Shown here: positions 1 through 64,000 of the stretch, one piece after another
Layout of the letters: the number at the start of each line of letters is the position of its first letter
Numbering within the stretch: the first letter of the stretch is position 1
NCBI GenBank assembly: GCA_020847735.1
Contig: JADLBL010000001.1
Span: 1 to 64,000, forward strand
DNA: 64,000 bases
From: Candidatus Eisenbacteria bacterium
GTDB lineage: Bacteria; Eisenbacteria; RBG-16-71-46
Reading direction: 5' to 3'
Program-made: the position numbers and the translations under genes
Notes under the pieces: model-generated
Database searches by the model: none
Seen by the model: only the letters and a program-made list of their open reading frames with translations
Told to the model about the DNA's origin: nothing

Positions 1-1
1 G

Positions 2-220
2 GCGATGCTGCCGGCGGCGGGCGCGAACTTCAAGAACCCGTTCGACCGTTCGGTCGGCACGGCCAACGCCTGGGAAGACGTGGCGACGTACTCGCCGACG
101 CTGGTCACGACCGGCAAGGACGGCATCGTCGCGTACGCGGACTCCTCGAGCATCAAGTACGCGATCGCGGGCGAGGGCTACGGCGCTCACCTGTCGCTGA
201 TCCTCACCAGCGGTCAGTAG
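2..220 (+). CDS. type IV pilin-like protein, C-terminal part (cut by window edge)
   Basis: The reading frame is already open at the first base and ends at TAG 218-220, so only the last 72 or so residues are visible. They align well with the C-terminal half of the next gene (349-789): both carry an FKNPFDR motif, a TGK/SGK.GI.AY.DS segment and an L.L/I.IL..G ending. This shows a tandem pilin or pseudopilin pair. The N-terminal methylation signal that would prove pilin identity lies outside the window. The role, as a major or minor pilin subunit, is inferred from its neighbour and from pilMNOPQ downstream. Confidence 0.75.
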   Translation, partial: AMLPAAGANFKNPFDRSVGTANAWEDVATYSPTLVTTGKDGIVAYADSSSIKYAIAGEGYGAHLSLILTSGQ

Positions 221-335
221 TCGCACGGGGCGCGGGGGCGCTCGCCGCCCCCGCGCATCCGAATCCGGACTCCGGTCCACAACGAGCAGACACGAGCCGC
301 TCGCCGGCCCAGACGGGCCGGCAGGCTCCCAATCC

Positions 336-342
336 GAGGTGA
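336..342 (+). promoter_or_regulatory. ribosome binding site of the second pilin
   Basis: GAGGTGA sits 6 bases before the ATG at 349 and decides that start. Confidence 0.6.
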
Positions 343-348
343 AACCAG

Positions 349-789
349 ATGCGAAACGGCGAACGGGGGTTCACGCTGATCGAGCTGATGATCGTGGTCG
401 TGATCATCGGCGTCCTCGCCGCGATCGCGATTCCGAACTTCATCTCGATGCAGGACCGGGCCAAGGAAGGCGCGACCAAGAGCAACATGCACACCTTCCA
501 GCTCGCGGCCGAGGACTACTCGGTGTTGAACGACGGCGTCTATCCCTCGGCGGTGGCGGACATCGCCGCGCGCCTGCCGGTGAACGCGACGCTGTTCAAG
601 AACCCGTTCGACCGCACGGTCGGCGACGGCAACGCCTACGAATACCAGGGCAGTTGGACGATTCCGCTCGCGACCTCGGGCAAGCCCGGCATCATCGCCT
701 ACGGCGACTCGGCCAGCTGGTGCTACCAGATCGTCGGCCACGGCAAGAACGCCGACTTCGCCCAGATCATCCTCTCGAACGGCCGCTGA
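349..789 (+). CDS. type IV prepilin (PilA/GspG-like)
   Basis: The protein has 146 residues. It opens with a class III signal: a short basic leader (MRNGERG) followed by FTLIELMIVVVIIGVLAAIA, with the prepilin peptidase site after Gly7, Phe at +1 and Glu at +5. The hydrophobic helix covers residues 8-30. After maturation the subunit would be polymerised in the inner membrane into a type IV pilus or pseudopilus. The globular part is short. It shares FKNPFDR and other motifs with the partial gene just upstream, so the two arose by tandem duplication. The pilMNOPQ assembly genes begin 3 kb downstream, separated by an ABC transporter and a TPR-like gene. Whether it is a major pilin or a GspG-like pseudopilin cannot be decided here. 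Confidence 0.88.
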   Translation: MRNGERGFTLIELMIVVVIIGVLAAIAIPNFISMQDRAKEGATKSNMHTFQLAAEDYSVLNDGVYPSAVADIAARLPVNATLFKNPFDRTVGDGNAYEYQGSWTIPLATSGKPGIIAYGDSASWCYQIVGHGKNADFAQIILSNGR

Positions 790-817
790 CGCTTCGCGCG
801 GCCCTGTTCGCGCCGCC

Positions 818-850
818 GGAGTACGGACCGGGTTCCCACGGTCCCGGTGC
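818..850 (+). terminator. possible hairpin terminator after the pilins
   Basis: The 197-base gap 790-986 holds GC-rich inverted repeats, the clearest being ACCGGG...CCCGGT separated by 9 bases. There is no T-tract. A terminator separating the pilins from the ABC genes is plausible but weakly supported; nothing else is seen in this gap. Confidence 0.25.
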
Positions 851-986
851 CCGGCCGGCCCCCCGACCCGGCCTCCTCTGCGCAGCCGGGTGAATCGCGG
901 CACATCCGTTGCAGTTGGCCCCGGGCGGTTCACCCCCGCAGTGCCCGCACGGACAGAATCACCCATGCCGCAAGGGATTGGAGCGC

Positions 987-2051
987 ATGAGCACGAACGC
1001 GAACGAACCCGGACCCGGGCAGAGTTCGGTCGCCGACCGGCCGGGCCGGCCAGCCGGTGACCGATCGTCCTTCGCGGCGGCGTCCGGACCGGACGCCGCG
1101 GCGGTGCGGATCGAGGAGATGTCGAAGGTCTACCGGGCCAACTGGTCGCTTCGCTCGTCGGTCGGCCTGGACCGCCTCAGTCTCGAGGTTCGCCGCGGCG
1201 AGGTGTTCGGCTATCTGGGTCCCAATGGCGCCGGCAAGACGACCACGCTCAAGATCCTGACCGGGCTGCTCAAGCCGTCGGGCGGTCGTGCCTGGCTGAT
1301 GGGGGTTCCCATCCACCGCGTCGAGAGCCGGCGATCGCTCGGCTTCCTGCCCGAGCAGCCCTACTTCTTCGATCACCTGACGGGCGTCGAGTACCTCGAG
1401 TTCGCGGCCCGGCTCTCGGGACTGTCCGCGCACGAGGCGACGCGGGCGGCCCGCCACTGGTTCGGGCGCGTCGGGCTGGGCGACCGGCTCCGACTCGGGC
1501 TGCGCAAGTATTCCAAGGGCATGCTTCAGCGCCTCGGGCTCGCCGCCGCGCTCGTCCACGCGCCGCGGCTCGTGATCCTCGACGAGCCGATGAGCGGCCT
1601 CGATCCGTTCGGCCGCAGGGACGTGCGGGATCTGATCCTCGAGCAGCGCGAACGGGGCGTCACCGTCCTGTTCTCGTCGCACATCTTGCCCGACGTGGAA
1701 ATGCTCTGCGACCGCGTGGCCATCGTCCTCAAGGGCCGGCTCGAGCGCGTGGCCGGCGTCGGCGACCTGATGGACGACGGCCGGCATCCGGTGGAAGTCC
1801 GGGTCGAGGGCGCGCCGGTGCTGGAGCTGCCCGCCGCCTGGGCGGGCCGGGTCTCACGCGTGGAACGCCCGGGCGAGTCCGTGTTCACCGTCGGCGACGG
1901 GGCGCTCCTGCAGGCGGTGATCGCCCATCTCGTCCAGTCGCGCGCCGCCATTCGCGCGGTGACGCCGCTGCGCGCCTCGCTCGAGGAGCTGTTCATGGCC
2001 GCGGCCGAAGGCTCGGCCCTGCGCGCCGGCGACGGCCGGAGGAGCGCATGA
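987..2051 (+). CDS. ABC transporter ATP-binding protein
   Basis: The protein has 354 residues. Walker A (GPNGAGKT) lies near residue 80, the signature (SKGMLQRLG) near 175-183, and Walker B (LVILDEP) with the D-loop follows, so this is a complete nucleotide-binding domain. The C-terminal 110 residues match the accessory domain usual in ABC-2 exporter ATPases of the CcmA/NatA type. An unusual 25-residue polar N-terminal extension precedes the domain. The ATG at 987 was chosen because the upstream frame is not conserved in character. The stop overlaps the permease start by four bases (ATGA), so the two form one transporter. The substrate is unknown; proximity to pilus genes does not identify it. 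Confidence 0.9.
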
Positions 2052-2812
2052 ACGTCACGCTCATCGCCCGCAGCACTTATCTCGAGGCGATCCGCGACCG
2101 CGTGCTCGCCGGCGTGATCGCGGCGGGCGTCGCCCTGCTGCTGGTGACGCTGATCGCGCGCCCGCTCGCCATGGGCGAAGGCACCCGCGTCACGATCGAC
2201 CTCGGGCTTTCCTCGATCACCTTCCTCGGCCTGCTCGTCGTGCTCATGGTCGGCACGAGCCTGGTGGCCAAGGAAATCGAGCGCCGCACGATCTTCAACC
2301 TGCTGTCCCGGCCGATCGCGCGGCCGGTCTACCTGGTCGGCAAGTGGGCCGGCCTCTCGGCCGCGCTGTGGACGGTCGCCGCCGTGCTCGGTCTCGCGCT
2401 GTGGACGCTGCTCGCGGCGCTCGGACACGCGGGCGCCGCGCTGTCCATCGCCGAAGCCGTCTACCTCGCCGGACTGGAACTGACGGTGGTGACCTCGATC
2501 GCCGTGATGTTCTCGGCGCTCTCGACCCCGGTGCTCTCGTCGCTCTACACGCTCGGCCTGTTCGTGGTCGGGCAGTGGTCGGACGACCTGCGGCGCTTCG
2601 CCGCCGACGCCCCGGCCGGCATGCGAGGGCTGTTCGAGGCGTGCGCGAACCTGGTGCCGAACCTGTCGCTCTTCAACATGCGTTCGCTGGCCGCGTCGGG
2701 CGAGGCGACCTCCGTGCTGCACCTGGGGGTCGCCACGGGCTACGCGCTGCTCTACTGCGCCTGCATGATGGCGCTGGCGGCGGCGGCGTTCGAATCGCGG
2801 GACTTCAAGTGA
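2048..2812 (+). CDS. ABC-2 type transporter permease
   Basis: The 254-residue integral membrane protein has six hydrophobic segments (about residues 20-42, 57-75, 103-125, 135-160, 165-180 and 228-246). A short motif, [16 protein letters not shown], between segments 2 and 3 is typical of ABC-2 permeases that couple to CcmA-like ATPases. It overlaps the ATPase gene upstream by four bases and the next gene by four bases (GTGA). With the ATPase it should form a homodimeric or heterodimeric exporter in the inner membrane. The substrate cannot be inferred. Confidence 0.85.
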
Positions 2813-3606
2813 GCGCCCTCGCTCGGGCCCCGCAGCCGCTGCGGGTGAGGCAGGCGGTGGCGTGGGCGCTGGCGCTCGCGCTCGGCGCGGCGGTGTTCCA
2901 GCTGGCGAACTGGTCGTGGACCGCGTTGCCGCGGGTCTCGCCGCTCGAGGAGCTCGCCTACTACCCCTCGGGACAGCACGTGCGTCCCGCGACGCTCGGC
3001 CACGAGGAGACGGCGGCCGACCTCGCCTGGATCCGGGCGATCCAGTACTACGGCCAGCACCGCCGAACCGACAACCGCTTCGATCATCTCTACCACGTCT
3101 TCGACATCCTCACGACGCTCGCGCCCGGGTTCGAGAGCGCCTACGTCTTCGGAGCGTTCGCGCTGGCTCAGGAGGGGCGCAACTTCCCGTTCGCCGAGGC
3201 CCTGATGCTCAAGGGTCTCGACCGCAACCCCCGCAGCGGCCGCCTCGCGTTCGAACTGGGCTTCCTCTACTACGTGAAGCCGAACGGCCGGGACCTGGGG
3301 CGCGCCGCGGAGTACTTCGAGCTGGCCGCGCTGCTGCCCGGGCGGCGCGACGTCGCCCGCCGCTTCGCCGCCTTCTGCCGGCAGAACTCCGGCAGCCCCG
3401 CCGTCGCCTACGCGCTCTGGCAGCAGGTTCGCGAAACCAGTCCGAACGCCTACCTGCGCGAGCTCGCGGAGCGGGAAATGGCGCGGATCCACGACGCCAT
3501 GGCGGCCGGCCGCAACGACTTGGTCCGTTCGAGGCTGTCCACCCCGGTGGTCCTCCTCCGGGAGTCCGCCCCGGCGGGGCAGGGGACGAAACGCAACGCG
3601 CCGTGA
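2809..3606 (+). CDS. membrane-anchored TPR-like protein of unknown function
   Basis: The protein has 265 residues. The GTG start at 2809 overlaps the permease stop, which places it in the ABC operon. A single membrane segment lies at about residues 15-33, followed by a periplasmic domain of degenerate tetratricopeptide-like helices (for example [20 protein letters not shown] and [18 protein letters not shown]). No catalytic motif is visible. TPR domains normally mediate protein contacts, so it may be an accessory scaffold for the exporter or for the pilus genes that follow after 163 bases. Its function is unknown and the family was not identified. Confidence 0.7.
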
Positions 3607-3769
3607 AGAACGCACTTCAGGAAACCCCGGGGTTGGTCGAAAGAACAGGTGGCAGGTGGAGCGGGGCGGATCTCCTTCCCACGCTCTCCAGGTCGAAGGC
3701 GGCTGCATCGGTGATCGAACCGTCGAGCAGGCCGGCCGGGACCCGCACCGCATTCAGGGAGTGAGACCC

Positions 3770-4825
3770 ATGCTCTTCGGCAAGAAGCAGTCGCTCGTCG
3801 GGCTGGACATCGGGAGCCACAGCGTCAAGGTGGTCGAACTCGAAGCCCAGTCGAACAAGGCGTATCGGCTCGTGAACTGGGGCGTCTCGCAGCCCCTGGC
3901 CGAGGCGATCGTCGACGGCGAAATCATGGACCGCCAGCTCGTCACGGACGCGATCTCGAATCTGCTCGAGTCCCGCGGGATCCGGTCCAAGAACGTCGTC
4001 GCCGCCGTCAGCGGACGCGCCGTCATCGTCAAGAAGATCGTCATGAACAAGCTGTCCGCGGACGACGCGCAGCAGGCGATCTACTGGGAGGCCGAGCAGC
4101 ACGTCCCGTACGACATCAACGACGTGTCGCTCGACTTCGAGATCCTCGGCGACTCGCCGGCCGACCCCAAGCAGATGCAGGTGCTGCTCGTGGCGGCCAA
4201 GAAGGACATGGTGATGTCCTTCAGCGACCTGATCCGCGAGGCGGGCCTGGCGCCCAGCATCGTGGACGTGGACTCGTTCGCGGCCCAGAACGCGATCGAG
4301 GCCAACTACGACTTCGCGCCGGAAGAGGTCGTCGCGATCCTCAACGTCGGGTCGGAGATGACCAACATCAACATCGTGCAGGCGGGCGTGCCCTACTTCA
4401 CCAAGGACCTCCAGGTGGGCGGCAACACGTTCGTCGAGGCCGTGCAGCGCAAGTTCAACCTCAGCCAGTCGGAGGCTGCCGCAGCGGTGCGGGGCGAGTC
4501 CGGCTCGGGGCTCGAGGTCGCGCCGGTCATCGAACAGGCCTGCGAAGGCGTCGCGACCGCTCTCGAACGCGCGCAGGCCTACCTGCGGACGGCGGGCGAG
4601 GCGGGCAACATCAGCCGCATCCTGCTGTGCGGCGGCAGCGCGCTCACGCCGGGCGTGCCGGAGTTCCTCAGCCGCCGGTTCGGCGTTTCGACGGACATCG
4701 TGAACCCGCTGCAGCGCGTGGCTTTCGATCCGGCGCTGTTCGCGGGCCAGGACGTGATGAAGGTGGCGCCGCTTCTCACGGTCGGGATCGGACTCGCGCT
4801 GCGCCGACAGGGGGACAAGAAATGA
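3770..4825 (+). CDS. pilM: type IV pilus assembly ATPase PilM
   Basis: The protein has 351 residues, the usual length. It is an actin-like fold protein: the first phosphate-binding motif LDIGSHSVKVVEL lies near residues 11-23, a second nucleotide-binding segment is ILNVGSEMTNINIV, and LLCGGSALTPG is a late adenosine-contact motif. PilM is cytoplasmic and binds the N-terminal peptide of PilN, connecting the alignment complex to the pilus motor. The start is ATG 3770, followed by MLFGKKQS, which is typical. The gene is first in an intact pilMNOPQ order, and its stop overlaps pilN by four bases. Confidence 0.95.
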   Translation: MLFGKKQSLVGLDIGSHSVKVVELEAQSNKAYRLVNWGVSQPLAEAIVDGEIMDRQLVTDAISNLLESRGIRSKNVVAAVSGRAVIVKKIVMNKLSADDAQQAIYWEAEQHVPYDINDVSLDFEILGDSPADPKQMQVLLVAAKKDMVMSFSDLIREAGLAPSIVDVDSFAAQNAIEANYDFAPEEVVAILNVGSEMTNINIVQAGVPYFTKDLQVGGNTFVEAVQRKFNLSQSEAAAAVRGESGSGLEVAPVIEQACEGVATALERAQAYLRTAGEAGNISRILLCGGSALTPGVPEFLSRRFGVSTDIVNPLQRVAFDPALFAGQDVMKVAPLLTVGIGLALRRQGDKK

Positions 4826-5394
4826 TTCGCGTCAATCTCCTGCCGCGCGAAGAGAAGGGCCAGCGAAAGGCCGTCGCGATCGATCTCAAGATCGGCGACA
4901 TGGTGCTTCCGGGCGCCGTGGCCGGCCTCGCGGCGCTCGTCATCGCCGGCACCACGATGTCGCAGGGCACCCGCATCACGGCGCTGCAGACGTCCATTGA
5001 CCAGGTGGACGCCGAGTCGCGCGCGCTGGCGCCGCAGATCGCCCGCGTCAACCAGCTGGCCAAGGAGCGCGCCGAGCTGGACCTGCGCATGGGCATCATC
5101 AACCGGCTGGAAAAGGGCCGCACCGAGAGCGTTCGACTCATGGATGAGCTCGCGCGGTGCGTTCCCGACCACCTCTGGCTGACCGGAACCACGCAGGATG
5201 CGGGCGGTTCCCTCAGCCTGGAGGGGGTCACTTATTCGAACCTCGTCGTGTCGGACTTCATGTCGCGCCTCGAGCGCTCGCCCCTGTTCGCGAATGTCGA
5301 ACTGGGCGTCGCCGAGCACGGCACCGCGACGGGCAAGGACGTGGTCAAGTTCCGTCTCACCTGCCAGGTGACGCCGGACGAGAGCGCCAACTAG
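4822..5394 (+). CDS. pilN: type IV pilus alignment protein PilN
   Basis: The protein has 190 residues. The N-terminus MIRVNLLPREEKG is the conserved PilM-binding peptide (INLLP type). It is followed by one membrane helix (about residues 30-49), a coiled coil (about 52-95) and a small ferredoxin-like periplasmic domain. PilN forms heterodimers with PilO in the inner membrane and passes signals between PilM and PilP. It overlaps pilM by ATGA and lies 12 bases before pilO. Confidence 0.94.
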   Translation: MIRVNLLPREEKGQRKAVAIDLKIGDMVLPGAVAGLAALVIAGTTMSQGTRITALQTSIDQVDAESRALAPQIARVNQLAKERAELDLRMGIINRLEKGRTESVRLMDELARCVPDHLWLTGTTQDAGGSLSLEGVTYSNLVVSDFMSRLERSPLFANVELGVAEHGTATGKDVVKFRLTCQVTPDESAN

Positions 5395-5406
5395 GGGGAC
5401 GCGAAC

Positions 5407-6042
5407 ATGGCCAGCATGGATCTCAAGAGTCCGGCCCTGCAGAAGCTCCTGCTCGCGATCCTCATCGCGGGCGGCGCGCTCGGGGTCTTCTACTTCACGC
5501 ACCTGGTGCCGTTCGGGTTCATGAACTCGAACGAGAAGCTCTCGGCGCTCAAGAGCGACTACGAGCGCAAGTCGTCCGAGCTGGCGCGCGCCCGCGCGTC
5601 GGTCGCCGACCTGCCGCGCTTCGAGGCCGAGTACGAGCAGCTGCACCAGCGCTGGGAGCTGGCGTCGGAGCTGCTGCCGACGGACCGGCAGCTGTCCACG
5701 CTGCTGCGCAAGATCACGCTCGCCGGCCAGCAGACCGGCGTGAGCTTCGTGCTCTTCCGCCCCGGCGGCACCCGTCCGCAGGAGTACCACACGGAACTGC
5801 CGGTGCAGATCTCGGTGCAGGGCAACTATCACGACGTCGGCGCGTTCCTGGCCGAACTCGCGAACCTGCGCCGGATCGTCACGGTGTCGAACCTGAAACT
5901 GACCAGCGTCACGAAGCAGGGCGCGGGCACGACCCTGGCGGATTTCACCGCCTCGGCCTACAGCCTGAACACCGCTTCGACGCAGCCCGCGCCCGTCGCG
6001 AAGGACGGGAAGAAGGGGGAGACCAATGGCCGGAAGTCCTAA
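5407..6042 (+). CDS. pilO: type IV pilus alignment protein PilO
   Basis: The 211-residue protein has a short cytoplasmic tail, a membrane helix at about residues 14-34, a coiled coil (about 38-85) and a ferredoxin-like periplasmic domain ending near residue 190, the standard PilO architecture. It pairs with PilN, and the dimer docks PilP. The C-terminal 20 residues are low-complexity and polar, and their coding sequence overlaps the start of pilP by 17 bases, so translation of the two is coupled. Confidence 0.93.
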   Translation: MASMDLKSPALQKLLLAILIAGGALGVFYFTHLVPFGFMNSNEKLSALKSDYERKSSELARARASVADLPRFEAEYEQLHQRWELASELLPTDRQLSTLLRKITLAGQQTGVSFVLFRPGGTRPQEYHTELPVQISVQGNYHDVGAFLAELANLRRIVTVSNLKLTSVTKQGAGTTLADFTASAYSLNTASTQPAPVAKDGKKGETNGRKS

Positions 6043-6775
6043 CTTTCTCGCGCAGGCGGGCGGGAACGTGAAGAGCGCGATCGTGCGCCGGATCGTCCTG
6101 GCCGTCGTCGCCCTCGTTCTCGCCGGCGTGGGTCTCGGCTGGAACTACGTGAAGGGCCTGTTCTCGCCGCAGGACGAACCCGTGGCGGCCGTCGTTCAGC
6201 CCGTGGCGCAGCCCGCCCCGGCGCCGGCGGTGACCACGCCCGCTCCCGCGGCGACGACACCGGCTCCCGCCGCGACGGCGAAGTCCCGGCAGGGTTCGCC
6301 GGCGGCCGCCGACGCCCCGGCGACGGTCCGTCCCGGCACCTCCGCCCGCGCGGCGTCCGGTGACGGCGCCGGCGCTCCGGTCGTCACGGCGGTCCCGCAG
6401 CCGTCGCAGGCGCCCGGCTCGGGCCTCGCGCACATCGACGACCACCTGACCTACCAGTACAACGCGCTCGGTCGTCGCGACCCGTTCCAGTCGCTCGTGG
6501 ACGGCGGATTCGTCGGCGCCGACGTCGGCGGCGACGCGCCCCCGGATCCCGGTGGCATCCGGGTCGTGGGCATCGTCTGGGGCGCCACCGACCAGTTCGC
6601 GCTCGTCGAGGACGTGCGCGGCAACAGCTTCGTGCTTCGCAAGGGTGACAAGGTGCAGAACGGCTACGTCGAGAGCCTCAAGCGCGATGCGATCGTCGTG
6701 ACCATCACGTCGGACAATCAGTCACAGTCGGTGGAGATCCCACTGGTGCGGAAGGGAGATCAGAATGCACGCTAA
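6026..6775 (+). CDS. pilP: type IV pilus assembly protein PilP, membrane-anchored form
   Basis: The 249-residue protein has a hydrophobic helix at about residues 20-40, a long Ala/Pro-rich linker (about 52-135), the PilP signature around YNALGRRDPF, and a C-terminal beta-sandwich (about 175-245) that in the family binds the N-terminal domains of the PilQ secretin. Classical PilP is a lipoprotein; here no lipobox cysteine is present and a transmembrane anchor seems to replace it. A purine-rich site (AAGGGGGAG) precedes the ATG. The gene overlaps pilO by 17 bases and pilQ by 11 bases. Confidence 0.9.
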   Translation: MAGSPNFLAQAGGNVKSAIVRRIVLAVVALVLAGVGLGWNYVKGLFSPQDEPVAAVVQPVAQPAPAPAVTTPAPAATTPAPAATAKSRQGSPAAADAPATVRPGTSARAASGDGAGAPVVTAVPQPSQAPGSGLAHIDDHLTYQYNALGRRDPFQSLVDGGFVGADVGGDAPPDPGGIRVVGIVWGATDQFALVEDVRGNSFVLRKGDKVQNGYVESLKRDAIVVTITSDNQSQSVEIPLVRKGDQNAR

Positions 6776-8126
6776 CAGGGTCGTGATCGGCCTCCTCCTG
6801 GCGGCCGGCCTGGTGCTGGCCACGGGCGTTGAGCCGGCCGGGGCGCAGTCCAGCGCCTCGTCCCAGGTCGGACTGACGCGGACCAGCTCCGGCGGATTCA
6901 ACCTCGACGTCACGGGGGCGGATCTGCGGACGGTGCTGCGTGCCATCTCCGAGTTCAGCGGTCGCAACATCGTCGTCTCGCAGAACGTCAAGGCGACGGT
7001 GACCATCCAGCTGCGGAACGTCGCGTGGCAGGACGCCCTCAAGGCGGTGCTGCGCGCGAACGGCCTCGATTTCGTCGAGGACGGCTCCGTGGTGCGCGTG
7101 GACGAATCCGGCAAGCTCAACACCGAGAAGGTGGAGCGCGAGACGGCCAACGCCCGCACGCTCGAACTGGTGCCGCTCGAAACCCGCATCGTCAAGCTCA
7201 ACTACGCCAACGCGAACGAGATGACGACGCCGCTGGCGCCGGCGCTCTCGAAGCGCGGCAGCATCCAGGTCGAGAAGCGCACCAACTCGCTGATCGTCAC
7301 CGACCTGACCTCGAACCTCGACGCGGTCGTGAAGATGGCGCTCGAGCTGGACTCGACGACGCCGCAGATCGAGATCACCGCCAAGCTGGTGGACGTGGAC
7401 GCTTCGGCGCTCCGCAACCTGGGCGTCGAGTGGAACATCGCCCCGCAGAAGCCCGAGTTCTGGGCGGGCGTGGACGACGGAAGCGGCGGCAAGAAGCTGC
7501 AGGGCGGCGGCCCGCTGCACAACGACGACTACTCGCTGCAGGTGGGCGCCGAGCACAACACCGGCGTCGAGGCGGCGAACAAGATCACGTTCGGCATCTT
7601 CAAGGACTGGGCTTCGATCGAGGCGCAGCTGCAGAGCCTCGAGGAGAAGCGCAAGGCCAACATCATCTCGAACCCGCGCATCACGACGGTGGACAACCGC
7701 GAGGCCAAGATCATCGTCGGCCAGAAGATTCCGCTCATCGTGCAGGACGTCGCCGGCAACCCGGTCTCGCAGCTGCAGACGATCGGCATCCAGCTCAAGG
7801 TCACGCCGCATCTGACGCAGGACAAGAAGATCGTCATGGACCTGCACCCGGAGGTCAGCGACCTCTCGACGCAGTCCACCGTGCAGGGCGGCATCATCAT
7901 CAACACGAGCGAGGCCGACACGCGCGTGATGGTGGACGACGGGCAGACCGCGGTCATCGGCGGCCTGATCCGCACCAACGAGTCCACCGTGACCCGTGGC
8001 GTGCCGTTCCTGAAGGACATCCCGCTCGTCAGCTTCCTGTTCAGCTCGCACAGCACCGTGCGCCAGAACCGCGAGCTGATCATCTTCGTGACGCCGCGCA
8101 TCGTCACGAATCTCGCTTCGAACTGA
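6765..8126 (+). CDS. pilQ: type IV pilus secretin PilQ, compact form
   Basis: The protein has 453 residues. A signal peptide (residues 1-28, ending AGA/Q) is followed by a secretin N0/STN-type domain (about 44-115), an N1-like domain (about 135-200) and the secretin barrel domain (about 205-450) with the late motif VPFLKDIPLVSFLFS. It forms the outer-membrane pore for the pilus. PilQ proteins are commonly around 600-900 residues with N-terminal AMIN domains; here AMIN domains are absent. It is last in pilMNOPQ and is followed by a strong hairpin. It could serve a type II-like pseudopilus system, but the PilMNOP context favours a type IV pilus. Confidence 0.92.
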   Translation: MHANRVVIGLLLAAGLVLATGVEPAGAQSSASSQVGLTRTSSGGFNLDVTGADLRTVLRAISEFSGRNIVVSQNVKATVTIQLRNVAWQDALKAVLRANGLDFVEDGSVVRVDESGKLNTEKVERETANARTLELVPLETRIVKLNYANANEMTTPLAPALSKRGSIQVEKRTNSLIVTDLTSNLDAVVKMALELDSTTPQIEITAKLVDVDASALRNLGVEWNIAPQKPEFWAGVDDGSGGKKLQGGGPLHNDDYSLQVGAEHNTGVEAANKITFGIFKDWASIEAQLQSLEEKRKANIISNPRITTVDNREAKIIVGQKIPLIVQDVAGNPVSQLQTIGIQLKVTPHLTQDKKIVMDLHPEVSDLSTQSTVQGGIIINTSEADTRVMVDDGQTAVIGGLIRTNESTVTRGVPFLKDIPLVSFLFSSHSTVRQNRELIIFVTPRIVTNLASN

Positions 8127-8147
8127 CCCCGCGATCTCCCGCGCACC

Positions 8148-8179
8148 GCGCCGCCGTCTCCTTCGGGAGGCGGCGGCGC
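8148..8179 (+). terminator. 14-bp hairpin with TTCG loop after pilQ
   Basis: A nearly perfect 14-base-pair stem (one G-T wobble) is closed by a C(TTCG)G tetraloop, an exceptionally stable RNA hairpin. It begins 21 bases after the pilQ stop and has no T-tract. It may end the pil operon or protect the 3' end of its mRNA. Confidence 0.6.
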
Positions 8180-8191
8180 ACGTGCATGCTG

Positions 8192-8200
8192 TGCTAGCTT
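8192..8200 (+). promoter_or_regulatory. possible extended -10 promoter for aroK
   Basis: TGCTAGCTT is an extended -10 element that resembles other -10 boxes in this window (TAGNNT). No -35 match is seen, because that position falls in the preceding hairpin. Confidence 0.35.
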
Positions 8201-8222
8201 CCGCCCGCATGAGGGACTCCCG

Positions 8223-8765
8223 GTGAGCTGGCCGAGTCGGCGCCCCGTCGCGCTGGTCGGCATGATGGGTGCGGGCAAGAGCGCCGTCGCCGCGCTGCTC
8301 GGCGAACGTCTCGGCGCGTCGGTGGCGGACCTCGACGCCATGATCGAGGCGATCGAGGGCCGCGCGATCGCCGAGCTGTTCGAGAGCTCCGGCGAGGCCT
8401 GGTTCCGGCGCCGCGAGGGCGAGTTGCTCGCCCGGGTGCTGGACCAGGGCGTCCGGGTCATCGCCTGCGGCGGAGGCCTGGTGACCGACGAGGCCCACCG
8501 CCGGCTGCTGCGGGAGCGGTGCACGGTGGTCTGGCTCGAGGTCACGCCGGGCGAGGCCGCGCGCCGGGTGAGCGCCGGGAACGCCGATCCCGCACGCCAG
8601 CGGCCGCTGCTCGCCGGCGGCGATCCCGAGCGGCGGCTGCGCGAGTTGCTCGAGCAGAGGGCGGCCCGCTACGCCGAAGTGGCGGACCTCCGCATCGGGA
8701 CCGACGGCCTCGATGCCGCGCAGGTCGCCGACGCGGTCGCTCGCGCGCTGGCGACCCGGCCGTGA
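8223..8765 (+). CDS. aroK: shikimate kinase
   Basis: The 180-residue protein has Walker A (GMMGAGKS) at residues 13-20, the shikimate-binding Asp and Arg region (DLDAMIE...WFRRREGE) and the GGGLV loop near residue 80. It phosphorylates shikimate with ATP in chorismate synthesis. A GTG start is used; an ATG 14 bases upstream is out of frame and closes at once. Its stop overlaps the next start by four bases. No other aro genes are nearby, so here it belongs to a mixed operon with envelope and housekeeping genes. Confidence 0.93.
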   Translation: MSWPSRRPVALVGMMGAGKSAVAALLGERLGASVADLDAMIEAIEGRAIAELFESSGEAWFRRREGELLARVLDQGVRVIACGGGLVTDEAHRRLLRERCTVVWLEVTPGEAARRVSAGNADPARQRPLLAGGDPERRLRELLEQRAARYAEVADLRIGTDGLDAAQVADAVARALATRP

Positions 8766-9586
8766 GGGGCGAGCGCGTCCGACGCCGGGCGTTCGCGGCG
8801 CTGGCGCTCGCAGCAGCCGCGCCGCTGGCCGGCCTGCTCGGCTCCTGCGCGCCGCCGGTGCGTCCGGTTCCGGCGGTGGACGACATGGCCGCCCGTTACG
8901 ACGAGAGCCGCGTGCGTCGCGAGCAGGCGCTGCAGGCGCTGACCGCGGACCTGCTCGTGCGGGTGGACGGCCGCGCGACCGGCCGGCTGCCGGGGCTGCC
9001 GGCGACGCTCGCGCTGGCCGCTCCCGACCGGGCACGCCTGCGGGTCGGGGCGCTGTTCGGAACCGCGGTGGACGTGTGCGCGCAGGGCGACTCGGTGATC
9101 GCCTGGCTGCCGTCGGAGCGCACCGCGCTCGCGCTCGCCGGCGCGCGGGAGTCGCTCGGCATCGCGCCGCCCGTCGGACTGCTGGCGCGTTCGTTCGGCG
9201 CGACCTGGAACCCGCCGCGTGAGGCGTGGCGCGAAGCCTCGCCGGAGAGCGCGGGGCTGCGGCTGAAGTGGCGCGAAGGGAGTGATTCGCTCGAGCTGCT
9301 GATCGACCGCGACTCCCGGCCGGCGCGGGTTCGACTGGCGGGCGAATCGGGAAGCGTGTCGGTGCGCTACTCCGGCTGGGAACGGGTGGCCGGAACGGAG
9401 TGGCCCGGCCAGCTGGAGATCGGCGACGGCACGGGCTGGGCGCGCGTGCGCCTCGGGGTGGACGCCGTCCACGTCGCCGAGCGGGCGGACGACGGCTGGT
9501 TCGCGCTCCGCATTCCCGACGGCGCGAGACGGCTGGACTGGGACGGCCTGCGCGACTGGCTCGAGCGCCGAAAGGGCGCACGATGA
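8762..9586 (+). CDS. outer-membrane lipoprotein, LolB/DUF4292-like
   Basis: The 274-residue protein has a basic N-terminus, a hydrophobic segment and a lipobox LGSC with Cys29, so the mature lipoprotein starts there. The rest is rich in beta-strands with short repeats of charged turns (for example LRVGALFGTAVDV and LKWREGSDSLELLIDRDSRPA). This pattern resembles the half-barrel fold of LolB and DUF4292 lipoproteins that handle lipids or lipoproteins. The next gene encodes a LolA-like exported protein, which supports a linked role in lipoprotein or glycolipid traffic to the outer membrane. The family assignment is by pattern only. GTG start, overlapping aroK. Confidence 0.65.
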   Translation: MRGERVRRRAFAALALAAAAPLAGLLGSCAPPVRPVPAVDDMAARYDESRVRREQALQALTADLLVRVDGRATGRLPGLPATLALAAPDRARLRVGALFGTAVDVCAQGDSVIAWLPSERTALALAGARESLGIAPPVGLLARSFGATWNPPREAWREASPESAGLRLKWREGSDSLELLIDRDSRPARVRLAGESGSVSVRYSGWERVAGTEWPGQLEIGDGTGWARVRLGVDAVHVAERADDGWFALRIPDGARRLDWDGLRDWLERRKGAR

Positions 9587-10200
9587 ACCGCGCCCCCGGC
9601 CTGCTGGCGATTGCGCTCGCCGCGACGTGCGCGAACGCGGGAGTCTCCCGGGCGGCCCGGCTCGAGTCCTCCGCGGCGCTGTCACGCGAGCTGTCCATGG
9701 GGCGCAGCGCGCAGGTGACGCTGCACTGGACGACGTCCGCGCTGCCGGGGATGCCGCCGCGCACGGTCACCGGAACCCTGACGCTCGAGGCGCCGGATCG
9801 CGTGCGCCTCGACCTCGCCGGAACGGGAGAGCGGCTCGTGGCCCGCGACGACGGCAGCGAGTGGCTGCAGCCCGCGACGCGGCAATTGCTTCGCTTCGGA
9901 GCGCAACAGGGAGCGCCGGCGCTGCGCTGGTGGCGCGCGCTGCTCGGCGACACGTCGCAGGTGACCGAGCGCCCGCTCGCGCCCCGGCGGTTCGCGCTCG
10001 TTCAGCGGACCCGCGCCGGCGTGGCCGACAGCGCGCTCGTGCGGCTCGACGGCCGGGGACTTCCCGGCGAACTCGAGATCGCCTCCGGCGACGGCACACT
10101 GCGCTACCGGCTCTCGGGCTGGCGCTTCGCGCGCGGGCGGGGCCCGGCCTACTTCCGGATCGTCGCGCCCGCGGGCTACGAGACGGTGGACGTGCGCTGA
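9583..10200 (+). CDS. LolA-like periplasmic carrier protein
   Basis: The 205-residue protein has a signal peptide (about residues 1-26). The body carries LolA-type features: an early amphipathic region, a segment TGTLTLEAPDRVRLDLAGT and a later strand ERLVARDDGSEWLQPATRQL, matching the LolA pattern in which a carrier reports the groove-forming strands. LolA moves lipoproteins from the inner membrane LolCDE complex to an outer membrane receptor. ATG overlaps the preceding lipoprotein stop, so the pair is co-translated. Sequence divergence from textbook LolA is high. Confidence 0.65.
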   Translation: MNRAPGLLAIALAATCANAGVSRAARLESSAALSRELSMGRSAQVTLHWTTSALPGMPPRTVTGTLTLEAPDRVRLDLAGTGERLVARDDGSEWLQPATRQLLRFGAQQGAPALRWWRALLGDTSQVTERPLAPRRFALVQRTRAGVADSALVRLDGRGLPGELEIASGDGTLRYRLSGWRFARGRGPAYFRIVAPAGYETVDVR

Positions 10201-10275
10201 GGTGAGCGGCTCACACGCCGCTTCCAGCCGCACGCGCAACTCTTTGCAGGGCAGGGTGAAGCAGCGCCGTGAGTC

Positions 10276-10304
10276 TTGACACTTTGGCGCCTCGCCCGCA
10301 TCCT
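10276..10304 (+). promoter_or_regulatory. promoter upstream of rsmD
   Basis: A perfect -35 TTGACA (10276-10281) and a weak -10 CATCCT (10299-10304) are 17 bases apart. The -10 ends 12 bases before the ATG at 10317, which argues against the upstream in-frame GTG at 10269 as the start of rsmD. Confidence 0.45.
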
Positions 10305-10316
10305 GCGCGGCCGGAC

Positions 10317-10895
10317 ATGAGAGTGATCGCGGGGGAGTTGGGTGGGCGCAGGCTGGAGGCGCCGCGCGGCCTGGGAACGCGGCCGACCTCCGATCGCGTG
10401 CGTGAGGCGCTGTTCATGTCGCTCGGAGAACTCGGCGGCGCCCGCGTCGTGGACCTGTTCGCGGGAAGCGGCGCGCTCGGCATCGAGGCGCTCTCGAGGG
10501 GGGCCGCGTTCGCCGACTTCGTCGAGGCCGCGCGCGCCCCGCGCGAGGTGCTCGGGCGGAACCTGGGCACGCTCGGGCTGCTCGAGCGCTCCCGCGTCTG
10601 GCCGCTGCGCCTGCCCGGAGCGCTCGCGCGGCTGGCCCCCGCGCTGGCCGCGGCGCACCTGGTGCTCGCCGATCCGCCCTACGGTGGCGGGGAGGCCCGG
10701 GCCCTGCTGGCGGCGCTCGGAGCGCCGGGCGTGCTCGCCCGGGGCGCGCGCGTCGTGGTCGAAAGGCACCAGAAGGATGACGTACCCTCGCGGAACGGAG
10801 CGCTCGTGCTGGTGCGCGAGCGACGTTACGGCGAGACGACGGTGAATCTCTACGAGGCGGAAGACACACCCCCGCCGGAGGCCGAACGACCATGA
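10317..10895 (+). CDS. rsmD: 16S rRNA (guanine966-N2)-methyltransferase RsmD
   Basis: The 192-residue class I SAM methyltransferase starts MRVIAGELGGRRL, the typical N-terminus, followed by the TRPTSDRVREALF motif, the SAM-binding VVDLFAGSGALGIEAL and the catalytic DPPYGGG. It modifies G966 (E. coli numbering) of 16S rRNA during small-subunit assembly. An in-frame GTG at 10269 would add 16 residues but lies upstream of a good promoter, so ATG 10317 is preferred. It overlaps coaD by four bases, a very common rsmD-coaD pairing. Confidence 0.93.
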   Translation: MRVIAGELGGRRLEAPRGLGTRPTSDRVREALFMSLGELGGARVVDLFAGSGALGIEALSRGAAFADFVEAARAPREVLGRNLGTLGLLERSRVWPLRLPGALARLAPALAAAHLVLADPPYGGGEARALLAALGAPGVLARGARVVVERHQKDDVPSRNGALVLVRERRYGETTVNLYEAEDTPPPEAERP

Positions 10896-11404
10896 AGCAC
10901 GAACGCGTGGCGCTCTTTCCGGGCAGCTTCGACCCGTTCACCAACGGTCACCTCGACCTGACCGCGCGCGGGGCGCGGCTCTTCGACCGTGTCGTCCTCG
11001 CGGTCGCGCACAACCCGTCGAAGACGTCCCTGTTCACGCCCGAGGAGCGGGTGGACATGATCCGCGACTCCGTGCAGCGCCTGAAGAACGTTTCGGTCAT
11101 GCACTTCGCCGGCCTCGTCGTGGACTGCGCGCGGCAGGTCGGAGCACAGACGATCATTCGCGGGCTGAGGGCGGTGAGCGATTTCGAGTTCGAGTTCCAG
11201 ATGGCGCTCATGAACCGCCGGCTGCAGCCGGGACTCGAGATCGTCTTCCTCATGCCGGACCAGGAATACACCTACCTCAACTCGACGCTCGTGAAGGAAG
11301 TCGCCCGGCACGGCGGCCGGGTGAAGGGGCTCGTGCCGGCGACCGTCGAGCGCCGGTTGCACGTTCGCTTCGGTCGCCGCGCCGGCAGGCGCGGAAAGGA
11401 ATAG
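10892..11404 (+). CDS. coaD: phosphopantetheine adenylyltransferase
   Basis: The 170-residue nucleotidyltransferase carries the family motif [12 protein letters not shown] at residues 9-20, the HN.SK segment near residue 44, and [13 protein letters not shown], which corresponds to the ISST loop. It makes dephospho-CoA from 4'-phosphopantetheine and ATP. It is translationally coupled to rsmD by ATGA and followed four bases later by pta, so CoA synthesis and acetyl-CoA use are adjacent. Confidence 0.95.
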
Positions 11405-11408
11405 CGGC

Positions 11409-12419
11409 GTGGCCGGCGCCATGGAGCGGATTCGCAGGCTCGCGAAGGCCAGGCCGCGGCGGCTCGCGCTGGCCGAGGCCGGGGACGAGCGCATCGTCGT
11501 CGCCGCCACCCGGCTGGCCCGGGACGGGATCGCGAAGGTGAGTCTGATCGGCCCGCCCGAGGAAGCACGCGCCACCGCGCGCCGTGCGGACGTGAGCCTG
11601 AACGCGATCGAACTGCTCGACCCGCGCTCCGCCGAGGCGTTCGAGCGGACGCGCGCGGCGCTGGAGGCCGCGCGCGGCGGGCGGCTCGCGGCCCCGGATC
11701 GGGACCGCCACGCGGCCGACCCGGTCTTCCAGGCGGCGGCGCGCGTGCGCGAGGGGCTCGCCGACTGCTTCGTCGCCGGCGCTTCGCGCCCGACCGCCGA
11801 CGTCCTGCGCGCGGCGTTCTGGCTGATCGGCCTGCGCGCGAACGTGAAGACGGTCTCCTCGTTCTTCCTCATGGTGTTTCCGGCCGCGGGCGGCGCGCCG
11901 GGGGCCTCCGAGCGCGTGCTGACCTTCGCCGATTGCGCGGTCGTGCCGGAGCCGACGGCCGAGCAGCTCGCCGAGATCGCGATCCTCGCGGCCGACAATC
12001 ACCAGCGGCTCGTGCAGGAAGTGCCGCACGTCGCGATGCTGAGCTTTTCGACGCGCGGCAGCGCGCGTCACCCCCGCGCGGACAAGGTGCGCGAGGCCAC
12101 GCGGCTCGCCCGCGAAGCGCGACCGGACCTGCACGTGGATGGCGAACTGCAGCTCGACGCCGCGCTCGTTCCGGAGGTCGGCCGCCGGAAGGCGCCGGAC
12201 TCGATCGTGGCGGGCCACGCGAACGTGCTCGTCTTTCCGGACCTCGACGCGGGCAACATCGGATACAAGCTGGCGCAGCGCCTCGGCGGAGCGGCCGCGA
12301 TCGGGCCGATGCTGCAGGGACTGGCGAAGCAGGCGAACGACCTGTCGCGCGGTTGCAGCAGCGACGAGGTCGTGGATACGGCGACGGTGGCGTGCGCGCT
12401 GGCCGCCGGACACGCCTGA
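11409..12419 (+). CDS. pta: phosphate acetyltransferase
   Basis: The 336-residue protein has the length of a single-domain Pta. It opens with a PTA/PTB-type segment ([21 protein letters not shown]) and shows [17 protein letters not shown], then a C-terminal [19 protein letters not shown] motif, which is highly typical of Pta. It interconverts acetyl-CoA and acetyl phosphate. No ackA is seen in the window. GTG start; a second possible start is ATG 11421, four codons in. Confidence 0.92.
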
Positions 12420-12437
12420 GAGCGGAAGGAGCGGGAA

Positions 12438-12701
12438 GTGCCGACCTACGATTATCGCTGCGACCACGGGCACGTGTTCGAAGTCTTTCATTCCATGACC
12501 GACGACTCGCCGCGAGTCTGCCCGGAGTGCGGCGCGCCGGCGAAGCGCGTTCCCGGCGGAGGAGCAGGGCTGCTGTTCAAGGGTTCGGGCTTCTACGCCA
12601 CCGATCACCGCAGCTCCGCCTACCGGGAGAAGGCGAAGTCGGAATCCCCCACGCCGGCCGAGCCGAAAAAGCCCTCGGAAGGCCCGGGCAAGAGCGACTG
12701 A
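12438..12701 (+). CDS. FmdB-type zinc-ribbon regulatory protein
   Basis: The small protein has 87 residues. It starts MPTYDYRCDHGHVFEVF and continues with CPECG and the GLLFKGSGFYATDHRS tail seen in the FmdB/putative regulatory protein family. The first zinc knuckle is CxH-type (CDHGH) instead of CxxC; the second is CxxC. Function is unknown; family members were first linked to formamidase expression. The C-terminus is charged and disordered. GTG start, 18 bases after pta. Confidence 0.85.
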   Translation: MPTYDYRCDHGHVFEVFHSMTDDSPRVCPECGAPAKRVPGGGAGLLFKGSGFYATDHRSSAYREKAKSESPTPAEPKKPSEGPGKSD

Positions 12702-12711
12702 GGTCCGGCGC

Positions 12712-14520
12712 GTGGCCGAACACCTGACCGCGTTCCTGTACGAGTCGAACGGGGCGCTCTGGAGCGGACCGGACCAGCTCGTGAGCGTCTCGCCAGGGCA
12801 CGTCGTGCTCGACGAGGAGGGCGGAGTCGTCTCTCTGCTCGCCTTCGAAGCGCTCGGCGAGCCGGCGGTGCGCTGCGCCGTGGCCGTGGTGGCTCCGGGG
12901 CGGGAGGCCCGCGGACCGGACGCGCTCGACGACCAGAACTTCCTGCGCACCGCGGCGGCCGCCTACGGCATGTGGTTCGCGCGCCCCGGAGCCGCGCCCG
13001 CCGCGGCGCTGCATCGCCGACGCTTCGCGGCCCCGGGCGCGGTGCTCGCCTCAAGCGCGCCGGGAGCCGCGGGCGCCGGCGCGTTCGGCATGCTGGCGCT
13101 CCCGACGACGCCGCTCGAGTGCGCCGCCGCGCTCGCGGGCCGGCCGCTCGCGCGCCCGAGGCCAAGGGTCCTCGGCGTGCACGTCACGGGCTCGCTGCCT
13201 CCGGGCACCGGCGGCGCCGAGGCGCTGGCCCGTCTCGCGATCGCCCTCGGGCGCGATGCCCGCGACGTCGTGCTGGAATACTTCGGCGAAGGCCTCGCGG
13301 CGCTCCCGATGACCGAGCGGATCGCGATGGCCTCGCTGGCCCCGCGGCGTCTCGGGGTCCTCGCCAGCGTCTTCCCCTGCGACGACGCGACGCGCGGGCA
13401 CCTCGCGGCGCAGGGACGCGAGGCGGACTGGCGGCGCTTCGCGGACGCGGGCGTGGGATTCGATCGGACGGTCGAACTGGACCTGGGCTCGGCGGCCGCC
13501 GCGACGAGCGTGCAGGAGATCGTCGCGCGCATCGGGCCGCTGGCCGAGGACGACGACCTGCGCTCACTCGCCGACGCGCTGGCGGGCACGGCCCTGACCG
13601 CCGGGGCGCGCGTGCAGGTCGTGACGGGTGGGCGGGCGGCGCGCGCGGCGCTGGAGGCGGACGGCACGCTCGGGCGGCTCGAGCGCGCGGGGGTCGTGCT
13701 GCTCGACTCGGGCGACCCCGAAGCGAGCACGCCGCTGCCCGAGGGGGCGCTCGCCTGCGCCGACGAGGACGCGCTCGCCGGCGGTGCGGTGGCGACCTCC
13801 GTCGCCGCGCTCGTCGCGCGCTGGGCCGCACCGGCGCAGCGCATCGCGCGCACGGTCGCGGTCCCCGGCTCGGCGGCGCTCGATCCGGCCGAGCTGCTGG
13901 CGCCGCCCGACGAGCCGCCGCCGGTCGAGCACGGAGCGGCGCACCGGGTGCCGTCGCCCCTGCCTCCGCTTTCCGGCGGTCTGCGCGGAGAGGTGCTGGC
14001 GAGCGCGGCGGGTCGTGTCGCGTGCGGCGAACTGCTGCCGTGGGGACCGCGCGTCCGCGCGCTGCGCGGCGACGCCCGCGCGCTCGCCGAGAGCTGGGGA
14101 CGCGGACTCGACCCCGACGCCGCTTCGCACGGGCTCGCGGCCGGCGGCGGTTTCGCGGTCGCCGCCGGCGAGTACGGAACCGGCGAGCCTTCCGAGGAGG
14201 CCGCGCGGGCGACGGCGGCGCTCGGCGTCCGCGCGGTGATCGCGGGCTCGTTCGCGCCGGCGCACGCGCGCGCCCTCGTGCTGTGCGGCGTCGTGCCGCT
14301 GCGCTGGATGCGCGCGTCGGATGTCGCGAACGTCGCGAAGGGCGACGAGTTGGAGTTGCCGACGCTCGGCGAGTTGCTCGAAGCGGGGCCGCGCGTCACC
14401 GTGCGCCACCTCACGCGCGGCCTGTCGTTCGGGGTCGTGCACGATCTCGATTCCGACGCGCTCGCGCTGGTGCGCGCGGGCGGACTGCTGGCGCGCGCGC
14501 GCGCCACCGGGAGGACCTGA
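12712..14520 (+). CDS. aconitase-fold protein lacking all catalytic motifs (pseudo-aconitase)
   Basis: The 602-residue protein can be aligned end to end with the roughly 640-residue class of bacterial aconitate hydratases: FLRTAAAAYGMWFARPG (77-93), RFAAPG, FGMLALP, VHVTGSLPPG (157-166), VVLEYFGEGLAALPM (186-200), ASVFPCDDATRGHL (218-231), VQVVTGGRAAR (301-311), and the swivel segment EYGTG...LGVRAVIAGSFAPAHA (487-519). Every active-site signature is gone. The SDSHT loop is replaced by SSAPG (114-118). The three cysteine ligands of the 4Fe-4S cluster are missing: IGSCTN is replaced around 270-278, and the ACGPC site reads DSGDP at 332-336. The swivel SSR reads EPS at 492-494. It sits between a zinc-ribbon gene and obgE, with stop-start spacing of one base to obgE. 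Function unknown; a binding or regulatory role is inference. Confidence 0.8.
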   Translation: MAEHLTAFLYESNGALWSGPDQLVSVSPGHVVLDEEGGVVSLLAFEALGEPAVRCAVAVVAPGREARGPDALDDQNFLRTAAAAYGMWFARPGAAPAAALHRRRFAAPGAVLASSAPGAAGAGAFGMLALPTTPLECAAALAGRPLARPRPRVLGVHVTGSLPPGTGGAEALARLAIALGRDARDVVLEYFGEGLAALPMTERIAMASLAPRRLGVLASVFPCDDATRGHLAAQGREADWRRFADAGVGFDRTVELDLGSAAAATSVQEIVARIGPLAEDDDLRSLADALAGTALTAGARVQVVTGGRAARAALEADGTLGRLERAGVVLLDSGDPEASTPLPEGALACADEDALAGGAVATSVAALVARWAAPAQRIARTVAVPGSAALDPAELLAPPDEPPPVEHGAAHRVPSPLPPLSGGLRGEVLASAAGRVACGELLPWGPRVRALRGDARALAESWGRGLDPDAASHGLAAGGGFAVAAGEYGTGEPSEEAARATAALGVRAVIAGSFAPAHARALVLCGVVPLRWMRASDVANVAKGDELELPTLGELLEAGPRVTVRHLTRGLSFGVVHDLDSDALALVRAGGLLARARATGRT

Positions 14521-14521
14521 C

Positions 14522-15538
14522 GTGCTCGTGGACCACGCCCGCATCCACGCCATCGCCGGCAAGGGGGGCGCCGGTTGCATCAGCTTCCGGCGCGAGAAGT
14601 ACGTCCCCAAGGGCGGGCCCGACGGCGGGGACGGCGGCCACGGCGGAAGCGTCGTGCTCGAGGTGGACCCGCACGTGCGCACGCTCCTTGACTGCCGTGA
14701 GGCCCCCCGATACCGTGCCGACGCCGGTCGCGCGGGCTCGGGCAACAACCGGACGGGCCGCGACGGCGACGATCTGGTGATCCGGGTGCCGGCGGGCACG
14801 GTGGTGAAGGACGCCGACAGCGGCGAGGTGCTGGCCGACCTGGTCCGCCGCGGCGAACGTTGGGTGGCCGCCCGCGGAGGGCGCGGCGGTCGCGGCAATA
14901 CCCGCTTCGCAACCCCGACCCACCAGGCGCCACGTCGCGCCGATCCCGGAGAGCAGGGCGGCGAGCGCATGCTCGAACTCGAGCTCAAGCTCATCGCCGA
15001 CGTGGGGCTGGTCGGACTTCCCAACGCGGGCAAGTCCACGTTGCTGTCGCGCGTCTCGCGCGCGCGTCCGAAGATCGCCGACTATCCGTTCACCACGCTC
15101 GAGCCCAATCTCGGGATCGCGGCGCTCGACCTCGAGCGCAGTTTCGTGGTGGCGGACCTGCCGGGGCTCATCGAGGGCGCGAGCGCGGGCCGCGGACTCG
15201 GACACCAGTTCCTGCGTCACGTGGAGCGCACGCGGGTGCTGGCGTTCCTGCTCGACGTCGGCGCTCCGGAGCCGCTCGCGACCCTGGAGATGCTCGAGCG
15301 GGAGATTCATCAGTACAGCGCGGCGCTCGCCGAGAAACCGCGGCTCGTCGTGCTGACCAAGTCGGATGTGCTGTCCCCGGAGGATCGCGCGCAGGCGCCC
15401 GCGAGGCTGGGCCTGCCGGGCGCGCACCTCACGAGTGCCCACAGCGGAGAAGGGCTGCGCGAACTGCTCGAAGGCCTGTGGAAGGAGATCGCCGCGGCCG
15501 CGGCGAAGGAGACGACCGAGGATCCCGATGGCGGATGA
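14522..15538 (+). CDS. obgE: ribosome-assembly GTPase ObgE/CgtA
   Basis: The 338-residue protein has a glycine-rich Obg domain (residues 1-157; GKGGAGCISFRREK, GGDGGHGGSV, ARGGRGGRGNTRF) and a G domain with P-loop GLPNAGKST, switch II DLPGLIEGA and TKSD. It associates with the 50S subunit and controls late assembly and the stringent response. No C-terminal OCT domain is present. GTG start, one base after the preceding stop. It overlaps the following gene by 11 bases. Confidence 0.95.
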   Translation: MLVDHARIHAIAGKGGAGCISFRREKYVPKGGPDGGDGGHGGSVVLEVDPHVRTLLDCREAPRYRADAGRAGSGNNRTGRDGDDLVIRVPAGTVVKDADSGEVLADLVRRGERWVAARGGRGGRGNTRFATPTHQAPRRADPGEQGGERMLELELKLIADVGLVGLPNAGKSTLLSRVSRARPKIADYPFTTLEPNLGIAALDLERSFVVADLPGLIEGASAGRGLGHQFLRHVERTRVLAFLLDVGAPEPLATLEMLEREIHQYSAALAEKPRLVVLTKSDVLSPEDRAQAPARLGLPGAHLTSAHSGEGLRELLEGLWKEIAAAAAKETTEDPDGG

Positions 15539-16196
15539 CAAGTACGGACCGGGCGGACGCACCTACGACGCGATGAACGCGCGCGGCCTCGCGGGCAAGC
15601 GCGACTACGTGCGCTCGCTCGAGCAGCGCCGCGACGAGGAGGCGATGTCGCTGCTCGTCGAGTGCCTGTGCGACGAGTCGTGGTACCTGCGCGAGCTGGC
15701 GGAGAGCGCCCTGCTGCGGCTCGGGGAGCGGGCCGGGGAGGCGCTGCTGCCGCTGCTCGAGCAGGGTCTGTGGTACTCGCGCGTCAGTTCCGCGCGCGTG
15801 CTCGGCCGGCTCGGCTACGCGCCCGCGGCCGCAGGGCTGCTGCGGCTCCTGGGAGACTCTGTCTCCAGCGTCTCGCAGGCGGCGGGCGCGTCGTTGTGCG
15901 ATCTCGCGCATCGCAACGGCTCGGCGCGGATCGCGTGGGAGCTGCGCCGCATGGCGCCCGAGCAGCGGCACGCGCGGTTCGAGCGGCTCGCCGCGCTCGA
16001 TCGTCCGCTGCACGAGCGGCTCGAACGGCTGGTGAAGAACGACGACCTGATGGACAACGAGGACCCCGAAAACCTGCGCGACGACAGCGAACTCGTGCGC
16101 GCGAGCGAAGAGGGAGTCGAATGGGAGGTCCTCACAGGGCCACCGCCGCGGCGGCCGCTGGAACCTGCGGGAGCGGACCCGAAGCCGTCGGCATGA
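15528..16196 (+). CDS. HEAT-repeat protein of unknown function
   Basis: The 222-residue soluble protein has a short N-terminus, then about four HEAT-like helical pairs (residues 30-130; for example MSLLVECLCDESWYLRELAE and ALLPLLEQGLWYSRVSSARV), and an acidic C-terminal tail with DDLMDNEDPENLRDDSEL. HEAT proteins mediate protein contacts. It overlaps obgE by 11 bases and dprA by four, so all three are co-translated; a role around ribosome assembly or DNA uptake is only a guess. Not recognised as a named family. Confidence 0.75.
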   Translation: MADDKYGPGGRTYDAMNARGLAGKRDYVRSLEQRRDEEAMSLLVECLCDESWYLRELAESALLRLGERAGEALLPLLEQGLWYSRVSSARVLGRLGYAPAAAGLLRLLGDSVSSVSQAAGASLCDLAHRNGSARIAWELRRMAPEQRHARFERLAALDRPLHERLERLVKNDDLMDNEDPENLRDDSELVRASEEGVEWEVLTGPPPRRPLEPAGADPKPSA

Positions 16197-17083
16197 AGGC
16201 CGCGGCGGTGGCCGAACCACCGCCGTCGCCCCGGCTTCCGCCCGCGCCGGCGAGAAGCGTCATGCGAGGCGAACCGGGCTATCCGGACGCGCTGCTCGAC
16301 CTTCGCGATGCTCCCGCGCGCGTCTGGCTGAGCGGCGCGCCGGTGCCGGCGCGGGAACGCTGCGTCGCGATCGTCGGCTCGCGCGCCGCCTCGCCTTACG
16401 GCACCGAGCTCTCGCGCCGGCTCGCCGCGGACCTCGCGGCGCTCGGCCTCACGGTCGTGAGCGGCCTCGCGCGCGGCATCGACGCCGCGGCGCATCAGGG
16501 CGCGCTGAGCGGCGCCGGCGCCACGATCGCGGTCCTGCCCTCGGGGCTCGACCGGGTGACGCCGGAACATCACGCGACGCTGGCCGCCGACGTCGCGCGG
16601 CGCGGGACGCTGCTCAGCGAGTTCGCCGCCGGTCCGCCTTTCGGTCCCGGGGCGTTCGTGCGTCGCAACCGCCTGATCGCCGCGCTCGCGGAAGTTCTGG
16701 TGGTCAGCGAAGCCGCCGAGCGCAGCGGCGCGTTGACGACCGCCGCCGCGGCGCGCGCGCTGGGGCGGACGGTGCTGGCCGTGCCCGGCGACGCGGACCG
16801 GCCGACCTCGCGGGGAACGCTCGCGCTGCTGCGCACCGGCGCGCGGCCGTGCGCCGACGCGGGCGACGTGCTCGCGGCCCTTCGCGCGGTCGGCCAGCCG
16901 GCGCAGGCGGCGGACCCGGCCGCGCGGCTCGCGGCGGCGCTCGACGGCACGCCCCGCACGCTCGACGATCTCGCGGCGCGCGCCCGGATGGAGCCGCAGG
17001 CGGCGCTCGCCGAACTGCTGCGCCTCGAGTGGGCCGGAATTGCGCGGGCCCGCCCCGGCCAGCGCTGGATCGCGCGCCCGTGA
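16193..17083 (+). CDS. dprA: DNA-processing protein DprA
   Basis: The 296-residue protein has a Rossmann-like core: VGSRAASPYG, VVSGLARGIDAAAHQGAL, the RNRLIAAL motif and SGALTTAAAARALGR, followed by VPGDADRPTS and a C-terminal winged-helix domain (about 235-290). DprA loads RecA on incoming single-stranded DNA during natural transformation. The N-terminal SAM domain of longer homologues is absent. Together with type IV pilus genes in the same window this hints at competence, but the comE-type uptake genes are not here. Confidence 0.93.
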   Translation: MKAAAVAEPPPSPRLPPAPARSVMRGEPGYPDALLDLRDAPARVWLSGAPVPARERCVAIVGSRAASPYGTELSRRLAADLAALGLTVVSGLARGIDAAAHQGALSGAGATIAVLPSGLDRVTPEHHATLAADVARRGTLLSEFAAGPPFGPGAFVRRNRLIAALAEVLVVSEAAERSGALTTAAAARALGRTVLAVPGDADRPTSRGTLALLRTGARPCADAGDVLAALRAVGQPAQAADPAARLAAALDGTPRTLDDLAARARMEPQAALAELLRLEWAGIARARPGQRWIARP

Positions 17084-17958
17084 AGACGCACGCGCTCGAG
17101 GCGCTGCTGGTGAGGGGCTTGTTCGGCGCCAGCCGGGCGCTGCCCTGGCCGGGGGGCACGGCCGTGGGAGCGGCCGCGGGCGGGCTCGCGCGCGCGCTCG
17201 GACTGCGCCGGCGCGTCGCGGAGTCGAACCTGGCGCTCGCCTTTCCGGAGCGAACCGCGCAGGAGCGCGCCGCCATCCTCGCCGCGCACTGGCGCGAAGT
17301 GGGCCGGATCGCCGCCGAGTATGCGCGGCTGCCCGAACTGGCGCGCGCGCGCGCGGACGCCGTCGCCGAAGCGCACGGCCTCGGGCACCTCGAGGCCCTG
17401 CGCGGCCGCGGCGCGCTGCTGCTGACCGGGCACTTCGGCAACTTCGAGCTGCTCGGCGCGCACCTCGCGCGGCTCAACCCCGTGGACTTCGTGGTCAAGC
17501 CGCTCTCGAACCCGAAGGTCGAAGCGCTGGTCAACGACCTGCGCTCGCGCGCCGGCGTCGGAATCATTCCGCTCGGCGGCGGCGTGAAGCACGTCTTCAA
17601 GGCGCTGCGCGCCGGCCGCTGGGTGGCGCTGCTCGCCGATCAGGATGCCCGTCGTCACGGCGTGTTCGTGCCCTTCTTCGGCCGCCTCGCGAGCACCCCC
17701 GAGGGGCCCGCGAGGCTGTCGCTCCAGACCGGCGCGCCGATCGTCTTCGGAACGATCCGCCGGCGCGCCGACGGACGGCATCGCCTCGACGTGGACCCGC
17801 CGCACGCGAGCGCCGGCCCGCCGGACGAGGCGCACGTGCGCGCGCTCACCGCCTGGCACGCGGCACGGCTCGAACGCGAAGTGCGCGCCGCGCCGGAACA
17901 CTGGTTCTGGCTCCACCGCCGCTGGAAGACTCCACCGCCCACGCCCTCCGGGAGCTGA
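17080..17958 (+). CDS. lipid A biosynthesis acyltransferase (LpxL/HtrB family)
   Basis: The 292-residue protein has the LABLAT fold: an N-terminal hydrophobic segment, VAESNLALAFPER (RxNLxxAFPE type), the catalytic HxxxxE as HFGNFE (His118, Glu123), and VALLADQDARRHGVFVPFFGR. It transfers a secondary acyl chain to lipid A at the inner membrane. Its presence, with LPS-type glycosyltransferases at 56.8-60.7 kb, shows the cell makes lipid A. GTG start overlapping dprA by four bases. The exact substrate (LpxL or LpxM type) is not determinable. Confidence 0.9.
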   Translation: MKTHALEALLVRGLFGASRALPWPGGTAVGAAAGGLARALGLRRRVAESNLALAFPERTAQERAAILAAHWREVGRIAAEYARLPELARARADAVAEAHGLGHLEALRGRGALLLTGHFGNFELLGAHLARLNPVDFVVKPLSNPKVEALVNDLRSRAGVGIIPLGGGVKHVFKALRAGRWVALLADQDARRHGVFVPFFGRLASTPEGPARLSLQTGAPIVFGTIRRRADGRHRLDVDPPHASAGPPDEAHVRALTAWHAARLEREVRAAPEHWFWLHRRWKTPPPTPSGS

Positions 17959-17959
17959 C

Positions 17960-18418
17960 ATGCATCGTTTCGAGATCCGCGTGCGTTACGGCGACACCGA
18001 CCAGATGGGCTGGGTCTACTACGGAAACTACCTGCGCTGGTTCGAGATCGGTCGCGCCGAGATGATGCGCTCGCTCGGGCGCAGCTACCGCGAGGTCGAG
18101 GACGGCCTGGGCGTGCTGATGCCGGTGCTCGAGGCGCACTGCCGCTACTTTCACGGCGCGCGATACGACGAGCGCGTCACCCTCGAGACCGGCCTGCTCG
18201 ACCATGACCGCGCGAGCATGCGGTTCGGCTACCGTGTGCGCGGCGAGGACGGCGCGGTGTGCGCGATCGGCTGGACCTCGCACTGCTTCACGACCCGCGA
18301 GGCGAAGCTCGTGCGCCCGCCGGCGATGCTGCGCGACCTGCTGGGCGTGGCGCCGGTGGTGGACGCGGAGTTGCGCGCGCAACTCGGCGAGCCGGCGGGC
18401 GGAGGCGTCAGCTCGTGA
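17960..18418 (+). CDS. acyl-CoA thioesterase, YbgC/FadM hotdog family
   Basis: The 152-residue single hotdog domain has the signature YGDTDQMGWVYYGNYLRWFE (residues 10-29), in which the Asp of DTD is the usual catalytic residue. It probably hydrolyses acyl-CoA or acyl-ACP thioesters; adjacency to the lipid A acyltransferase (one base away) suggests an envelope lipid link. Its 3' end overlaps the convergent DUF3467 gene by 11 bases. Confidence 0.88.
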   Translation: MHRFEIRVRYGDTDQMGWVYYGNYLRWFEIGRAEMMRSLGRSYREVEDGLGVLMPVLEAHCRYFHGARYDERVTLETGLLDHDRASMRFGYRVRGEDGAVCAIGWTSHCFTTREAKLVRPPAMLRDLLGVAPVVDAELRAQLGEPAGGGVSS

Positions 18419-18713
18419 ACCCCAGTTCCTTGCCCTTGCTCGGTTCGCCCGGCAGCTTGATGGGTCCGAAGTTGTTCTCGTAGTTCCGCAGGTTCTGCTC
18501 GAGCGCCCCGAGCAGTCCCTTGGCGTGCTGCGGCGTCATGATGATGCGCGAGAACACGCGGGCCTTCGGCAGGCCGGGCAGGGCACGCGCGAAGTCGAGG
18601 ATGACCTCGGCCTGCGAGTGGGTGATGAAGACGAGGTTCGCGTAGATGCCCTCGGCCTCGCGTTCGCCGAGGCCGATCTCGAGGGGTTGGGGCTGCGGCT
18701 GCGGTGCGTCCAC
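18408..18713 (-). CDS. DUF3467 family protein
   Basis: The 101-residue soluble protein shows the DUF3467 pattern: YANLVFITHSQAEVILDFA, then a PGLPKARVFSRIIMTPQHAK core, and ending in EQNLRNYENNFGPI. The function of this family is unknown; members are small and widespread in diderms. It is one of only two minus-strand genes in the window. GTG start preceded by GGAGG at about 6 bases; a good promoter lies 45 bases upstream. It is tail-to-tail with the thioesterase gene. Confidence 0.85.
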   Translation of the reverse strand: MDAPQPQPQPLEIGLGEREAEGIYANLVFITHSQAEVILDFARALPGLPKARVFSRIIMTPQHAKGLLGALEQNLRNYENNFGPIKLPGEPSKGKELGFTS

Positions 18714-18757
18714 CGGAAGCCTCCGTGGTGGGTGGGGGTGAAATCGGACCGCGGCGG

Positions 18758-18786
18758 ACGGTAGGAAGCGCGCAGGGCGCGGTCAA
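18758..18786 (-). promoter_or_regulatory. sigma70-type promoter of the DUF3467 gene
   Basis: On the minus strand, -35 TTGACC (18786-18781) and -10 TACCGT (18763-18758) are separated by 17 bases, 44 bases before the GTG at 18713. Confidence 0.6.
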
Positions 18787-18898
18787 GCGGCCGGGGGCGT
18801 TCGCCGATAACCCCGGTGGCGGCGGCCCGCGGGAAGCCGCGGGCGCCTTCCCGTCTCCGGGATCGCGTCGCGCCGTCCCACCGACCCTCTGGGAGCCC

Positions 18899-20788
18899 AT
18901 GAATCGCAGGGATGCATCCCCGTCCGAGCGGACCGGAGCCGGCCGCTTCCCGCTGCTTCCGGCGCTCGCGCCGTTGTTCGACTGCGAGGCCGATGCGGAG
19001 GCGCTCGAACGCGTCCTGCTGGCGCTCGCCGTGCACCCGCAGGGGGCGGCAGCGTCACGGGCCTGGTGGCTGCGCTGGACGCCGGCGCACGAATCGCTCG
19101 TCGGCGCCCGCCAGGACGCCGCGGTGCCCGATGCGGAGCCGCTGGCGCAGGCGCTCGGCCGCGCCCGTCGCGCGGCGCCCGCCGATGCGTCGGGAGAGCG
19201 CCGGCTGCGCGCCTGGTCGGAGCGGCCCGAGCATCTCGAAGGTGCGCTTTCAGCGGCCTGGCGCGGAGCCGACGGAGCGCTCGGAGCCGGAGGCGATCAG
19301 CCGGGCGCCCCCTGGTGCGAAGCGCCCCGCGTCGCCGCGGTCCGCCTGCGCGTCGAATCGGCGAACGTCGGTCTGCTCGTGTTCGAGCCGGCGGAGCACG
19401 ACACCGACGAAGCCGCCGCCGCCGTCGCCGCGGCACTGGGTTCGCTCGCCGAGTCCGCCTTCGCCGCGCAGCGACGCCTGGCGGTCGCGAGGACGAGGTC
19501 GCGCCAGGCCGCGCTGCTGGGCGAGTTCGCCGCGGCGTGCGTGGCGTCCATCAACGTGGCCGAGGCATTGCACCTGCTGGCCCGGTTCGCCGCCGAAGGC
19601 GTCAGCGTGCGCGGCTCCGCCGTCTTTCTCGCCAGCGATGCCGCCACGCCGAAGCTCGAGGTCTCGCACGGCAGCGCCTCGAGCCGCGAACGCCAGGCAC
19701 TGGGCTGGCAGGAGGCGGCCGGCGAGGCGCTGGCGGGCGGCCAGCGGCGCTCGGGCGCGAAGCCCGGGGAAGCGCGGGGCGTGCCGGACGCGGTCGCGGC
19801 CGAGGTCGGCGCCTGGGCGGTCGTGCCGATCTCGGCCTACGCGCGCGGTCTCGGGGTCCTCGCCGTGTGGGACTCGCACGAAGGCGAGGGCGTGCCGAAC
19901 GGCTTTTCGGCGCACGACCTCGAGTTCCTCGCGACGCTGGCGGCGCAGGCCGGGCTGCTGCTCGCACACTCGGCGGCGATCGCCGAACTGGATCGCGCGC
20001 GCACGACGGGTCGTGAACAGGCCGCCCGGCTGCTCGATCAGGACCGCCTCGCCGGCGTGGGCGATCTCGCGGCGCGCGTCGCGCAGGAAGCGCGCAACCC
20101 GCTCGCCACGATCGCCGCGTTCGCGCGCCGTGCGCACCGCGGTCTGGAGGGCGGCGAGCCGCAGCACGAGTTCCTCGAGATCGTGGTGCGCGAGACGGAG
20201 CGGCTCGAGGCGATGCTGGCCGAGTTGCTGCGCTGGAGCGAACCGGAGCGACCGCGCCTGCGCATGCAGGCTCTGAACACGGTGGTGCAGGAAGCGCTGC
20301 GGCAAAGCGGCGAGATGCTGGTGCGCCGGCGCGTGAGGCTTCTGAAGAAGCTCGCGCCGGACCTGCCGGCGCTGCTGCTCGACGCCTCGCGGATCCGCCG
20401 CGTGATCGGGAACATCCTCGCCTACGCGCTCGAGTGCGTGCCGGCCGGCGGGCGCATCCAGGTGGAGTCGCGCCGCGCGCAGGGACACGTGCTGGTCGAG
20501 GTGGCGTTCGACGGCCAGCGCCAGGGAGGCGATCTGCTCGAGCAATTGTTCGTGCCGTTCGCGACCGGGCCCGTCGCCGGCGCGGCAGTCGGCCTGGGAA
20601 TGGCACAGCAGATCGTGCGCGAGCATGGCGGAGAGGTGCGCGTGAGGGGCGAAAGCGAGTGGAACACGGTCTTCTCGTTCACGCTTCCGGTGGCCGGGAA
20701 CGAGGACCGGCGGCGCCGGCGCGGACGCCGCTCGCTGCGCGGCGATCGGCGCCGTTCCGGGGACGATTCCGGCGCCGCCGGGGTTTGA
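18899..20788 (+). CDS. histidine-kinase-like protein with degenerate catalytic core
   Basis: The 629-residue soluble protein has no membrane helix. The N-terminal region (1-190) is unassigned; a GAF-like domain covers about 210-370; a DHp-like helical hairpin spans about 385-455; and a GHKL-like domain spans about 480-600, with a basic tail. The H-box that should read HExRNPL reads QEARNPL with Gln396 at the phospho-acceptor position. In the ATPase domain the N-box NxxxNA reads NILAYA (Asn505, Tyr509), and the DxGxG box is FDGQRQ (537-542), so ATP binding is doubtful. The PF and late GLG-type segments persist (LFVPFAT, GLGMAQQIVREHGGEV). It probably acts as a pseudokinase or signal adaptor. 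No response regulator is adjacent. Confidence 0.8.
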   Translation: MNRRDASPSERTGAGRFPLLPALAPLFDCEADAEALERVLLALAVHPQGAAASRAWWLRWTPAHESLVGARQDAAVPDAEPLAQALGRARRAAPADASGERRLRAWSERPEHLEGALSAAWRGADGALGAGGDQPGAPWCEAPRVAAVRLRVESANVGLLVFEPAEHDTDEAAAAVAAALGSLAESAFAAQRRLAVARTRSRQAALLGEFAAACVASINVAEALHLLARFAAEGVSVRGSAVFLASDAATPKLEVSHGSASSRERQALGWQEAAGEALAGGQRRSGAKPGEARGVPDAVAAEVGAWAVVPISAYARGLGVLAVWDSHEGEGVPNGFSAHDLEFLATLAAQAGLLLAHSAAIAELDRARTTGREQAARLLDQDRLAGVGDLAARVAQEARNPLATIAAFARRAHRGLEGGEPQHEFLEIVVRETERLEAMLAELLRWSEPERPRLRMQALNTVVQEALRQSGEMLVRRRVRLLKKLAPDLPALLLDASRIRRVIGNILAYALECVPAGGRIQVESRRAQGHVLVEVAFDGQRQGGDLLEQLFVPFATGPVAGAAVGLGMAQQIVREHGGEVRVRGESEWNTVFSFTLPVAGNEDRRRRRGRRSLRGDRRRSGDDSGAAGV

Positions 20789-20814
20789 CGCCTTCGCGAG
20801 GCCCATGCTAGAAA
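20785..20814 (+). promoter_or_regulatory. promoter of the tRNA-Phe/tRNA-Thr unit
   Basis: -35 TTGACG (20785-20790) and -10 TAGAAA (20809-20814) are 18 bases apart. The -35 overlaps the TGA stop (20786-20788) of the upstream kinase-like gene. Confidence 0.6.
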
Positions 20815-20857
20815 TCCGTGCCCCGAAACCACCTGCGGTGGTTCTCGGTACGACTTC

Positions 20858-20933
20858 GCCACCCTAGCTCAGTTGGTAGAGCACGTGACTGAAAATCACG
20901 GTGTCCCCAGTTCGATTCTGGGGGGTGGCACCA
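20858..20933 (+). tRNA. tRNA-Phe (GAA)
   Basis: The 76-base cloverleaf has acceptor GCCACCC paired with GGGTGGC, an AGCTCAGTTGGTAGAGC D-arm, anticodon loop CTGAAAA (GAA) and T-loop TTCGATT. The discriminator A is followed by an encoded CCA. Confidence 0.95.
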
Positions 20934-20980
20934 TGGTCCGGTGCGGCCGGCCACGCGCGGTCCCGCCGGAGCGCTGGGGA

Positions 20981-21056
20981 GCTGGTGTAGCTCAGCTGGT
21001 AGAGCACGTCACTCGTAATGACGGGGTCACCGGTTCGATTCCGGTCACCAGCTCCA
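20981..21056 (+). tRNA. tRNA-Thr (CGT)
   Basis: Acceptor GCTGGTG pairs with CACCAGC. The anticodon loop is CTCGTAA (CGT, reading ACG) and the T-arm is CCGGTTCGATTCCGG. CCA is encoded. It follows tRNA-Phe by 47 bases, so the two probably share a transcript. Confidence 0.93.
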
Positions 21057-21083
21057 TTACTCGTTCGGGATCTCGAATCGTCC

Positions 21084-21118
21084 CGCCCGTTCGGCCCCCT
21101 GCACGGCCGTTCCGGGCG
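21084..21118 (+). terminator. possible terminator hairpin after tRNA-Thr
   Basis: CGCCCG pairs with CGGGCG and an inner CGGCC with GGCCG, split by a small internal loop. A second imperfect hairpin (21123-21162) follows. Neither has a clear T-tract. Confidence 0.35.
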
Positions 21119-21216
21119 AAGCGGGCCGGTGCCGGGCGCCTCGCGGTGCCGGACACTGGCCCGTCGTCTTGATCGCTGCGCCATCGTCGAACGGAGGCCG
21201 TCTGCCGTCGTCGCTC

Positions 21217-22548
21217 ATGATCAGTGTCGCCGGTGTGCGTGGCGTGGTCGGCGAAACGCTGACCCCACCGGTGCTGAGCCGCTTCGCGGCGGCGTTCGCC
21301 CGCTCGCTCGGCGACGGGCCGGTGGTCGTCGGCCGTGACGCGCGCACCAGCGGGCCCATGGTGCTCAGCGCCGTCAGCGCGGGACTGAGCGCGGCGGGCC
21401 GCGACGTCGTGGACCTCGGGCTGGCGACGACGCCCGCGACGCAGCTGGCGGTCGAGCACCTGCGCGCGGCCGGCGGCGTGATCCTGACCGCGAGCCACAA
21501 CCCGGCGCCCTGGAACGCGCTCAAGTTCCTGTCCGCGCGCGGCGAGTTCCTGGGGCCCGGGGAAGGACGACTCGTGCGCGAGCGCTACGAGGCCGACCGC
21601 GACCTGTGGCTGGCCTGGGACCGGCTCGGCGAGGTGCGTGCGGAGCCCGGCGCGCTCGGCTGGCACCTCGAGCGCGTGCTCGGGCTCGGCTGCGTGGACG
21701 TGGCGGCGATCCGCGCGCGCGCGCTGCGGGTGGTGGTGGACGGCTGCGCGAGCGTCGGCGGCGTCGCCGTCCCGGCGCTGCTCGAGCGGCTCGGCGCCAG
21801 CGTCGTGGAGCTCGACTGCGAGCCCAACGGGGCGTTCACGCGCGAGCTCGAGCCCCTGCCGGAGCACCTCGGCGCGCTCGGGCGAAGGGTGCGCGAGGAG
21901 CACGCCGATCTCGGCATCGCACTCGATCCGGACGCGGACCGGGCGGCATTCGTGGACGCGGCGGGCGTCCCGCTCGGCGAGGAGTACACGGTCGCGATCG
22001 GCACACGCGTCGTGCTCGCGCGCGAGCGCGGTCCGGTTGTGACAAACCTTTCGACGTCCCGTATGCTGGACGCCGTTTGCGACGAGGCCGGCGTGGAGCT
22101 CCATCGCACGCCCGTGGGGGAAGCGCACGTGGTTGCCGCCATGCACGCCCGCGGTGCCATCGCCGGGGGAGAGGGAAACGGCGGCATGATCCTGCCGGCT
22201 GCTCATCATGGTAGGGACGGGCTGGTGGCGATGGCGCTGCTCGCGCAGGCGATGAGCGGTGGGGCGACGATCCGTTCGCTCGCCGACTCGCTGCCGCGCT
22301 ACGTGATGGTGAAGGACAAGCTGAAGCGGCCGGACGAGCCGTGGGACCGCGCCGGCGTCCGGCTGCGCGACGCCTTCGCGGGCTGGTCGGTGGACGAGAC
22401 CGACGGCCTGCGTTTCGCGCGAGGAGCGGAATGGGTGCACGTCCGGCCGTCGGGCACCGAGCCCGTCGTGCGGGTGATTGCGGAAACGCCGTCCACGGAC
22501 GCGACTCGGACGCTGATCGGTCTCGCGCGACAGGCCCTGGCGGGCTGA
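21217..22548 (+). CDS. glmM: phosphoglucosamine/phosphohexose mutase, GlmM-like
   Basis: The 443-residue alpha-D-phosphohexomutase carries the phosphoserine loop TASHNP (Ser93), the metal-binding DPDADR (237-242), a GGEGNGG sugar-binding loop, and the phosphate-binding RPSGTEP near the C-terminus. It lies 19 bases before glmS, so conversion of glucosamine-6-phosphate to glucosamine-1-phosphate for UDP-GlcNAc synthesis is the most likely role. A GEGNGG loop is also common in phosphomannomutase/phosphoglucomutase enzymes, so specificity is not certain. A TTG at 21169 would add 16 residues; ATG 21217 fits the conserved N-terminus (SVAGVRGVVGE) better. Confidence 0.82.
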   Translation: MISVAGVRGVVGETLTPPVLSRFAAAFARSLGDGPVVVGRDARTSGPMVLSAVSAGLSAAGRDVVDLGLATTPATQLAVEHLRAAGGVILTASHNPAPWNALKFLSARGEFLGPGEGRLVRERYEADRDLWLAWDRLGEVRAEPGALGWHLERVLGLGCVDVAAIRARALRVVVDGCASVGGVAVPALLERLGASVVELDCEPNGAFTRELEPLPEHLGALGRRVREEHADLGIALDPDADRAAFVDAAGVPLGEEYTVAIGTRVVLARERGPVVTNLSTSRMLDAVCDEAGVELHRTPVGEAHVVAAMHARGAIAGGEGNGGMILPAAHHGRDGLVAMALLAQAMSGGATIRSLADSLPRYVMVKDKLKRPDEPWDRAGVRLRDAFAGWSVDETDGLRFARGAEWVHVRPSGTEPVVRVIAETPSTDATRTLIGLARQALAG

Positions 22549-22567
22549 CCCTCGGAGGATCGGGATC

Positions 22568-24400
<1,833 letters not shown>

Positions 24401-24403
24401 CGC

Positions 24404-24410
24404 GGGAGGA
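24404..24410 (+). promoter_or_regulatory. ribosome binding site fixing the ridA start
   Basis: GGGAGGA lies 7 bases before TTG 24418. It falls inside the longer frame from GTG 24397, so the TTG is the real start. Confidence 0.6.
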
Positions 24411-24417
24411 TCCGCCC

Positions 24418-24819
24418 TTGAACGCCCCGCTGAACGTCGCGAACGCACCGAAGGCCATCGGCCCCTACAGCCAGGCGCAGGTCGTGCGGTTGCACGGCGG
24501 CGGCCGGATGGTCTTCACCTCGGGCCAGATCGGGCTCGATCCGGCCTCGGGAGAACTGGTCGCGGGGGGCGTTCGCGAGCAGGCGACACGCGTCCTGCAG
24601 AACCTGTCGGCCGTGCTCGAGGGCGCGGGCCTGACGCTCGCGGACGTGGTCCGGACCACGGTGTACCTGGCGGACATGCAGGAGTTCGCGGTCATGAACG
24701 AGGTGTACGCCGCGGCGTTCGGCGCCTCGCGGCCGGCGCGGACCACCATCGCGGCCGCCGGCCTGCCGAAGGGCGCGCGGATCGAGATCGACGTGGTGGC
24801 CGTGAGCCGCGACCTGTGA
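24418..24819 (+). CDS. ridA: RidA family enamine/imine deaminase
   Basis: The 133-residue protein has the YjgF/RidA motifs: APKAIGPYSQAQ (residues 10-21), the arginine-containing ASRPARTTIAAAGLP, and IEIDVVAV at the end. It hydrolyses reactive enamines and imines made by PLP enzymes. TTG start with a strong ribosome binding site. It follows glmS by 17 bases and precedes selD by 43. Confidence 0.92.
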   Translation: MNAPLNVANAPKAIGPYSQAQVVRLHGGGRMVFTSGQIGLDPASGELVAGGVREQATRVLQNLSAVLEGAGLTLADVVRTTVYLADMQEFAVMNEVYAAAFGASRPARTTIAAAGLPKGARIEIDVVAVSRDL

Positions 24820-24862
24820 CGGAGTCGGGCGCGCGTTCCGCGCGACGACCCACGAGGAGCCT

Positions 24863-25936
24863 GTGACGCGGATCGAAGTCCCGGACGCGCGGCTCACCGC
24901 GACGGTGGCCGCCGCCGGATGTGCTGCGAAGCTCGGTCCCGGCGACCTTCGCCTGGCGCTGGGCCGGCTGAAGCAACCCCGGCGCGACCGCCGCGTGCTG
25001 GTGGACGCGTCCACCCTGGACGACGCGGGAATCTTCGCGCACGGCCGGGGGGAGGTGCTGGTCCAGACGGTGGATTTCTTCACCCCGATCGTGGACGACC
25101 CGTACGACTTCGGGCAGGTGGCGGCCGCGAACGCCCTGTCCGACATCTGGGCGATGGGCGGCCAGCCGCTCACCGCGCTCGCGCTGCTGTGCGTGCCGGA
25201 CCACGGAGTGGACTCCGAAGTGGTTGCCGCGATCCTGCAGGGCGGGCTCGACAAGGTTCACGAGGCGGGGGCGAGCGTCGTCGGCGGGCACAGCCTGCGG
25301 GATCCGGAGCTGAAGTTCGGATACGCGGTGACGGGCGTCGCGAAGCGCCGCCGGCTGCTGCTCAACAGCGGAGTCCGCCGCGGGGACCGGCTCTACCTGA
25401 CGAAGCCGCTGGGCACCGGCGTGCTGACGACCGCTCTCAAGCGCGGGCTGCTCGAAGCGCCGCTGCTGCGGCGCGTCACACGGCAGATGGCGACGCTCAA
25501 TCGCGCCGCCGCCGAGCAGGCGGTCGCCTTCGGTTCGCGCGCCGCGACCGACGTGACCGGGTTCAGCCTGCTCGGCCATGCCTCGCAGATGGCGGACGCC
25601 AGCGGCGTGACGCTGCTGCTGCGGCCGACGGCCGACTGGCTGCTGCCGCGCGTGCGCGAGTTCCTCGCGGCCGACGTGCAACCCGGAGGCCTCGCCCGCA
25701 ACCGGGATTTCTACCGGGCCCGGATCGCGCCGGGAGCGGTGCCGGACGATCTTCTGAAGGCGTTGTACGATCCGCAGACGTCCGGCGGCCTGCTCGTGGC
25801 GATGCCCGCGCGCCGGGCGGCGGCCTTCGAGTCGGCGCTTCGCCGTCGTCGCCTGTGGCACGTGGCGGCCGGCGAGGCGATCGCGCGCGAGGCGACGGCC
25901 GTGCGCCTCGACGACGGCGCTCGGGTCGTGGTGTGA
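24863..25936 (+). CDS. selD: selenide, water dikinase SelD
   Basis: The 357-residue protein carries the catalytic GCAAK (Cys20, Lys23; some SelD proteins have selenocysteine at this Cys), an ATP-binding DDAGIF and [17 protein letters not shown], then [18 protein letters not shown] and [12 protein letters not shown]. It makes selenophosphate from selenide and ATP, the selenium donor for selenocysteine. It lies three bases upstream of tRNA-Sec, so the two are very likely co-transcribed. selA and selB are not in the window. GTG start. Confidence 0.96.
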
Positions 25937-25939
25937 AAC

Positions 25940-26034
25940 GGGAACGAATGGGATCTGGTGGTCCCCGAGGACTTCAAATCCTGCGGTCGGGCGCTTGCGT
26001 CCGAGGTGGGTTCGATTCCCACGCGTTCCCGCCA
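25940..26034 (+). tRNA. selC: tRNA-Sec (TCA)
   Basis: The 95-base tRNA has hallmarks of bacterial tRNA-Sec: anticodon TCA in loop CTTCAAA, a 6-bp D-stem (GGGATC/GGTCCC) closed by a 4-base loop, a 7-bp variable arm (TCGGGCG/CGTCCGA), T-arm GTGGGTTCGATTCCCAC, and an extended acceptor (GGGAACG paired with CGTTCCC, with an A-G mismatch at position 8). It ends GCCA. It starts three bases after the selD stop. It decodes UGA as selenocysteine with SelB and a SECIS element. Confidence 0.95.
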
Positions 26035-26052
26035 CTCTTGTTCGTTGCCGGC

Positions 26053-26588
26053 ATGGCGGTGCTGACCGCCCTCGCGTTCGCGCGGCCGGCCGCGGCTCAG
26101 GGCGTCGCGCCCGACACGGTCTCCCGGCCCGCGGCGGCCGCCGGCTCGTGGACGGAACAGCCGCGCTTCGTCATGTTGCGCTCGCTGCTGATTCCGGGCT
26201 GGGGACAGGTGCACAACCGCGCCTGGCTCAAGGCCGCCGGGGTGGCCGGCACGGAGACCTGGCTGATCTCGTCCATTCTGCGCGACCAGCGGGATCTCGA
26301 CGGGCTGCTCTCGGAGGTCGAATCGGCACGGCTCGCGCAGGACGAGGCGCGTTACGCGGCCGCCGCGAACCGCTACAATGCCCGGCTCGACACCTACGTC
26401 GGCCGCCAGTGGCTGCTTGGCGGCCTGCTCGCGTATGCGCTGGTGGACGCGTACGTGGACGCCCACTTCCGCAACTTCGACCTCGAGTTCAAGCACGACC
26501 CGGCGCTCCCCGAGCCGCTGCCCTCCGGCACCCCCGCGCCGGAAGGAGGCGGCCCGGCGCGCGGCGGGCGTTCGAGTCTCGCGCTGAG

Positions 26589-26601
<13 letters not shown>
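26053..26601 (+). CDS. exported/membrane protein, DUF5683-like
   Basis: The 182-residue protein has a signal-like start ([15 protein letters not shown]). A conserved-looking segment [20 protein letters not shown] (about residues 40-59) marks the DUF5683 type, followed by two hydrophobic stretches (about 60-75 and 118-135) and a Pro/Gly-rich tail. Function unknown. An in-frame TTG at 26038, four bases after tRNA-Sec, would add MFVAG and make a better signal peptide, so the start is uncertain. It overlaps lepA by 13 bases. Confidence 0.62.
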
Positions 26602-28409
<1,808 letters not shown>

Positions 28410-28425
28410 GGGCGAAGGGAGACCG

Positions 28426-29061
28426 ATGGCCAGGGCGAAGCAGGCGAAGTCGCAGCTTCAGGAATACGTGGAAGCGATCCTGTGGGCGGTCGCGCTCACG
28501 TTCGTGCTGAGGGCGTTCGTCATCCAGGCGTTCCGCATTCCGTCGGAATCCATGGTCAAGACGCTGCTGGTCGGCGACTTCCTGTTCGTCAACAAGTTCG
28601 AGTTCGGACCCAAGATTCCGTTCACGCACGTGCGCCTTCCCGGCCTGCGCAAGCCGAGGCGCGGGGACGTGATCGTCTTCCAGTTCCCGCCCGACCCGAC
28701 GAAGGATTACATCAAGCGCTGCATCGCCACCGAGGGCGAGACCGTCGAGGTGCGCGACAAGGTCGTGTACGTGAACGGCAGGCCGCTCGACGAGCCGTAC
28801 GCGTCGCACATCTCGCCCGACACGCTGCCCGCCTCCATGGGACCGCGCGACAACATGCCGCCCCGAACGGTCGAGCCGGGCGAGCTGTTCATGATGGGCG
28901 ACAACCGCGACAACTCCTTCGACAGCCGCTTCTGGGGCGAGGTGCCGATGGACCTGGTCCAGGGTCGCGCGATGTTCATCTACTATTCGACCGGCGGAAA
29001 CTCGTGGTGGAACTACCTGCTGGACACCCGCTTCAACCGGATGTTCCGCCCGATTCGCTGA
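28426..29061 (+). CDS. lepB: signal peptidase I
   Basis: The 211-residue protein has one N-terminal membrane helix (about residues 16-34), the catalytic serine in IPSESM (Ser42), the general-base lysine in DYIKRCIA (Lys97) and MGDNRDNSFDSR near residue 160. It removes signal peptides from secreted proteins at the inner membrane. It follows lepA directly and its stop (29059-29061) overlaps the most likely hemW start. Confidence 0.95.
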   Translation: MARAKQAKSQLQEYVEAILWAVALTFVLRAFVIQAFRIPSESMVKTLLVGDFLFVNKFEFGPKIPFTHVRLPGLRKPRRGDVIVFQFPPDPTKDYIKRCIATEGETVEVRDKVVYVNGRPLDEPYASHISPDTLPASMGPRDNMPPRTVEPGELFMMGDNRDNSFDSRFWGEVPMDLVQGRAMFIYYSTGGNSWWNYLLDTRFNRMFRPIR

Positions 29062-30245
29062 GCGACGCCGGTCCGCAACGCCGCGCCCGCGACGAGGCGC
29101 GGCTCGGGCTGTACGTGCACGTGCCCTTCTGCGCCGTGCGCTGCTCGTACTGCCATTTCTCGACCGCCGCGTTCTCGGGCGCGGGGGTCGAGAAATGGTT
29201 CGCCGCGATCGAGCGCGAGGCGGAGCTGCGCGCGCCGCTCGCCGCCGGGCACGCGTTCACGTCGCTGTTCTTCGGGGGCGGAACGCCGTCCGCCCTCTCG
29301 GCACGCCAGTTCGGGCGCCTGGCCGCGATCCTGCGGGCGCACTTCACGCTCGCACCGGGCGCCGAGGTGACCCTGGAGGCGAACCCCGAGAGCGTGCGCG
29401 CCGGTCTGCTCGACGCCTGGGCCTCGGCGGGCGTGAACCGTCTGTCGCTCGGCGTGCAGAGTTTCGATCCCGGCGAGCTGGCGCTGCTCGGGCGCATTCA
29501 CGACGACGCGCGGCCCGCCGAGGCGGTGGCCCTCGCGCGCGCGCACGGGTTCGAGCGGCTGTCGCTCGACCTCATGTTCGGGTTCCCCGGACACGGCGCG
29601 TCGGCCTTCGCGCGCACGCTCGAGCGCGCGCTCGAACTCGGGCCCGAGCACCTCTCCGCCTACGCCTTCATCGTCGAGGCGGGCAACCCGCTGAGCGACG
29701 AGGTGCTCGCGGGGCGGATCGCGGTGGCCGACGACGACCTGCAGGCCGACCTGCACGCGCTGTTCCTCGAACGGTCGGCCGCGGCCGGACTGCGCTTCTA
29801 CGAAACCTCGAACGTCAGCCGTCCGGGCGCCGAAGCCCGGCACAACCTCGTCTACTGGCTTCGCCGGGATTACCTCGCGCTCGGTCCGTCGGCGCACGGC
29901 CTGTGGCGCGGCGAACGCTGGGGAAACCGGTTTTCGACTTCGGCCTGGGCGGACTCGGTGCTCGCGGGCGATTCTCCCGAGGACGGCCGGGAGTCGTGTC
30001 CGCCCGAGGCGGTCGCGGACGAGATCGTCATGCTGGCGCTGCGACTCGGGCGCGGCCTCGAGCCCGACGCCTACGGGTCAAGGGATTGGCAACTTGTGCG
30101 GCGCCGATACGGTCCGGCCATCGAAGCGGGTGAACGCGAGGGCAGGCTGGAACGCACGGCCACCGGCTGGCGGGTGCCGGCCGGCCACCGCTTCGTCGCC
30201 GACGACACCATCGCCTGGCTGGCCGCACGCGCCGGGCGCGGTTGA
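29058..30245 (+). CDS. hemW: HemW-like radical SAM protein (coproporphyrinogen oxidase-like)
   Basis: The protein has about 395 residues. Radical SAM motif CAVRCSYC follows LGLYVHVPF near residue 20; LFFGGGTPS, NPES, RLSLGVQSF and DLMFGFPG complete the core, with HN.VYW and the C-terminal HemW domain. Family members bind heme and act in heme delivery; some were annotated as oxygen-independent coproporphyrinogen III oxidase. No in-frame ATG, GTG or TTG exists between the lepB stop and the radical SAM motif; CTG 29058, overlapping that stop, is the best candidate, and GTG 29004/29007 inside lepB are alternatives. Confidence 0.88.
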   Translation: MSDAGPQRRARDEARLGLYVHVPFCAVRCSYCHFSTAAFSGAGVEKWFAAIEREAELRAPLAAGHAFTSLFFGGGTPSALSARQFGRLAAILRAHFTLAPGAEVTLEANPESVRAGLLDAWASAGVNRLSLGVQSFDPGELALLGRIHDDARPAEAVALARAHGFERLSLDLMFGFPGHGASAFARTLERALELGPEHLSAYAFIVEAGNPLSDEVLAGRIAVADDDLQADLHALFLERSAAAGLRFYETSNVSRPGAEARHNLVYWLRRDYLALGPSAHGLWRGERWGNRFSTSAWADSVLAGDSPEDGRESCPPEAVADEIVMLALRLGRGLEPDAYGSRDWQLVRRRYGPAIEAGEREGRLERTATGWRVPAGHRFVADDTIAWLAARAGRG

Positions 30246-30269
30246 CATGCTTCCCAGCTTCCCTAGAGT
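30242..30269 (+). promoter_or_regulatory. sigma70-type promoter of hrcA
   Basis: A perfect -35 TTGACA (30242-30247) and -10 TAGAGT (30264-30269) are 16 bases apart. The hemW stop TGA is inside the -35. The -10 ends 7 bases before the hrcA ATG, so the mRNA should begin at or next to the A of ATG. Confidence 0.65.
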
Positions 30270-30276
30270 CACGCCC

Positions 30277-31320
30277 ATGTTTGATGCCACTTTTCCCGGA
30301 CGCTCGCACCCGGGCCAGCTCGATCTCGAGGCCCGGCAGGGCGCGGTGCTCACGGCGCTCGTGGAGCTGCACGGCCGCGCCGCCGGGCCGGTCGGCTCGG
30401 AGCGCATCGCGCGCTGGGGCCGGCTGGCGATCTCGCCCGCGGCCGTTCGCGTCACGCTCACCGAACTCGAGGAACTCGGGCTGGTCGAGCGCGCGCGCGC
30501 CGGGGCCGCGAGGGTGCCTTCGGCACGCGGCTACGAGCACTACGTCCGCGCGCTGCTCACTCCGTCCGGGTTGCCCGACGCCGTCGGAACGCTGATCGAT
30601 CGCCATCTGGGCGAGTCCACGCGCGACGTCGAGCGGCTGCTGCACGAAGCGTCGCGCCTGCTGGCCACGCTGACTCGCCAGATGGGACTCGCGCTGGCGC
30701 ATTCGCTCGACGACGAGCGGCTGGCCTCGGTGGACCTCGAGCCGCTCGGCGAGCGGCGCACGCTGCTGGTGCTCGGGCTGGGCGGGCGATCGCGTTCGCT
30801 GGTGCTCGATCTCGACTCGCCGCTCGACGACGCCTCGCTGGCGCTGGTCGCGCGGGTGCTGCGCGAGCGGCTGCTCGGACGCTCGCTCGGCGAGGTTCGG
30901 GAACGCTTCGCGCACGACCCCGAGCTGGCGCGACACACGGCCGTGCGCATCCTGGTTCGCGCGGCGGCGGCGAGTTGGACGCGCCCCGTCGAGACGCAAC
31001 TGCTCAGCTCGGGCGCGAGCCACATCGCCGAGCAGCCCGAGTTCGCGAACGCCCAGGATCTCGGCCCGGTCCTGCTCGCGGTCGAGACCGGCGATCCGCT
31101 GCGGCGCCTGCTGGTCAGCGGCGCGCAGGGCCAGGTCGCGGTGCGCGTCGGGCTCGACGGACCGGCCGCCCTGGCCGGCTGCAGCCTCGTGAGCTTTCCG
31201 CTTCCGGGCTCCATCACCGGCGCGGTCGGAGTGCTCGGGCCCCTGCGCATGGATTACGGGCTGACGCTCGCCGTGGTGGACCGCGTGGGATCACGCGTCG
31301 CCGACCTCCTCTCGGCCTGA
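30277..31320 (+). CDS. hrcA: heat-inducible transcription repressor HrcA
   Basis: The 347-residue protein has an N-terminal winged helix (about residues 17-90; VLTALVELHGRAAGPVGSE and ISPAAVRVTLTELEELGL), then a GAF-like dimerisation domain and a late TGAVGVLGPLRMDYG motif typical of HrcA. It represses chaperone operons by binding CIRCE repeats. No CIRCE inverted repeat is visible before this gene, so its target lies elsewhere. The ATG is placed for leaderless initiation. It heads hrcA-grpE-dnaJ. Confidence 0.93.
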   Translation: MFDATFPGRSHPGQLDLEARQGAVLTALVELHGRAAGPVGSERIARWGRLAISPAAVRVTLTELEELGLVERARAGAARVPSARGYEHYVRALLTPSGLPDAVGTLIDRHLGESTRDVERLLHEASRLLATLTRQMGLALAHSLDDERLASVDLEPLGERRTLLVLGLGGRSRSLVLDLDSPLDDASLALVARVLRERLLGRSLGEVRERFAHDPELARHTAVRILVRAAAASWTRPVETQLLSSGASHIAEQPEFANAQDLGPVLLAVETGDPLRRLLVSGAQGQVAVRVGLDGPAALAGCSLVSFPLPGSITGAVGVLGPLRMDYGLTLAVVDRVGSRVADLLSA

Positions 31321-31352
31321 AGGCCGGACCCGACGAAAGGAATCCGCTCCCC

Positions 31353-31913
31353 ATGATCGACGACGTCCGCGAGACGTTCGCGGGCGAGGGCCCCGACACG
31401 ACCCCGCCCTCCACCGAAGCCATCGCTCCGCCGGCGACCCCGGAGTCGCCGGCGCCCGAAGCCGGCCCGCCCGCGGCGGAAGCGGCCGAGTTCCGCGACC
31501 GCTGGCTGCGGGCCGAAGCCGAGATGCAGAACGTCCGCCGCCGCGCCGCCCGCGAGCGCGACGAGGCGATCGCTTCCGCGGAAAACCGGTTCCTGCTCGA
31601 ACTGGTCGAACTGCTCGACGACCTCGAGCGCGCGCTCGGGGCCGTGACCCCCGCCGAGCAGGCGGCCGCGTGGGTGCAGGGCGTCGCCCTGACGGCGCAG
31701 CGGATGCGCGACACGCTCGCGCGCTGGAACACCTTCGCGATCGAGGCCGTCGGCAGGCCCTTCGATCCCAACCGCCACGAGGCCCTCGCCGAGATCGAAG
31801 CGCCCGAGGGATTCGAGCCCGGGCAGGTGGCCGGCGAGGTGCTGAAAGGCTGGCGCCGCGGCGAGCGCACGCTGCGCGCCGCCCGGGTGCTCGTCGCGCG
31901 GGCGCGGGGCTGA
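31353..31913 (+). CDS. grpE: nucleotide exchange factor GrpE
   Basis: The 186-residue protein has a disordered acidic/Pro-rich N-terminus (1-45), a long coiled coil (about 46-115; RWLRAEAEMQNVRRRAARER) and the C-terminal beta-domain with RPFDPNRHEAL and GWRRGERTLRAARV. It releases ADP from DnaK. It lies 32 bases after hrcA and three bases before dnaJ. No dnaK is between them. Confidence 0.94.
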   Translation: MIDDVRETFAGEGPDTTPPSTEAIAPPATPESPAPEAGPPAAEAAEFRDRWLRAEAEMQNVRRRAARERDEAIASAENRFLLELVELLDDLERALGAVTPAEQAAAWVQGVALTAQRMRDTLARWNTFAIEAVGRPFDPNRHEALAEIEAPEGFEPGQVAGEVLKGWRRGERTLRAARVLVARARG

Positions 31914-31916
31914 CGC

Positions 31917-33068
31917 GTGGCCCGGCGCGATTACTACGAGGTGCTAGGGGTCGCGCGCGGCGCCTCGGAGGAGGAAATCAAGAAGGCGTACCGCAAGGTC
32001 GCCATGCAGCATCATCCGGACCGCAATCCGGGCGACAAGGACGCCGAGGCGAAGTTCAAGGAGGCGACCGAGGCGTACGAGGTGCTGCGCGATGCGCAGA
32101 AGCGGGCGCGCTACGATCAGTTCGGCCACGCGGCGGCCGGAGGCGCGGGTGGCGCTCCGGGCATGGGCGCCGAGTTCAGCGGTTTCGACCTTGCGGACGC
32201 GCTGCGGGCGTTCATGCGCGACTTCGGTGCCGGCGAGGGCGGTCTCGAGGACCTCTTCGGCGGCGGGCGGCCGGGCGCTCACGGCCAGAGCCGCGGCGAC
32301 GACCTGCAGGTGCGATTGCCGCTGACGCTCGAGGAGATCGCCGAGGGCGTCGAGAAGAAGATTCGCGTCAAGCACCTCAAGAAGTGCGGGACCTGCGCGG
32401 GCCGGGGCGGCAAGGGCGAGAAGCAGTGCTCGCAATGCCACGGCCGCGGGCAGGTCCGGCGCGTGCAGCAGACCGTGTTCGGCCAGTTCGTGAACGTCTC
32501 GGCCTGCCCGCGTTGTCACGGCGAGGGCAGCATCGTCAGCGAACCCTGCCGCGCGTGCGGCGGGGAGGGCCGGGTGAGCGAGACCGAGACGGTCTCGGTC
32601 AAGGTCCCGGCCGGGGTCGCGAACGGGAACTACATCCCGCTGCGCGGACTCGGCGACGCCGGCCTGCGCGGGGGCCCGGCGGGCGACCTGGTCGTGCTGA
32701 TCGAGGAGAAGGAGCACGACGTCTTCGCGCGCCACGACAGCGACCTGCTGCTCGAGATGCCCGTCGGCTTCCCGACCCTCGCGCTCGGCGGAAGGATCGA
32801 GGTCCCGCTGCTGGGCGGCGGCGTGCACGCGCTCGACGTGAGCGCCGGCACCGCCAGCGGGCAGGTGGTGCGCGTGCGCGGCAAGGGGCTTCCCGGGCTG
32901 CGCGGCGGCCGCGGGGACCTGCAGGTGCGGTTGCGCGTCTGGGTGCCTTCGCGGCTCGCCGCCGCGGAGAAGAAGCTGCTCGAAGAGCTGCGCCGCAGCG
33001 AGGGACTCAAGCCGCCGCGGGCGGCCCGCTCGCTGTTCGAGCGGGTGCGGGATGCGTTCGGAAGCTGA
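31917..33068 (+). CDS. dnaJ: chaperone DnaJ
   Basis: The 383-residue protein has a J domain (1-70, HPD motif in HHPDRNPGD), a Gly-rich linker with an EDLFGG segment, and four CxxCxGxG zinc repeats ([32 protein letters not shown], about residues 160-225), followed by two substrate-binding domains. It delivers substrates to DnaK and stimulates its ATPase. GTG start. It overlaps rsmE by 17 bases. Confidence 0.96.
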
Positions 33069-33798
33069 CGGCGCTCCGTCGTTCGTGCACCTGCCGGGTC
33101 TGCGCGCGGCGGGTGGCGAGTTCGGGATCGCCGGCGACGAGGCGCACTACCTGCGCCGCGTGGTGCGCGTGCGCGCCGGCGAGCGCGTGACGGCGAGCGA
33201 CGGCGAGGGCACGCTCGCCGAGCTGCGGGTCGTCACCCTGGACCCCGAGCTGCGTGTCGAGCGGAGCGCGCTGCGGCAGGTCGAGCGCCGGGGCCGGCTC
33301 GAAGTGTGGTGCGGCGCGCCGGAGGGCGATCGCGCCGACTGGCTGGTCGAGAAGCTCGCCGAACTGGGCGTGGCGACCCTGCGGCCCGTGGACGGCGAAC
33401 GCGGCGGCTGGGAGCGCCTCACGCGACGGACGGAACGATGGGAGCGACTCGCGACCGCGGCCCTGCGCCAGTCCCGGTCCGCCTACCGGCTGGTGATCGC
33501 ACCGCCCGCCCGACTCGACGAGACGATGGCCGCAGCCGGCGTGCTGGATGCCGCCTACCTCGCGGACGTCGCAGGCTCCCGTTTCGCGGCGCCTCCGTCG
33601 ACCGGCCTGCTGCGGGTCGCGGCGGCCATCGGCCCCTCGAGCGGATTCTCGGCCGGGGAAATCAAACAGTTGGTGGACAAGGGGTTCGTGCCGACGCGAC
33701 TGGCGGCTTCGAGGCTCAGGACCGAGACCGCGGCCGTGGCGATGGCGGCCGTGGTCGCGGCCGCCCTCCCGGCGCTCCTCGAGGTCGCGGGACCTTGA
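33052..33798 (+). CDS. rsmE: 16S rRNA (uracil1498-N3)-methyltransferase RsmE
   Basis: The 248-residue SPOUT methyltransferase has an N-terminal PUA-like part with [18 protein letters not shown], then a trefoil-knot core with [20 protein letters not shown] and [13 protein letters not shown]. The usual IGPEGGF reads IGPSSGF here. It methylates U1498 of 16S rRNA. It overlaps dnaJ, a pairing seen in many bacteria. Its stop codon lies inside the -35 of the next promoter. Confidence 0.92.
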
Positions 33799-33824
33799 CG
33801 CCCCTCGGGACACGGCCATAGACT
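33795..33824 (+). promoter_or_regulatory. promoter of rpsU and the replication/sigma operon
   Basis: -35 TTGACG (33795-33800) and -10 TAGACT (33819-33824) are 18 bases apart. The rsmE stop TGA (33796-33798) is inside the -35. Confidence 0.6.
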
Positions 33825-33915
33825 CCGCTCCGCGTTTCGTGCCAGTTCCTGCGTCGGGCCACACGGCCCACCCACATCTCTCTTTCTCTCCGCAAAGGAA
33901 GATCGTCAGACGCGA

Positions 33916-33926
33916 GAGGGGGGAAG
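33916..33926 (+). promoter_or_regulatory. ribosome binding site fixing the rpsU TTG start
   Basis: GAGGGGGGAAG lies 3 bases before TTG 33930. No ATG or GTG is available upstream of the conserved N-terminus. Confidence 0.55.
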
Positions 33927-33929
33927 TTA

Positions 33930-34124
33930 TTGCCTGGAATCAGGGTGAAGGAAGGCGAGTCCTTCGAGAGCGCCCTGCGTCGGTTCAAGAAGAAGTGTGA
34001 GAAGGCCGGCATCATGGCCGACCTGCGTCGGCATCAGCACTTCGAGAAGCCCAGCGAGCGACGCAAGCGCAAGCTGAACGCCGCCAAGCGGAAGAACACG
34101 GCGCGCAGGGCTCAGGAGAACTAG
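33930..34124 (+). CDS. rpsU: 30S ribosomal protein S21
   Basis: The 64-residue basic protein carries the S21 core ([20 protein letters not shown]) and ends [18 protein letters not shown]. It binds near the anti-Shine-Dalgarno end of 16S rRNA and aids initiation. It starts with TTG and heads an operon with cvpA, mutS2, dnaG and rpoD, an expanded version of the classic rpsU-dnaG-rpoD operon. Confidence 0.96.
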
Positions 34125-34147
34125 GCGCACTGAACGACCTGAACGGA

Positions 34148-34717
34148 ATGACCTGGCTGGACTGGCTGTTGATCCTCCAGCTGGGAGTTCTCGCGGTTCG
34201 CGGACTCCTGCGCGGCACCATCGCGCAGGTTTTCGCTTTTCTCGGGATGGGCTTCGGCGTGTGGGCCGGAGTGCTGGTGGGGGGATGGATCGGCCACCAC
34301 TGGTCCGGGGCGCATCCGGTGGCCCTTTATTTCGTCCTGCGCTGGCTCGTCGCCGGTCTCGCGGGCCTCGCCGTCGCGGCGGTCTTCCAGTGGTGGGGAG
34401 ACACGATCGCGAAAGCGGCGCACGAGGGACCCTTCGGCTGGCTCGACCGGCTGAGCGGCGGTCTCATCGGGGCCGCGATGGGAGTGGCGATCGCCGCGGT
34501 GGTGATCCTGCTCCTGCTTCAGCCATCGCTGTTCGCCGCCACGGCGGGCGTCGCCGGGCGCGCGGCGTACGCGCGGCCGATGGTGCGAGCCGGGCTGGCG
34601 GTGACGAGTTCCGCTTCACGCCTGCCCGGCGGCGCATGGCTTCACGGAAGGTTCGCCGCGGCGGACGGCCGCCTGGGCGGACGCAGGCCGCCGGCGGAGG
34701 CGAAGCCGGCGCGCTGA
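34148..34717 (+). CDS. cvpA: CvpA family membrane protein
   Basis: The 189-residue protein has four hydrophobic helices (about residues 5-22, 27-47, 60-82 and 104-125) and the early CvpA pattern WLDWLLILQLGVLAVRGLLRG. The tail is positively charged. CvpA proteins are required for colicin V production in E. coli and for envelope stress in others; exact function is unknown. Adjacency to mutS2 is common. Confidence 0.86.
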   Translation: MTWLDWLLILQLGVLAVRGLLRGTIAQVFAFLGMGFGVWAGVLVGGWIGHHWSGAHPVALYFVLRWLVAGLAGLAVAAVFQWWGDTIAKAAHEGPFGWLDRLSGGLIGAAMGVAIAAVVILLLLQPSLFAATAGVAGRAAYARPMVRAGLAVTSSASRLPGGAWLHGRFAAADGRLGGRRPPAEAKPAR

Positions 34718-34781
34718 ACGCGCGCGGGCATGGCCCGGGCGCGGGGACCCGCCGCCCGCTGCGCTCGAGCGGCGGCGCAAA

Positions 34782-37145
34782 GTGCAGGACGGAGTGGATC
34801 GCGAATCGCTGATACGTCTCGAGTTCGAACGCGTCTGCGCGGCGATCGCGCAGCGCGCCGAATGCGATCGCGCGCGCGGCGCGCTCCTCGCCTGGAGCCC
34901 GCCGGACGATCGGGGGGTGCTCGCCCGCGAGGCGCGGCGGCTCGATGAAGCGCTGCGGCGGACGCGCGAGCCCGGCGCCTGGTGCGCGGTCGGGCGCGGC
35001 TCCGTCACGACCTGGCTCGATCCGGAATCCCGGGTGGACCTGGACGGCGCCGCGATGGTGACGATTGAGGGCTGGCTCGCCGCCGCGCGCGAGACGCGCG
35101 AGGCCTGGCAGGACGCGGGGCTTCGCGAGCGGTTCCGCGAGCTGTCCGACCTCGCCGATCGACTGCCGGAGCTTGAGCCGCTGCGCGTCGAACTGGCGCG
35201 CTCGCTCGCGCCCGACGGCACGGTTCGCGACGAAGCTTCGCCCGCCCTCCGGCGCGCCCGCGCGGGAGTGCTGGACGGCGAACGCCGGCTGCACGCGCAG
35301 CTGGAGCGCTGGGCCGCCGGTTTCGGCGAGGGCAGCTACGTCACCCGTTTCGCGGACCGATTCGTGGCCTGCATCCCGGCGGCCGGCTTCGCGCGCCGGC
35401 GCGGCATCGTGCACGACACCTCGAACAGCGGGCAGTCGCTGTTCGTCGAGCCGCTCGAGGCCTGCGACGGCAACAATCACCTGCTCGAGCTGCGCGCGAC
35501 CGCGCAGGAGGAGGCGCTGCGCATCCTCCGCGAACTGGCCGGCGCGGTGGCCGGCGCGGGCGACGCGCTGCTCGAGACCGAAGCCGTGCTCGCCGACCTC
35601 GACGCACTGCGGGCCCGCGCCCGCTGGGCGGGAGAGTTCGGCGCGACGGTCGTCCCGGTCGCGGAAGGAAGCCTTCGACTGGTGCGCGCCCGGCACCCCC
35701 TGCTGGCCATGGGCGAGCGGCGCGACGACGTCGTCCCCCTCGACCTCGTGCTGGAACCACCGGGCCGGCTGCTGCTGGTGAGCGGGCCGAACATGGGCGG
35801 CAAGACGGTCCTTCTCAAGACCGTCGGCCTTGCGGTGGCGATGGCCCACGCCGCGCTGCCCGTGCCGGCGGAGGAGGGGAGCCGGGTGCCGCCGATGGAC
35901 CATCTGATCGTGGACCTGGGCGACGGACAGTCCGTGGACCAGGGACTGTCCACGTTCGCGGCGCACCTTCGCCGGCTGCGGCGGATGGCCGAAGTCGCGG
36001 GGCCCCGCAGCCTGCTGCTCGCGGACGAACTCGGCGCGGGCACGGATCCGGAGGAGGGCGCCGCGCTCGGTCGCGCGCTGGTCGAACACTTCGCGGCGCG
36101 CGGGGCGTGGGGCGTGCTGACGACCCACCTGGGAAGCCTGAAGCGCGTGGCGGGCGAAGTGGCGGGCGTCGTCAACGGCTCGCTCGAGTTCGACCTCGCC
36201 ACGCTGACGCCCCGCTACCGCTTCCGGGCCGGCGTGCCCGGTGCGAGTCACGCGCTGGCGGTGGCGGCGCGCCTCGGGTTCGAACCCGCGGTGCTCGAGC
36301 GCGCCGCGGCGCTCACCTCCGACGAGTCGCGCGCGCTCGAACGACTGCTCTCGGAGCTCGGCGACGCGCTCGTCGCCACGGGCGAGGAGCGGGCCGCGCT
36401 CGCGACCGCCCGGCGCGAGGCGGACGACGCCGCGGCCGCGCACCGCCGCGCGGCCGAGGACGCCCGCCGCGAGCTGGCCGGCATGCGCCGCCGGCTGACC
36501 GGCGAGAGCGAGGCGTTGCTCGCCCGCGCGCGCGAGCTGTGGCAGGACCTGCAGCGCGAAGCGCGCAGGGCCGAGAAGTCGGCGGTCGCGGCGCAGGAGG
36601 CGCGCGGCCGGCTCGAGGCGATCGAGCGCGAGACGGCCGAGCTGGCGAGCCGCGTCGCGCCGGCGGCCGCGCCTCCGGCGGGCGCGCCGGCGGGCGAGAT
36701 CGCCGTCGGAAAACGCGTGCGCGTCGCCGACCTCGGGATCGAAGCCGAGATCGAAAGCCTTCCGGACGCCGACGGCCGGCTGACGCTGCGGCGCGGCAGC
36801 TGGAGCATTCAGTCGCACGTCTCGAAACTGCTCGCCCCGTCGGCGGAACACGCGGCGCCGACGCGCCCCGCCGGTGCCTCGTACGATTCGGCTCCGGAAG
36901 TCCCCCGGCTGGAGGTGGACCTGCGCGGCATGGAGCCCGACGACGCGCTGCGCGAGGTGGACCAGGCGCTGGACCGGGCCGCGCTCGCGAGCTTTCACGA
37001 GCTGCGCATCATCCACGGCATCGGCCGGGGCGTCCTGCGCGCGGCCGTCGAGCGTCACCTGAAGAGCCATCCGCAGGTCGAATCGCAGCGCATGGGCGAG
37101 GGACGCGAAGGCGGCCGGGGTGTCACCGTGGCGAGGCTCAGGTGA
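34782..37145 (+). CDS. mutS2: endonuclease MutS2
   Basis: The 787-residue protein has no N-terminal mismatch domain. Walker A is SGPNMGGKT (about residue 330), Walker B LLADELGAGTDPEEG, with a conserved TTHLGSLK. A coiled-coil-rich region spans 510-650. The C-terminal Smr nuclease domain has VDLRGMEPDDAL and IIHGIGRGVLR (about 715-765). MutS2 suppresses recombination and acts on collided ribosomes in some bacteria. GTG start, 64 bases after cvpA. Its stop overlaps a possible upstream start of dnaG. Confidence 0.95.
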   Translation: MQDGVDRESLIRLEFERVCAAIAQRAECDRARGALLAWSPPDDRGVLAREARRLDEALRRTREPGAWCAVGRGSVTTWLDPESRVDLDGAAMVTIEGWLAAARETREAWQDAGLRERFRELSDLADRLPELEPLRVELARSLAPDGTVRDEASPALRRARAGVLDGERRLHAQLERWAAGFGEGSYVTRFADRFVACIPAAGFARRRGIVHDTSNSGQSLFVEPLEACDGNNHLLELRATAQEEALRILRELAGAVAGAGDALLETEAVLADLDALRARARWAGEFGATVVPVAEGSLRLVRARHPLLAMGERRDDVVPLDLVLEPPGRLLLVSGPNMGGKTVLLKTVGLAVAMAHAALPVPAEEGSRVPPMDHLIVDLGDGQSVDQGLSTFAAHLRRLRRMAEVAGPRSLLLADELGAGTDPEEGAALGRALVEHFAARGAWGVLTTHLGSLKRVAGEVAGVVNGSLEFDLATLTPRYRFRAGVPGASHALAVAARLGFEPAVLERAAALTSDESRALERLLSELGDALVATGEERAALATARREADDAAAAHRRAAEDARRELAGMRRRLTGESEALLARARELWQDLQREARRAEKSAVAAQEARGRLEAIERETAELASRVAPAAAPPAGAPAGEIAVGKRVRVADLGIEAEIESLPDADGRLTLRRGSWSIQSHVSKLLAPSAEHAAPTRPAGASYDSAPEVPRLEVDLRGMEPDDALREVDQALDRAALASFHELRIIHGIGRGVLRAAVERHLKSHPQVESQRMGEGREGGRGVTVARLR

Positions 37146-37159
37146 GTGGCGGTGGGCGC

Positions 37160-38863
37160 ATGGGTGACGACTGGGTCGAGCGGGTCCGTGCGGCCAGCGA
37201 CATCGTCGAGATCGTCGGCCAGGCCCTTCCGCTGCGGCGCGTCGGGCGGAACTGGATGGGCCTGTGCCCGTTTCACCAGGAGAAGTCACCCTCGTTCTCG
37301 GTCAATGCCGAGCGGCAGTTCTACCACTGCTTCAGCTGCAAGGCGGGCGGCGACGTGTTCCGCTTCGTCCAGGAGACCGAGAAGGTCGGCTTCCTGGAGG
37401 CGGTCGAACTCCTGAGCCGGCGCGCCGGCATCCCGGTGCCCGAACGGCGTGTGGGCGAGCGGGGCCGGCGGGCCCCGCTTCTGGAAGCGCTCGACAGCGC
37501 CGCGAGCGCCTACGAGGCCTGGCTCGGCGATCCCTCCGGCGGCGCTCCGGCGCGCGCCTACCTGGAGCGCCGCGGCATCTCGCGCGATCTGCAACGGGAG
37601 TTCCGGCTCGGGTTCGCTCCCGCGGGATGGGAAAACCTCGTGTCCCGGCTCAAGGGCCGCTTCCCGGACGAGGTCCTGCTCGAGGCCCGTCTGGCCGGGC
37701 GCCGGGAAGGGGCACGGTCGCTGTACGACTGGTTCCGGAACCGGCTGATGGTTCCGCTGATCTCCCCTGGGGGCGCCGTGATCGGCTTCGGCGCCCGGAC
37801 CATGGGAGAGGAGCAGCCGAAGTACCTCAACTCACCCGAGTCGGCCGTCTACCACAAGGGCCAGTTCCTGTTCGGACTTGACCAAGCCCGAAAGCAGGTG
37901 AAGCCCGACGGAGAAATCGTCGTGGTCGAAGGCTACTTCGACGCCATCGCCATGCATCAATCCGGCATCCGAAATACCGTCGCCACGTCGGGGACCGCGC
38001 TCACGCCGGACCATGCCCGGCAGCTTCGCCGGCTGGCTCGCGGCGTGGCCCTCACCTACGACGGAGACTCGGCCGGCCAGGACGCCATGCTTCGTTCGCT
38101 GGGGGTGCTGCTGGCCGAGGGGCTCGATGTGGCGGTGGTGGACCTCCCCGCGGGCGACGACCCGGACACGCTGGTGCGTCGCGAAGGGGAGGCGGGTTGG
38201 TGTAGAGTGCGCGATTCCGCCTACGATGCGATCGAGTTCGTCCAGCGGCACATCCTGCGGCGCGGCGGCGGGGGAGATCCCCGCGAGCGGGCGCTGCAGC
38301 TGGTCGTTCGGCTGCTCGTGGGCATTCAGGACACCATTCGATTCCGGTTGCTGGTGGAAAGGGCGAGCCAGGTCTTCGGGCTTTCCGAAGGCGTGCTCGC
38401 GCGCGCCGCGCAGCTCGCGCGGAGCGGGCAGTCGAGCGACGCCCCGATCGCCTCGGCGGTCCGGGCGCAGCGCAGGACCGAACACGATCTCGAAAGGAAG
38501 GCCTTGCAGGCGCTCCTGCACGCCGGGTCGCATCGCGAGTGGGCGCGTGAACTGCTGTCGGCGGAGGAGTTCGCGGACCCTTCGGCGCGCGCGCTGGCGA
38601 CCGCGATCTGGCGGGACGAGGACGTCGCGTCCCTGGAGGGTGACGCGGGCGAACTCGCGCGCGAACTGCTGGCGGCGGCGCCGGCGGAGTTCGACTGGGG
38701 CGCGGAGGCCGAAGGAGCGGTTCGTGCGGTGAAGGTGCGCGCGCTCGAACGGGAGCGGCGCCGGATGCAGTCGGCCCTGGCGAAGGCGCAGGGCGGGGAG
38801 CAGGTGCGGTTGCTCGAGGACGTCCATCGAATTGCCCAGCAGATCAGGGAGCTCAAGCAATAG
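37160..38863 (+). CDS. dnaG: DNA primase
   Basis: The 567-residue protein has an N-terminal CHC2 zinc domain ([11 protein letters not shown] and HCFSC, about residues 34-60), the RNA polymerase domain with [20 protein letters not shown], a Toprim centre ([17 protein letters not shown]) and a helical helicase-binding tail. It makes RNA primers at the replication fork. ATG 37160 gives the typical N-terminus; an in-frame GTG at 37142 overlapping the mutS2 stop would add six residues. Confidence 0.96.
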
Positions 38864-38876
38864 GAGTGCGGAACAC

Positions 38877-40682
38877 ATGCCGGCTGCGACGGTGAACCGG
38901 AAGCTGATCAAGGAAAAGGAAAAGGCCGTTCAGCGCAAGCGCCTCGACGAGATCAAGTCGCTCGCGTTGCGGCAGGGGTACGTCACCGAGGACCAGATCG
39001 TCTGGCTGCTCGACGACGACCTCGACCCCGAGAAGCAGGTCGAGCAGATGGAGGAGATCCACTCCATGCTCAACCAGATGCACATCGAGGTCTTCGCGAG
39101 CGAGGAAGAGGCCCACGAGCGCGCCAAGAAGCTGCGCAAGCTCGAGGACAAGAAGCCTTCGCCTTCGACCAAGGCGACCGCGCCGCAGCCGGTCCGCTAC
39201 GACGATCCCGTGCGGATGTACCTGCGTGAGATGGGCCGCGTGCCGCTGCTGACCCGCGAGGGCGAGGTCGAGATCGCGCGCCGCATCGAGGCCGGCGAAC
39301 GCCAGGTGGTGTCGGCCCTGTTCCGCGCCGAGCCGAGCCTGACCGAGATCCGCAAGCTCGCCAAGCGGCTCAAGGAAGGCCAGCTCAAGATCGAGGACTT
39401 CATCAAGGTGGACGAAGCGGCGGCGACCGAGCAGGCGTTGAACAAGGAACGCGCCCGCGCCGTGAAGATCCTCGAGCGGGTGTTCGTCCTGCAGAAGCGC
39501 TACAACGACAACCTCGCGCGCCAGGACGAGCGGATGACCGACCGGCAGCGCTCGAACTACCGCGGGACGTTCGCGAAGGTCGAGGCCGAGCTGCAGCAGG
39601 AGATCCACAAGCTGTCCATGAACTCGCGCATGGTCGAGGGACTCGCGGCGCCGGTGAAGGCGCTGACCGAGCGCGCCACCCAGTTCGACGAGCGCGTCGA
39701 GGAGCTCGAGAAGCGCTTCGGTCACGGGCTCGAGGACATGAATACCTACGCCCGGCGGCTCAAGAAGGGGCCGAAGGAGCTGCGCGCGGTCAAGCGCGAC
39801 TCGAACCTGCAGCCCGCCCAGATCGCCGAGTTCCAGAACGAGCTCAAGCTGGTGCGCAGGAACATCAAGGCGCTCGAGGACGAAGCGCTGATGTCGCGCG
39901 AGCACCTGCTCGACATCTCGCGCCAGATCCGCGACGGCGAACGCGCGACGGCCCAGGCGAAGAAGGAGATGATCGAGGCGAACGTGCGCCTCGTGATCTC
40001 GATCGCCAAGCGCTACACGAACCGCGGCCTCGAGTTCCTGGACCTGATCCAGGAGGGCAACTCGGGCCTGATGCGCGCGGTGGACAAGTTCGACTACACG
40101 AAGGGGTACAAGTTCTCGACCTACGCGACGTGGTGGATCCGCCAGGCGATCACCCGGGCGATCGCCGACCAGGCGCGCACGATTCGCGTGCCGGTGCACA
40201 TGATCGAGCACATCAACCGCGTCGTGCGCGTCTCGCGCCGGCTCGTCCAGGAGCTGGGCCGGGAGCCCACCCCCGAGGAGATCGCGGAGCGTCTCGAGCT
40301 GCCGGTGGACAAGGTCAAGGCCATCATCAAGGCGGCCCAGGAGCCCATCTCGCTCGACCGTCCGATCGGCGAGGACGACGACAGCAACCTCGGCGACTTC
40401 ATCGAGGACACGAGCGTCGTGAGCCCGGCCCACTCGGCGGCGAGCGCGATGCTGCGCGACGAGGTGAGCGAGGTCCTCAAGACGCTGACACCGCGCGAAG
40501 CCAAGGTCATCCGCCTGCGCTTCGGCCTGACGGACGACGGCGCGCAGCGCACGCTCGAGGAGGTCGGCGCGTTCTTCAACGTCACGCGCGAGCGCATCCG
40601 GCAGATCGAGGCGAAGGCGCTGCGCAAGCTGCGGCATCCCACCCGCAGCCGGCGGCTCAAGGCCTACACCGAGCTGCTGTAG
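38877..40682 (+). CDS. rpoD: primary sigma factor (sigma70)
   Basis: The 601-residue protein has region 1.1 (about 15-80), region 1.2 [20 protein letters not shown], a long non-conserved insert (about 150-330), region 2 with [20 protein letters not shown]-like sequence and [10 protein letters not shown], region 3, and region 4 [10 protein letters not shown]...[16 protein letters not shown]. It directs housekeeping transcription; the TTGAC/TAGNNT promoters in this window match its class. The ribosome site overlaps the dnaG stop (TAGGAG). Confidence 0.97.
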
Positions 40683-40723
40683 CGGCGCGCGTCGTGTCGC
40701 GGCACGCGGCGCGGGGAGCGATC

Positions 40724-40754
40724 CCGGCGCCGCGCTCGCGTTCCCGGGCGCCGG
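40724..40754. terminator. possible bidirectional terminator between rpoD and the convergent lipoprotein
   Basis: CCGGCGCC pairs with GGCGCCGG across a 15-base loop in the 75-base convergent gap. No T-tract is seen on either strand. Confidence 0.35.
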
Positions 40755-40757
40755 CGG

Positions 40758-41402
40758 TCAGGGGTCGGAGAACAGCGTCACCGCCGGCACGACGACGCTC
40801 GCGCCGGGCGCGGGCACGACGACCTCGGCGATGCCCGACTTCCAGCCGGTCATGGAGCAGGTGACACTCCAGCGTCCCGGCGGCAGGTCCAGCAGCGTGT
40901 ACGCGCCGGCCGAGTCGGTCACGGCGCCGGGTTGCGCCGCCAGACAGCTGACGAGAATGCCGCGGTGGTCCGGGCGGTTCGCCAGCAGCGCGACGCCGCT
41001 CGCGCGCGCCGATACCCGGCGCTCGAGCCGGACGAGCAGGGTCTCGGCCGGCTCGCGCGAGCCTCCCGGGACGACGAAGCTCCCGCCCGCCGCGCCGCCG
41101 CCGCCGCCGGTCCATGCGATCCAGCCGCCTTCGGCCAGCACGCGCCGGAGTCGGCCCTGATCGTCAGTGTCGCCTTGCAGAACGGTCACGAGGCCCGCCG
41201 AATCGAACTGCGACGTCAGCCACAATGCGGCGCCGGGGACGGGGAGGCCGAGGCTGTCGCGCACCTCGATCGTCACCGTCCGGCGCAGCGCGACGTGCCG
41301 CAGCGGCGCGCTCGGCGAACGGCCGCACGCGCCGCACGCGAGCAGTCCCGCCGCGGACACACCGGCGAGGGCGAGCGGCAGGAACCGGCGGGCTGCGGGC
41401 AT
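40758..41402 (-). CDS. lipoprotein with carboxypeptidase-regulatory-like repeats
   Basis: The 214-residue protein has a signal peptide with a perfect lipobox LLAC (Cys23). Two beta-sandwich repeats of the carboxypeptidase-regulatory type follow: residues about 43-95 (VTIEVRDSLGLPVPGAALWL) and about 140-205 (TDSAGAYTLLDLPPGRWSV). A Gly-rich spacer lies between. Such domains usually bind or present ligands on the cell surface. It is isolated on the minus strand and diverges from the tRNA pair. Function unknown. Confidence 0.75.
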   Translation of the reverse strand: MPAARRFLPLALAGVSAAGLLACGACGRSPSAPLRHVALRRTVTIEVRDSLGLPVPGAALWLTSQFDSAGLVTVLQGDTDDQGRLRRVLAEGGWIAWTGGGGGAAGGSFVVPGGSREPAETLLVRLERRVSARASGVALLANRPDHRGILVSCLAAQPGAVTDSAGAYTLLDLPPGRWSVTCSMTGWKSGIAEVVVPAPGASVVVPAVTLFSDP

Positions 41403-41435
41403 CGGGCTCCTCGTGGACCTCGGGGGAACGCGCGC

Positions 41436-41464
41436 AGCATCCGGTTCCCGTCCTGGGTCCGCAA
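41436..41464 (-). promoter_or_regulatory. possible promoter of the minus-strand lipoprotein gene
   Basis: On the minus strand, TTGCGG (41464-41459) and GATGCT (41441-41436) are 17 bases apart, 34 bases before the start codon. Both boxes are weak. Confidence 0.35.
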
Positions 41465-41524
41465 GCGCTGGAAACAGGCTTCACCCCGGTCGCCGTGGCG
41501 GGCGCACGGTGGATGCCGCAGCGC

Positions 41525-41553
41525 TTGACCGACCCACCGCCCCGGTGTACAAA
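41525..41553 (+). promoter_or_regulatory. promoter of the tRNA-CAU/tRNA-Val unit
   Basis: -35 TTGACC (41525-41530) and -10 TACAAA (41548-41553) are 17 bases apart, 39 bases before the first tRNA. Confidence 0.55.
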
Positions 41554-41591
41554 CGCCCGGCTTTCGTCGCAGGTGCTGGGCAGAGCGCGCT

Positions 41592-41665
41592 GGGCCCATA
41601 GCTCAGCGGTCCAGAGCCGCCGGCTCATAACCGGCAAGACCCTGGTTCGAATCCAGGTGGGCCCA
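41592..41665 (+). tRNA. tRNA with CAT anticodon, probably tRNA-Ile2
   Basis: Acceptor GGGCCCA pairs with TGGGCCC. The anticodon loop is CTCATAA (CAT) and the T-arm is CCTGGTTCGAATCCAGG. The GGGCCCATAGCTCAG start resembles tRNA-Ile2 (lysidine-modified) more than elongator Met, but Met cannot be excluded. The genome does not encode CCA here (ACAC follows), unlike the other four tRNAs in this window. Confidence 0.85.
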
Positions 41666-41686
41666 CACCCTGCAGGCCGAATCGAT

Positions 41687-41762
41687 GGGCGAATAGCTCA
41701 GCTGGCAGAGCACCTGGATCACAACCAGGGGGTCGGGGGTTCAAGTCCCTCTTCGCCCACCA
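41687..41762 (+). tRNA. tRNA-Val (CAC)
   Basis: Acceptor GGGCGAA pairs with TTCGCCC. Anticodon stem CCTGG/CCAGG closes loop ATCACAA (CAC, reading GUG). T-loop is TTCAAGT and CCA is encoded. It lies 21 bases after the preceding tRNA. Confidence 0.92.
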
Positions 41763-41785
41763 TCGATGGCTTCCGGAACGCCACC

Positions 41786-42505
41786 GTGACCGACGAACTC
41801 CTCCACCACTGGGCGCTGCATCTCCTCGACGAGGAGGCCGTGCGGCTCGGAGCCGAGCGCGCGAAGCTCCCGGAGTTGCGCCGCGTGCAGGAGGCCCGGA
41901 TCGCCGCGGAGCGCCGCAAGCTCGACGCGAACACCGCGCGGGCCGGGGAACTGCTCGCCCGGCGGCGGGCGCTCGAGCGGGACATCGCGGCGTTCGAGAC
42001 GCAGGAGAAGAAGTTTCGCTCGCAGCTCGACGCCGTGACCGATCAGAAGCAGTTCGAGGCGGTGAATCACGAGATCGCGGGAGTGTCGGGCAGGCGGAGC
42101 GACCTCGAAACGGAGGTGCTCGAACTCCTCGAGTCCGAGGAGCGGCTGACGCTCGAGAAGCCGGCGCTCGAACGCCTGCTCGAGAAGGCGCAGCGCGAAG
42201 CGGGCGAGCAGCTGGCGCGGCTGGCCGCCGAGGACGCGCGCCTGGCGGAGCGGCTGGCCGAACTCGACGCGCGCCGCGAGCAGGCCGGCCGGCCGCTCGA
42301 GCCGGCCACGCGCACGCGCTACGAGAGACTGCGCGCCTCGCGAGGGGGGCGCGCCGTGGTCGCGATCACGACCGGGGCCTGCGGCGGCTGCGCGCGCAAC
42401 CTGACGCCGCACGCCCAGCAGGACGCCCGTAAGCGGGAGCGGCTGCTGGTGTGCGACGGCTGCGGGCGTCTGATGATGCTGCCGCCGGAATCCTCGGGAA
42501 CCTGA
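41786..42505 (+). CDS. coiled-coil protein with C4 zinc ribbon (COG1579 type)
   Basis: The 239-residue protein has a long antiparallel coiled coil (about residues 5-190, with the conserved TDQKQFEAVNHEI turn) and a C-terminal zinc ribbon with CGGC and CDGC (about 203-230). Proteins of this class are found in many bacteria, probably nucleic-acid binding, and are often next to rnhA and rnpB. GTG start, 23 bases after tRNA-Val. The stop is three bases before the patatin gene. Confidence 0.85.
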   Translation: MTDELLHHWALHLLDEEAVRLGAERAKLPELRRVQEARIAAERRKLDANTARAGELLARRRALERDIAAFETQEKKFRSQLDAVTDQKQFEAVNHEIAGVSGRRSDLETEVLELLESEERLTLEKPALERLLEKAQREAGEQLARLAAEDARLAERLAELDARREQAGRPLEPATRTRYERLRASRGGRAVVAITTGACGGCARNLTPHAQQDARKRERLLVCDGCGRLMMLPPESSGT

Positions 42506-42508
42506 GCC

Positions 42509-43909
42509 GTGTCGTCGCCGCGTCTCGCCGCGAACCTGCCGTTCCGACGCATCGCGGTCGTGCTCTCGGGCGGCGGCGCGCTCGGCGCCTACGAGGTCGG
42601 CGTGCTCAAGGTGATCGAGGCGCTGAAGGTCGTGCCGTCGGTCGTCGCCGGCGTCTCGGTGGGAGCGATGAACGCGGTCTGCTGGATCGCGCTCGGCCGC
42701 GAAACCGCCCCGCTCGAGCGGCTGTGGCTGCGCCTGCGGGGCGCGAACGTCGGTCTTCACTGGCTGACGCTGGCGCTGCGCGCGGCCGGTTCGCTGGGGC
42801 TGGCGCTGGCGCTGCTCGAAGTGCTGCTCACGTTCGTCGGCTCCCGCGAGCTGTCGGGCTCCTACTGGATCTGGAAGAAGGCCAGCGGTCACGTGGACCT
42901 GCTGTCCACGAAGCTCGACCTGGCGGGCTGGGCGGTGGCCGCGGTCGCCTGCCTGGCGTTGCTGCTGTCGGCGCGACAGATCGAGTCGTGGTTGGTCCGG
43001 GGCGCCGCCACGAGCGATCCCGCGCGCCAGCGCGTGATGCTCGGACGCGTGCTGCTGGGGGTGATGTTCGCGCACGTGGTGGTCTGGATCATGGGCTGGC
43101 CCTGGCCCCACCGCTTCAGCGCGGTGGTGCTCGTCGGGCTGGCGTTCCTGTGGCTGGCGGGCGGCGCGGGCCGCACCGGGCGCTGGACGCGGCGCCTGGC
43201 GTTCGGCCTGATGCCCGAAACCGGCGGACGCGGACTGTGGAGCGGCGCCGCCCGACGACGGGTGATCCAGCGACTCGTGAACGAAGGGGACGCACGAAGG
43301 CTGGTGAACGGCGAGACGGCGCTGGCGATCGGCGCGCTCGCGGTGGACAGCGGCCGGATCACCCACTTCATCAACTGGCCCCACCCTTCGGAGGCGTTCG
43401 TCCGCCGGGTGGATCTCGCGATCGGCGAGGTCATTCCCATGCGGACCCCCGACGAGGTCGTGCGCGCGGCGGTCGCCTCGTCGGCGATACCCGGCGTGTT
43501 CGAGCCCGAGCGGATCGACGGTCGCGACTTCGTGGACGCCGGCGGCTTCTCGAACCAGCCGCTGCACGTCGCGATCGCGAGCGACGCCGACGCGGTGATC
43601 GTGGTGCTGATGACCCCCAGCCAGGCGCCGGGTTCCGCGCCGCCGACCGGCGACCTGTTCGCGCTCGCGGGCCGCCTCGTCGAGCTGGCGAACTGGCGCG
43701 ACATGCAGACCGAACTGCGCGACCTGCCCGAAGGCTGGTCGCGCGACGGCAGACCGGCGCGCATCGTCGTGATCGAACCGCTGCGCCCCCTGCCGGGCTC
43801 GGTCCTGACCTTCGATCCCGGGCAGGCCAGCCAGCTCATCGGCCTCGGCGAGCAGGACGCGTGGCGCGCGTTCGAGCGCGCGGGCTGGCTCGAGCCCCCC
43901 GGCGCTTGA
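42509..43909 (+). CDS. patatin-like phospholipase with an inserted membrane domain
   Basis: The 466-residue protein has the patatin oxyanion loop GGGALG (21-26), the nucleophile in GVSVG (Ser50) and the catalytic aspartate in DAGG (Asp343), where the family usually has DGG/DGA. Between them are four predicted membrane helices (about 88-110, 138-156, 178-196 and 202-219) that soluble patatins lack. It is expected to cleave acyl chains from phospholipids at the inner membrane. GTG start. Its stop overlaps the -35 of the rnhA promoter. Confidence 0.85.
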   Translation: MSSPRLAANLPFRRIAVVLSGGGALGAYEVGVLKVIEALKVVPSVVAGVSVGAMNAVCWIALGRETAPLERLWLRLRGANVGLHWLTLALRAAGSLGLALALLEVLLTFVGSRELSGSYWIWKKASGHVDLLSTKLDLAGWAVAAVACLALLLSARQIESWLVRGAATSDPARQRVMLGRVLLGVMFAHVVVWIMGWPWPHRFSAVVLVGLAFLWLAGGAGRTGRWTRRLAFGLMPETGGRGLWSGAARRRVIQRLVNEGDARRLVNGETALAIGALAVDSGRITHFINWPHPSEAFVRRVDLAIGEVIPMRTPDEVVRAAVASSAIPGVFEPERIDGRDFVDAGGFSNQPLHVAIASDADAVIVVLMTPSQAPGSAPPTGDLFALAGRLVELANWRDMQTELRDLPEGWSRDGRPARIVVIEPLRPLPGSVLTFDPGQASQLIGLGEQDAWRAFERAGWLEPPGA

Positions 43910-43934
43910 GCCCCCGCCGCCGCTCCGCTACCGT
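43906..43934 (+). promoter_or_regulatory. promoter of rnhA giving a leaderless start
   Basis: -35 TTGAGC (43906-43911) and -10 TACCGT (43929-43934) are 17 bases apart. The -35 contains the patatin stop TGA. The -10 ends 6 bases before GTG 43941, so transcription should begin at the start codon. Confidence 0.5.
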
Positions 43935-43940
43935 CGCGCC

Positions 43941-44366
43941 GTGAACGCTCCCTCGCGAAGCGGCTGGACGCTGAGATGCGACGGCGGCTCGCGGGGCAAT
44001 CCCGGACCGGCGGCCTACGGCTTCGTGCTCTGCAATTCCGAGGGCCACGAGGTCGAGGCGCGCGGCGAGTACATCGGACTCGCCACCAACAACGTCGCCG
44101 AGTACCGCGCCCTCATCGCCGGGTTGCGGGCGGCGATCGCCCATCAAGCCTCGCCGCTCGCGGTGGTCATGGATTCCGAACTCGTCATCCGGCAGATGAC
44201 GGGGCAATACAAGGTGAAGAACGAGGGTCTGCGTCCCCTGCACGCCGAGGCGCGGCAGGCGGCCGCGAAGATCGCGAAGGTGAGCTGGTCCTCGGTCGCC
44301 CGGGAGGACAACGGGCGGGCCGACGGCCTCGTCAACGAAGCGCTGGATCGCAGAAGGGAGGGATAG
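43941..44366 (+). CDS. rnhA: ribonuclease H-like protein (RNase HI family)
   Basis: The 141-residue protein has the first metal-binding Asp in LRCDGGSRGNPGPA, a Glu in NNVAEYRAL, an Asp in VVMDSELVIRQM, and an Asp in NGRADGLVNEAL, so the DEDD catalytic set is complete. It lacks the basic handle of E. coli RNase HI and resembles the short RnhA/double-psi type. It degrades RNA in RNA-DNA hybrids. Its TAG stop is only two bases before the RNase P RNA P1 helix. Confidence 0.92.
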   Translation: MNAPSRSGWTLRCDGGSRGNPGPAAYGFVLCNSEGHEVEARGEYIGLATNNVAEYRALIAGLRAAIAHQASPLAVVMDSELVIRQMTGQYKVKNEGLRPLHAEARQAAAKIAKVSWSSVAREDNGRADGLVNEALDRRREG

Positions 44367-44368
44367 GT

Positions 44369-44780
44369 CCGAGTCTTCCAGGTGATCGCGCCGCGCGCAC
44401 CGAAGCGGCCGCTACGGCGGTGGCGGAGGTCGGGTGGTGAGGAAAGTCCGAACTCCACAGGGCAGGGCGCTGGGTAACTCCCAGGGGGCGAGAGCCCACG
44501 GAAAGTGCAACAGAGAGCAGACCGCCAACGGGCGGCGCGCCTTCGGGTGCCGCCGCTGCGGGCAAGGGTGAAACGGTGAGGTAAGAGCTCACCAGCGACG
44601 GCGGCGACGTCGTCGGCTCGGCAAACCCCGCCTGGAGCAAGACCGCATAGAGGGGGAGAGGTGTGTCCCGCCTCGTCATCACCCCGGGGTCGGTCGCATC
44701 GAGGTGGTCCGGCAACGGCCACCCCAGTCAAATGATCACCACGGAGCAATCCGACAGAATTCGGCTTACGGGAGGCTCGG
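44369..44780 (+). ncRNA. rnpB: RNase P RNA (class A)
   Basis: The conserved blocks are all present in order: GAGGAAAGTCCG (44439-44450), AGTGCAACAGAGAGCAGACCGCC (44505 region), AAGGGTGAAACGGTGAGGTAAGAGCTCACC, GGCTCGGCAAACCCC, GGAGCAAGACC and GACAGAATTCGGCTTAC near 44754. P1 is an 11-bp helix between 44369-44379 and 44770-44780, including two G-U pairs. The RNA cleaves 5' leaders from pre-tRNAs. It begins two bases after the rnhA stop, so it probably comes from the same transcript or from a promoter inside rnhA. Confidence 0.96.
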
Positions 44781-44855
44781 CCTTGAACGGCGCGCACGCG
44801 AAGCGACGATGAAGCATCGTCGCCGGGCGGGCGCGCCGCTTCGTTGTCGCGGTGC

Positions 44856-44885
44856 TTGCCGCCGCGAACGGGCTGCGACTAGAGT
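44856..44885 (+). promoter_or_regulatory. promoter of recJ
   Basis: -35 TTGCCG (44856-44861) and -10 TAGAGT (44880-44885) are 18 bases apart, which rules out the longer in-frame start at 44852. Confidence 0.5.
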
Positions 44886-44926
44886 GGCGTGAACGATTTT
44901 CCTTCCACACGCCTCCCGGGATCCCG

Positions 44927-46639
44927 ATGCCGCCTTCCGCCGTCTCGCCCCCCCAGTGGGTGGACCATCCGCGCCGCTCGGCCGATGCCGCGGCGGCGCT
45001 CGCCCGCGGCCTGTCGGCGCCGCTGCCGGTCGCGCACGCGCTGGTCAACCGCGGGTTCGTGGACGTGGACCGCGCGCGCCACTTCCTCGAGCCGGCGCTC
45101 GAGAACCTGCACGATCCGCTGGAGATGCTCGACCTGGACCGCGCGGCGGTGCGGATCCTCGAGGCGATCGCGAACGACGAGCTCATCCTGATTCAGGGTG
45201 ATTACGACGTGGACGGGATCACCTCGACGTTCCTGCTCCATCGCACGCTGCTCGAGCTCGGCGCCCGCTCGTCGTACCGGATTCCCGACCGCGTTCGCGA
45301 CGGCTACGGCCTCACCCACGAGGCGATCGACGAAGCGCGGCGGCGCGGCTGCTCGCTCGTCGTGACGGTGGACTGCGGCATCACGGCATGCCGCGCGGTC
45401 GAGCACGCGGGCACGCTGGGGATCGACTGCGTCGTCACCGATCACCATCCCCCCGCGAACGAGCTGCCGGCCGCGCACGCGATCGTCAACCCGCTGAGGC
45501 CGGGCTGCGGCTACCCGTTCAAGTCGCTCGCGGGAGTCGGTGTGACCTTCAAGCTCGTGGAGCGGCTGCTGCAGGGGCGCGGCGGGCTCGACCGCGCGAG
45601 CGCGGACCTCGACGTGGTCGCGCTGGGCACGATCGCGGACGTCGTCCCGCTGGTCGGGGAAAACCGCGTGCTCGCGCACGCCGGGCTCGACCGCCTGAAC
45701 CGCAACCAGCGGCTGGGGCTGCGCGCGCTGATCGAGCGGGCGGGACTGGCCGGCCGGCACATCACGAGCACGCAGGTGGCGTTCGTGCTGGCGCCGCGCA
45801 TCAACGCGGCCGGGCGCATGGGCAACGCCGAGCAGGGCCTGCGGCTGCTGCTCGCGCGCGAGCCGCAGGAAGCGGAGGCGTGCGCCGAGGCGCTCGAGGA
45901 CGACAATCTCAAGCGGCGCGCAAAGGACAGCGCGGCCCTCGAGGAGGCCGAACGGCGGGTGCAGGCCGAGTTGCCGAGCGACTGCCGCTCGATCGTGCTG
46001 TGGTCGGACTCCTGGCACCCGGGCGTCATCGGCATCGTCGCCTCGCGCCTCGCCGAGCGCTACGGCCGCCCGGCGCTGCTCGTCGCCCTGGATGGCGAAC
46101 GCGGCAAAGGCTCGGGCCGCAGCGTGCCGGGCCTCGACCTGACCGAGTTGCTCGACGGCTGCGGCGACCTGCTGCTCGCGCACGGCGGGCACGCGTTCGC
46201 GGCCGGCGTCACGGTGCACCGCGACCGGCTTCCGGAGCTGCGCGAGCGCTTCGAGGCGCTGGTGAGGGTGCGCCAGCCCGGCGACGCCGCGGCGCCGCGG
46301 CTCGTCGTGGACAGCGACCTCCGCATCGCCGAGTGCGACGCGAACCTGGTGCGCTGGCTCGAGCGCATGGCCCCGCACGGCCTGGACAACCCGGAACCGG
46401 TGTTCCGCCTGTCGGACGCGCAGGTGCGCGACGTGAGCGTCGTGGGCGGCGGCAAGCACGTGCGGCTCCGGGCCAGCGACGGCTTCGGCGAGCTGGACGC
46501 GATCGGGTTCGGCATGGGAGATCGCGCGGCGGCGCTGCGCGCGGCCCGCCGCGCGGACCTCGCGTTCGTGCCGACGCAGAACGAATGGAACGGCGAGTCC
46601 CGCATCCAGCTCAAGCTCAAGGGCCTGCGGCTCCCCTGA
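44927..46639 (+). CDS. recJ: single-stranded-DNA-specific exonuclease RecJ
   Basis: The 570-residue protein has the DHH catalytic core: GDYDVDGITS (about residue 90), VDCGITA, TDHHPP, and later DHHA1 with HPGVIGIVASRL and HGGHAFAAG, followed by an OB-type domain near 465-565. It digests single-stranded DNA 5' to 3' in repair and recombination. ATG 44927 is downstream of a readable promoter. It precedes rel by 16 bases. Confidence 0.95.
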   Translation: MPPSAVSPPQWVDHPRRSADAAAALARGLSAPLPVAHALVNRGFVDVDRARHFLEPALENLHDPLEMLDLDRAAVRILEAIANDELILIQGDYDVDGITSTFLLHRTLLELGARSSYRIPDRVRDGYGLTHEAIDEARRRGCSLVVTVDCGITACRAVEHAGTLGIDCVVTDHHPPANELPAAHAIVNPLRPGCGYPFKSLAGVGVTFKLVERLLQGRGGLDRASADLDVVALGTIADVVPLVGENRVLAHAGLDRLNRNQRLGLRALIERAGLAGRHITSTQVAFVLAPRINAAGRMGNAEQGLRLLLAREPQEAEACAEALEDDNLKRRAKDSAALEEAERRVQAELPSDCRSIVLWSDSWHPGVIGIVASRLAERYGRPALLVALDGERGKGSGRSVPGLDLTELLDGCGDLLLAHGGHAFAAGVTVHRDRLPELRERFEALVRVRQPGDAAAPRLVVDSDLRIAECDANLVRWLERMAPHGLDNPEPVFRLSDAQVRDVSVVGGGKHVRLRASDGFGELDAIGFGMGDRAAALRAARRADLAFVPTQNEWNGESRIQLKLKGLRLP

Positions 46640-46655
46640 CCGCGTTCGAACCGGC

Positions 46656-48857
46656 ATGAACGGCGGTCATCCGCATCCCGAGCTGCGAGCGGCCCTGATG
46701 AGCGCGCTGGCCGAGCGGGCGCCGCGGGTGGACCGCGACCGCGTCGGAGCGTGCTTCGACTTCGCGGCCATGGCGCACGGGGATCAGAAGCGCACGTCCG
46801 GCGAGCCGTACATGGCGCACCTGGTCGAGGTCTCGCGAATCCTGCTCGACCTGCTCGAGACGCGCATGGACACGACGCTCGTGTGCGCCTCGCTGCTGCA
46901 CGACGTGGTCGAGGACACGGCGATCACCACCGCCGACCTCGAGAAGCACTGGGGCAGGGAGGTCGCGGCGCTGGTCGAGGGCGTGACCAAGCTGTCGGCG
47001 ATGCACTTCGACCAGCGCGAGGAGGTGCAGGCGGAGAACTTCCGCAAGATGCTGCTGTCCATGTCGCGCGACCTGCGGGTCGTCTTCATCAAGCTCGCGG
47101 ACCGTCTGCACAACATGCGCACCATCGAGTTCCTGCGCGCCGACAAGGCGCGGCGGATCGCCGAGGAGACGCGCGACATCTACGCGCCGCTCGCGCACCG
47201 CCTCGGCATGGCGAGCATCAAGCGCGAACTCGAGGACCTCAGCCTCAAGGTCCTCGAGCCCGAGGTCTACAAGGACCTCGCCTCCCGTATCCAGGCCCGC
47301 CGCAAGCAGCGCGAGGAGTTCCTCGACCGGCTCATGGAAAGCCTGCGCGAGACGCTGCGCGCTTCCGGAATCAAGGCGGAGGTGAACGGGCGGCCGAAGC
47401 ACTTCTACTCGATCTACACCAAGATGCGCGCGGGCCGCTCGCTCGAGGAGATCTACGACCTGTTCGGGATCCGCATCATCACGCACACGCGCAACGACTG
47501 CTATCGGGCGCTGGGCGTGGTTCACGACCAGTTCAGCCCCGTCGCGGAGCGCTTCAAGGACTACATCGCGACCCCGAAGAGCAACATGTACCAGTCGCTG
47601 CACACGACCGTGCTCACCGAGAACGGCGAGATGGTCGAGGTCCAGATCCGCACCTGGGACATGCACCGCACGGCCGAGACCGGCGTCGCCGCGCACTACA
47701 TCTACAAGCAGGGCGGGCGGGTGGACGAGGAGATCGACGAGCGGCTCGGCGGGTTCGTGACCCAGCTGGCGGGCTGGCAGCGCGAGTCCGAGGACGACGA
47801 CTACATGGACTTCCTCCGGACTTCGCTGCACCAGGAGGAGGTGTTCGTCTACACGCCGCGGCGCGAGCTCAAGCGCCTGGCCAAGGGCGCGACCCCGCTC
47901 GACTTCGCGTTCCTCGTGCACACCGAGGTCGGGCAGCACACGGCCGGCGCGCGCGTGAACGGCGAACTGGTGCCGCTGCGCTACGAGCTGCGCAACGGCG
48001 ACACCGTCGAGATCATCACCTCGCCGCAGGCGAAGCCGCACGACGACTGGCTCAAGATCGCGCGCACCGCGCAGGCCCGCTCGAAGATCCGCCACTGGCT
48101 CCGCCAGCGGCGCATCGAGGACAGCCTCGCGCTGGGCCGCGAGATGCTTGAGCGCGAGCTTCGAAGGCTGCGTCTCAAGCCCGAGGAGGCGCCGCTCGAG
48201 GCGATCGCCCGCGAGCTCGACTGCGCCGACATGGAGACGCTCTACGCGCGCCTCGGGGAAGGGCAGGTTTCGCTCGCGCAGGTCACGCGCCGCCTGCAGC
48301 CCGAGAAGGAGGGCTTCGCCGAGAAGCTCGCCAAGGGCCCGCTCGAGGCGCTCGGCATCGGGCGCAAGCCGGCGGGCGGCGTCCGCATCGAGGGCATCGA
48401 CAACCTGATGGTGAACTTCGCGCGCTGCTGCCAGCCGGTGCCGGGGGATCCGGTGATCGGCATCGTCACCATCGGGCGCGGGGTCTCGCTGCACCGGCAG
48501 GACTGTCCGAACACGTTCGGCAACCGCGTCGCCGCCGAGCGCCGCGTCGCCGTGGACTGGAACGCGCGCCCGGGCGACCTGTTCCCGGTCCGGCTCGTCG
48601 TCTCGGGCAGCGACCGCCCTTCCTTGCTGGCCGACATCGCCAAGGCCATCTCGGCGGTCGGCGTCAACATCCGCACGGCCGGCATGCAGGCCGAGCACCG
48701 GATGGTGCGGGGCGTGTTCGTGGTCGAAGTTCCCAATCTGGCCAGGCTGCACGAGGTCATGTCGGCCATCCGGCGCCTGCCCGGCGTGACGCGCGTCGAC
48801 CGGCGCCAGCGACTGCTCGGCGGGCCGGGTGGTCGCGCCGCGGGCGGCCGCTCGTGA
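46656..48857 (+). CDS. rel: bifunctional (p)ppGpp synthetase/hydrolase RelA/SpoT
   Basis: The 733-residue protein has the hydrolase HD domain with intact HDVVEDT (His82-Asp83, Glu86-Asp87), the synthetase domain with GRPKHFYSIYTKM and NMYQSLHTTV, a TGS domain (about 390-455) and a C-terminal ACT domain (about 645-715). Intact HD residues indicate a bifunctional enzyme of the Rel/SpoT kind. It controls the stringent response. It overlaps dtd by four bases, the common rel-dtd pairing. Confidence 0.96.
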   Translation: MNGGHPHPELRAALMSALAERAPRVDRDRVGACFDFAAMAHGDQKRTSGEPYMAHLVEVSRILLDLLETRMDTTLVCASLLHDVVEDTAITTADLEKHWGREVAALVEGVTKLSAMHFDQREEVQAENFRKMLLSMSRDLRVVFIKLADRLHNMRTIEFLRADKARRIAEETRDIYAPLAHRLGMASIKRELEDLSLKVLEPEVYKDLASRIQARRKQREEFLDRLMESLRETLRASGIKAEVNGRPKHFYSIYTKMRAGRSLEEIYDLFGIRIITHTRNDCYRALGVVHDQFSPVAERFKDYIATPKSNMYQSLHTTVLTENGEMVEVQIRTWDMHRTAETGVAAHYIYKQGGRVDEEIDERLGGFVTQLAGWQRESEDDDYMDFLRTSLHQEEVFVYTPRRELKRLAKGATPLDFAFLVHTEVGQHTAGARVNGELVPLRYELRNGDTVEIITSPQAKPHDDWLKIARTAQARSKIRHWLRQRRIEDSLALGREMLERELRRLRLKPEEAPLEAIARELDCADMETLYARLGEGQVSLAQVTRRLQPEKEGFAEKLAKGPLEALGIGRKPAGGVRIEGIDNLMVNFARCCQPVPGDPVIGIVTIGRGVSLHRQDCPNTFGNRVAAERRVAVDWNARPGDLFPVRLVVSGSDRPSLLADIAKAISAVGVNIRTAGMQAEHRMVRGVFVVEVPNLARLHEVMSAIRRLPGVTRVDRRQRLLGGPGGRAAGGRS

Positions 48858-49312
48858 GGGCGCTGGTGCAGCGCGTCACGCACGCGCGGGTGACCGTCGC
48901 TCAGGACGAGAGCGGCCGCATCGGGCGCGGGTTGCTGGTGCTGCTCGGCGCGACGCACGCCGACCGCGACGGGCAGGCGGACTGGCTGGCGGGCCGCGTG
49001 GCCAGGCTGCGGGTGTTCGCCGACGGCGAAGGACGCATGAACCTCGACGTCCGCGAGGCCGGCGGCGCGGTTCTGGTGGTTCCGCAGTTCACGCTCTACG
49101 GGGACACGCGAAGGGGGCGGCGCCCGGATTTTCTCGCGGCGGCGCGGCCCGAACAGGCCGCGCCGCTGGTCGAGCGCTTCTGCGCCTCGCTCGAGTCCGC
49201 CGGAGTGCGGGTGGAGCGCGGCGTGTTCCGCGCCCACATGCAGGTCGAGCTGGTGAACGACGGGCCCGTGACGCTGCTGGTCGAATCGCCCGCCGGCGCG
49301 GACGCGAAATGA
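48854..49312 (+). CDS. dtd: D-aminoacyl-tRNA deacylase
   Basis: The 152-residue protein has the DTD motifs VPQFTLYGD (SQFTL type) and NDGPVTLLVE (the Gly-Pro motif). It starts VRALVQRVTHARVTV, as usual. It removes D-amino acids mischarged on tRNA. It overlaps rel upstream and maf downstream by four bases each. Confidence 0.95.
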   Translation: MRALVQRVTHARVTVAQDESGRIGRGLLVLLGATHADRDGQADWLAGRVARLRVFADGEGRMNLDVREAGGAVLVVPQFTLYGDTRRGRRPDFLAAARPEQAAPLVERFCASLESAGVRVERGVFRAHMQVELVNDGPVTLLVESPAGADAK

Positions 49313-49899
49313 AGGCGGGCGCGGGGCTGTTCTGGCGCGGACGCTCGCCGCTCGTGCTGGCCTCCGCCTCGCCGCGCCGCGTGGCGCTGCTTCGCCAGGC
49401 GGGAGCGGAGTTCACCGTCACGGACCCCGGCCCGGACCGGGCCTGGCCCGGGCGCGCCGAACCGCGGCACGGCGTGCGGGCGCTGGCGCTCGACAAGGCC
49501 AGGCGGGTGGCGGCGAAGCGGCCGGAAGCGGTGGTGATCGGGGCCGACACCGTCGTGGTGCTGCGCGGACAGCGCCTCGGCAAGCCCGCGGACCGCGAGG
49601 AGGCCCGGGCGATGATCGAGCGCCTGCACGGGCGCCGGCACGAGGTCTGGACGGGCATCGCGGTCGTGGGTGGCGGCGAGCAGCGCACCGGGGCCGAGTG
49701 CACGCTCGTCCACCTGCAGAAGCTGTCCGCCGAGGAGATCGAACGCTACCTGCGCAGCGGAGAGTCGCTCGACAAGGCGGGCGCCTACGGCATCCAGGGT
49801 CTGGCCGGGCAGTTCGTGCGCCGCATCGAGGGCGAGTACGGCACCGTGGTGGGGCTGCCGCTCGCCCGGTTGCGGCTGCTGCTGGCCGAGTTCGCCTGA
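49309..49899 (+). CDS. maf: Maf-like nucleoside triphosphate pyrophosphatase
   Basis: The 196-residue protein opens with the Maf pattern LVLASASPRRVALLRQAG (residues 15-32) and has VVIGADTVVVLRGQRLGKP and a late DKAGAYGIQGLAGQFV. Maf proteins hydrolyse non-canonical NTPs or dTTP/UTP and affect septum formation. ATG overlaps the dtd stop. Confidence 0.94.
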   Translation: MKAGAGLFWRGRSPLVLASASPRRVALLRQAGAEFTVTDPGPDRAWPGRAEPRHGVRALALDKARRVAAKRPEAVVIGADTVVVLRGQRLGKPADREEARAMIERLHGRRHEVWTGIAVVGGGEQRTGAECTLVHLQKLSAEEIERYLRSGESLDKAGAYGIQGLAGQFVRRIEGEYGTVVGLPLARLRLLLAEFA

Positions 49900-49957
49900 G
49901 GCCTCGCGCGGTCGCCGGCGGAGCCCGTCGCGGCGGGCCGGACGGCGGGCCCGATTC

Positions 49958-49987
49958 TTGACAGCCCGAATGACGCGCTGCTAGTTT
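49958..49987 (+). promoter_or_regulatory. promoter of rplM-rpsI
   Basis: A perfect -35 TTGACA (49958-49963) and -10 TAGTTT (49982-49987) are 18 bases apart. About 100 bases of leader follow before rplM. A 6-bp hairpin (49934-49953) just upstream may end maf transcription. Confidence 0.65.
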
Positions 49988-50096
49988 CCGGCGTTTCTTG
50001 GTCACGCACGCGGGGACAATCCCGCGCCGGGGGGGCCGTTCGGGCGACAAAGTGCCGCGCTCGGCGGGGCCGCCTCAGATGGAATTCGGAGGATGG

Positions 50097-50531
50097 ATGA
50101 AGACCTATTCCGCCCGGGAAGCCGACATCCAGCGCCGCTGGCTGCTCGTGGACGCCGAGGGCAAGACGCTCGGCCGACTGGCAGCGCAGGTGGCGATGGT
50201 GCTCAAGGGCAAGCACAAGCCGATCTACACGCCGCACGTCGACGCGGGCGACCACGTCATCGTGATCAACGCGGCCAAGGTTCGGCTGACCGGCACCAAG
50301 CCGGAGAAGAAGAAGTACTTCCACCACACGCTTTATCCGGGCGGCGCCACGTTCACGCGGCTCACCGAGCTGCTGGCGAAGCACCCGGAACGCGTCGTGC
50401 AGAAGGCCGTGCGGGGCATGATGCCCAAGACGAAGCTCGGCGACGCGATGGTGAAGAAGCTCAAGGTGTACGGCGGCGCCGAGCATCCGCACACGGCGCA
50501 GCAACCCGAAACGTGGAATCTCGAGGCCTAG
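50097..50531 (+). CDS. rplM: 50S ribosomal protein L13
   Basis: The 144-residue protein has the typical N-terminus MKTYSAREADIQRRWLLVDA and the L13 core (GKHKPIYTPHVDAGDHVIV; AVRGMMPKT). It is an early-assembly protein of the 50S subunit. ATG 50097 is preferred over the in-frame ATG 50079 because GGAGG (50088-50092) lies between them. It precedes rpsI by eight bases. Confidence 0.97.
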   Translation: MKTYSAREADIQRRWLLVDAEGKTLGRLAAQVAMVLKGKHKPIYTPHVDAGDHVIVINAAKVRLTGTKPEKKKYFHHTLYPGGATFTRLTELLAKHPERVVQKAVRGMMPKTKLGDAMVKKLKVYGGAEHPHTAQQPETWNLEA

Positions 50532-50539
50532 GGGGCGGC

Positions 50540-50938
50540 ATGACGACGGCAACGACGAACAAGCCCCTGACGGGCCGGCGGAAGGAAGCGGTCGCGCGCG
50601 TCCGCCTGGTCGCGGGCACGGGCAAGGTGACGGTGAACGGGCGCGAGGTGCGGGCCTACCTGACGCGCGACTCGCTCGTGCTCATCGCCCTGTCTCCGCT
50701 CACGGCGACGAACACGGCCGACAAGTACGACGTGGCGGCGCGGGTGATGGGCGGCGGGCTCACCGGCCAGGCCGGCGCGATCCGCATGGCGATCGCGCGC
50801 GCGCTCGTGCGCCGCGACGAAGCGCTCAAGGCTCAGCTCGGAAGGGACGGGTTCCTGACGCGCGATTCGCGCATGAAGGAACGCAAGAAGTACGGCCAGC
50901 CGGGCGCCCGCAAGCGGTTCCAGTTCAGCAAGCGCTAG
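50540..50938 (+). CDS. rpsI: 30S ribosomal protein S9
   Basis: The 132-residue basic protein carries S9 features: GRRKEAVARVRL, GGGLTGQAGAIRMAIARAL, and the C-terminal tail GARKRFQFSKR, whose last Lys-Arg reaches the P-site tRNA. It is paired with rplM as in most bacteria. Confidence 0.97.
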   Translation: MTTATTNKPLTGRRKEAVARVRLVAGTGKVTVNGREVRAYLTRDSLVLIALSPLTATNTADKYDVAARVMGGGLTGQAGAIRMAIARALVRRDEALKAQLGRDGFLTRDSRMKERKKYGQPGARKRFQFSKR

Positions 50939-51056
50939 TCCACGACCCAAATCCACACGCCCCGACGAACGCGCCGGGGTCCCGCACGGTGCTTCGCGCA
51001 CGTCGCGAGCGGCGGGAAGGCGCGACCGATTTCGAGGGGCGGAGGCGAAACCCCAC

Positions 51057-51063
51057 AGGAGGT
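51057..51063 (+). promoter_or_regulatory. strong ribosome binding site of rpsB
   Basis: AGGAGGT, complementary to the end of 16S rRNA, lies 4 bases before GTG 51068. The gap 50939-51067 otherwise shows only a weak CCCCG/CGGGG stem. Confidence 0.6.
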
Positions 51064-51067
51064 CACG

Positions 51068-51835
51068 GTGGCCGGAATCATGATGAAGGACCTGCTCGAA
51101 GCGGGAGTCCACTTCGGGCATCAGACGCGGCGATGGAATCCGCAGATGAAGAAGTTCATCTTCATGGAGCGGAACGGCATCTACATCATCGATCTGCAGA
51201 AGACGCTCAAGTGCATCCAGGACGCGCGCGTCGCGATCCAGAAGGTCATCCGCGGCGGCGGCCACGTGCTGTTCGTCGGCACGAAGAAGCAGGCCAAGCA
51301 GATGGTCGTCGAGGATGCCGAGCGCTCGGGGCAGTTCCACGTCACCGAGCGCTGGCTCGGCGGCATGCTGACGAACTTCAAGACCATCCGCACGAGCATC
51401 AAGCGCCTGAAGGACCTCGACGCGATGGCGGCGGACGGCACGTTCGAGAAGCTCGCGAAGAAGGAAGTGTCCCGCCTGACCCGCGAGCGCGAGCGGCTCC
51501 AGTTCGCGTTCGCCGGCATCAAGGAGATGCCGGGCCTGCCGTCGCTCGTGTTCATCGTGGACACGAAGAAGGAGAAGATCGCGGTGGCCGAGGCGAACCG
51601 CCTCGGGATCCCGATCGTGGGCGTGGTGGACACGAACTGCGACCCGACGCTGATCCACTACCCGATTCCGGGCAACGACGACGCGCTGCGGGCCATCAAG
51701 CTGTTCACCGGATTCGTCGCCGACACGATCGCCGAAGCGCGCTCCATGGCGCTCGAGGGAGCCGACCAGGAGACCGTTTCGTACGGCGGCGACGCCGGCG
51801 AAACCGAGAGCGTGGCCACGCCCGCGCGGGCGTAG
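51068..51835 (+). CDS. rpsB: 30S ribosomal protein S2
   Basis: The 255-residue protein has the S2 motifs [52 protein letters not shown] and [10 protein letters not shown]. It binds the head-body junction of 30S and contacts S1. GTG start. A perfect 14-bp hairpin separates it from tsf. Confidence 0.97.
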
Positions 51836-51868
51836 CCGCCCTCCGGCGAGTGCTCCACAGGATCCACG

Positions 51869-51900
51869 CGCCCGTCCGCGCGGCTGCGCGCGGACGGGCG
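51869..51900 (+). terminator. 14-bp hairpin between rpsB and tsf
   Basis: A perfect 14-bp GC-rich stem (CGCCCGTCCGCGCG with its complement) with a GCTG loop begins 33 bases after rpsB. TTCC follows it, so it may be a partial terminator or attenuator that lowers tsf relative to rpsB. Confidence 0.6.
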
Positions 51901-51920
51901 TTCCAACACAGGGGAGTTCG

Positions 51921-52514
51921 ATGACGATCACGGCGGAACTGGTCAGGACGCTGCGCGAGAAGACCGGCGCGGGCATGATGGAATGCAAGAAGGCGCTCAC
52001 CGAGACGTCGGGGGACCTGGACAAGGCGGTGGAGGTGCTCCGCAAGTCCGGCATCGCCCGGGCCGAGACGCGTTCGGGCCGCGCCGCCTCGCAGGGCCGG
52101 ATCGAGGCCTACGTGCACGACGCGCGCATCGGCGTGCTCGTCGAAGTGAACTGCGAAACGGACTTCGTGGCGCGCACCGACGACTTCCTGCGCCTGTGCA
52201 GGGACCTGGCGATGCAGGTGGCCGCCGCGAACGCGGACTACGTCCGGCGCGAGGAAGTGCCGGCCGGGCGCGTCGAGAAGGAGAAGGAGATCTTCGCCGC
52301 GCAGCTCGCGAACGAGGGCAAGCCGGCGAACATCATCGAGAAGATCCTGGTCGGCAAGCTCGACCGGTTCTACTCCGAGGTCTGCCTGCTCGAGCAGCCG
52401 TTCATCAAGGACGACAAGAAGTCGGTCGGCGACCTGGTGAAGGAGACGTCGGCCAGGACGGGCGAGAACGTCGTCGTCCGCCGTTTCGCCCGCTTCCGCC
52501 TGGGCGCGGAGTAG
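51921..52514 (+). CDS. tsf: elongation factor Ts, short form
   Basis: The 197-residue protein has the N-terminal UBA-like module with [16 protein letters not shown] and [10 protein letters not shown], then KFYSE-like [16 protein letters not shown], and a single core subdomain. E. coli EF-Ts has about 283 residues; the short form is known in Thermus and others. It recycles EF-Tu from GDP to GTP. It lies two bases before pyrH. Confidence 0.96.
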
Positions 52515-52516
52515 CC

Positions 52517-53230
52517 TTGGCCGTCCGCTACCAGCGGATCCTCCTCAAGCTGAGCGGCGAGCTGCTCGCCGGCGAGGCCGGGCACGGCATCTCGGACGAG
52601 GTGCTCGCGGCGCTCGCGGACGAGATCCGCGACGTGCGCGCGATGGACGTGCAGGTCGGCGTGGTGATCGGGGGCGGCAACATCTTCCGCGGTCTCGCCG
52701 GCAGCACGCGGGGCATGGACCGGGTGGGCGCGGATCAGATGGGGATGCTGGCGACGGTCATCAACTGCCTGGCGCTCCAGCACGCGCTCGAGAAGCGCGG
52801 GCAGTACACGCGGGTGATGTCGGCGATCCGCATGGACCAGATCTGCGAGCCGTACATCCGCCGGCGCGCCGTGCGCCACCTCGAGAAGGGGCGCATCGTC
52901 CTGTTCGGGGCCGGCACGGGCAACCCGTACTTCACGACCGACACCGCGGCGGTGCTGCGCGCGATCGAGGTCGGGGCGGACGTCATCCTCAAGGGCACGA
53001 AGGTGGACGGGATCTACTCGGGCGATCCGATGCAGGACCCGTCCGCGAGCCTGTTTGCGAGCATCGGCTACATGGATATTCTGAATCGCGGATTGAAGGT
53101 CATGGATTCGACCGCGATCTCGCTGTGCATGGACAACCGGCTGCCGCTCGTGGTCTTCAATGTCGGCCAGAGCGGCAATCTGGTCCGGCTGGTGCGGGGC
53201 GAGGCGGTCGGCACCCGGGTGGGGGAGTGA
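52517..53230 (+). CDS. pyrH: UMP kinase
   Basis: The 237-residue amino-acid-kinase-fold protein has [49 protein letters not shown] and [14 protein letters not shown]. It makes UDP from UMP. TTG start, two bases after tsf. The order rpsB-tsf-pyrH-frr is conserved widely. Confidence 0.97.
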
Positions 53231-53235
53231 GCGTC

Positions 53236-53793
53236 ATGTCACACAAGATTCTCGTCGAGGCGGAAGAGCGGATGAAGAAGGCGCTGGAGTCGGTGCGCCA
53301 CGAGTTCGTCGGCGTGCGCACCGGCAAGGCCAGCCCCGCGCTGCTGGACACCGTCAAGGTCGTGGCCTACGGGACCTCGATGCCATTGCTCCAGGTCGGG
53401 TCCGTGACCGCGCCCGAGCCGAGGCTGCTGATGGTGCAGCCCTTCGACAAGAGCCTCATCAAGGCCATCACGCACGGCATCAACGAGGCGAACCTCGGAC
53501 TCCACCCGGCGGACGACGGCCAGGTGATCCGCATCCCGATCCCGACGCTGACCGAGGAGCGCCGCAAGGACCTGGTCAAGCTGATCTCGAAGTTCGCCGA
53601 GGAGGGACGGGTCCACGTTCGCCAGGTGCGGCACGAGGCGCTCAAGCTCATCAAGGACGCCGAGAAGGAGGGCGAACTGCCGGGCGACGACTCGAAGCAC
53701 CTGCAGGCGGATGGGCAGAAGCTGACGGATCGCTACGTCGGGCTGATCGACGAGCTGCTCAGGAAGAAGACCGCAGAGGTCATGGAGGTCTAG
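53236..53793 (+). CDS. frr: ribosome recycling factor
   Basis: The protein has 185 residues. It contains VRTGKASPALLD and RIPIPTLTEERRKDLVK and ends DELLRKKTAEVMEV, so the family is certain. It splits post-termination ribosomes with EF-G. ATG 53236 follows pyrH by five bases. Confidence 0.97.
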   Translation: MSHKILVEAEERMKKALESVRHEFVGVRTGKASPALLDTVKVVAYGTSMPLLQVGSVTAPEPRLLMVQPFDKSLIKAITHGINEANLGLHPADDGQVIRIPIPTLTEERRKDLVKLISKFAEEGRVHVRQVRHEALKLIKDAEKEGELPGDDSKHLQADGQKLTDRYVGLIDELLRKKTAEVMEV

Positions 53794-53853
53794 GCGCCCT
53801 CCGGACCGCGTCGGCGGCCCGGGGAAGTCCCTCGCACCGGACGCGGAGCCCGC

Positions 53854-54597
53854 TTGCCGAACCGTACGCCCACCGCGCAGGAGTTGATGGATCGCGGCAA
53901 CCTGCCGCGGCACGTCGCCATCATCATGGACGGCAACGGCCGCTGGGCCAGGGCGCGGGGCGTTCCCCGGTTGATGGGCCACCGCGCCGGCCGCGAATCG
54001 GTGCGCGAAGTGGTGCGGGGTTGCGCGGCCCTCGGCATCGAGGTGCTGACGCTGTACACGTTCTCGGTCGAGAACTGGCAGCGCCCGCCGCGCGAGGTCG
54101 CCGCGCTGATGACGATCCTGCGCCAGACGCTCAAGGCGGAGCGTCGCGAGCTGCGCGAGCGCAACGTCCGCCTGCAGGTCATCGGCCGCGTCCACGATCT
54201 GCCGGCGCCGGTCCGGGAGGAGATCGCCCGCACGCAGGAGCACCTGGCGAGCAACACCGGCATGCTCCTGAACCTGGCGCTGTCCTACAGTGGACGCGCG
54301 GAAATCGTGGACGGCGTCCGGCGGCTGCTCGCCGACGCGCGGTCGCATCGCCTCGAACCGGCGAAAGTGGACGCGGAGCTGTTCGGAAGCTACCTGTACA
54401 CGGCCGGCCTGCCCGATCCGGACCTGCTCATTCGCACGAGCGGGGAGATGCGCATCTCCAATTTCCTGCTCTGGCAGCTGGCCTACACCGAGCTCTGGAT
54501 CACCGAGACGTTGTGGCCGGACTTTCGCCGCCGTCACCTGTTCGAGGCGGTCGCGGAGTACCAGACCCGCGATCGCCGATTCGGAAGGACGGACTGA
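53854..54597 (+). CDS. uppS: undecaprenyl diphosphate synthase
   Basis: The 247-residue cis-prenyltransferase has AIIMDGNGRWARARG (metal-binding Asp), GHRAGRESVREVV, TLYTFSVENWQRP, and LLIRTSGEMRISNFLLWQ. It makes the C55 carrier for peptidoglycan and O-antigen. TTG start. It heads uppS-cdsA-dxr. Confidence 0.95.
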   Translation: MPNRTPTAQELMDRGNLPRHVAIIMDGNGRWARARGVPRLMGHRAGRESVREVVRGCAALGIEVLTLYTFSVENWQRPPREVAALMTILRQTLKAERRELRERNVRLQVIGRVHDLPAPVREEIARTQEHLASNTGMLLNLALSYSGRAEIVDGVRRLLADARSHRLEPAKVDAELFGSYLYTAGLPDPDLLIRTSGEMRISNFLLWQLAYTELWITETLWPDFRRRHLFEAVAEYQTRDRRFGRTD

Positions 54598-54616
54598 AGC
54601 GGATGCCGGCGCCCCG

Positions 54617-55531
54617 ATGACCCGGCCGCTGACCGAGCGCGGAACCCCGGCGGGGACGAACGGTCCCGCCAAGTCCGCGGCGTGGTCGCTGCGGCTGCGG
54701 GTCGCGAGCGGCGTGCTGTTCGTGCCGCTGCTCATCCTGCTCGCGACCGCCGGCGGCCTCGTCTTCCTGGGCTTCGTGATGCTGCAGGTGGCCATCGGCC
54801 TGAACGAGTTCTACGCGATGATGCGCGCCAAGGGCCTGCGGCCGAAAGCACTTCTCGGCTTCGCGTCCGCGCTGGGGCTGCTGGCGATCGTCTATCGCCC
54901 GCACACGCCGAACGTGGCCTTCCTCGCGACCGCGGTCCTGCTGCTGCTGCTCGCGGTCGCGCTGCGCCACCCGGAGCGACGCGGCATCGTCGAGGGCATG
55001 GCGGTCACCGTGTTCGGCGTCCTCTACGTGGGCTGGCTGTCGGCGCACTTCGTGCTGCTGCGCGAGCTGCCGTGGCGGGCCGGACTCGACTACGGCGATG
55101 GCGCGAAGCTCGTGCTGTTCGCGTTTCTCGTCACCTGGAGCTGCGACACCGGCGCCTACCTCGTCGGGCGCTGGCTCGGTCGCACCCGCCCGTGGGGCGC
55201 GATCTCCCCGAGAAAGTCGCTCGAGGGCTCGGCCGGCGGATTCGTCTTCGCGCTCGCCGCGTCGCTGATCGGCTCGCGGACCTTCATGCACGGCGCCTCG
55301 GGCATCGCCTGGCTCGGCACCGTGGACGCGCTCGCCGTCGGCGCGCTCGTCGGGATCTGCGGCCAGGTCGGGGATCTCGTCGAGTCGCTGCTCAAGCGCG
55401 ATTCGCTGAGCGGTGATTCCTCGGACTTCATCCCCGGCCACGGCGGCATTCTCGACCGTTTCGACAGCCTCTACTTCGGCGCTCCGCTCGTCTACTGGTA
55501 CCTGCGCGTGGTCGTCTTCCGCGTGCCATGA
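54617..55531 (+). CDS. cdsA: phosphatidate cytidylyltransferase
   Basis: The 304-residue membrane protein has about eight hydrophobic helices and the CdsA signature near the C-terminus (RDSLSGDSSDFIPGHGGILD then DRFDSL). It makes CDP-diacylglycerol for phospholipids. ATG 54617 follows uppS by 19 bases; the dxr start overlaps its stop by four bases. Confidence 0.94.
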   Translation: MTRPLTERGTPAGTNGPAKSAAWSLRLRVASGVLFVPLLILLATAGGLVFLGFVMLQVAIGLNEFYAMMRAKGLRPKALLGFASALGLLAIVYRPHTPNVAFLATAVLLLLLAVALRHPERRGIVEGMAVTVFGVLYVGWLSAHFVLLRELPWRAGLDYGDGAKLVLFAFLVTWSCDTGAYLVGRWLGRTRPWGAISPRKSLEGSAGGFVFALAASLIGSRTFMHGASGIAWLGTVDALAVGALVGICGQVGDLVESLLKRDSLSGDSSDFIPGHGGILDRFDSLYFGAPLVYWYLRVVVFRVP

Positions 55532-56706
55532 ACGGCGGACCCGCAGCGGCAGTCCGCGACGTGGCGGTGCTCGGCTCGACGGGCTCGATCGGCGTGCAGA
55601 CGCTCGAGGTCGCGGACCGCGAACCGGACCGCCTGCGGGTCACGGCCCTTGCGGCCGGATCGAACCTCGAGCGGCTGTGCGCGCAGGCGCGCCGCTGGCA
55701 GCCGACGTTTCTCGCCCTCGAACGCGCCGGCGACGAAGCGGCGGCGCGCGCGGCGCTGCGGGCGGCCTGCCCCGGTGCGCGGGTCGAGATCGGCGAGGGC
55801 GCGGCGGAGAAGCTGGCGCGCGAGTGCGGCGCCGGCGACGTGGTCAACGGCATCGTCGGCGCGGCGGGACTCGCGGCGTCGCTCGCCGCGCTCGAGCGCG
55901 GCGCCCGGCTCGCCCTCGCGAACAAGGAAACGCTGGTGGTGGGCGGCCCGCTCGTCCGGCGGGCGCTCGAGCGCGGAGGGGGGCGGCTGCTGCCGGTGGA
56001 CAGCGAGCACAGCGCGGCGATGCAGTGCCTGCTCGGCCGCCCGCCCGCCGAGGTGGCCCTGCTCACGCTCACGGCCTCGGGCGGTCCGCTGCGGACGCAC
56101 CCCGACTGGCGGCGCGCGAGCCGCGCCGAAGTGCTGGCCCATCCCGTCTGGGCGATGGGCGCGCGCATCACCTGCGATTCGGCCACGCTGTTCAACAAGG
56201 GTCTCGAGATCCTCGAAGCGCACTGGCTCTTCGACCTGCCGTGGGAACGGCTGGGCGCGGTCATTCATCCGCAGGCGCTGGTGCACGCCATCGCCACCTT
56301 CACCGACGGCTCGCTGATCGCGCAGGTCGCACGCGCCGACATGAAGCTGCCGATCCAGCTCGCGCTGTCGTGGCCGGAGCGCTGGTCGCCCGCCGTGCCC
56401 GCCGCCTCGCCGCTCGAGCTCGCGCGCCTCGACTTCGAGCCGGTGGAGCCGTCGCGCTTCCCCGCCTACGCGTGCGCGCTGGCCGCCGGCCGGCTGGGGG
56501 GCACCGCGCCGTGCGCGCTGAACGCCGCCGACGAGATCGCGGTCCAGGCGTTTCTCGACGGCGCGATCCCGCTGGGGCGCCTGCCGCGGATCCTCGAGAG
56601 CGTTCTCGACGCCCACGCGGTGGAGCCGGTCGAGTCGCTCGCGCAACTGCGCGCGGTGGACGCACGCGCGCGCGCGGACGCGCGCGCGGCGGTGTCGCGT
56701 GCCTGA
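55528..56706 (+). CDS. dxr: 1-deoxy-D-xylulose 5-phosphate reductoisomerase
   Basis: The 392-residue protein has the NADPH-binding VLGSTGSIGVQTLEV at 13-27, LANKETLVVGG, the metal-binding PVDSEHSAAMQCL, ASGGPLR and TCDSATLFNKGLE. It commits flux to the MEP isoprenoid pathway, which feeds uppS upstream. In many diderms rseP follows dxr; here four glycosyltransferases are inserted. Confidence 0.96.
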   Translation: MNGGPAAAVRDVAVLGSTGSIGVQTLEVADREPDRLRVTALAAGSNLERLCAQARRWQPTFLALERAGDEAAARAALRAACPGARVEIGEGAAEKLARECGAGDVVNGIVGAAGLAASLAALERGARLALANKETLVVGGPLVRRALERGGGRLLPVDSEHSAAMQCLLGRPPAEVALLTLTASGGPLRTHPDWRRASRAEVLAHPVWAMGARITCDSATLFNKGLEILEAHWLFDLPWERLGAVIHPQALVHAIATFTDGSLIAQVARADMKLPIQLALSWPERWSPAVPAASPLELARLDFEPVEPSRFPAYACALAAGRLGGTAPCALNAADEIAVQAFLDGAIPLGRLPRILESVLDAHAVEPVESLAQLRAVDARARADARAAVSRA

Positions 56707-56766
56707 GCCGGCGGGAGTCCGCGCCGCGGGCGCGGCGAAACGGACCGTCGCGCCGCCGGGGCCGGC

Positions 56767-57780
56767 ATGAGCGACGTGACGCTCGCGATCCGCCTGCGCG
56801 CCCTGGGGGACGTCGTGCTGGTGACCCCGGCGCTGCGCTCGCTCGCCGGCGGTTGCCGGGAACTGCACGTCGTCACCGAGCCGCGCTTCGCGCCGCTGCT
56901 CGAGGGCCTGCCGTGGATCGCCCGCGTGTGGGGCGTCGAGCGCAGCGGCGCTTCGACGCGCGGGACGGCCGCCGCGCTGCGCCGGCTGCGCCCGCGCCGG
57001 GCGGTGGACTTCTTCGGCAACCCGCGCTCGGCGCTGCTCGCGCGAGCCAGCGGCGCGGCCGCCGTGTGGGGCTACGACCTGCGCGGCAGGCGGCACTTCT
57101 ACACCGGCACGGTGCCGCGCGAGAAGCGCCTTGCGGGCGGCCGGCGCGAACCCGCGGTCGAGACGCACCTGCGGCTCGCCCGGGCGGCCGGGGGAGCGGC
57201 CGGCGACACGCGAACCGAGATCGCCGCGCCGCCGGCGGCCCGCTCGCTGGCGGAGCGGCTGCTGGCCGAGGCCGGCGTGCGCGAGCCGGGCCGGACGGTC
57301 GGACTCCTCGCGGCCGGGTCCTGGCCCACCAAGGCGTGGCCGGTCTCGCACAGCGCCGTGCTCGCGCGCGAACTGTCCGCGGCCGGTTACGAGGTGCTGC
57401 TGCTCGCGGGGCCGGGCGAGGCCGGCGTCACCCGGCGGCTCGCCGGCCTCGCTCCGGAGGTGCGCGCGCTTCCGCCGTGCGGCGTCGGTCCGCTCGTCGC
57501 GGTGATCGCCCGGCTGCGCGCGGTGGTCGGCACCGACAGCGGGCCGCGGCACGTCGCGGCCGCGCTCGGCGTGCCGACGTTCTCGTGGTTCGGGCCGACC
57601 CATCCGGACACGTGGAATCCGCCCGGCGACGCGCACGGCTTCTGGGCGACGGACCTGCCCTGCCGGGCCTGTGACCTCACCGCCTGCCCGCACTGGAACT
57701 GCCTGCCCTCGCTGTCCCCCGGCGACGGCAGCGCGCTGGTTCTGGCCCACCTCGAAAGGCACGCGCGCGATGGCCGGTGA
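56767..57780 (+). CDS. glycosyltransferase family 9 (heptosyltransferase-like)
   Basis: The 337-residue GT-B enzyme starts IRLRALGDVVLVTPALRSL and has the C-terminal GSWPTKAWP and VVGTDSGPRHVAAALGVP motifs typical of GT9. It contains a Cys-rich C-terminal stretch CRACDLTACPHWNC. Enzymes of this family add heptoses to the LPS inner core. It overlaps the next gene by 11 bases. Confidence 0.9.
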   Translation: MSDVTLAIRLRALGDVVLVTPALRSLAGGCRELHVVTEPRFAPLLEGLPWIARVWGVERSGASTRGTAAALRRLRPRRAVDFFGNPRSALLARASGAAAVWGYDLRGRRHFYTGTVPREKRLAGGRREPAVETHLRLARAAGGAAGDTRTEIAAPPAARSLAERLLAEAGVREPGRTVGLLAAGSWPTKAWPVSHSAVLARELSAAGYEVLLLAGPGEAGVTRRLAGLAPEVRALPPCGVGPLVAVIARLRAVVGTDSGPRHVAAALGVPTFSWFGPTHPDTWNPPGDAHGFWATDLPCRACDLTACPHWNCLPSLSPGDGSALVLAHLERHARDGR

Positions 57781-58549
57781 ACTGCCGATCTCGGTGCTGC
57801 TGCTCGCGCGCGACGAGACCCGCGACCTCGAGGAGCTGCTGCCGACGCTGGCGTTCGCGCGCGAAGTGGTGGTGGTGTGGGATCCGCGGGGTGAGCGGGC
57901 GACGCGTGACGCCGCCGAACGGCTCGGCGCCCGCGTGCACGAGCGACGCTTCGAGGGTTTCGGCCCGCAGCGCCGGCATGCGCTCGAGCAGTGCACGCAG
58001 GACTGGGTGCTGTGGCTGGACGCCGACGAACGCCTGACGGGCGAATCGCTGCCCACGCTGCGGCGGCTCACGGCCCTGCCAGCCGATCGCTCGCTCGTGG
58101 CGGCGCGCCGGCGGACGTGGTTCCTCGGGCGCCGGATCCGCTGGTGCGGCTGGGGGGACGAGTGGTTGCCGCGGCTGTTCGGCCGGCGGGCCGCGAGCTT
58201 CGACGACGCGACGGTGCACGAGCAGGTTCGGATCGGGAACGCGCGCGTGCTGCGCGCGCCCGGGCCGTTCGAGATCGAGCACCACAGCTACCGCACGCTG
58301 GAGGACTGCTTCCTCAAGATGCGGCGCTACGCGTCCGCCGGCGCCGAACAGGACTGGGCGCGGGGGCGCCGCGCGGGGGCCCTCGACCTCCTGCTGCGGC
58401 CGCCGCTGCGCTTCGCGCGCCAGTACGTCGCGCAGCTCGGGTTCCTCGACGGCGTCCACGGCCTCGTGCTGTGCGGATTCGCCGCCGCGCAGGTGTTCCT
58501 CAAGTACGCCGCGCTCTGGGACCGGGGCCGGCGCGAGGGAAGGCGCTGA
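57770..58549 (+). CDS. glycosyltransferase family 2 (LPS core type)
   Basis: The 259-residue GT-A enzyme has an early VLLLARDETRDLEELLPTL, a DxD-like WLDADERLT, and late KMRRYASAGAEQDWARG, which resembles the WaaE/KdtX type of LPS core glucosyltransferases. A hydrophobic segment near the C-terminus could attach it to the membrane. It overlaps the GT9 gene upstream and is followed after two bases by the next glycosyltransferase. Confidence 0.88.
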   Translation: MAGELPISVLLLARDETRDLEELLPTLAFAREVVVVWDPRGERATRDAAERLGARVHERRFEGFGPQRRHALEQCTQDWVLWLDADERLTGESLPTLRRLTALPADRSLVAARRRTWFLGRRIRWCGWGDEWLPRLFGRRAASFDDATVHEQVRIGNARVLRAPGPFEIEHHSYRTLEDCFLKMRRYASAGAEQDWARGRRAGALDLLLRPPLRFARQYVAQLGFLDGVHGLVLCGFAAAQVFLKYAALWDRGRREGRR

Positions 58550-58551
58550 CG

Positions 58552-59622
58552 ATGCGCCGGATCTGCTTCTTCGGCGCCTGGGACCCGGACTATCCGCGCA
58601 ACCGCATCCTGCGCGAGGGCCTGCGGCGCGCCGGCTGCGGCGTGCTCGAGGCGAGGGCGCGGGAGACGCGCGCGTTCCGCCGCTGGCCGGCGCTCGTCTC
58701 ATCCTGGCGGCGGGTGGCCCGCGAAACCGACGTGATGTTCGTGCCCGAGTTTCGCCACAAGGACGTGCCGCTCGCTCGTCTGCTGCGCGGCCGCCGGCCG
58801 CTGGTCTTCGACCCGCTGGTTTCGCGCTGGGACACGCTGGTCGGCGACTGGCGGCTGCACGGAGCGTCGTCGGCCCAGGCGCGCTGGAACCGCGCGCTCG
58901 ACCGCTGGAGCCTGGGCTGCGCCGACCTGGTGCTGTGCGACACCTGGGCGCACGGCGAACTGTTCGAGTCGCTGGGGGCGCGGCGCGCGCGCCTGCGCCG
59001 CGTGCTGGTCGGCGCCGAGGACGTGTTCTTCTCGATCGGCCCGCCGCCGGCCCCTGAGCCGCTGCGGATCCTTTATGTCGGCGGGTTCCTGCCGCTGCAC
59101 GGCACGCCCACCATCATCGAGGCCGCGGCCGCGCTCGAGGCGCGCGGCGCCGCGCTCCCGCCCTGGACGCTGCGGATGGTGGGGACCGGCATCGAGTACG
59201 AGAGCTGCAGGGCGCTCGCGGCCCAACGGCGGCTCACGCGGATCGAGTTCGCGGGCCGTCGCCCCTACGACGAGGCGCCGCGCGAAATCGCCGCCGCGCA
59301 CCTCGTGCTCGGTGCGTTCGGCGCCGGCGACAAGACGGCGCGCGTGATACCGCACAAGCTCTGGCAGGGCCTTGCGGCCGGGCGCGCGGTGGTGACGGGG
59401 GACGGGCCCGGCGTTCGCGAGGTGTTCACGGACGGCGTGCACCTGTCGCTCGCGCCGCGCGGCGAGGCCGGCGCGCTCGCGGACGCGCTGGCTTCGCTGC
59501 TCGTCGCCGCGCCGCTGCGCGCGTCGCTCGCCGCCGCCGGTCACGCGCGCGCGGTCGAGATCGGCACCCCGGAGGCGGTGGGCCGCACGCTGGCCGGGGC
59601 GATCGCCGAGGTGGCGGCGTGA
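58552..59622 (+). CDS. glycosyltransferase, GT-B group 1 type
   Basis: The 356-residue protein has two Rossmann halves; the C-terminal one has ILYVGGFLPLHGTPTIIEAA and a late PHKLWQGLAAGRAVVTGDGPGVREVF, the donor-binding pattern of GT4-like enzymes. It probably acts on an LPS or related envelope glycan. It overlaps the following gene by four bases. Confidence 0.85.
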   Translation: MRRICFFGAWDPDYPRNRILREGLRRAGCGVLEARARETRAFRRWPALVSSWRRVARETDVMFVPEFRHKDVPLARLLRGRRPLVFDPLVSRWDTLVGDWRLHGASSAQARWNRALDRWSLGCADLVLCDTWAHGELFESLGARRARLRRVLVGAEDVFFSIGPPPAPEPLRILYVGGFLPLHGTPTIIEAAAALEARGAALPPWTLRMVGTGIEYESCRALAAQRRLTRIEFAGRRPYDEAPREIAAAHLVLGAFGAGDKTARVIPHKLWQGLAAGRAVVTGDGPGVREVFTDGVHLSLAPRGEAGALADALASLLVAAPLRASLAAAGHARAVEIGTPEAVGRTLAGAIAEVAA

Positions 59623-60728
59623 AGGTCGCCCACCTCGACACGGGCCGCACCTGGCGGGGCGGACAGGGGCAGGTGCTGCTGCTCATGCGCGAGCTGCGCC
59701 GTCGCGGGGTCGAACAGCTGCTGCTCGCGCCCCGTGCCCCGCTGCTCGAGAAGGCGCGGGCGGAGGGTTTCGCAGCTCAGCGCTGGCGCTCGCGCGGCGA
59801 GATGGATCTGCCGGCCATGCTCGCGGCCCGGGGCGCACTCGCCCGCTTCGGCCCCGAGGTCGCGCACCTGCACAGCGCGCACGCCCACGCGCTGGGCGTG
59901 CCCGCGGCGCGCTGGGCCGGCGTGCCGGGGGTCGTGGTCGCGCGTCGGGTGGATTTCCGGGTCGGCGGCAGCCCGCTCAGCCGGCTCAAGTACCGCCTGC
60001 CGGTGGACCGCTATTTCTGCATCAGCGAGGGCGTGCGGCAGGCGATGCTCGCGTCCGGGGTCGCGGCGGAGAAGCTTGCACTCGTTCCGAGCGGCGTGGA
60101 CCTCGCCGCGGTCGAAGCCGAGGGGCGGGCGCCCGCGCCGGACCTGCGGGCGCTGCTCCGCCTGCCCTCCGACGCGGAAATCCTCGGCACGGTCGCTTCG
60201 CTGGCGCCGCACAAGAACCACATCCTGCTGCTGGAGGCCGCCCCGGCCGTGCTCGCGGCGCGGCCACGCGCCCACTTCGTGTGGCTCGGGGAAGGCGAGT
60301 GCCGCGGACCGCTCGAACGGCGCAGGGCCGCGTTGGGGCTCGAAGCGCGCGTCCACCTGCCGGGCTTTCGGCCCGACGCGCGCTCGCTCATGAAGCAGTT
60401 CGACCTGTTCGTCCTGCCGAGCTACCTCGAGGGGCTGTGCACGTCGCTGCTCGACGCCCAGGCGCTCGGCGTGCCGATCGTCGCGACCGCCGTGGGAGGG
60501 GTACCGGAGGTGGTCCGCGACGGCGTCACGGGGCGGCTCGTCGGGAAGCTCGAACCGGCGGCGCTCTCCGGCGCGCTGCTCTCGGCGCTGGCCGACCCGG
60601 CCGCCCGCTCCGCATGGGCGGAGGCGGGCAGGGGGGCGGTGCGTGCGTTCGGCATCGCGCGCACGGCGGAGCGCACGCTCGAGGAGTACGCGCGCCTTCC
60701 GGGGGCAAGGACGGTCACGGCCCGGTGA
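59619..60728 (+). CDS. glycosyltransferase family 4
   Basis: The 369-residue GT-B enzyme opens with a typical HLDTGRTWRGGQGQVLLLM segment and has LGTVASLAPHKNH, FVLPSYLEGLCTSLLDAQAL and a GGVPEVVRDGVTG donor site. It extends a glycan from a nucleotide-sugar donor, most likely in LPS or a lipid-linked polysaccharide. GTG start overlapping the previous glycosyltransferase gene. Confidence 0.9.
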   Translation: MKVAHLDTGRTWRGGQGQVLLLMRELRRRGVEQLLLAPRAPLLEKARAEGFAAQRWRSRGEMDLPAMLAARGALARFGPEVAHLHSAHAHALGVPAARWAGVPGVVVARRVDFRVGGSPLSRLKYRLPVDRYFCISEGVRQAMLASGVAAEKLALVPSGVDLAAVEAEGRAPAPDLRALLRLPSDAEILGTVASLAPHKNHILLLEAAPAVLAARPRAHFVWLGEGECRGPLERRRAALGLEARVHLPGFRPDARSLMKQFDLFVLPSYLEGLCTSLLDAQALGVPIVATAVGGVPEVVRDGVTGRLVGKLEPAALSGALLSALADPAARSAWAEAGRGAVRAFGIARTAERTLEEYARLPGARTVTAR

Positions 60729-60840
60729 AACCCGTCGCGCTTCCGCCACCGGCGCGCGGGACGGCTCAGATCGCGTGCGCCGGAGGCCGATGAAGCGGGA
60801 GCGTCGCCGGCGGCCGGGGCGCCTCGTAGGCCGCGATCGC

Positions 60841-60870
60841 TTGACCGTCGCGAACGGCGGCGGGTAGCTT
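60841..60870 (+). promoter_or_regulatory. promoter of rseP-bamA
   Basis: -35 TTGACC (60841-60846) and -10 TAGCTT (60865-60870) are 18 bases apart, 39 bases before the rseP GTG. Nothing else is seen in gap 60729-60909. Confidence 0.6.
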
Positions 60871-60909
60871 CGCGCCGCTTCCCGACCCTTCCATCCCCGA
60901 GGAAACCGC

Positions 60910-62292
60910 GTGCTCGTGAACGCCATCCTGCCGGGCGCCGTGCTGCTCGGCATCGTGATCTTCTTCCATGAACTGGGCCATTTCCTGATCGCGAAATGGC
61001 GGGGCATCACGGTCACGAAGTTCTCGATGGGCATGGGACCGGAAATGGTCGGATTCACCGCGGGTGGAACGCGCTACTGCCTGTCGTGGATCCCGCTCGG
61101 CGGCTTCGTGCAGATGGCGGGCGACCAGCCGAACGAGGACGGCAGCATTCCCGCCGGCGGGCCCGAGCAGTTCCTGACGCACCACTGGTTCGGGCGCATG
61201 CTCGTGGCGCTCGCCGGCCCGGCCGCGAACCTGGTGCTGGCGTTCGTCATTTACCTCGTCCTCTACGCCGCGGTGGGCGTGGCCCAGCGGGAGTGGCCGA
61301 GCGTGCTGGGGCCTCCCGAGGCGGGCTCGCCGGCCGCGCTGGCGGGGCTGCGCGAGGGCGACGTCGTGCAGACCGTGGCCGGCGGGGCCGTGGCCACCTG
61401 GACGGACGTCGAGCGGCGCGCCGCGAAGTCGGACTCGACGAAGGCGCTCGAGATGCGGGTTCGCCGCGGCGACTCGACGTTCACCGTCACGACGGCTCCG
61501 CAGGCGCGACGCGCCTTCCTCGCCAGCCTCGACCGTCCGCACCCGCCGGTCGTCGGCGGGCTGAGCACCGGGCAGCCCGCGTACCTCGCCGGCATGAAGG
61601 AAGGCGACCGCATCCTCGCCCTGGACGGCAAGGCGATCGGCCAGTTCGGCGACATCCGGCGACTGCTGAAGGGTCGCGCGGAGCAGGACGTGGTCGTGCG
61701 GGTGCGTCGCGACGGGACCGACTTCGATCTCAAGCTGCGTCCCGCGCAGATGCCGGGGGACACGCCGGGCCAGGGCTTCATCGGCATCGAGGAGGTCGGA
61801 CCCACGGGGCCGCAGGGCGAACGGGTCCGCTACGCGCTCCGCGAGTCGGTGCCGCTGGCCTTCCAGCAGACGCTGGCCGGCACGGTGCTGGTCTACGACG
61901 GGCTGTGGACCACGCTCACGCGCTTCTGGCAGGTGCGCGAGCAGATGGGCGGCCCGATCTTCATCGCCCAGATGGCGAGCGACGCGGCGCGGCGCGGGTT
62001 CGAGTACTGGCTCAACCTGATGGCGATGATCAGCCTCGCCGTCATGGCGTTCAACCTGCTGCCGATTCCGCTGCTCGACGGCGGACACGTCTTCCTCGCG
62101 CTGCTCGAAGCGGTGCGCCGGCGGGCCCTGTCGGCCCGCGGCTACCTTCGCTTCATGCGGGTCGGGCTGGTGTTCGTCGGGCTGCTGTTCGTCTTCATCA
62201 TCGCGCAGGACGTCATGCGGCCGCTCCGGCGCATGCAGGCGCTGGGGAAGGCTCCCCGGGAGACGACGACGGTTGCGCCCGCGCCACGCTAG
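60910..62292 (+). CDS. rseP: RIP site-2 zinc metalloprotease RseP
   Basis: The 460-residue membrane protease has the zinc-binding HELGH near residue 20, two PDZ domains (about 130-215 and 220-290) and the third ligand in LLDGGH (about residue 395). It performs intramembrane cleavage in envelope-stress signalling and cleans up signal peptides. GTG start downstream of a good promoter. It overlaps the bamA-like gene by 20 bases. Confidence 0.95.
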   Translation: MLVNAILPGAVLLGIVIFFHELGHFLIAKWRGITVTKFSMGMGPEMVGFTAGGTRYCLSWIPLGGFVQMAGDQPNEDGSIPAGGPEQFLTHHWFGRMLVALAGPAANLVLAFVIYLVLYAAVGVAQREWPSVLGPPEAGSPAALAGLREGDVVQTVAGGAVATWTDVERRAAKSDSTKALEMRVRRGDSTFTVTTAPQARRAFLASLDRPHPPVVGGLSTGQPAYLAGMKEGDRILALDGKAIGQFGDIRRLLKGRAEQDVVVRVRRDGTDFDLKLRPAQMPGDTPGQGFIGIEEVGPTGPQGERVRYALRESVPLAFQQTLAGTVLVYDGLWTTLTRFWQVREQMGGPIFIAQMASDAARRGFEYWLNLMAMISLAVMAFNLLPIPLLDGGHVFLALLEAVRRRALSARGYLRFMRVGLVFVGLLFVFIIAQDVMRPLRRMQALGKAPRETTTVAPAPR

Positions 62293-64000
62293 CGGGGCGG
62301 TCGCGCTCCTGGTCGGACTGGCGCTCGCGGCCGTCGCGCCGCCCTCGTCGGCGCAGCGCTCCGAGTTTCCCGAGGAGCTGCGCACCATCGAAAGCGTCCG
62401 CTACACGGGCCTGCACGCGATCTCGAAACGGCAGCTGCTCAAGGGCGCCTCGATGCGCACCCGGCGGCCGTCGGTCTTTCCCTGGCGCGAGAAGCCGGCT
62501 TTGCGGCGCGACTACCTGCGCGCCGACTCGTCCTCCATCGTCGGCCTGTACCGGCACTACGGCTTTCTCGACGCGCGCGTGCGCGTCCGGCTGCTGCCGG
62601 CGAGGGACGTCCGATCCACCCGGGTCGTGTTCGAAATCACCGAAGGCCCGCGCACGCGCATCGAGCGCGTGGACCTGGCCGGCGTCGTCTCGTACCCGGA
62701 GAAGGAACTTCGCCGCTCCCTGCTGTCGCGGCCGCGCGAGCCGTTCGATCCGGCGCTCGTGCAACTCGACACGCTGCGGATCAAGGCGCTCTACCGGGAA
62801 CGCGGCCACTTCGTCGGCGCCGACGGCGAAGCCCTGCCGGGCTCGGATTCGGCGAAGGCGATCGTGGCCTTTTCCGTGCGCGAAGGCCCGCTGTTCCGCA
62901 TCGGCAAACTCGAGTTCGAGACGAACGGCAAGGTGCGCGAGTCGCTCGCACGTCGCGAGATGCTGCTGCGCCCGGGCGACGTGTACCGCCAGACCAATCT
63001 CCAGCATTCGATCGAACGGCTTTACGGCACCGGGCTCTACCGGCAGGTGCAGGTGTCGTCCGTGCTGGACACGGCGGACGGCGAGGTCAACCTCGACATC
63101 CGGTTGTCCGCGCGCAAGAGCCGCTGGATCGACGGCGGCGTCGGCAGCGGAACGACCGACCGGTTCCGCGTCTCGGGCGAATGGGGACATCGCAATCTCG
63201 ACACGCGTGCGCTCGGCGGCGCCGTGGACGGGGAGTACTCGCTCGACGGCACGGGCCATTTCCGCAAGGCGGGCGCGAGCGCGACGTTGACCGAACCGTG
63301 GCTCCTGGGCGTCCGACTGCTGGGGCAGGCGGGGGTCTACACGCTGCGCGAGGACGACCGCTCGAACTCGAACTTCATCCGGCGGCGGGACGAGCAGGGC
63401 TTCACCTTCACGCTGTTCCGCGAACTGAGCCGCCTGTCGCGGGTGACGCTCGCGCAGTCGAACCGCTTCGTGCGCCAGGACTACGACACGCTGCCCGGCG
63501 GCGTGGTCGCCCGGCCGGACACGCTGCGGGCGCGCTACCGCACGAACTCGCTCCGCCTGACGGTCGAGCGCGACCTGCGCGACAACCGCGTCGCGCCGCA
63601 GCGTGGCTCCTACCAGATCGTGAGCGGCGAACTCGCCGGCGGCCCGCTGCGCGGCACGAGCAGCTACCGCAAGGTGCTCGTGACCTCGACGTGGTATTCC
63701 CAGCTCGCCAACGGCTGGGGGCTGGCGGCACGCGCCTCGGGGGGCGTCATGGAGCCCTTCGGAACGCCGCCCGACAACTTCTCGCCGACCGAAGGACTCG
63801 ATGGCGAGGTCGCGCGCGTGCCGTTCGAGTCGAGGTTCTTCATCGGCGGCGTCAATTCCCTGCGCGGCTACGGCGAGAACTCGGTGCCGCCCTCGGGAGG
63901 CATGGCCATGGCGCTCGCGAACCTGGAGCTGCGCGTTCCGCTGGTCGGGCCGCTGGGCGTCGAGGCGTTCGTGGACGCGGGGAATGTCTGGGCGCGCCCG
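62273..64000 (+). CDS. BamA-like Omp85 outer membrane protein (cut by window edge)
   Basis: 576 codons are visible and the frame is open at the end. TTG 62273 gives a signal peptide (residues 1-28, SSA/Q). At least three POTRA-like domains follow (about 38-110, 125-195, 205-270), then a 16-strand-type barrel with the RFFIGGVNSLRGY motif near residue 520 (the VRGF motif of Omp85). It inserts outer membrane beta-barrels. BamA has five POTRA domains, TamA three, so the name is inferred from position after rseP. It overlaps rseP by 20 bases. Confidence 0.9.
   Translation, partial: MRPRHASGAVALLVGLALAAVAPPSSAQRSEFPEELRTIESVRYTGLHAISKRQLLKGASMRTRRPSVFPWREKPALRRDYLRADSSSIVGLYRHYGFLDARVRVRLLPARDVRSTRVVFEITEGPRTRIERVDLAGVVSYPEKELRRSLLSRPREPFDPALVQLDTLRIKALYRERGHFVGADGEALPGSDSAKAIVAFSVREGPLFRIGKLEFETNGKVRESLARREMLLRPGDVYRQTNLQHSIERLYGTGLYRQVQVSSVLDTADGEVNLDIRLSARKSRWIDGGVGSGTTDRFRVSGEWGHRNLDTRALGGAVDGEYSLDGTGHFRKAGASATLTEPWLLGVRLLGQAGVYTLREDDRSNSNFIRRRDEQGFTFTLFRELSRLSRVTLAQSNRFVRQDYDTLPGGVVARPDTLRARYRTNSLRLTVERDLRDNRVAPQRGSYQIVSGELAGGPLRGTSSYRKVLVTSTWYSQLANGWGLAARASGGVMEPFGTPPDNFSPTEGLDGEVARVPFESRFFIGGVNSLRGYGENSVPPSGGMAMALANLELRVPLVGPLGVEAFVDAGNVWARP

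Follow-up and report, generated by a model that had tools for sequence, protein, structure and literature searches.

A selD–tRNA-Sec locus as part of a putatively complete selenocysteine system in Candidatus Eisenbacteria

The window analysed here, a 64,000-nt stretch of DNA from a Candidatus Eisenbacteria genome, carries a selD gene followed at a distance of three bases by a gene for tRNA-Sec. From the sequences compared, it is highly probable that this locus, together with two others not linked to it, makes up a complete bacterial selenocysteine (Sec) system, with a formate dehydrogenase alpha subunit (FdhA) as a client. In the bacterial pathway, SelD produces selenophosphate, SelA converts Ser-tRNA-Sec to Sec-tRNA-Sec, and SelB delivers the product at UGA. 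By this scheme, the SelD of the window would make selenophosphate, and the tRNA-Sec encoded behind selD would be charged with serine, which SelA would then convert to selenocysteine. SelB would carry the Sec-tRNA-Sec to UGA codons that are followed by a hairpin, and a formate dehydrogenase with a UGA-encoded catalytic residue would be the recipient. Because selA, selB and an apparent Sec enzyme are found in the same genome, the selenocysteine pathway appears to be complete and of the ordinary type, in a bacterial phylum that has been little studied. The system is of a known kind, and in the literature searched in full text we found no report on Eisenbacteria together with selenocysteine or a selenoprotein.

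The selD gene (24863..25936, plus strand) runs from a GTG start at 24863 to a TGA stop at 25934-25936 and encodes a selenophosphate synthetase of 357 aa. Its product scores 344.9 bits against the curated equivalog family TIGR00476, for which the cut-off is 125. When aligned to 3u0o and 2yye, the catalytic site AGCAAK lies over AGCGCK and SGCAAK, respectively, which places Cys rather than Sec at the catalytic position and bears out the initial annotation, where this SelD was said to use Cys. The site conforms to C/U-x-x-K, a catalytic Cys or Sec and then Lys; UxxK is the motif given for SelD in PMC13188914. The SelDs nearest to that of the window are eleven sequences (L023-L033), all from Candidatus Eisenbacteria. 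Selenophosphate synthesis is the predicted role that we assign to this enzyme.

The tRNA-Sec gene (selC; 25940..26034, plus strand), with anticodon UCA and an encoded CCA, was detected by ARAGORN and by the Rfam family RF01852, which matches 25940-26034 with 74.1 bits (gathering score 47, E 2.4e-13). The spacer between the selD stop and the tRNA is AAC. In the Rfam alignment, the D-stem has six pairs (GGGAUC/GGUCCC) with a UGGU loop, the anticodon is UCA and the variable arm is long; the base preceding the encoded CCA is G (G73). These are the marks of a bacterial tRNA-Sec, namely UCA, a 6-bp D-stem with a 4-nt loop, a long variable arm and G73. Both the placement of a TCA-anticodon tRNA three bases past the selD stop and its 6-bp D-stem and long variable arm, as first described from the letters alone, are confirmed. 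The scores exclude chance for selD and for tRNA-Sec. A comparison of the tRNA-Sec and its flanks with plasmids gave no match.

The window's genome (3.66 Mb, 27 contigs, 99.56% complete) contains the remaining components. The selA gene lies on contig C3 (PF03841, 456 bits; TIGR00474, 537.9 bits against a cut-off of 267.9) and selB on contig C11 (TIGR00475, 359.2 bits against 242.25). The initial annotation had located both genes outside the window and had named their absence from a complete genome as grounds for abandoning its reading; both are present, on contigs other than that of the window. The genome has one tRNA-Sec; ARAGORN identifies a second match that exceeds the tRNA-Sec cut-off, at C11:103064, as a tRNA-Gly. 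Thus selA, selB, tRNA-Sec and selD, the set that defines the Sec-decoding trait, occur in one genome, with the selD/tRNA-Sec, selA and selB loci on three contigs. From their reading frames, we take the neighbours of selA to be branched-chain transporter genes and smc, and selB presumably lies behind an efflux-pump gene. The system shares with the bacterial Sec-decoding trait its four components, the use of UGA, SelA, SelB and SelD above curated cut-offs, and a client FdhA with UHxP. In many Proteobacteria, selA, selB and selC form an operon with fdhA nearby, according to PMC1794560 and PMC5330540, whereas here there are three separate loci.

Our search for selenoproteins in the window's genome covered SelD and three families (molybdopterin-domain, peroxiredoxin and CMD) and yielded one selenoprotein. 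A single one of the four molybdopterin-domain matches holds an internal TGA. The readthrough product of 643 aa has the motif NRTUHAPSVVGL and one in-frame UGA, at the catalytic residue, and it matches TIGR01591, formate dehydrogenase alpha, with 677.5 bits against a cut-off of 666.25. Its solved relatives include 7qv7 (FdhF of the hydrogen-dependent CO2 reductase) and 1aa6 (formate dehydrogenase H). In this genome, then, a known Sec site (UHAP) is occupied by UGA in at least one gene, UHxP being the Sec motif given for formate dehydrogenase alpha in PMC13188914. We infer that Sec is inserted at this UGA. With selA, selB and tRNA-Sec, the UGA-containing fdhA supports the initial proposal of selenocysteine coding in this lineage. 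As the in-frame UGA falls on the catalytic residue, plain stop-codon calling would cut the gene, so that the accompanying warning about truncated selenoprotein genes holds for fdhA. Annotation that treats UGA only as a stop would cut the Sec formate dehydrogenases of the phylum and many of its SelDs.

A SECIS-like hairpin is possible past the fdhA UGA, with a GGUCU loop in the predicted fold that starts 18 nt after the UGA; we take this loop and its offset to match those of E. coli fdhF. The fold does not surpass those of shuffled sequences (z of -0.62), and 54 of 200 shuffles are at least as good. All five genomes with a Sec FdhA share, past the UGA, the same codons from +4 to +9, including a GGT; GGT accounts for 9% of the Gly codons in the five genes. 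Over codons +1 to +14, 8 of 14 are identical against 93 of 298 columns, a marginal difference in synonymous conservation (Fisher p 0.045), with 27 of 114 sliding windows scoring as high. The Rfam SECIS families gave no match at E up to 1 in the three fdhA loci searched. Our confidence in the candidate hairpin is moderate, and more weight attaches to the fact that the UGA falls on the catalytic residue.

Other inner stops in these families were considered as well. None of the 14 peroxiredoxin-family matches in the window's genome has one. In the FdhA relative of genome G024, a TAG is the normal stop codon, located where the match ends, and a TGA-bearing match in G028 did not show the UH motif. 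One of six CMD matches in the window's genome, a CMD-domain (AhpD-like) gene at G000:C8:127964-128305 (L176, L180), has an in-frame TAG. Among three further matches, that of G028 has a TAG elsewhere in the gene and those of G043 and G008 have none; since the TAG differs in position or is absent in relatives, it looks like independent decay and not recoding.

At the window locus, glmS, ridA, selD, tRNA-Sec, a DUF5683 gene and lepA form a tight run on the same strand. A ridA-like gene (24397..24819, plus strand; TIGR00004, 146.2 bits) lies directly 5′ of selD with a gap of 43 nt, and its start is overlapped by an ORF of 610 aa (22568..24400, plus strand) that we take, from its sequence, to be glmS. 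Genes like ridA and glmS are also found upstream in many relatives and are conserved neighbours. Downstream, the conserved neighbour of tRNA-Sec is lepA (EF4; 26583..28409, plus strand; TIGR01393, 964.8 bits). Wedged between the two is a small gene for a DUF5683 protein (26053..26601, plus strand; PF18935, 49.8 bits over 26050-26574), which overlaps the lepA start; its start codon at 26053 was picked by eye, and the reading frame ends at 26601.

The gene order, the shared strand, the 3-nt gap and the lack of a terminator-like site make it likely that selD and tRNA-Sec are co-transcribed. No terminator-like site was found in 20800-26700, and because only 1.5 would be expected there by chance, this zero count says little. 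The sole sigma-70-like site in the same interval, for the one promoter type scanned, is at 22039-22067, upstream of selD. RNase P and 3′ nucleases would release tRNA-Sec from a shared transcript; the window also encodes a bacterial class A RNase P RNA (44370-44783, plus strand; RF00010, 244.4 bits). Such co-transcription could give a built-in supply of selenophosphate and of its carrier.

We then compared the locus across the phylum. Among 47 genomes, tRNA-Sec was found in 39 (E up to 1e-9), selB in 37 (threshold 1e-60) and selD in 42 (threshold 1e-30). Of the eight genomes in which tRNA-Sec was not found at E up to 1e-9, some have selB and selD. Across this largely uncultured phylum, the genetic code probably includes selenocysteine. 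The 39 tRNA-Sec loci (38 from relatives, L089-L126, and that of the window) have lepA within about 1 kb downstream in 37 cases; of the other two, L108 ends 800 nt past the tRNA and L117 has no lepA in 3.2 kb. In 27 loci selD lies upstream; the distance is 2,241 nt in L125 and at most 120 nt in the other 26. Twelve loci have no adjoining selD, and ten of the genomes concerned have their selD matches on other contigs. Since lepA is nevertheless downstream in 10 of the 12, tRNA-Sec is often still found in front of lepA, a steady position that could serve as a marker for the Sec trait. In six of the 12, the end of ridA or glmS is no more than about 300 nt upstream of the tRNA; three (L092, L101, L124) have less than 1 kb of upstream sequence, L108 and L117 have ridA 1.7-1.8 kb away, and the 2.6 kb upstream of the tRNA in L090 contain none of them. 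The flanks of 24 SelD loci from other phyla (L034-L057) contained no tRNA-Sec; a search of 22 of the genomes with these loci gave a tRNA-Sec in 8 and none in 14.

The spacers of the 26 adjacent selD–tRNA-Sec pairs range from 3 to 120 nt, with 19 of 15 nt or less and seven of 31-120 nt, and in every pair the selD frame ends before the tRNA. In one relative (L032), an apparent run of selD into the tRNA was an artefact, and the selD stop lies 39 nt ahead of the tRNA (L089, same genome). The spacer length is a multiple of three in 17 of the 26 pairs, a bias that we think reflects inheritance with in-frame shifts of the stop rather than selection.

This variation bears on how the junction is used. 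The system could work while tRNA-Sec is transcribed from a promoter of its own inside selD, adjacency being a matter of gene packing only. The 12 loci without selD beside the tRNA, ten of them with lepA in place and ten in genomes with selD on other contigs, agree with such an arrangement, as does the spread in spacer length. The only sigma-70-like site, within the single promoter type scanned, is upstream of selD and speaks against it, and we regard a separate promoter as possible but unlikely. Another arrangement would make the Eisenbacteria junction a post-transcriptional switch. On one transcript, the end of selD could then be translated only if the tRNA is neither folded nor cut by RNase P, and selD mRNA would be spent to obtain tRNA-Sec. 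Ribosomes ending selD would compete with RNase P, and SelD and tRNA-Sec would therefore be made at each other's expense. A terminating ribosome reaches past the stop codon, and the 19 short spacers are within this reach. A comparable model is proposed, in Mukai 2021 (PMC8124441), for a tRNA-Sec nested in selB. In both cases tRNA-Sec is coupled directly to a gene of the pathway it serves, and RNA cutting and protein expression may therefore disturb each other; here, however, the partner is selD, and there is no overlap, the stop lying 3 nt before the tRNA. The seven longer spacers, and the termination of selD ahead of the tRNA in all 26 pairs, do not favour a switch. Tight gene spacing is common in operons, and ridA and selD are themselves separated by 43 nt. 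A switch seems to us improbable; if it were true, a feedback loop would be closed where SelD needs Sec and would have been opened by Cys in the window's lineage. Likely co-transcription of selD and tRNA-Sec remains our preferred reading of the junction.

The locus could also be vestigial or put to other use, with selD serving a different selenium trait, such as tRNA selenouridine, and tRNA-Sec persisting as a relic. SelD is able to support other traits, as stated in PMC1794560, and the SelD of the window, as a Cys enzyme, does not itself need Sec. Yet the genome also has selA, selB and an fdhA with an in-frame UGA, the tRNA-Sec scores 74 bits with intact arms, and the trait is widespread in the phylum. 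We consider a relic highly improbable, and the Sec system is very probably a working one.

The SelDs of the phylum differ in their own use of Sec, with a single in-frame TGA in 30 of 44 matches. The syntenic SelDs number 27, of which L094 was left out, its catalytic site being cut by a contig end; at the catalytic residue the others have Sec in 18 cases and Cys in eight. A tree of the syntenic SelDs, with the catalytic residue masked, needs four switches between Sec and Cys, at least three of which are forced by well-supported branches. The window SelD belongs to a group of four Cys sequences (98/93) nested in a group of eight, the other four of which have Sec. Because of this nesting, the Cys of the window is probably a local replacement, in a tree whose root is not fixed. 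With repeated switches in one syntenic selD, close relatives can be compared to learn why some SelDs are selenoproteins.

Variation is also found in the tRNA. Set against the 8+5 acceptor/T helix of bacterial tRNA-Sec, that of the window tRNA-Sec consists of seven Watson-Crick acceptor pairs, an A-G mismatch at pair 8 and five T-stem pairs. Pair 8 is non-Watson-Crick in 38 of the 39 phylum tRNA-Sec (A-G in 20, G-A in 12, C-A in four, A-A in two) and C-G in one, and the T-stem is identical in all 39. As a mark of the phylum the mismatch was rejected; three of eight tRNA-Sec from other genomes (L154, L156, L158) share it, and it is therefore variation within tRNA-Sec and not phylum-specific. Among the remaining five, L155 has C-G, full pairing in L152 and L153 requires, by eye, a reading that begins one base after ARAGORN's start, and L157 and L159 are not cleanly readable at pair 8. 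Forms of tRNA-Sec with a 7+5 helix are described in PMC5330540. In the E. coli tRNA-Sec, the pairs C7-G66, G49-U65 and C50-G64 act in SelB recognition and EF-Tu rejection, as given in PMC9976931. If our matching of positions is right, none of these pairs seems to be kept in the Eisenbacteria tRNA-Sec.

The formate dehydrogenase of the window's genome is split between two genes (L058:3309-8076; G000:C1, minus strand). The Sec FdhA is without the first 50 positions of TIGR01591, and the missing PF04879 Fe4S4 domain is found at residues 884-936 of the product of the next gene, behind NuoE-, NuoF- and NuoG-like domains. Like the Sec formate dehydrogenase alpha of TIGR01591, this FdhA has the molybdopterin and dinucleotide-binding domains and the UHxP site, but here the Fe4S4 domain is at the C-terminus of the partner, a NuoE-NuoF-NuoG-like fusion. 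No title on such a split formate dehydrogenase was among the literature matches listed. The five genomes that encode a Sec FdhA agree in two features: the reading frame leading to the UGA starts only shortly ahead of a stretch ARLT-PLVR or ARLT-PYVR, and it is followed by a similar, NuoE-like frame, the far end of the partner having been checked in the window's genome only.
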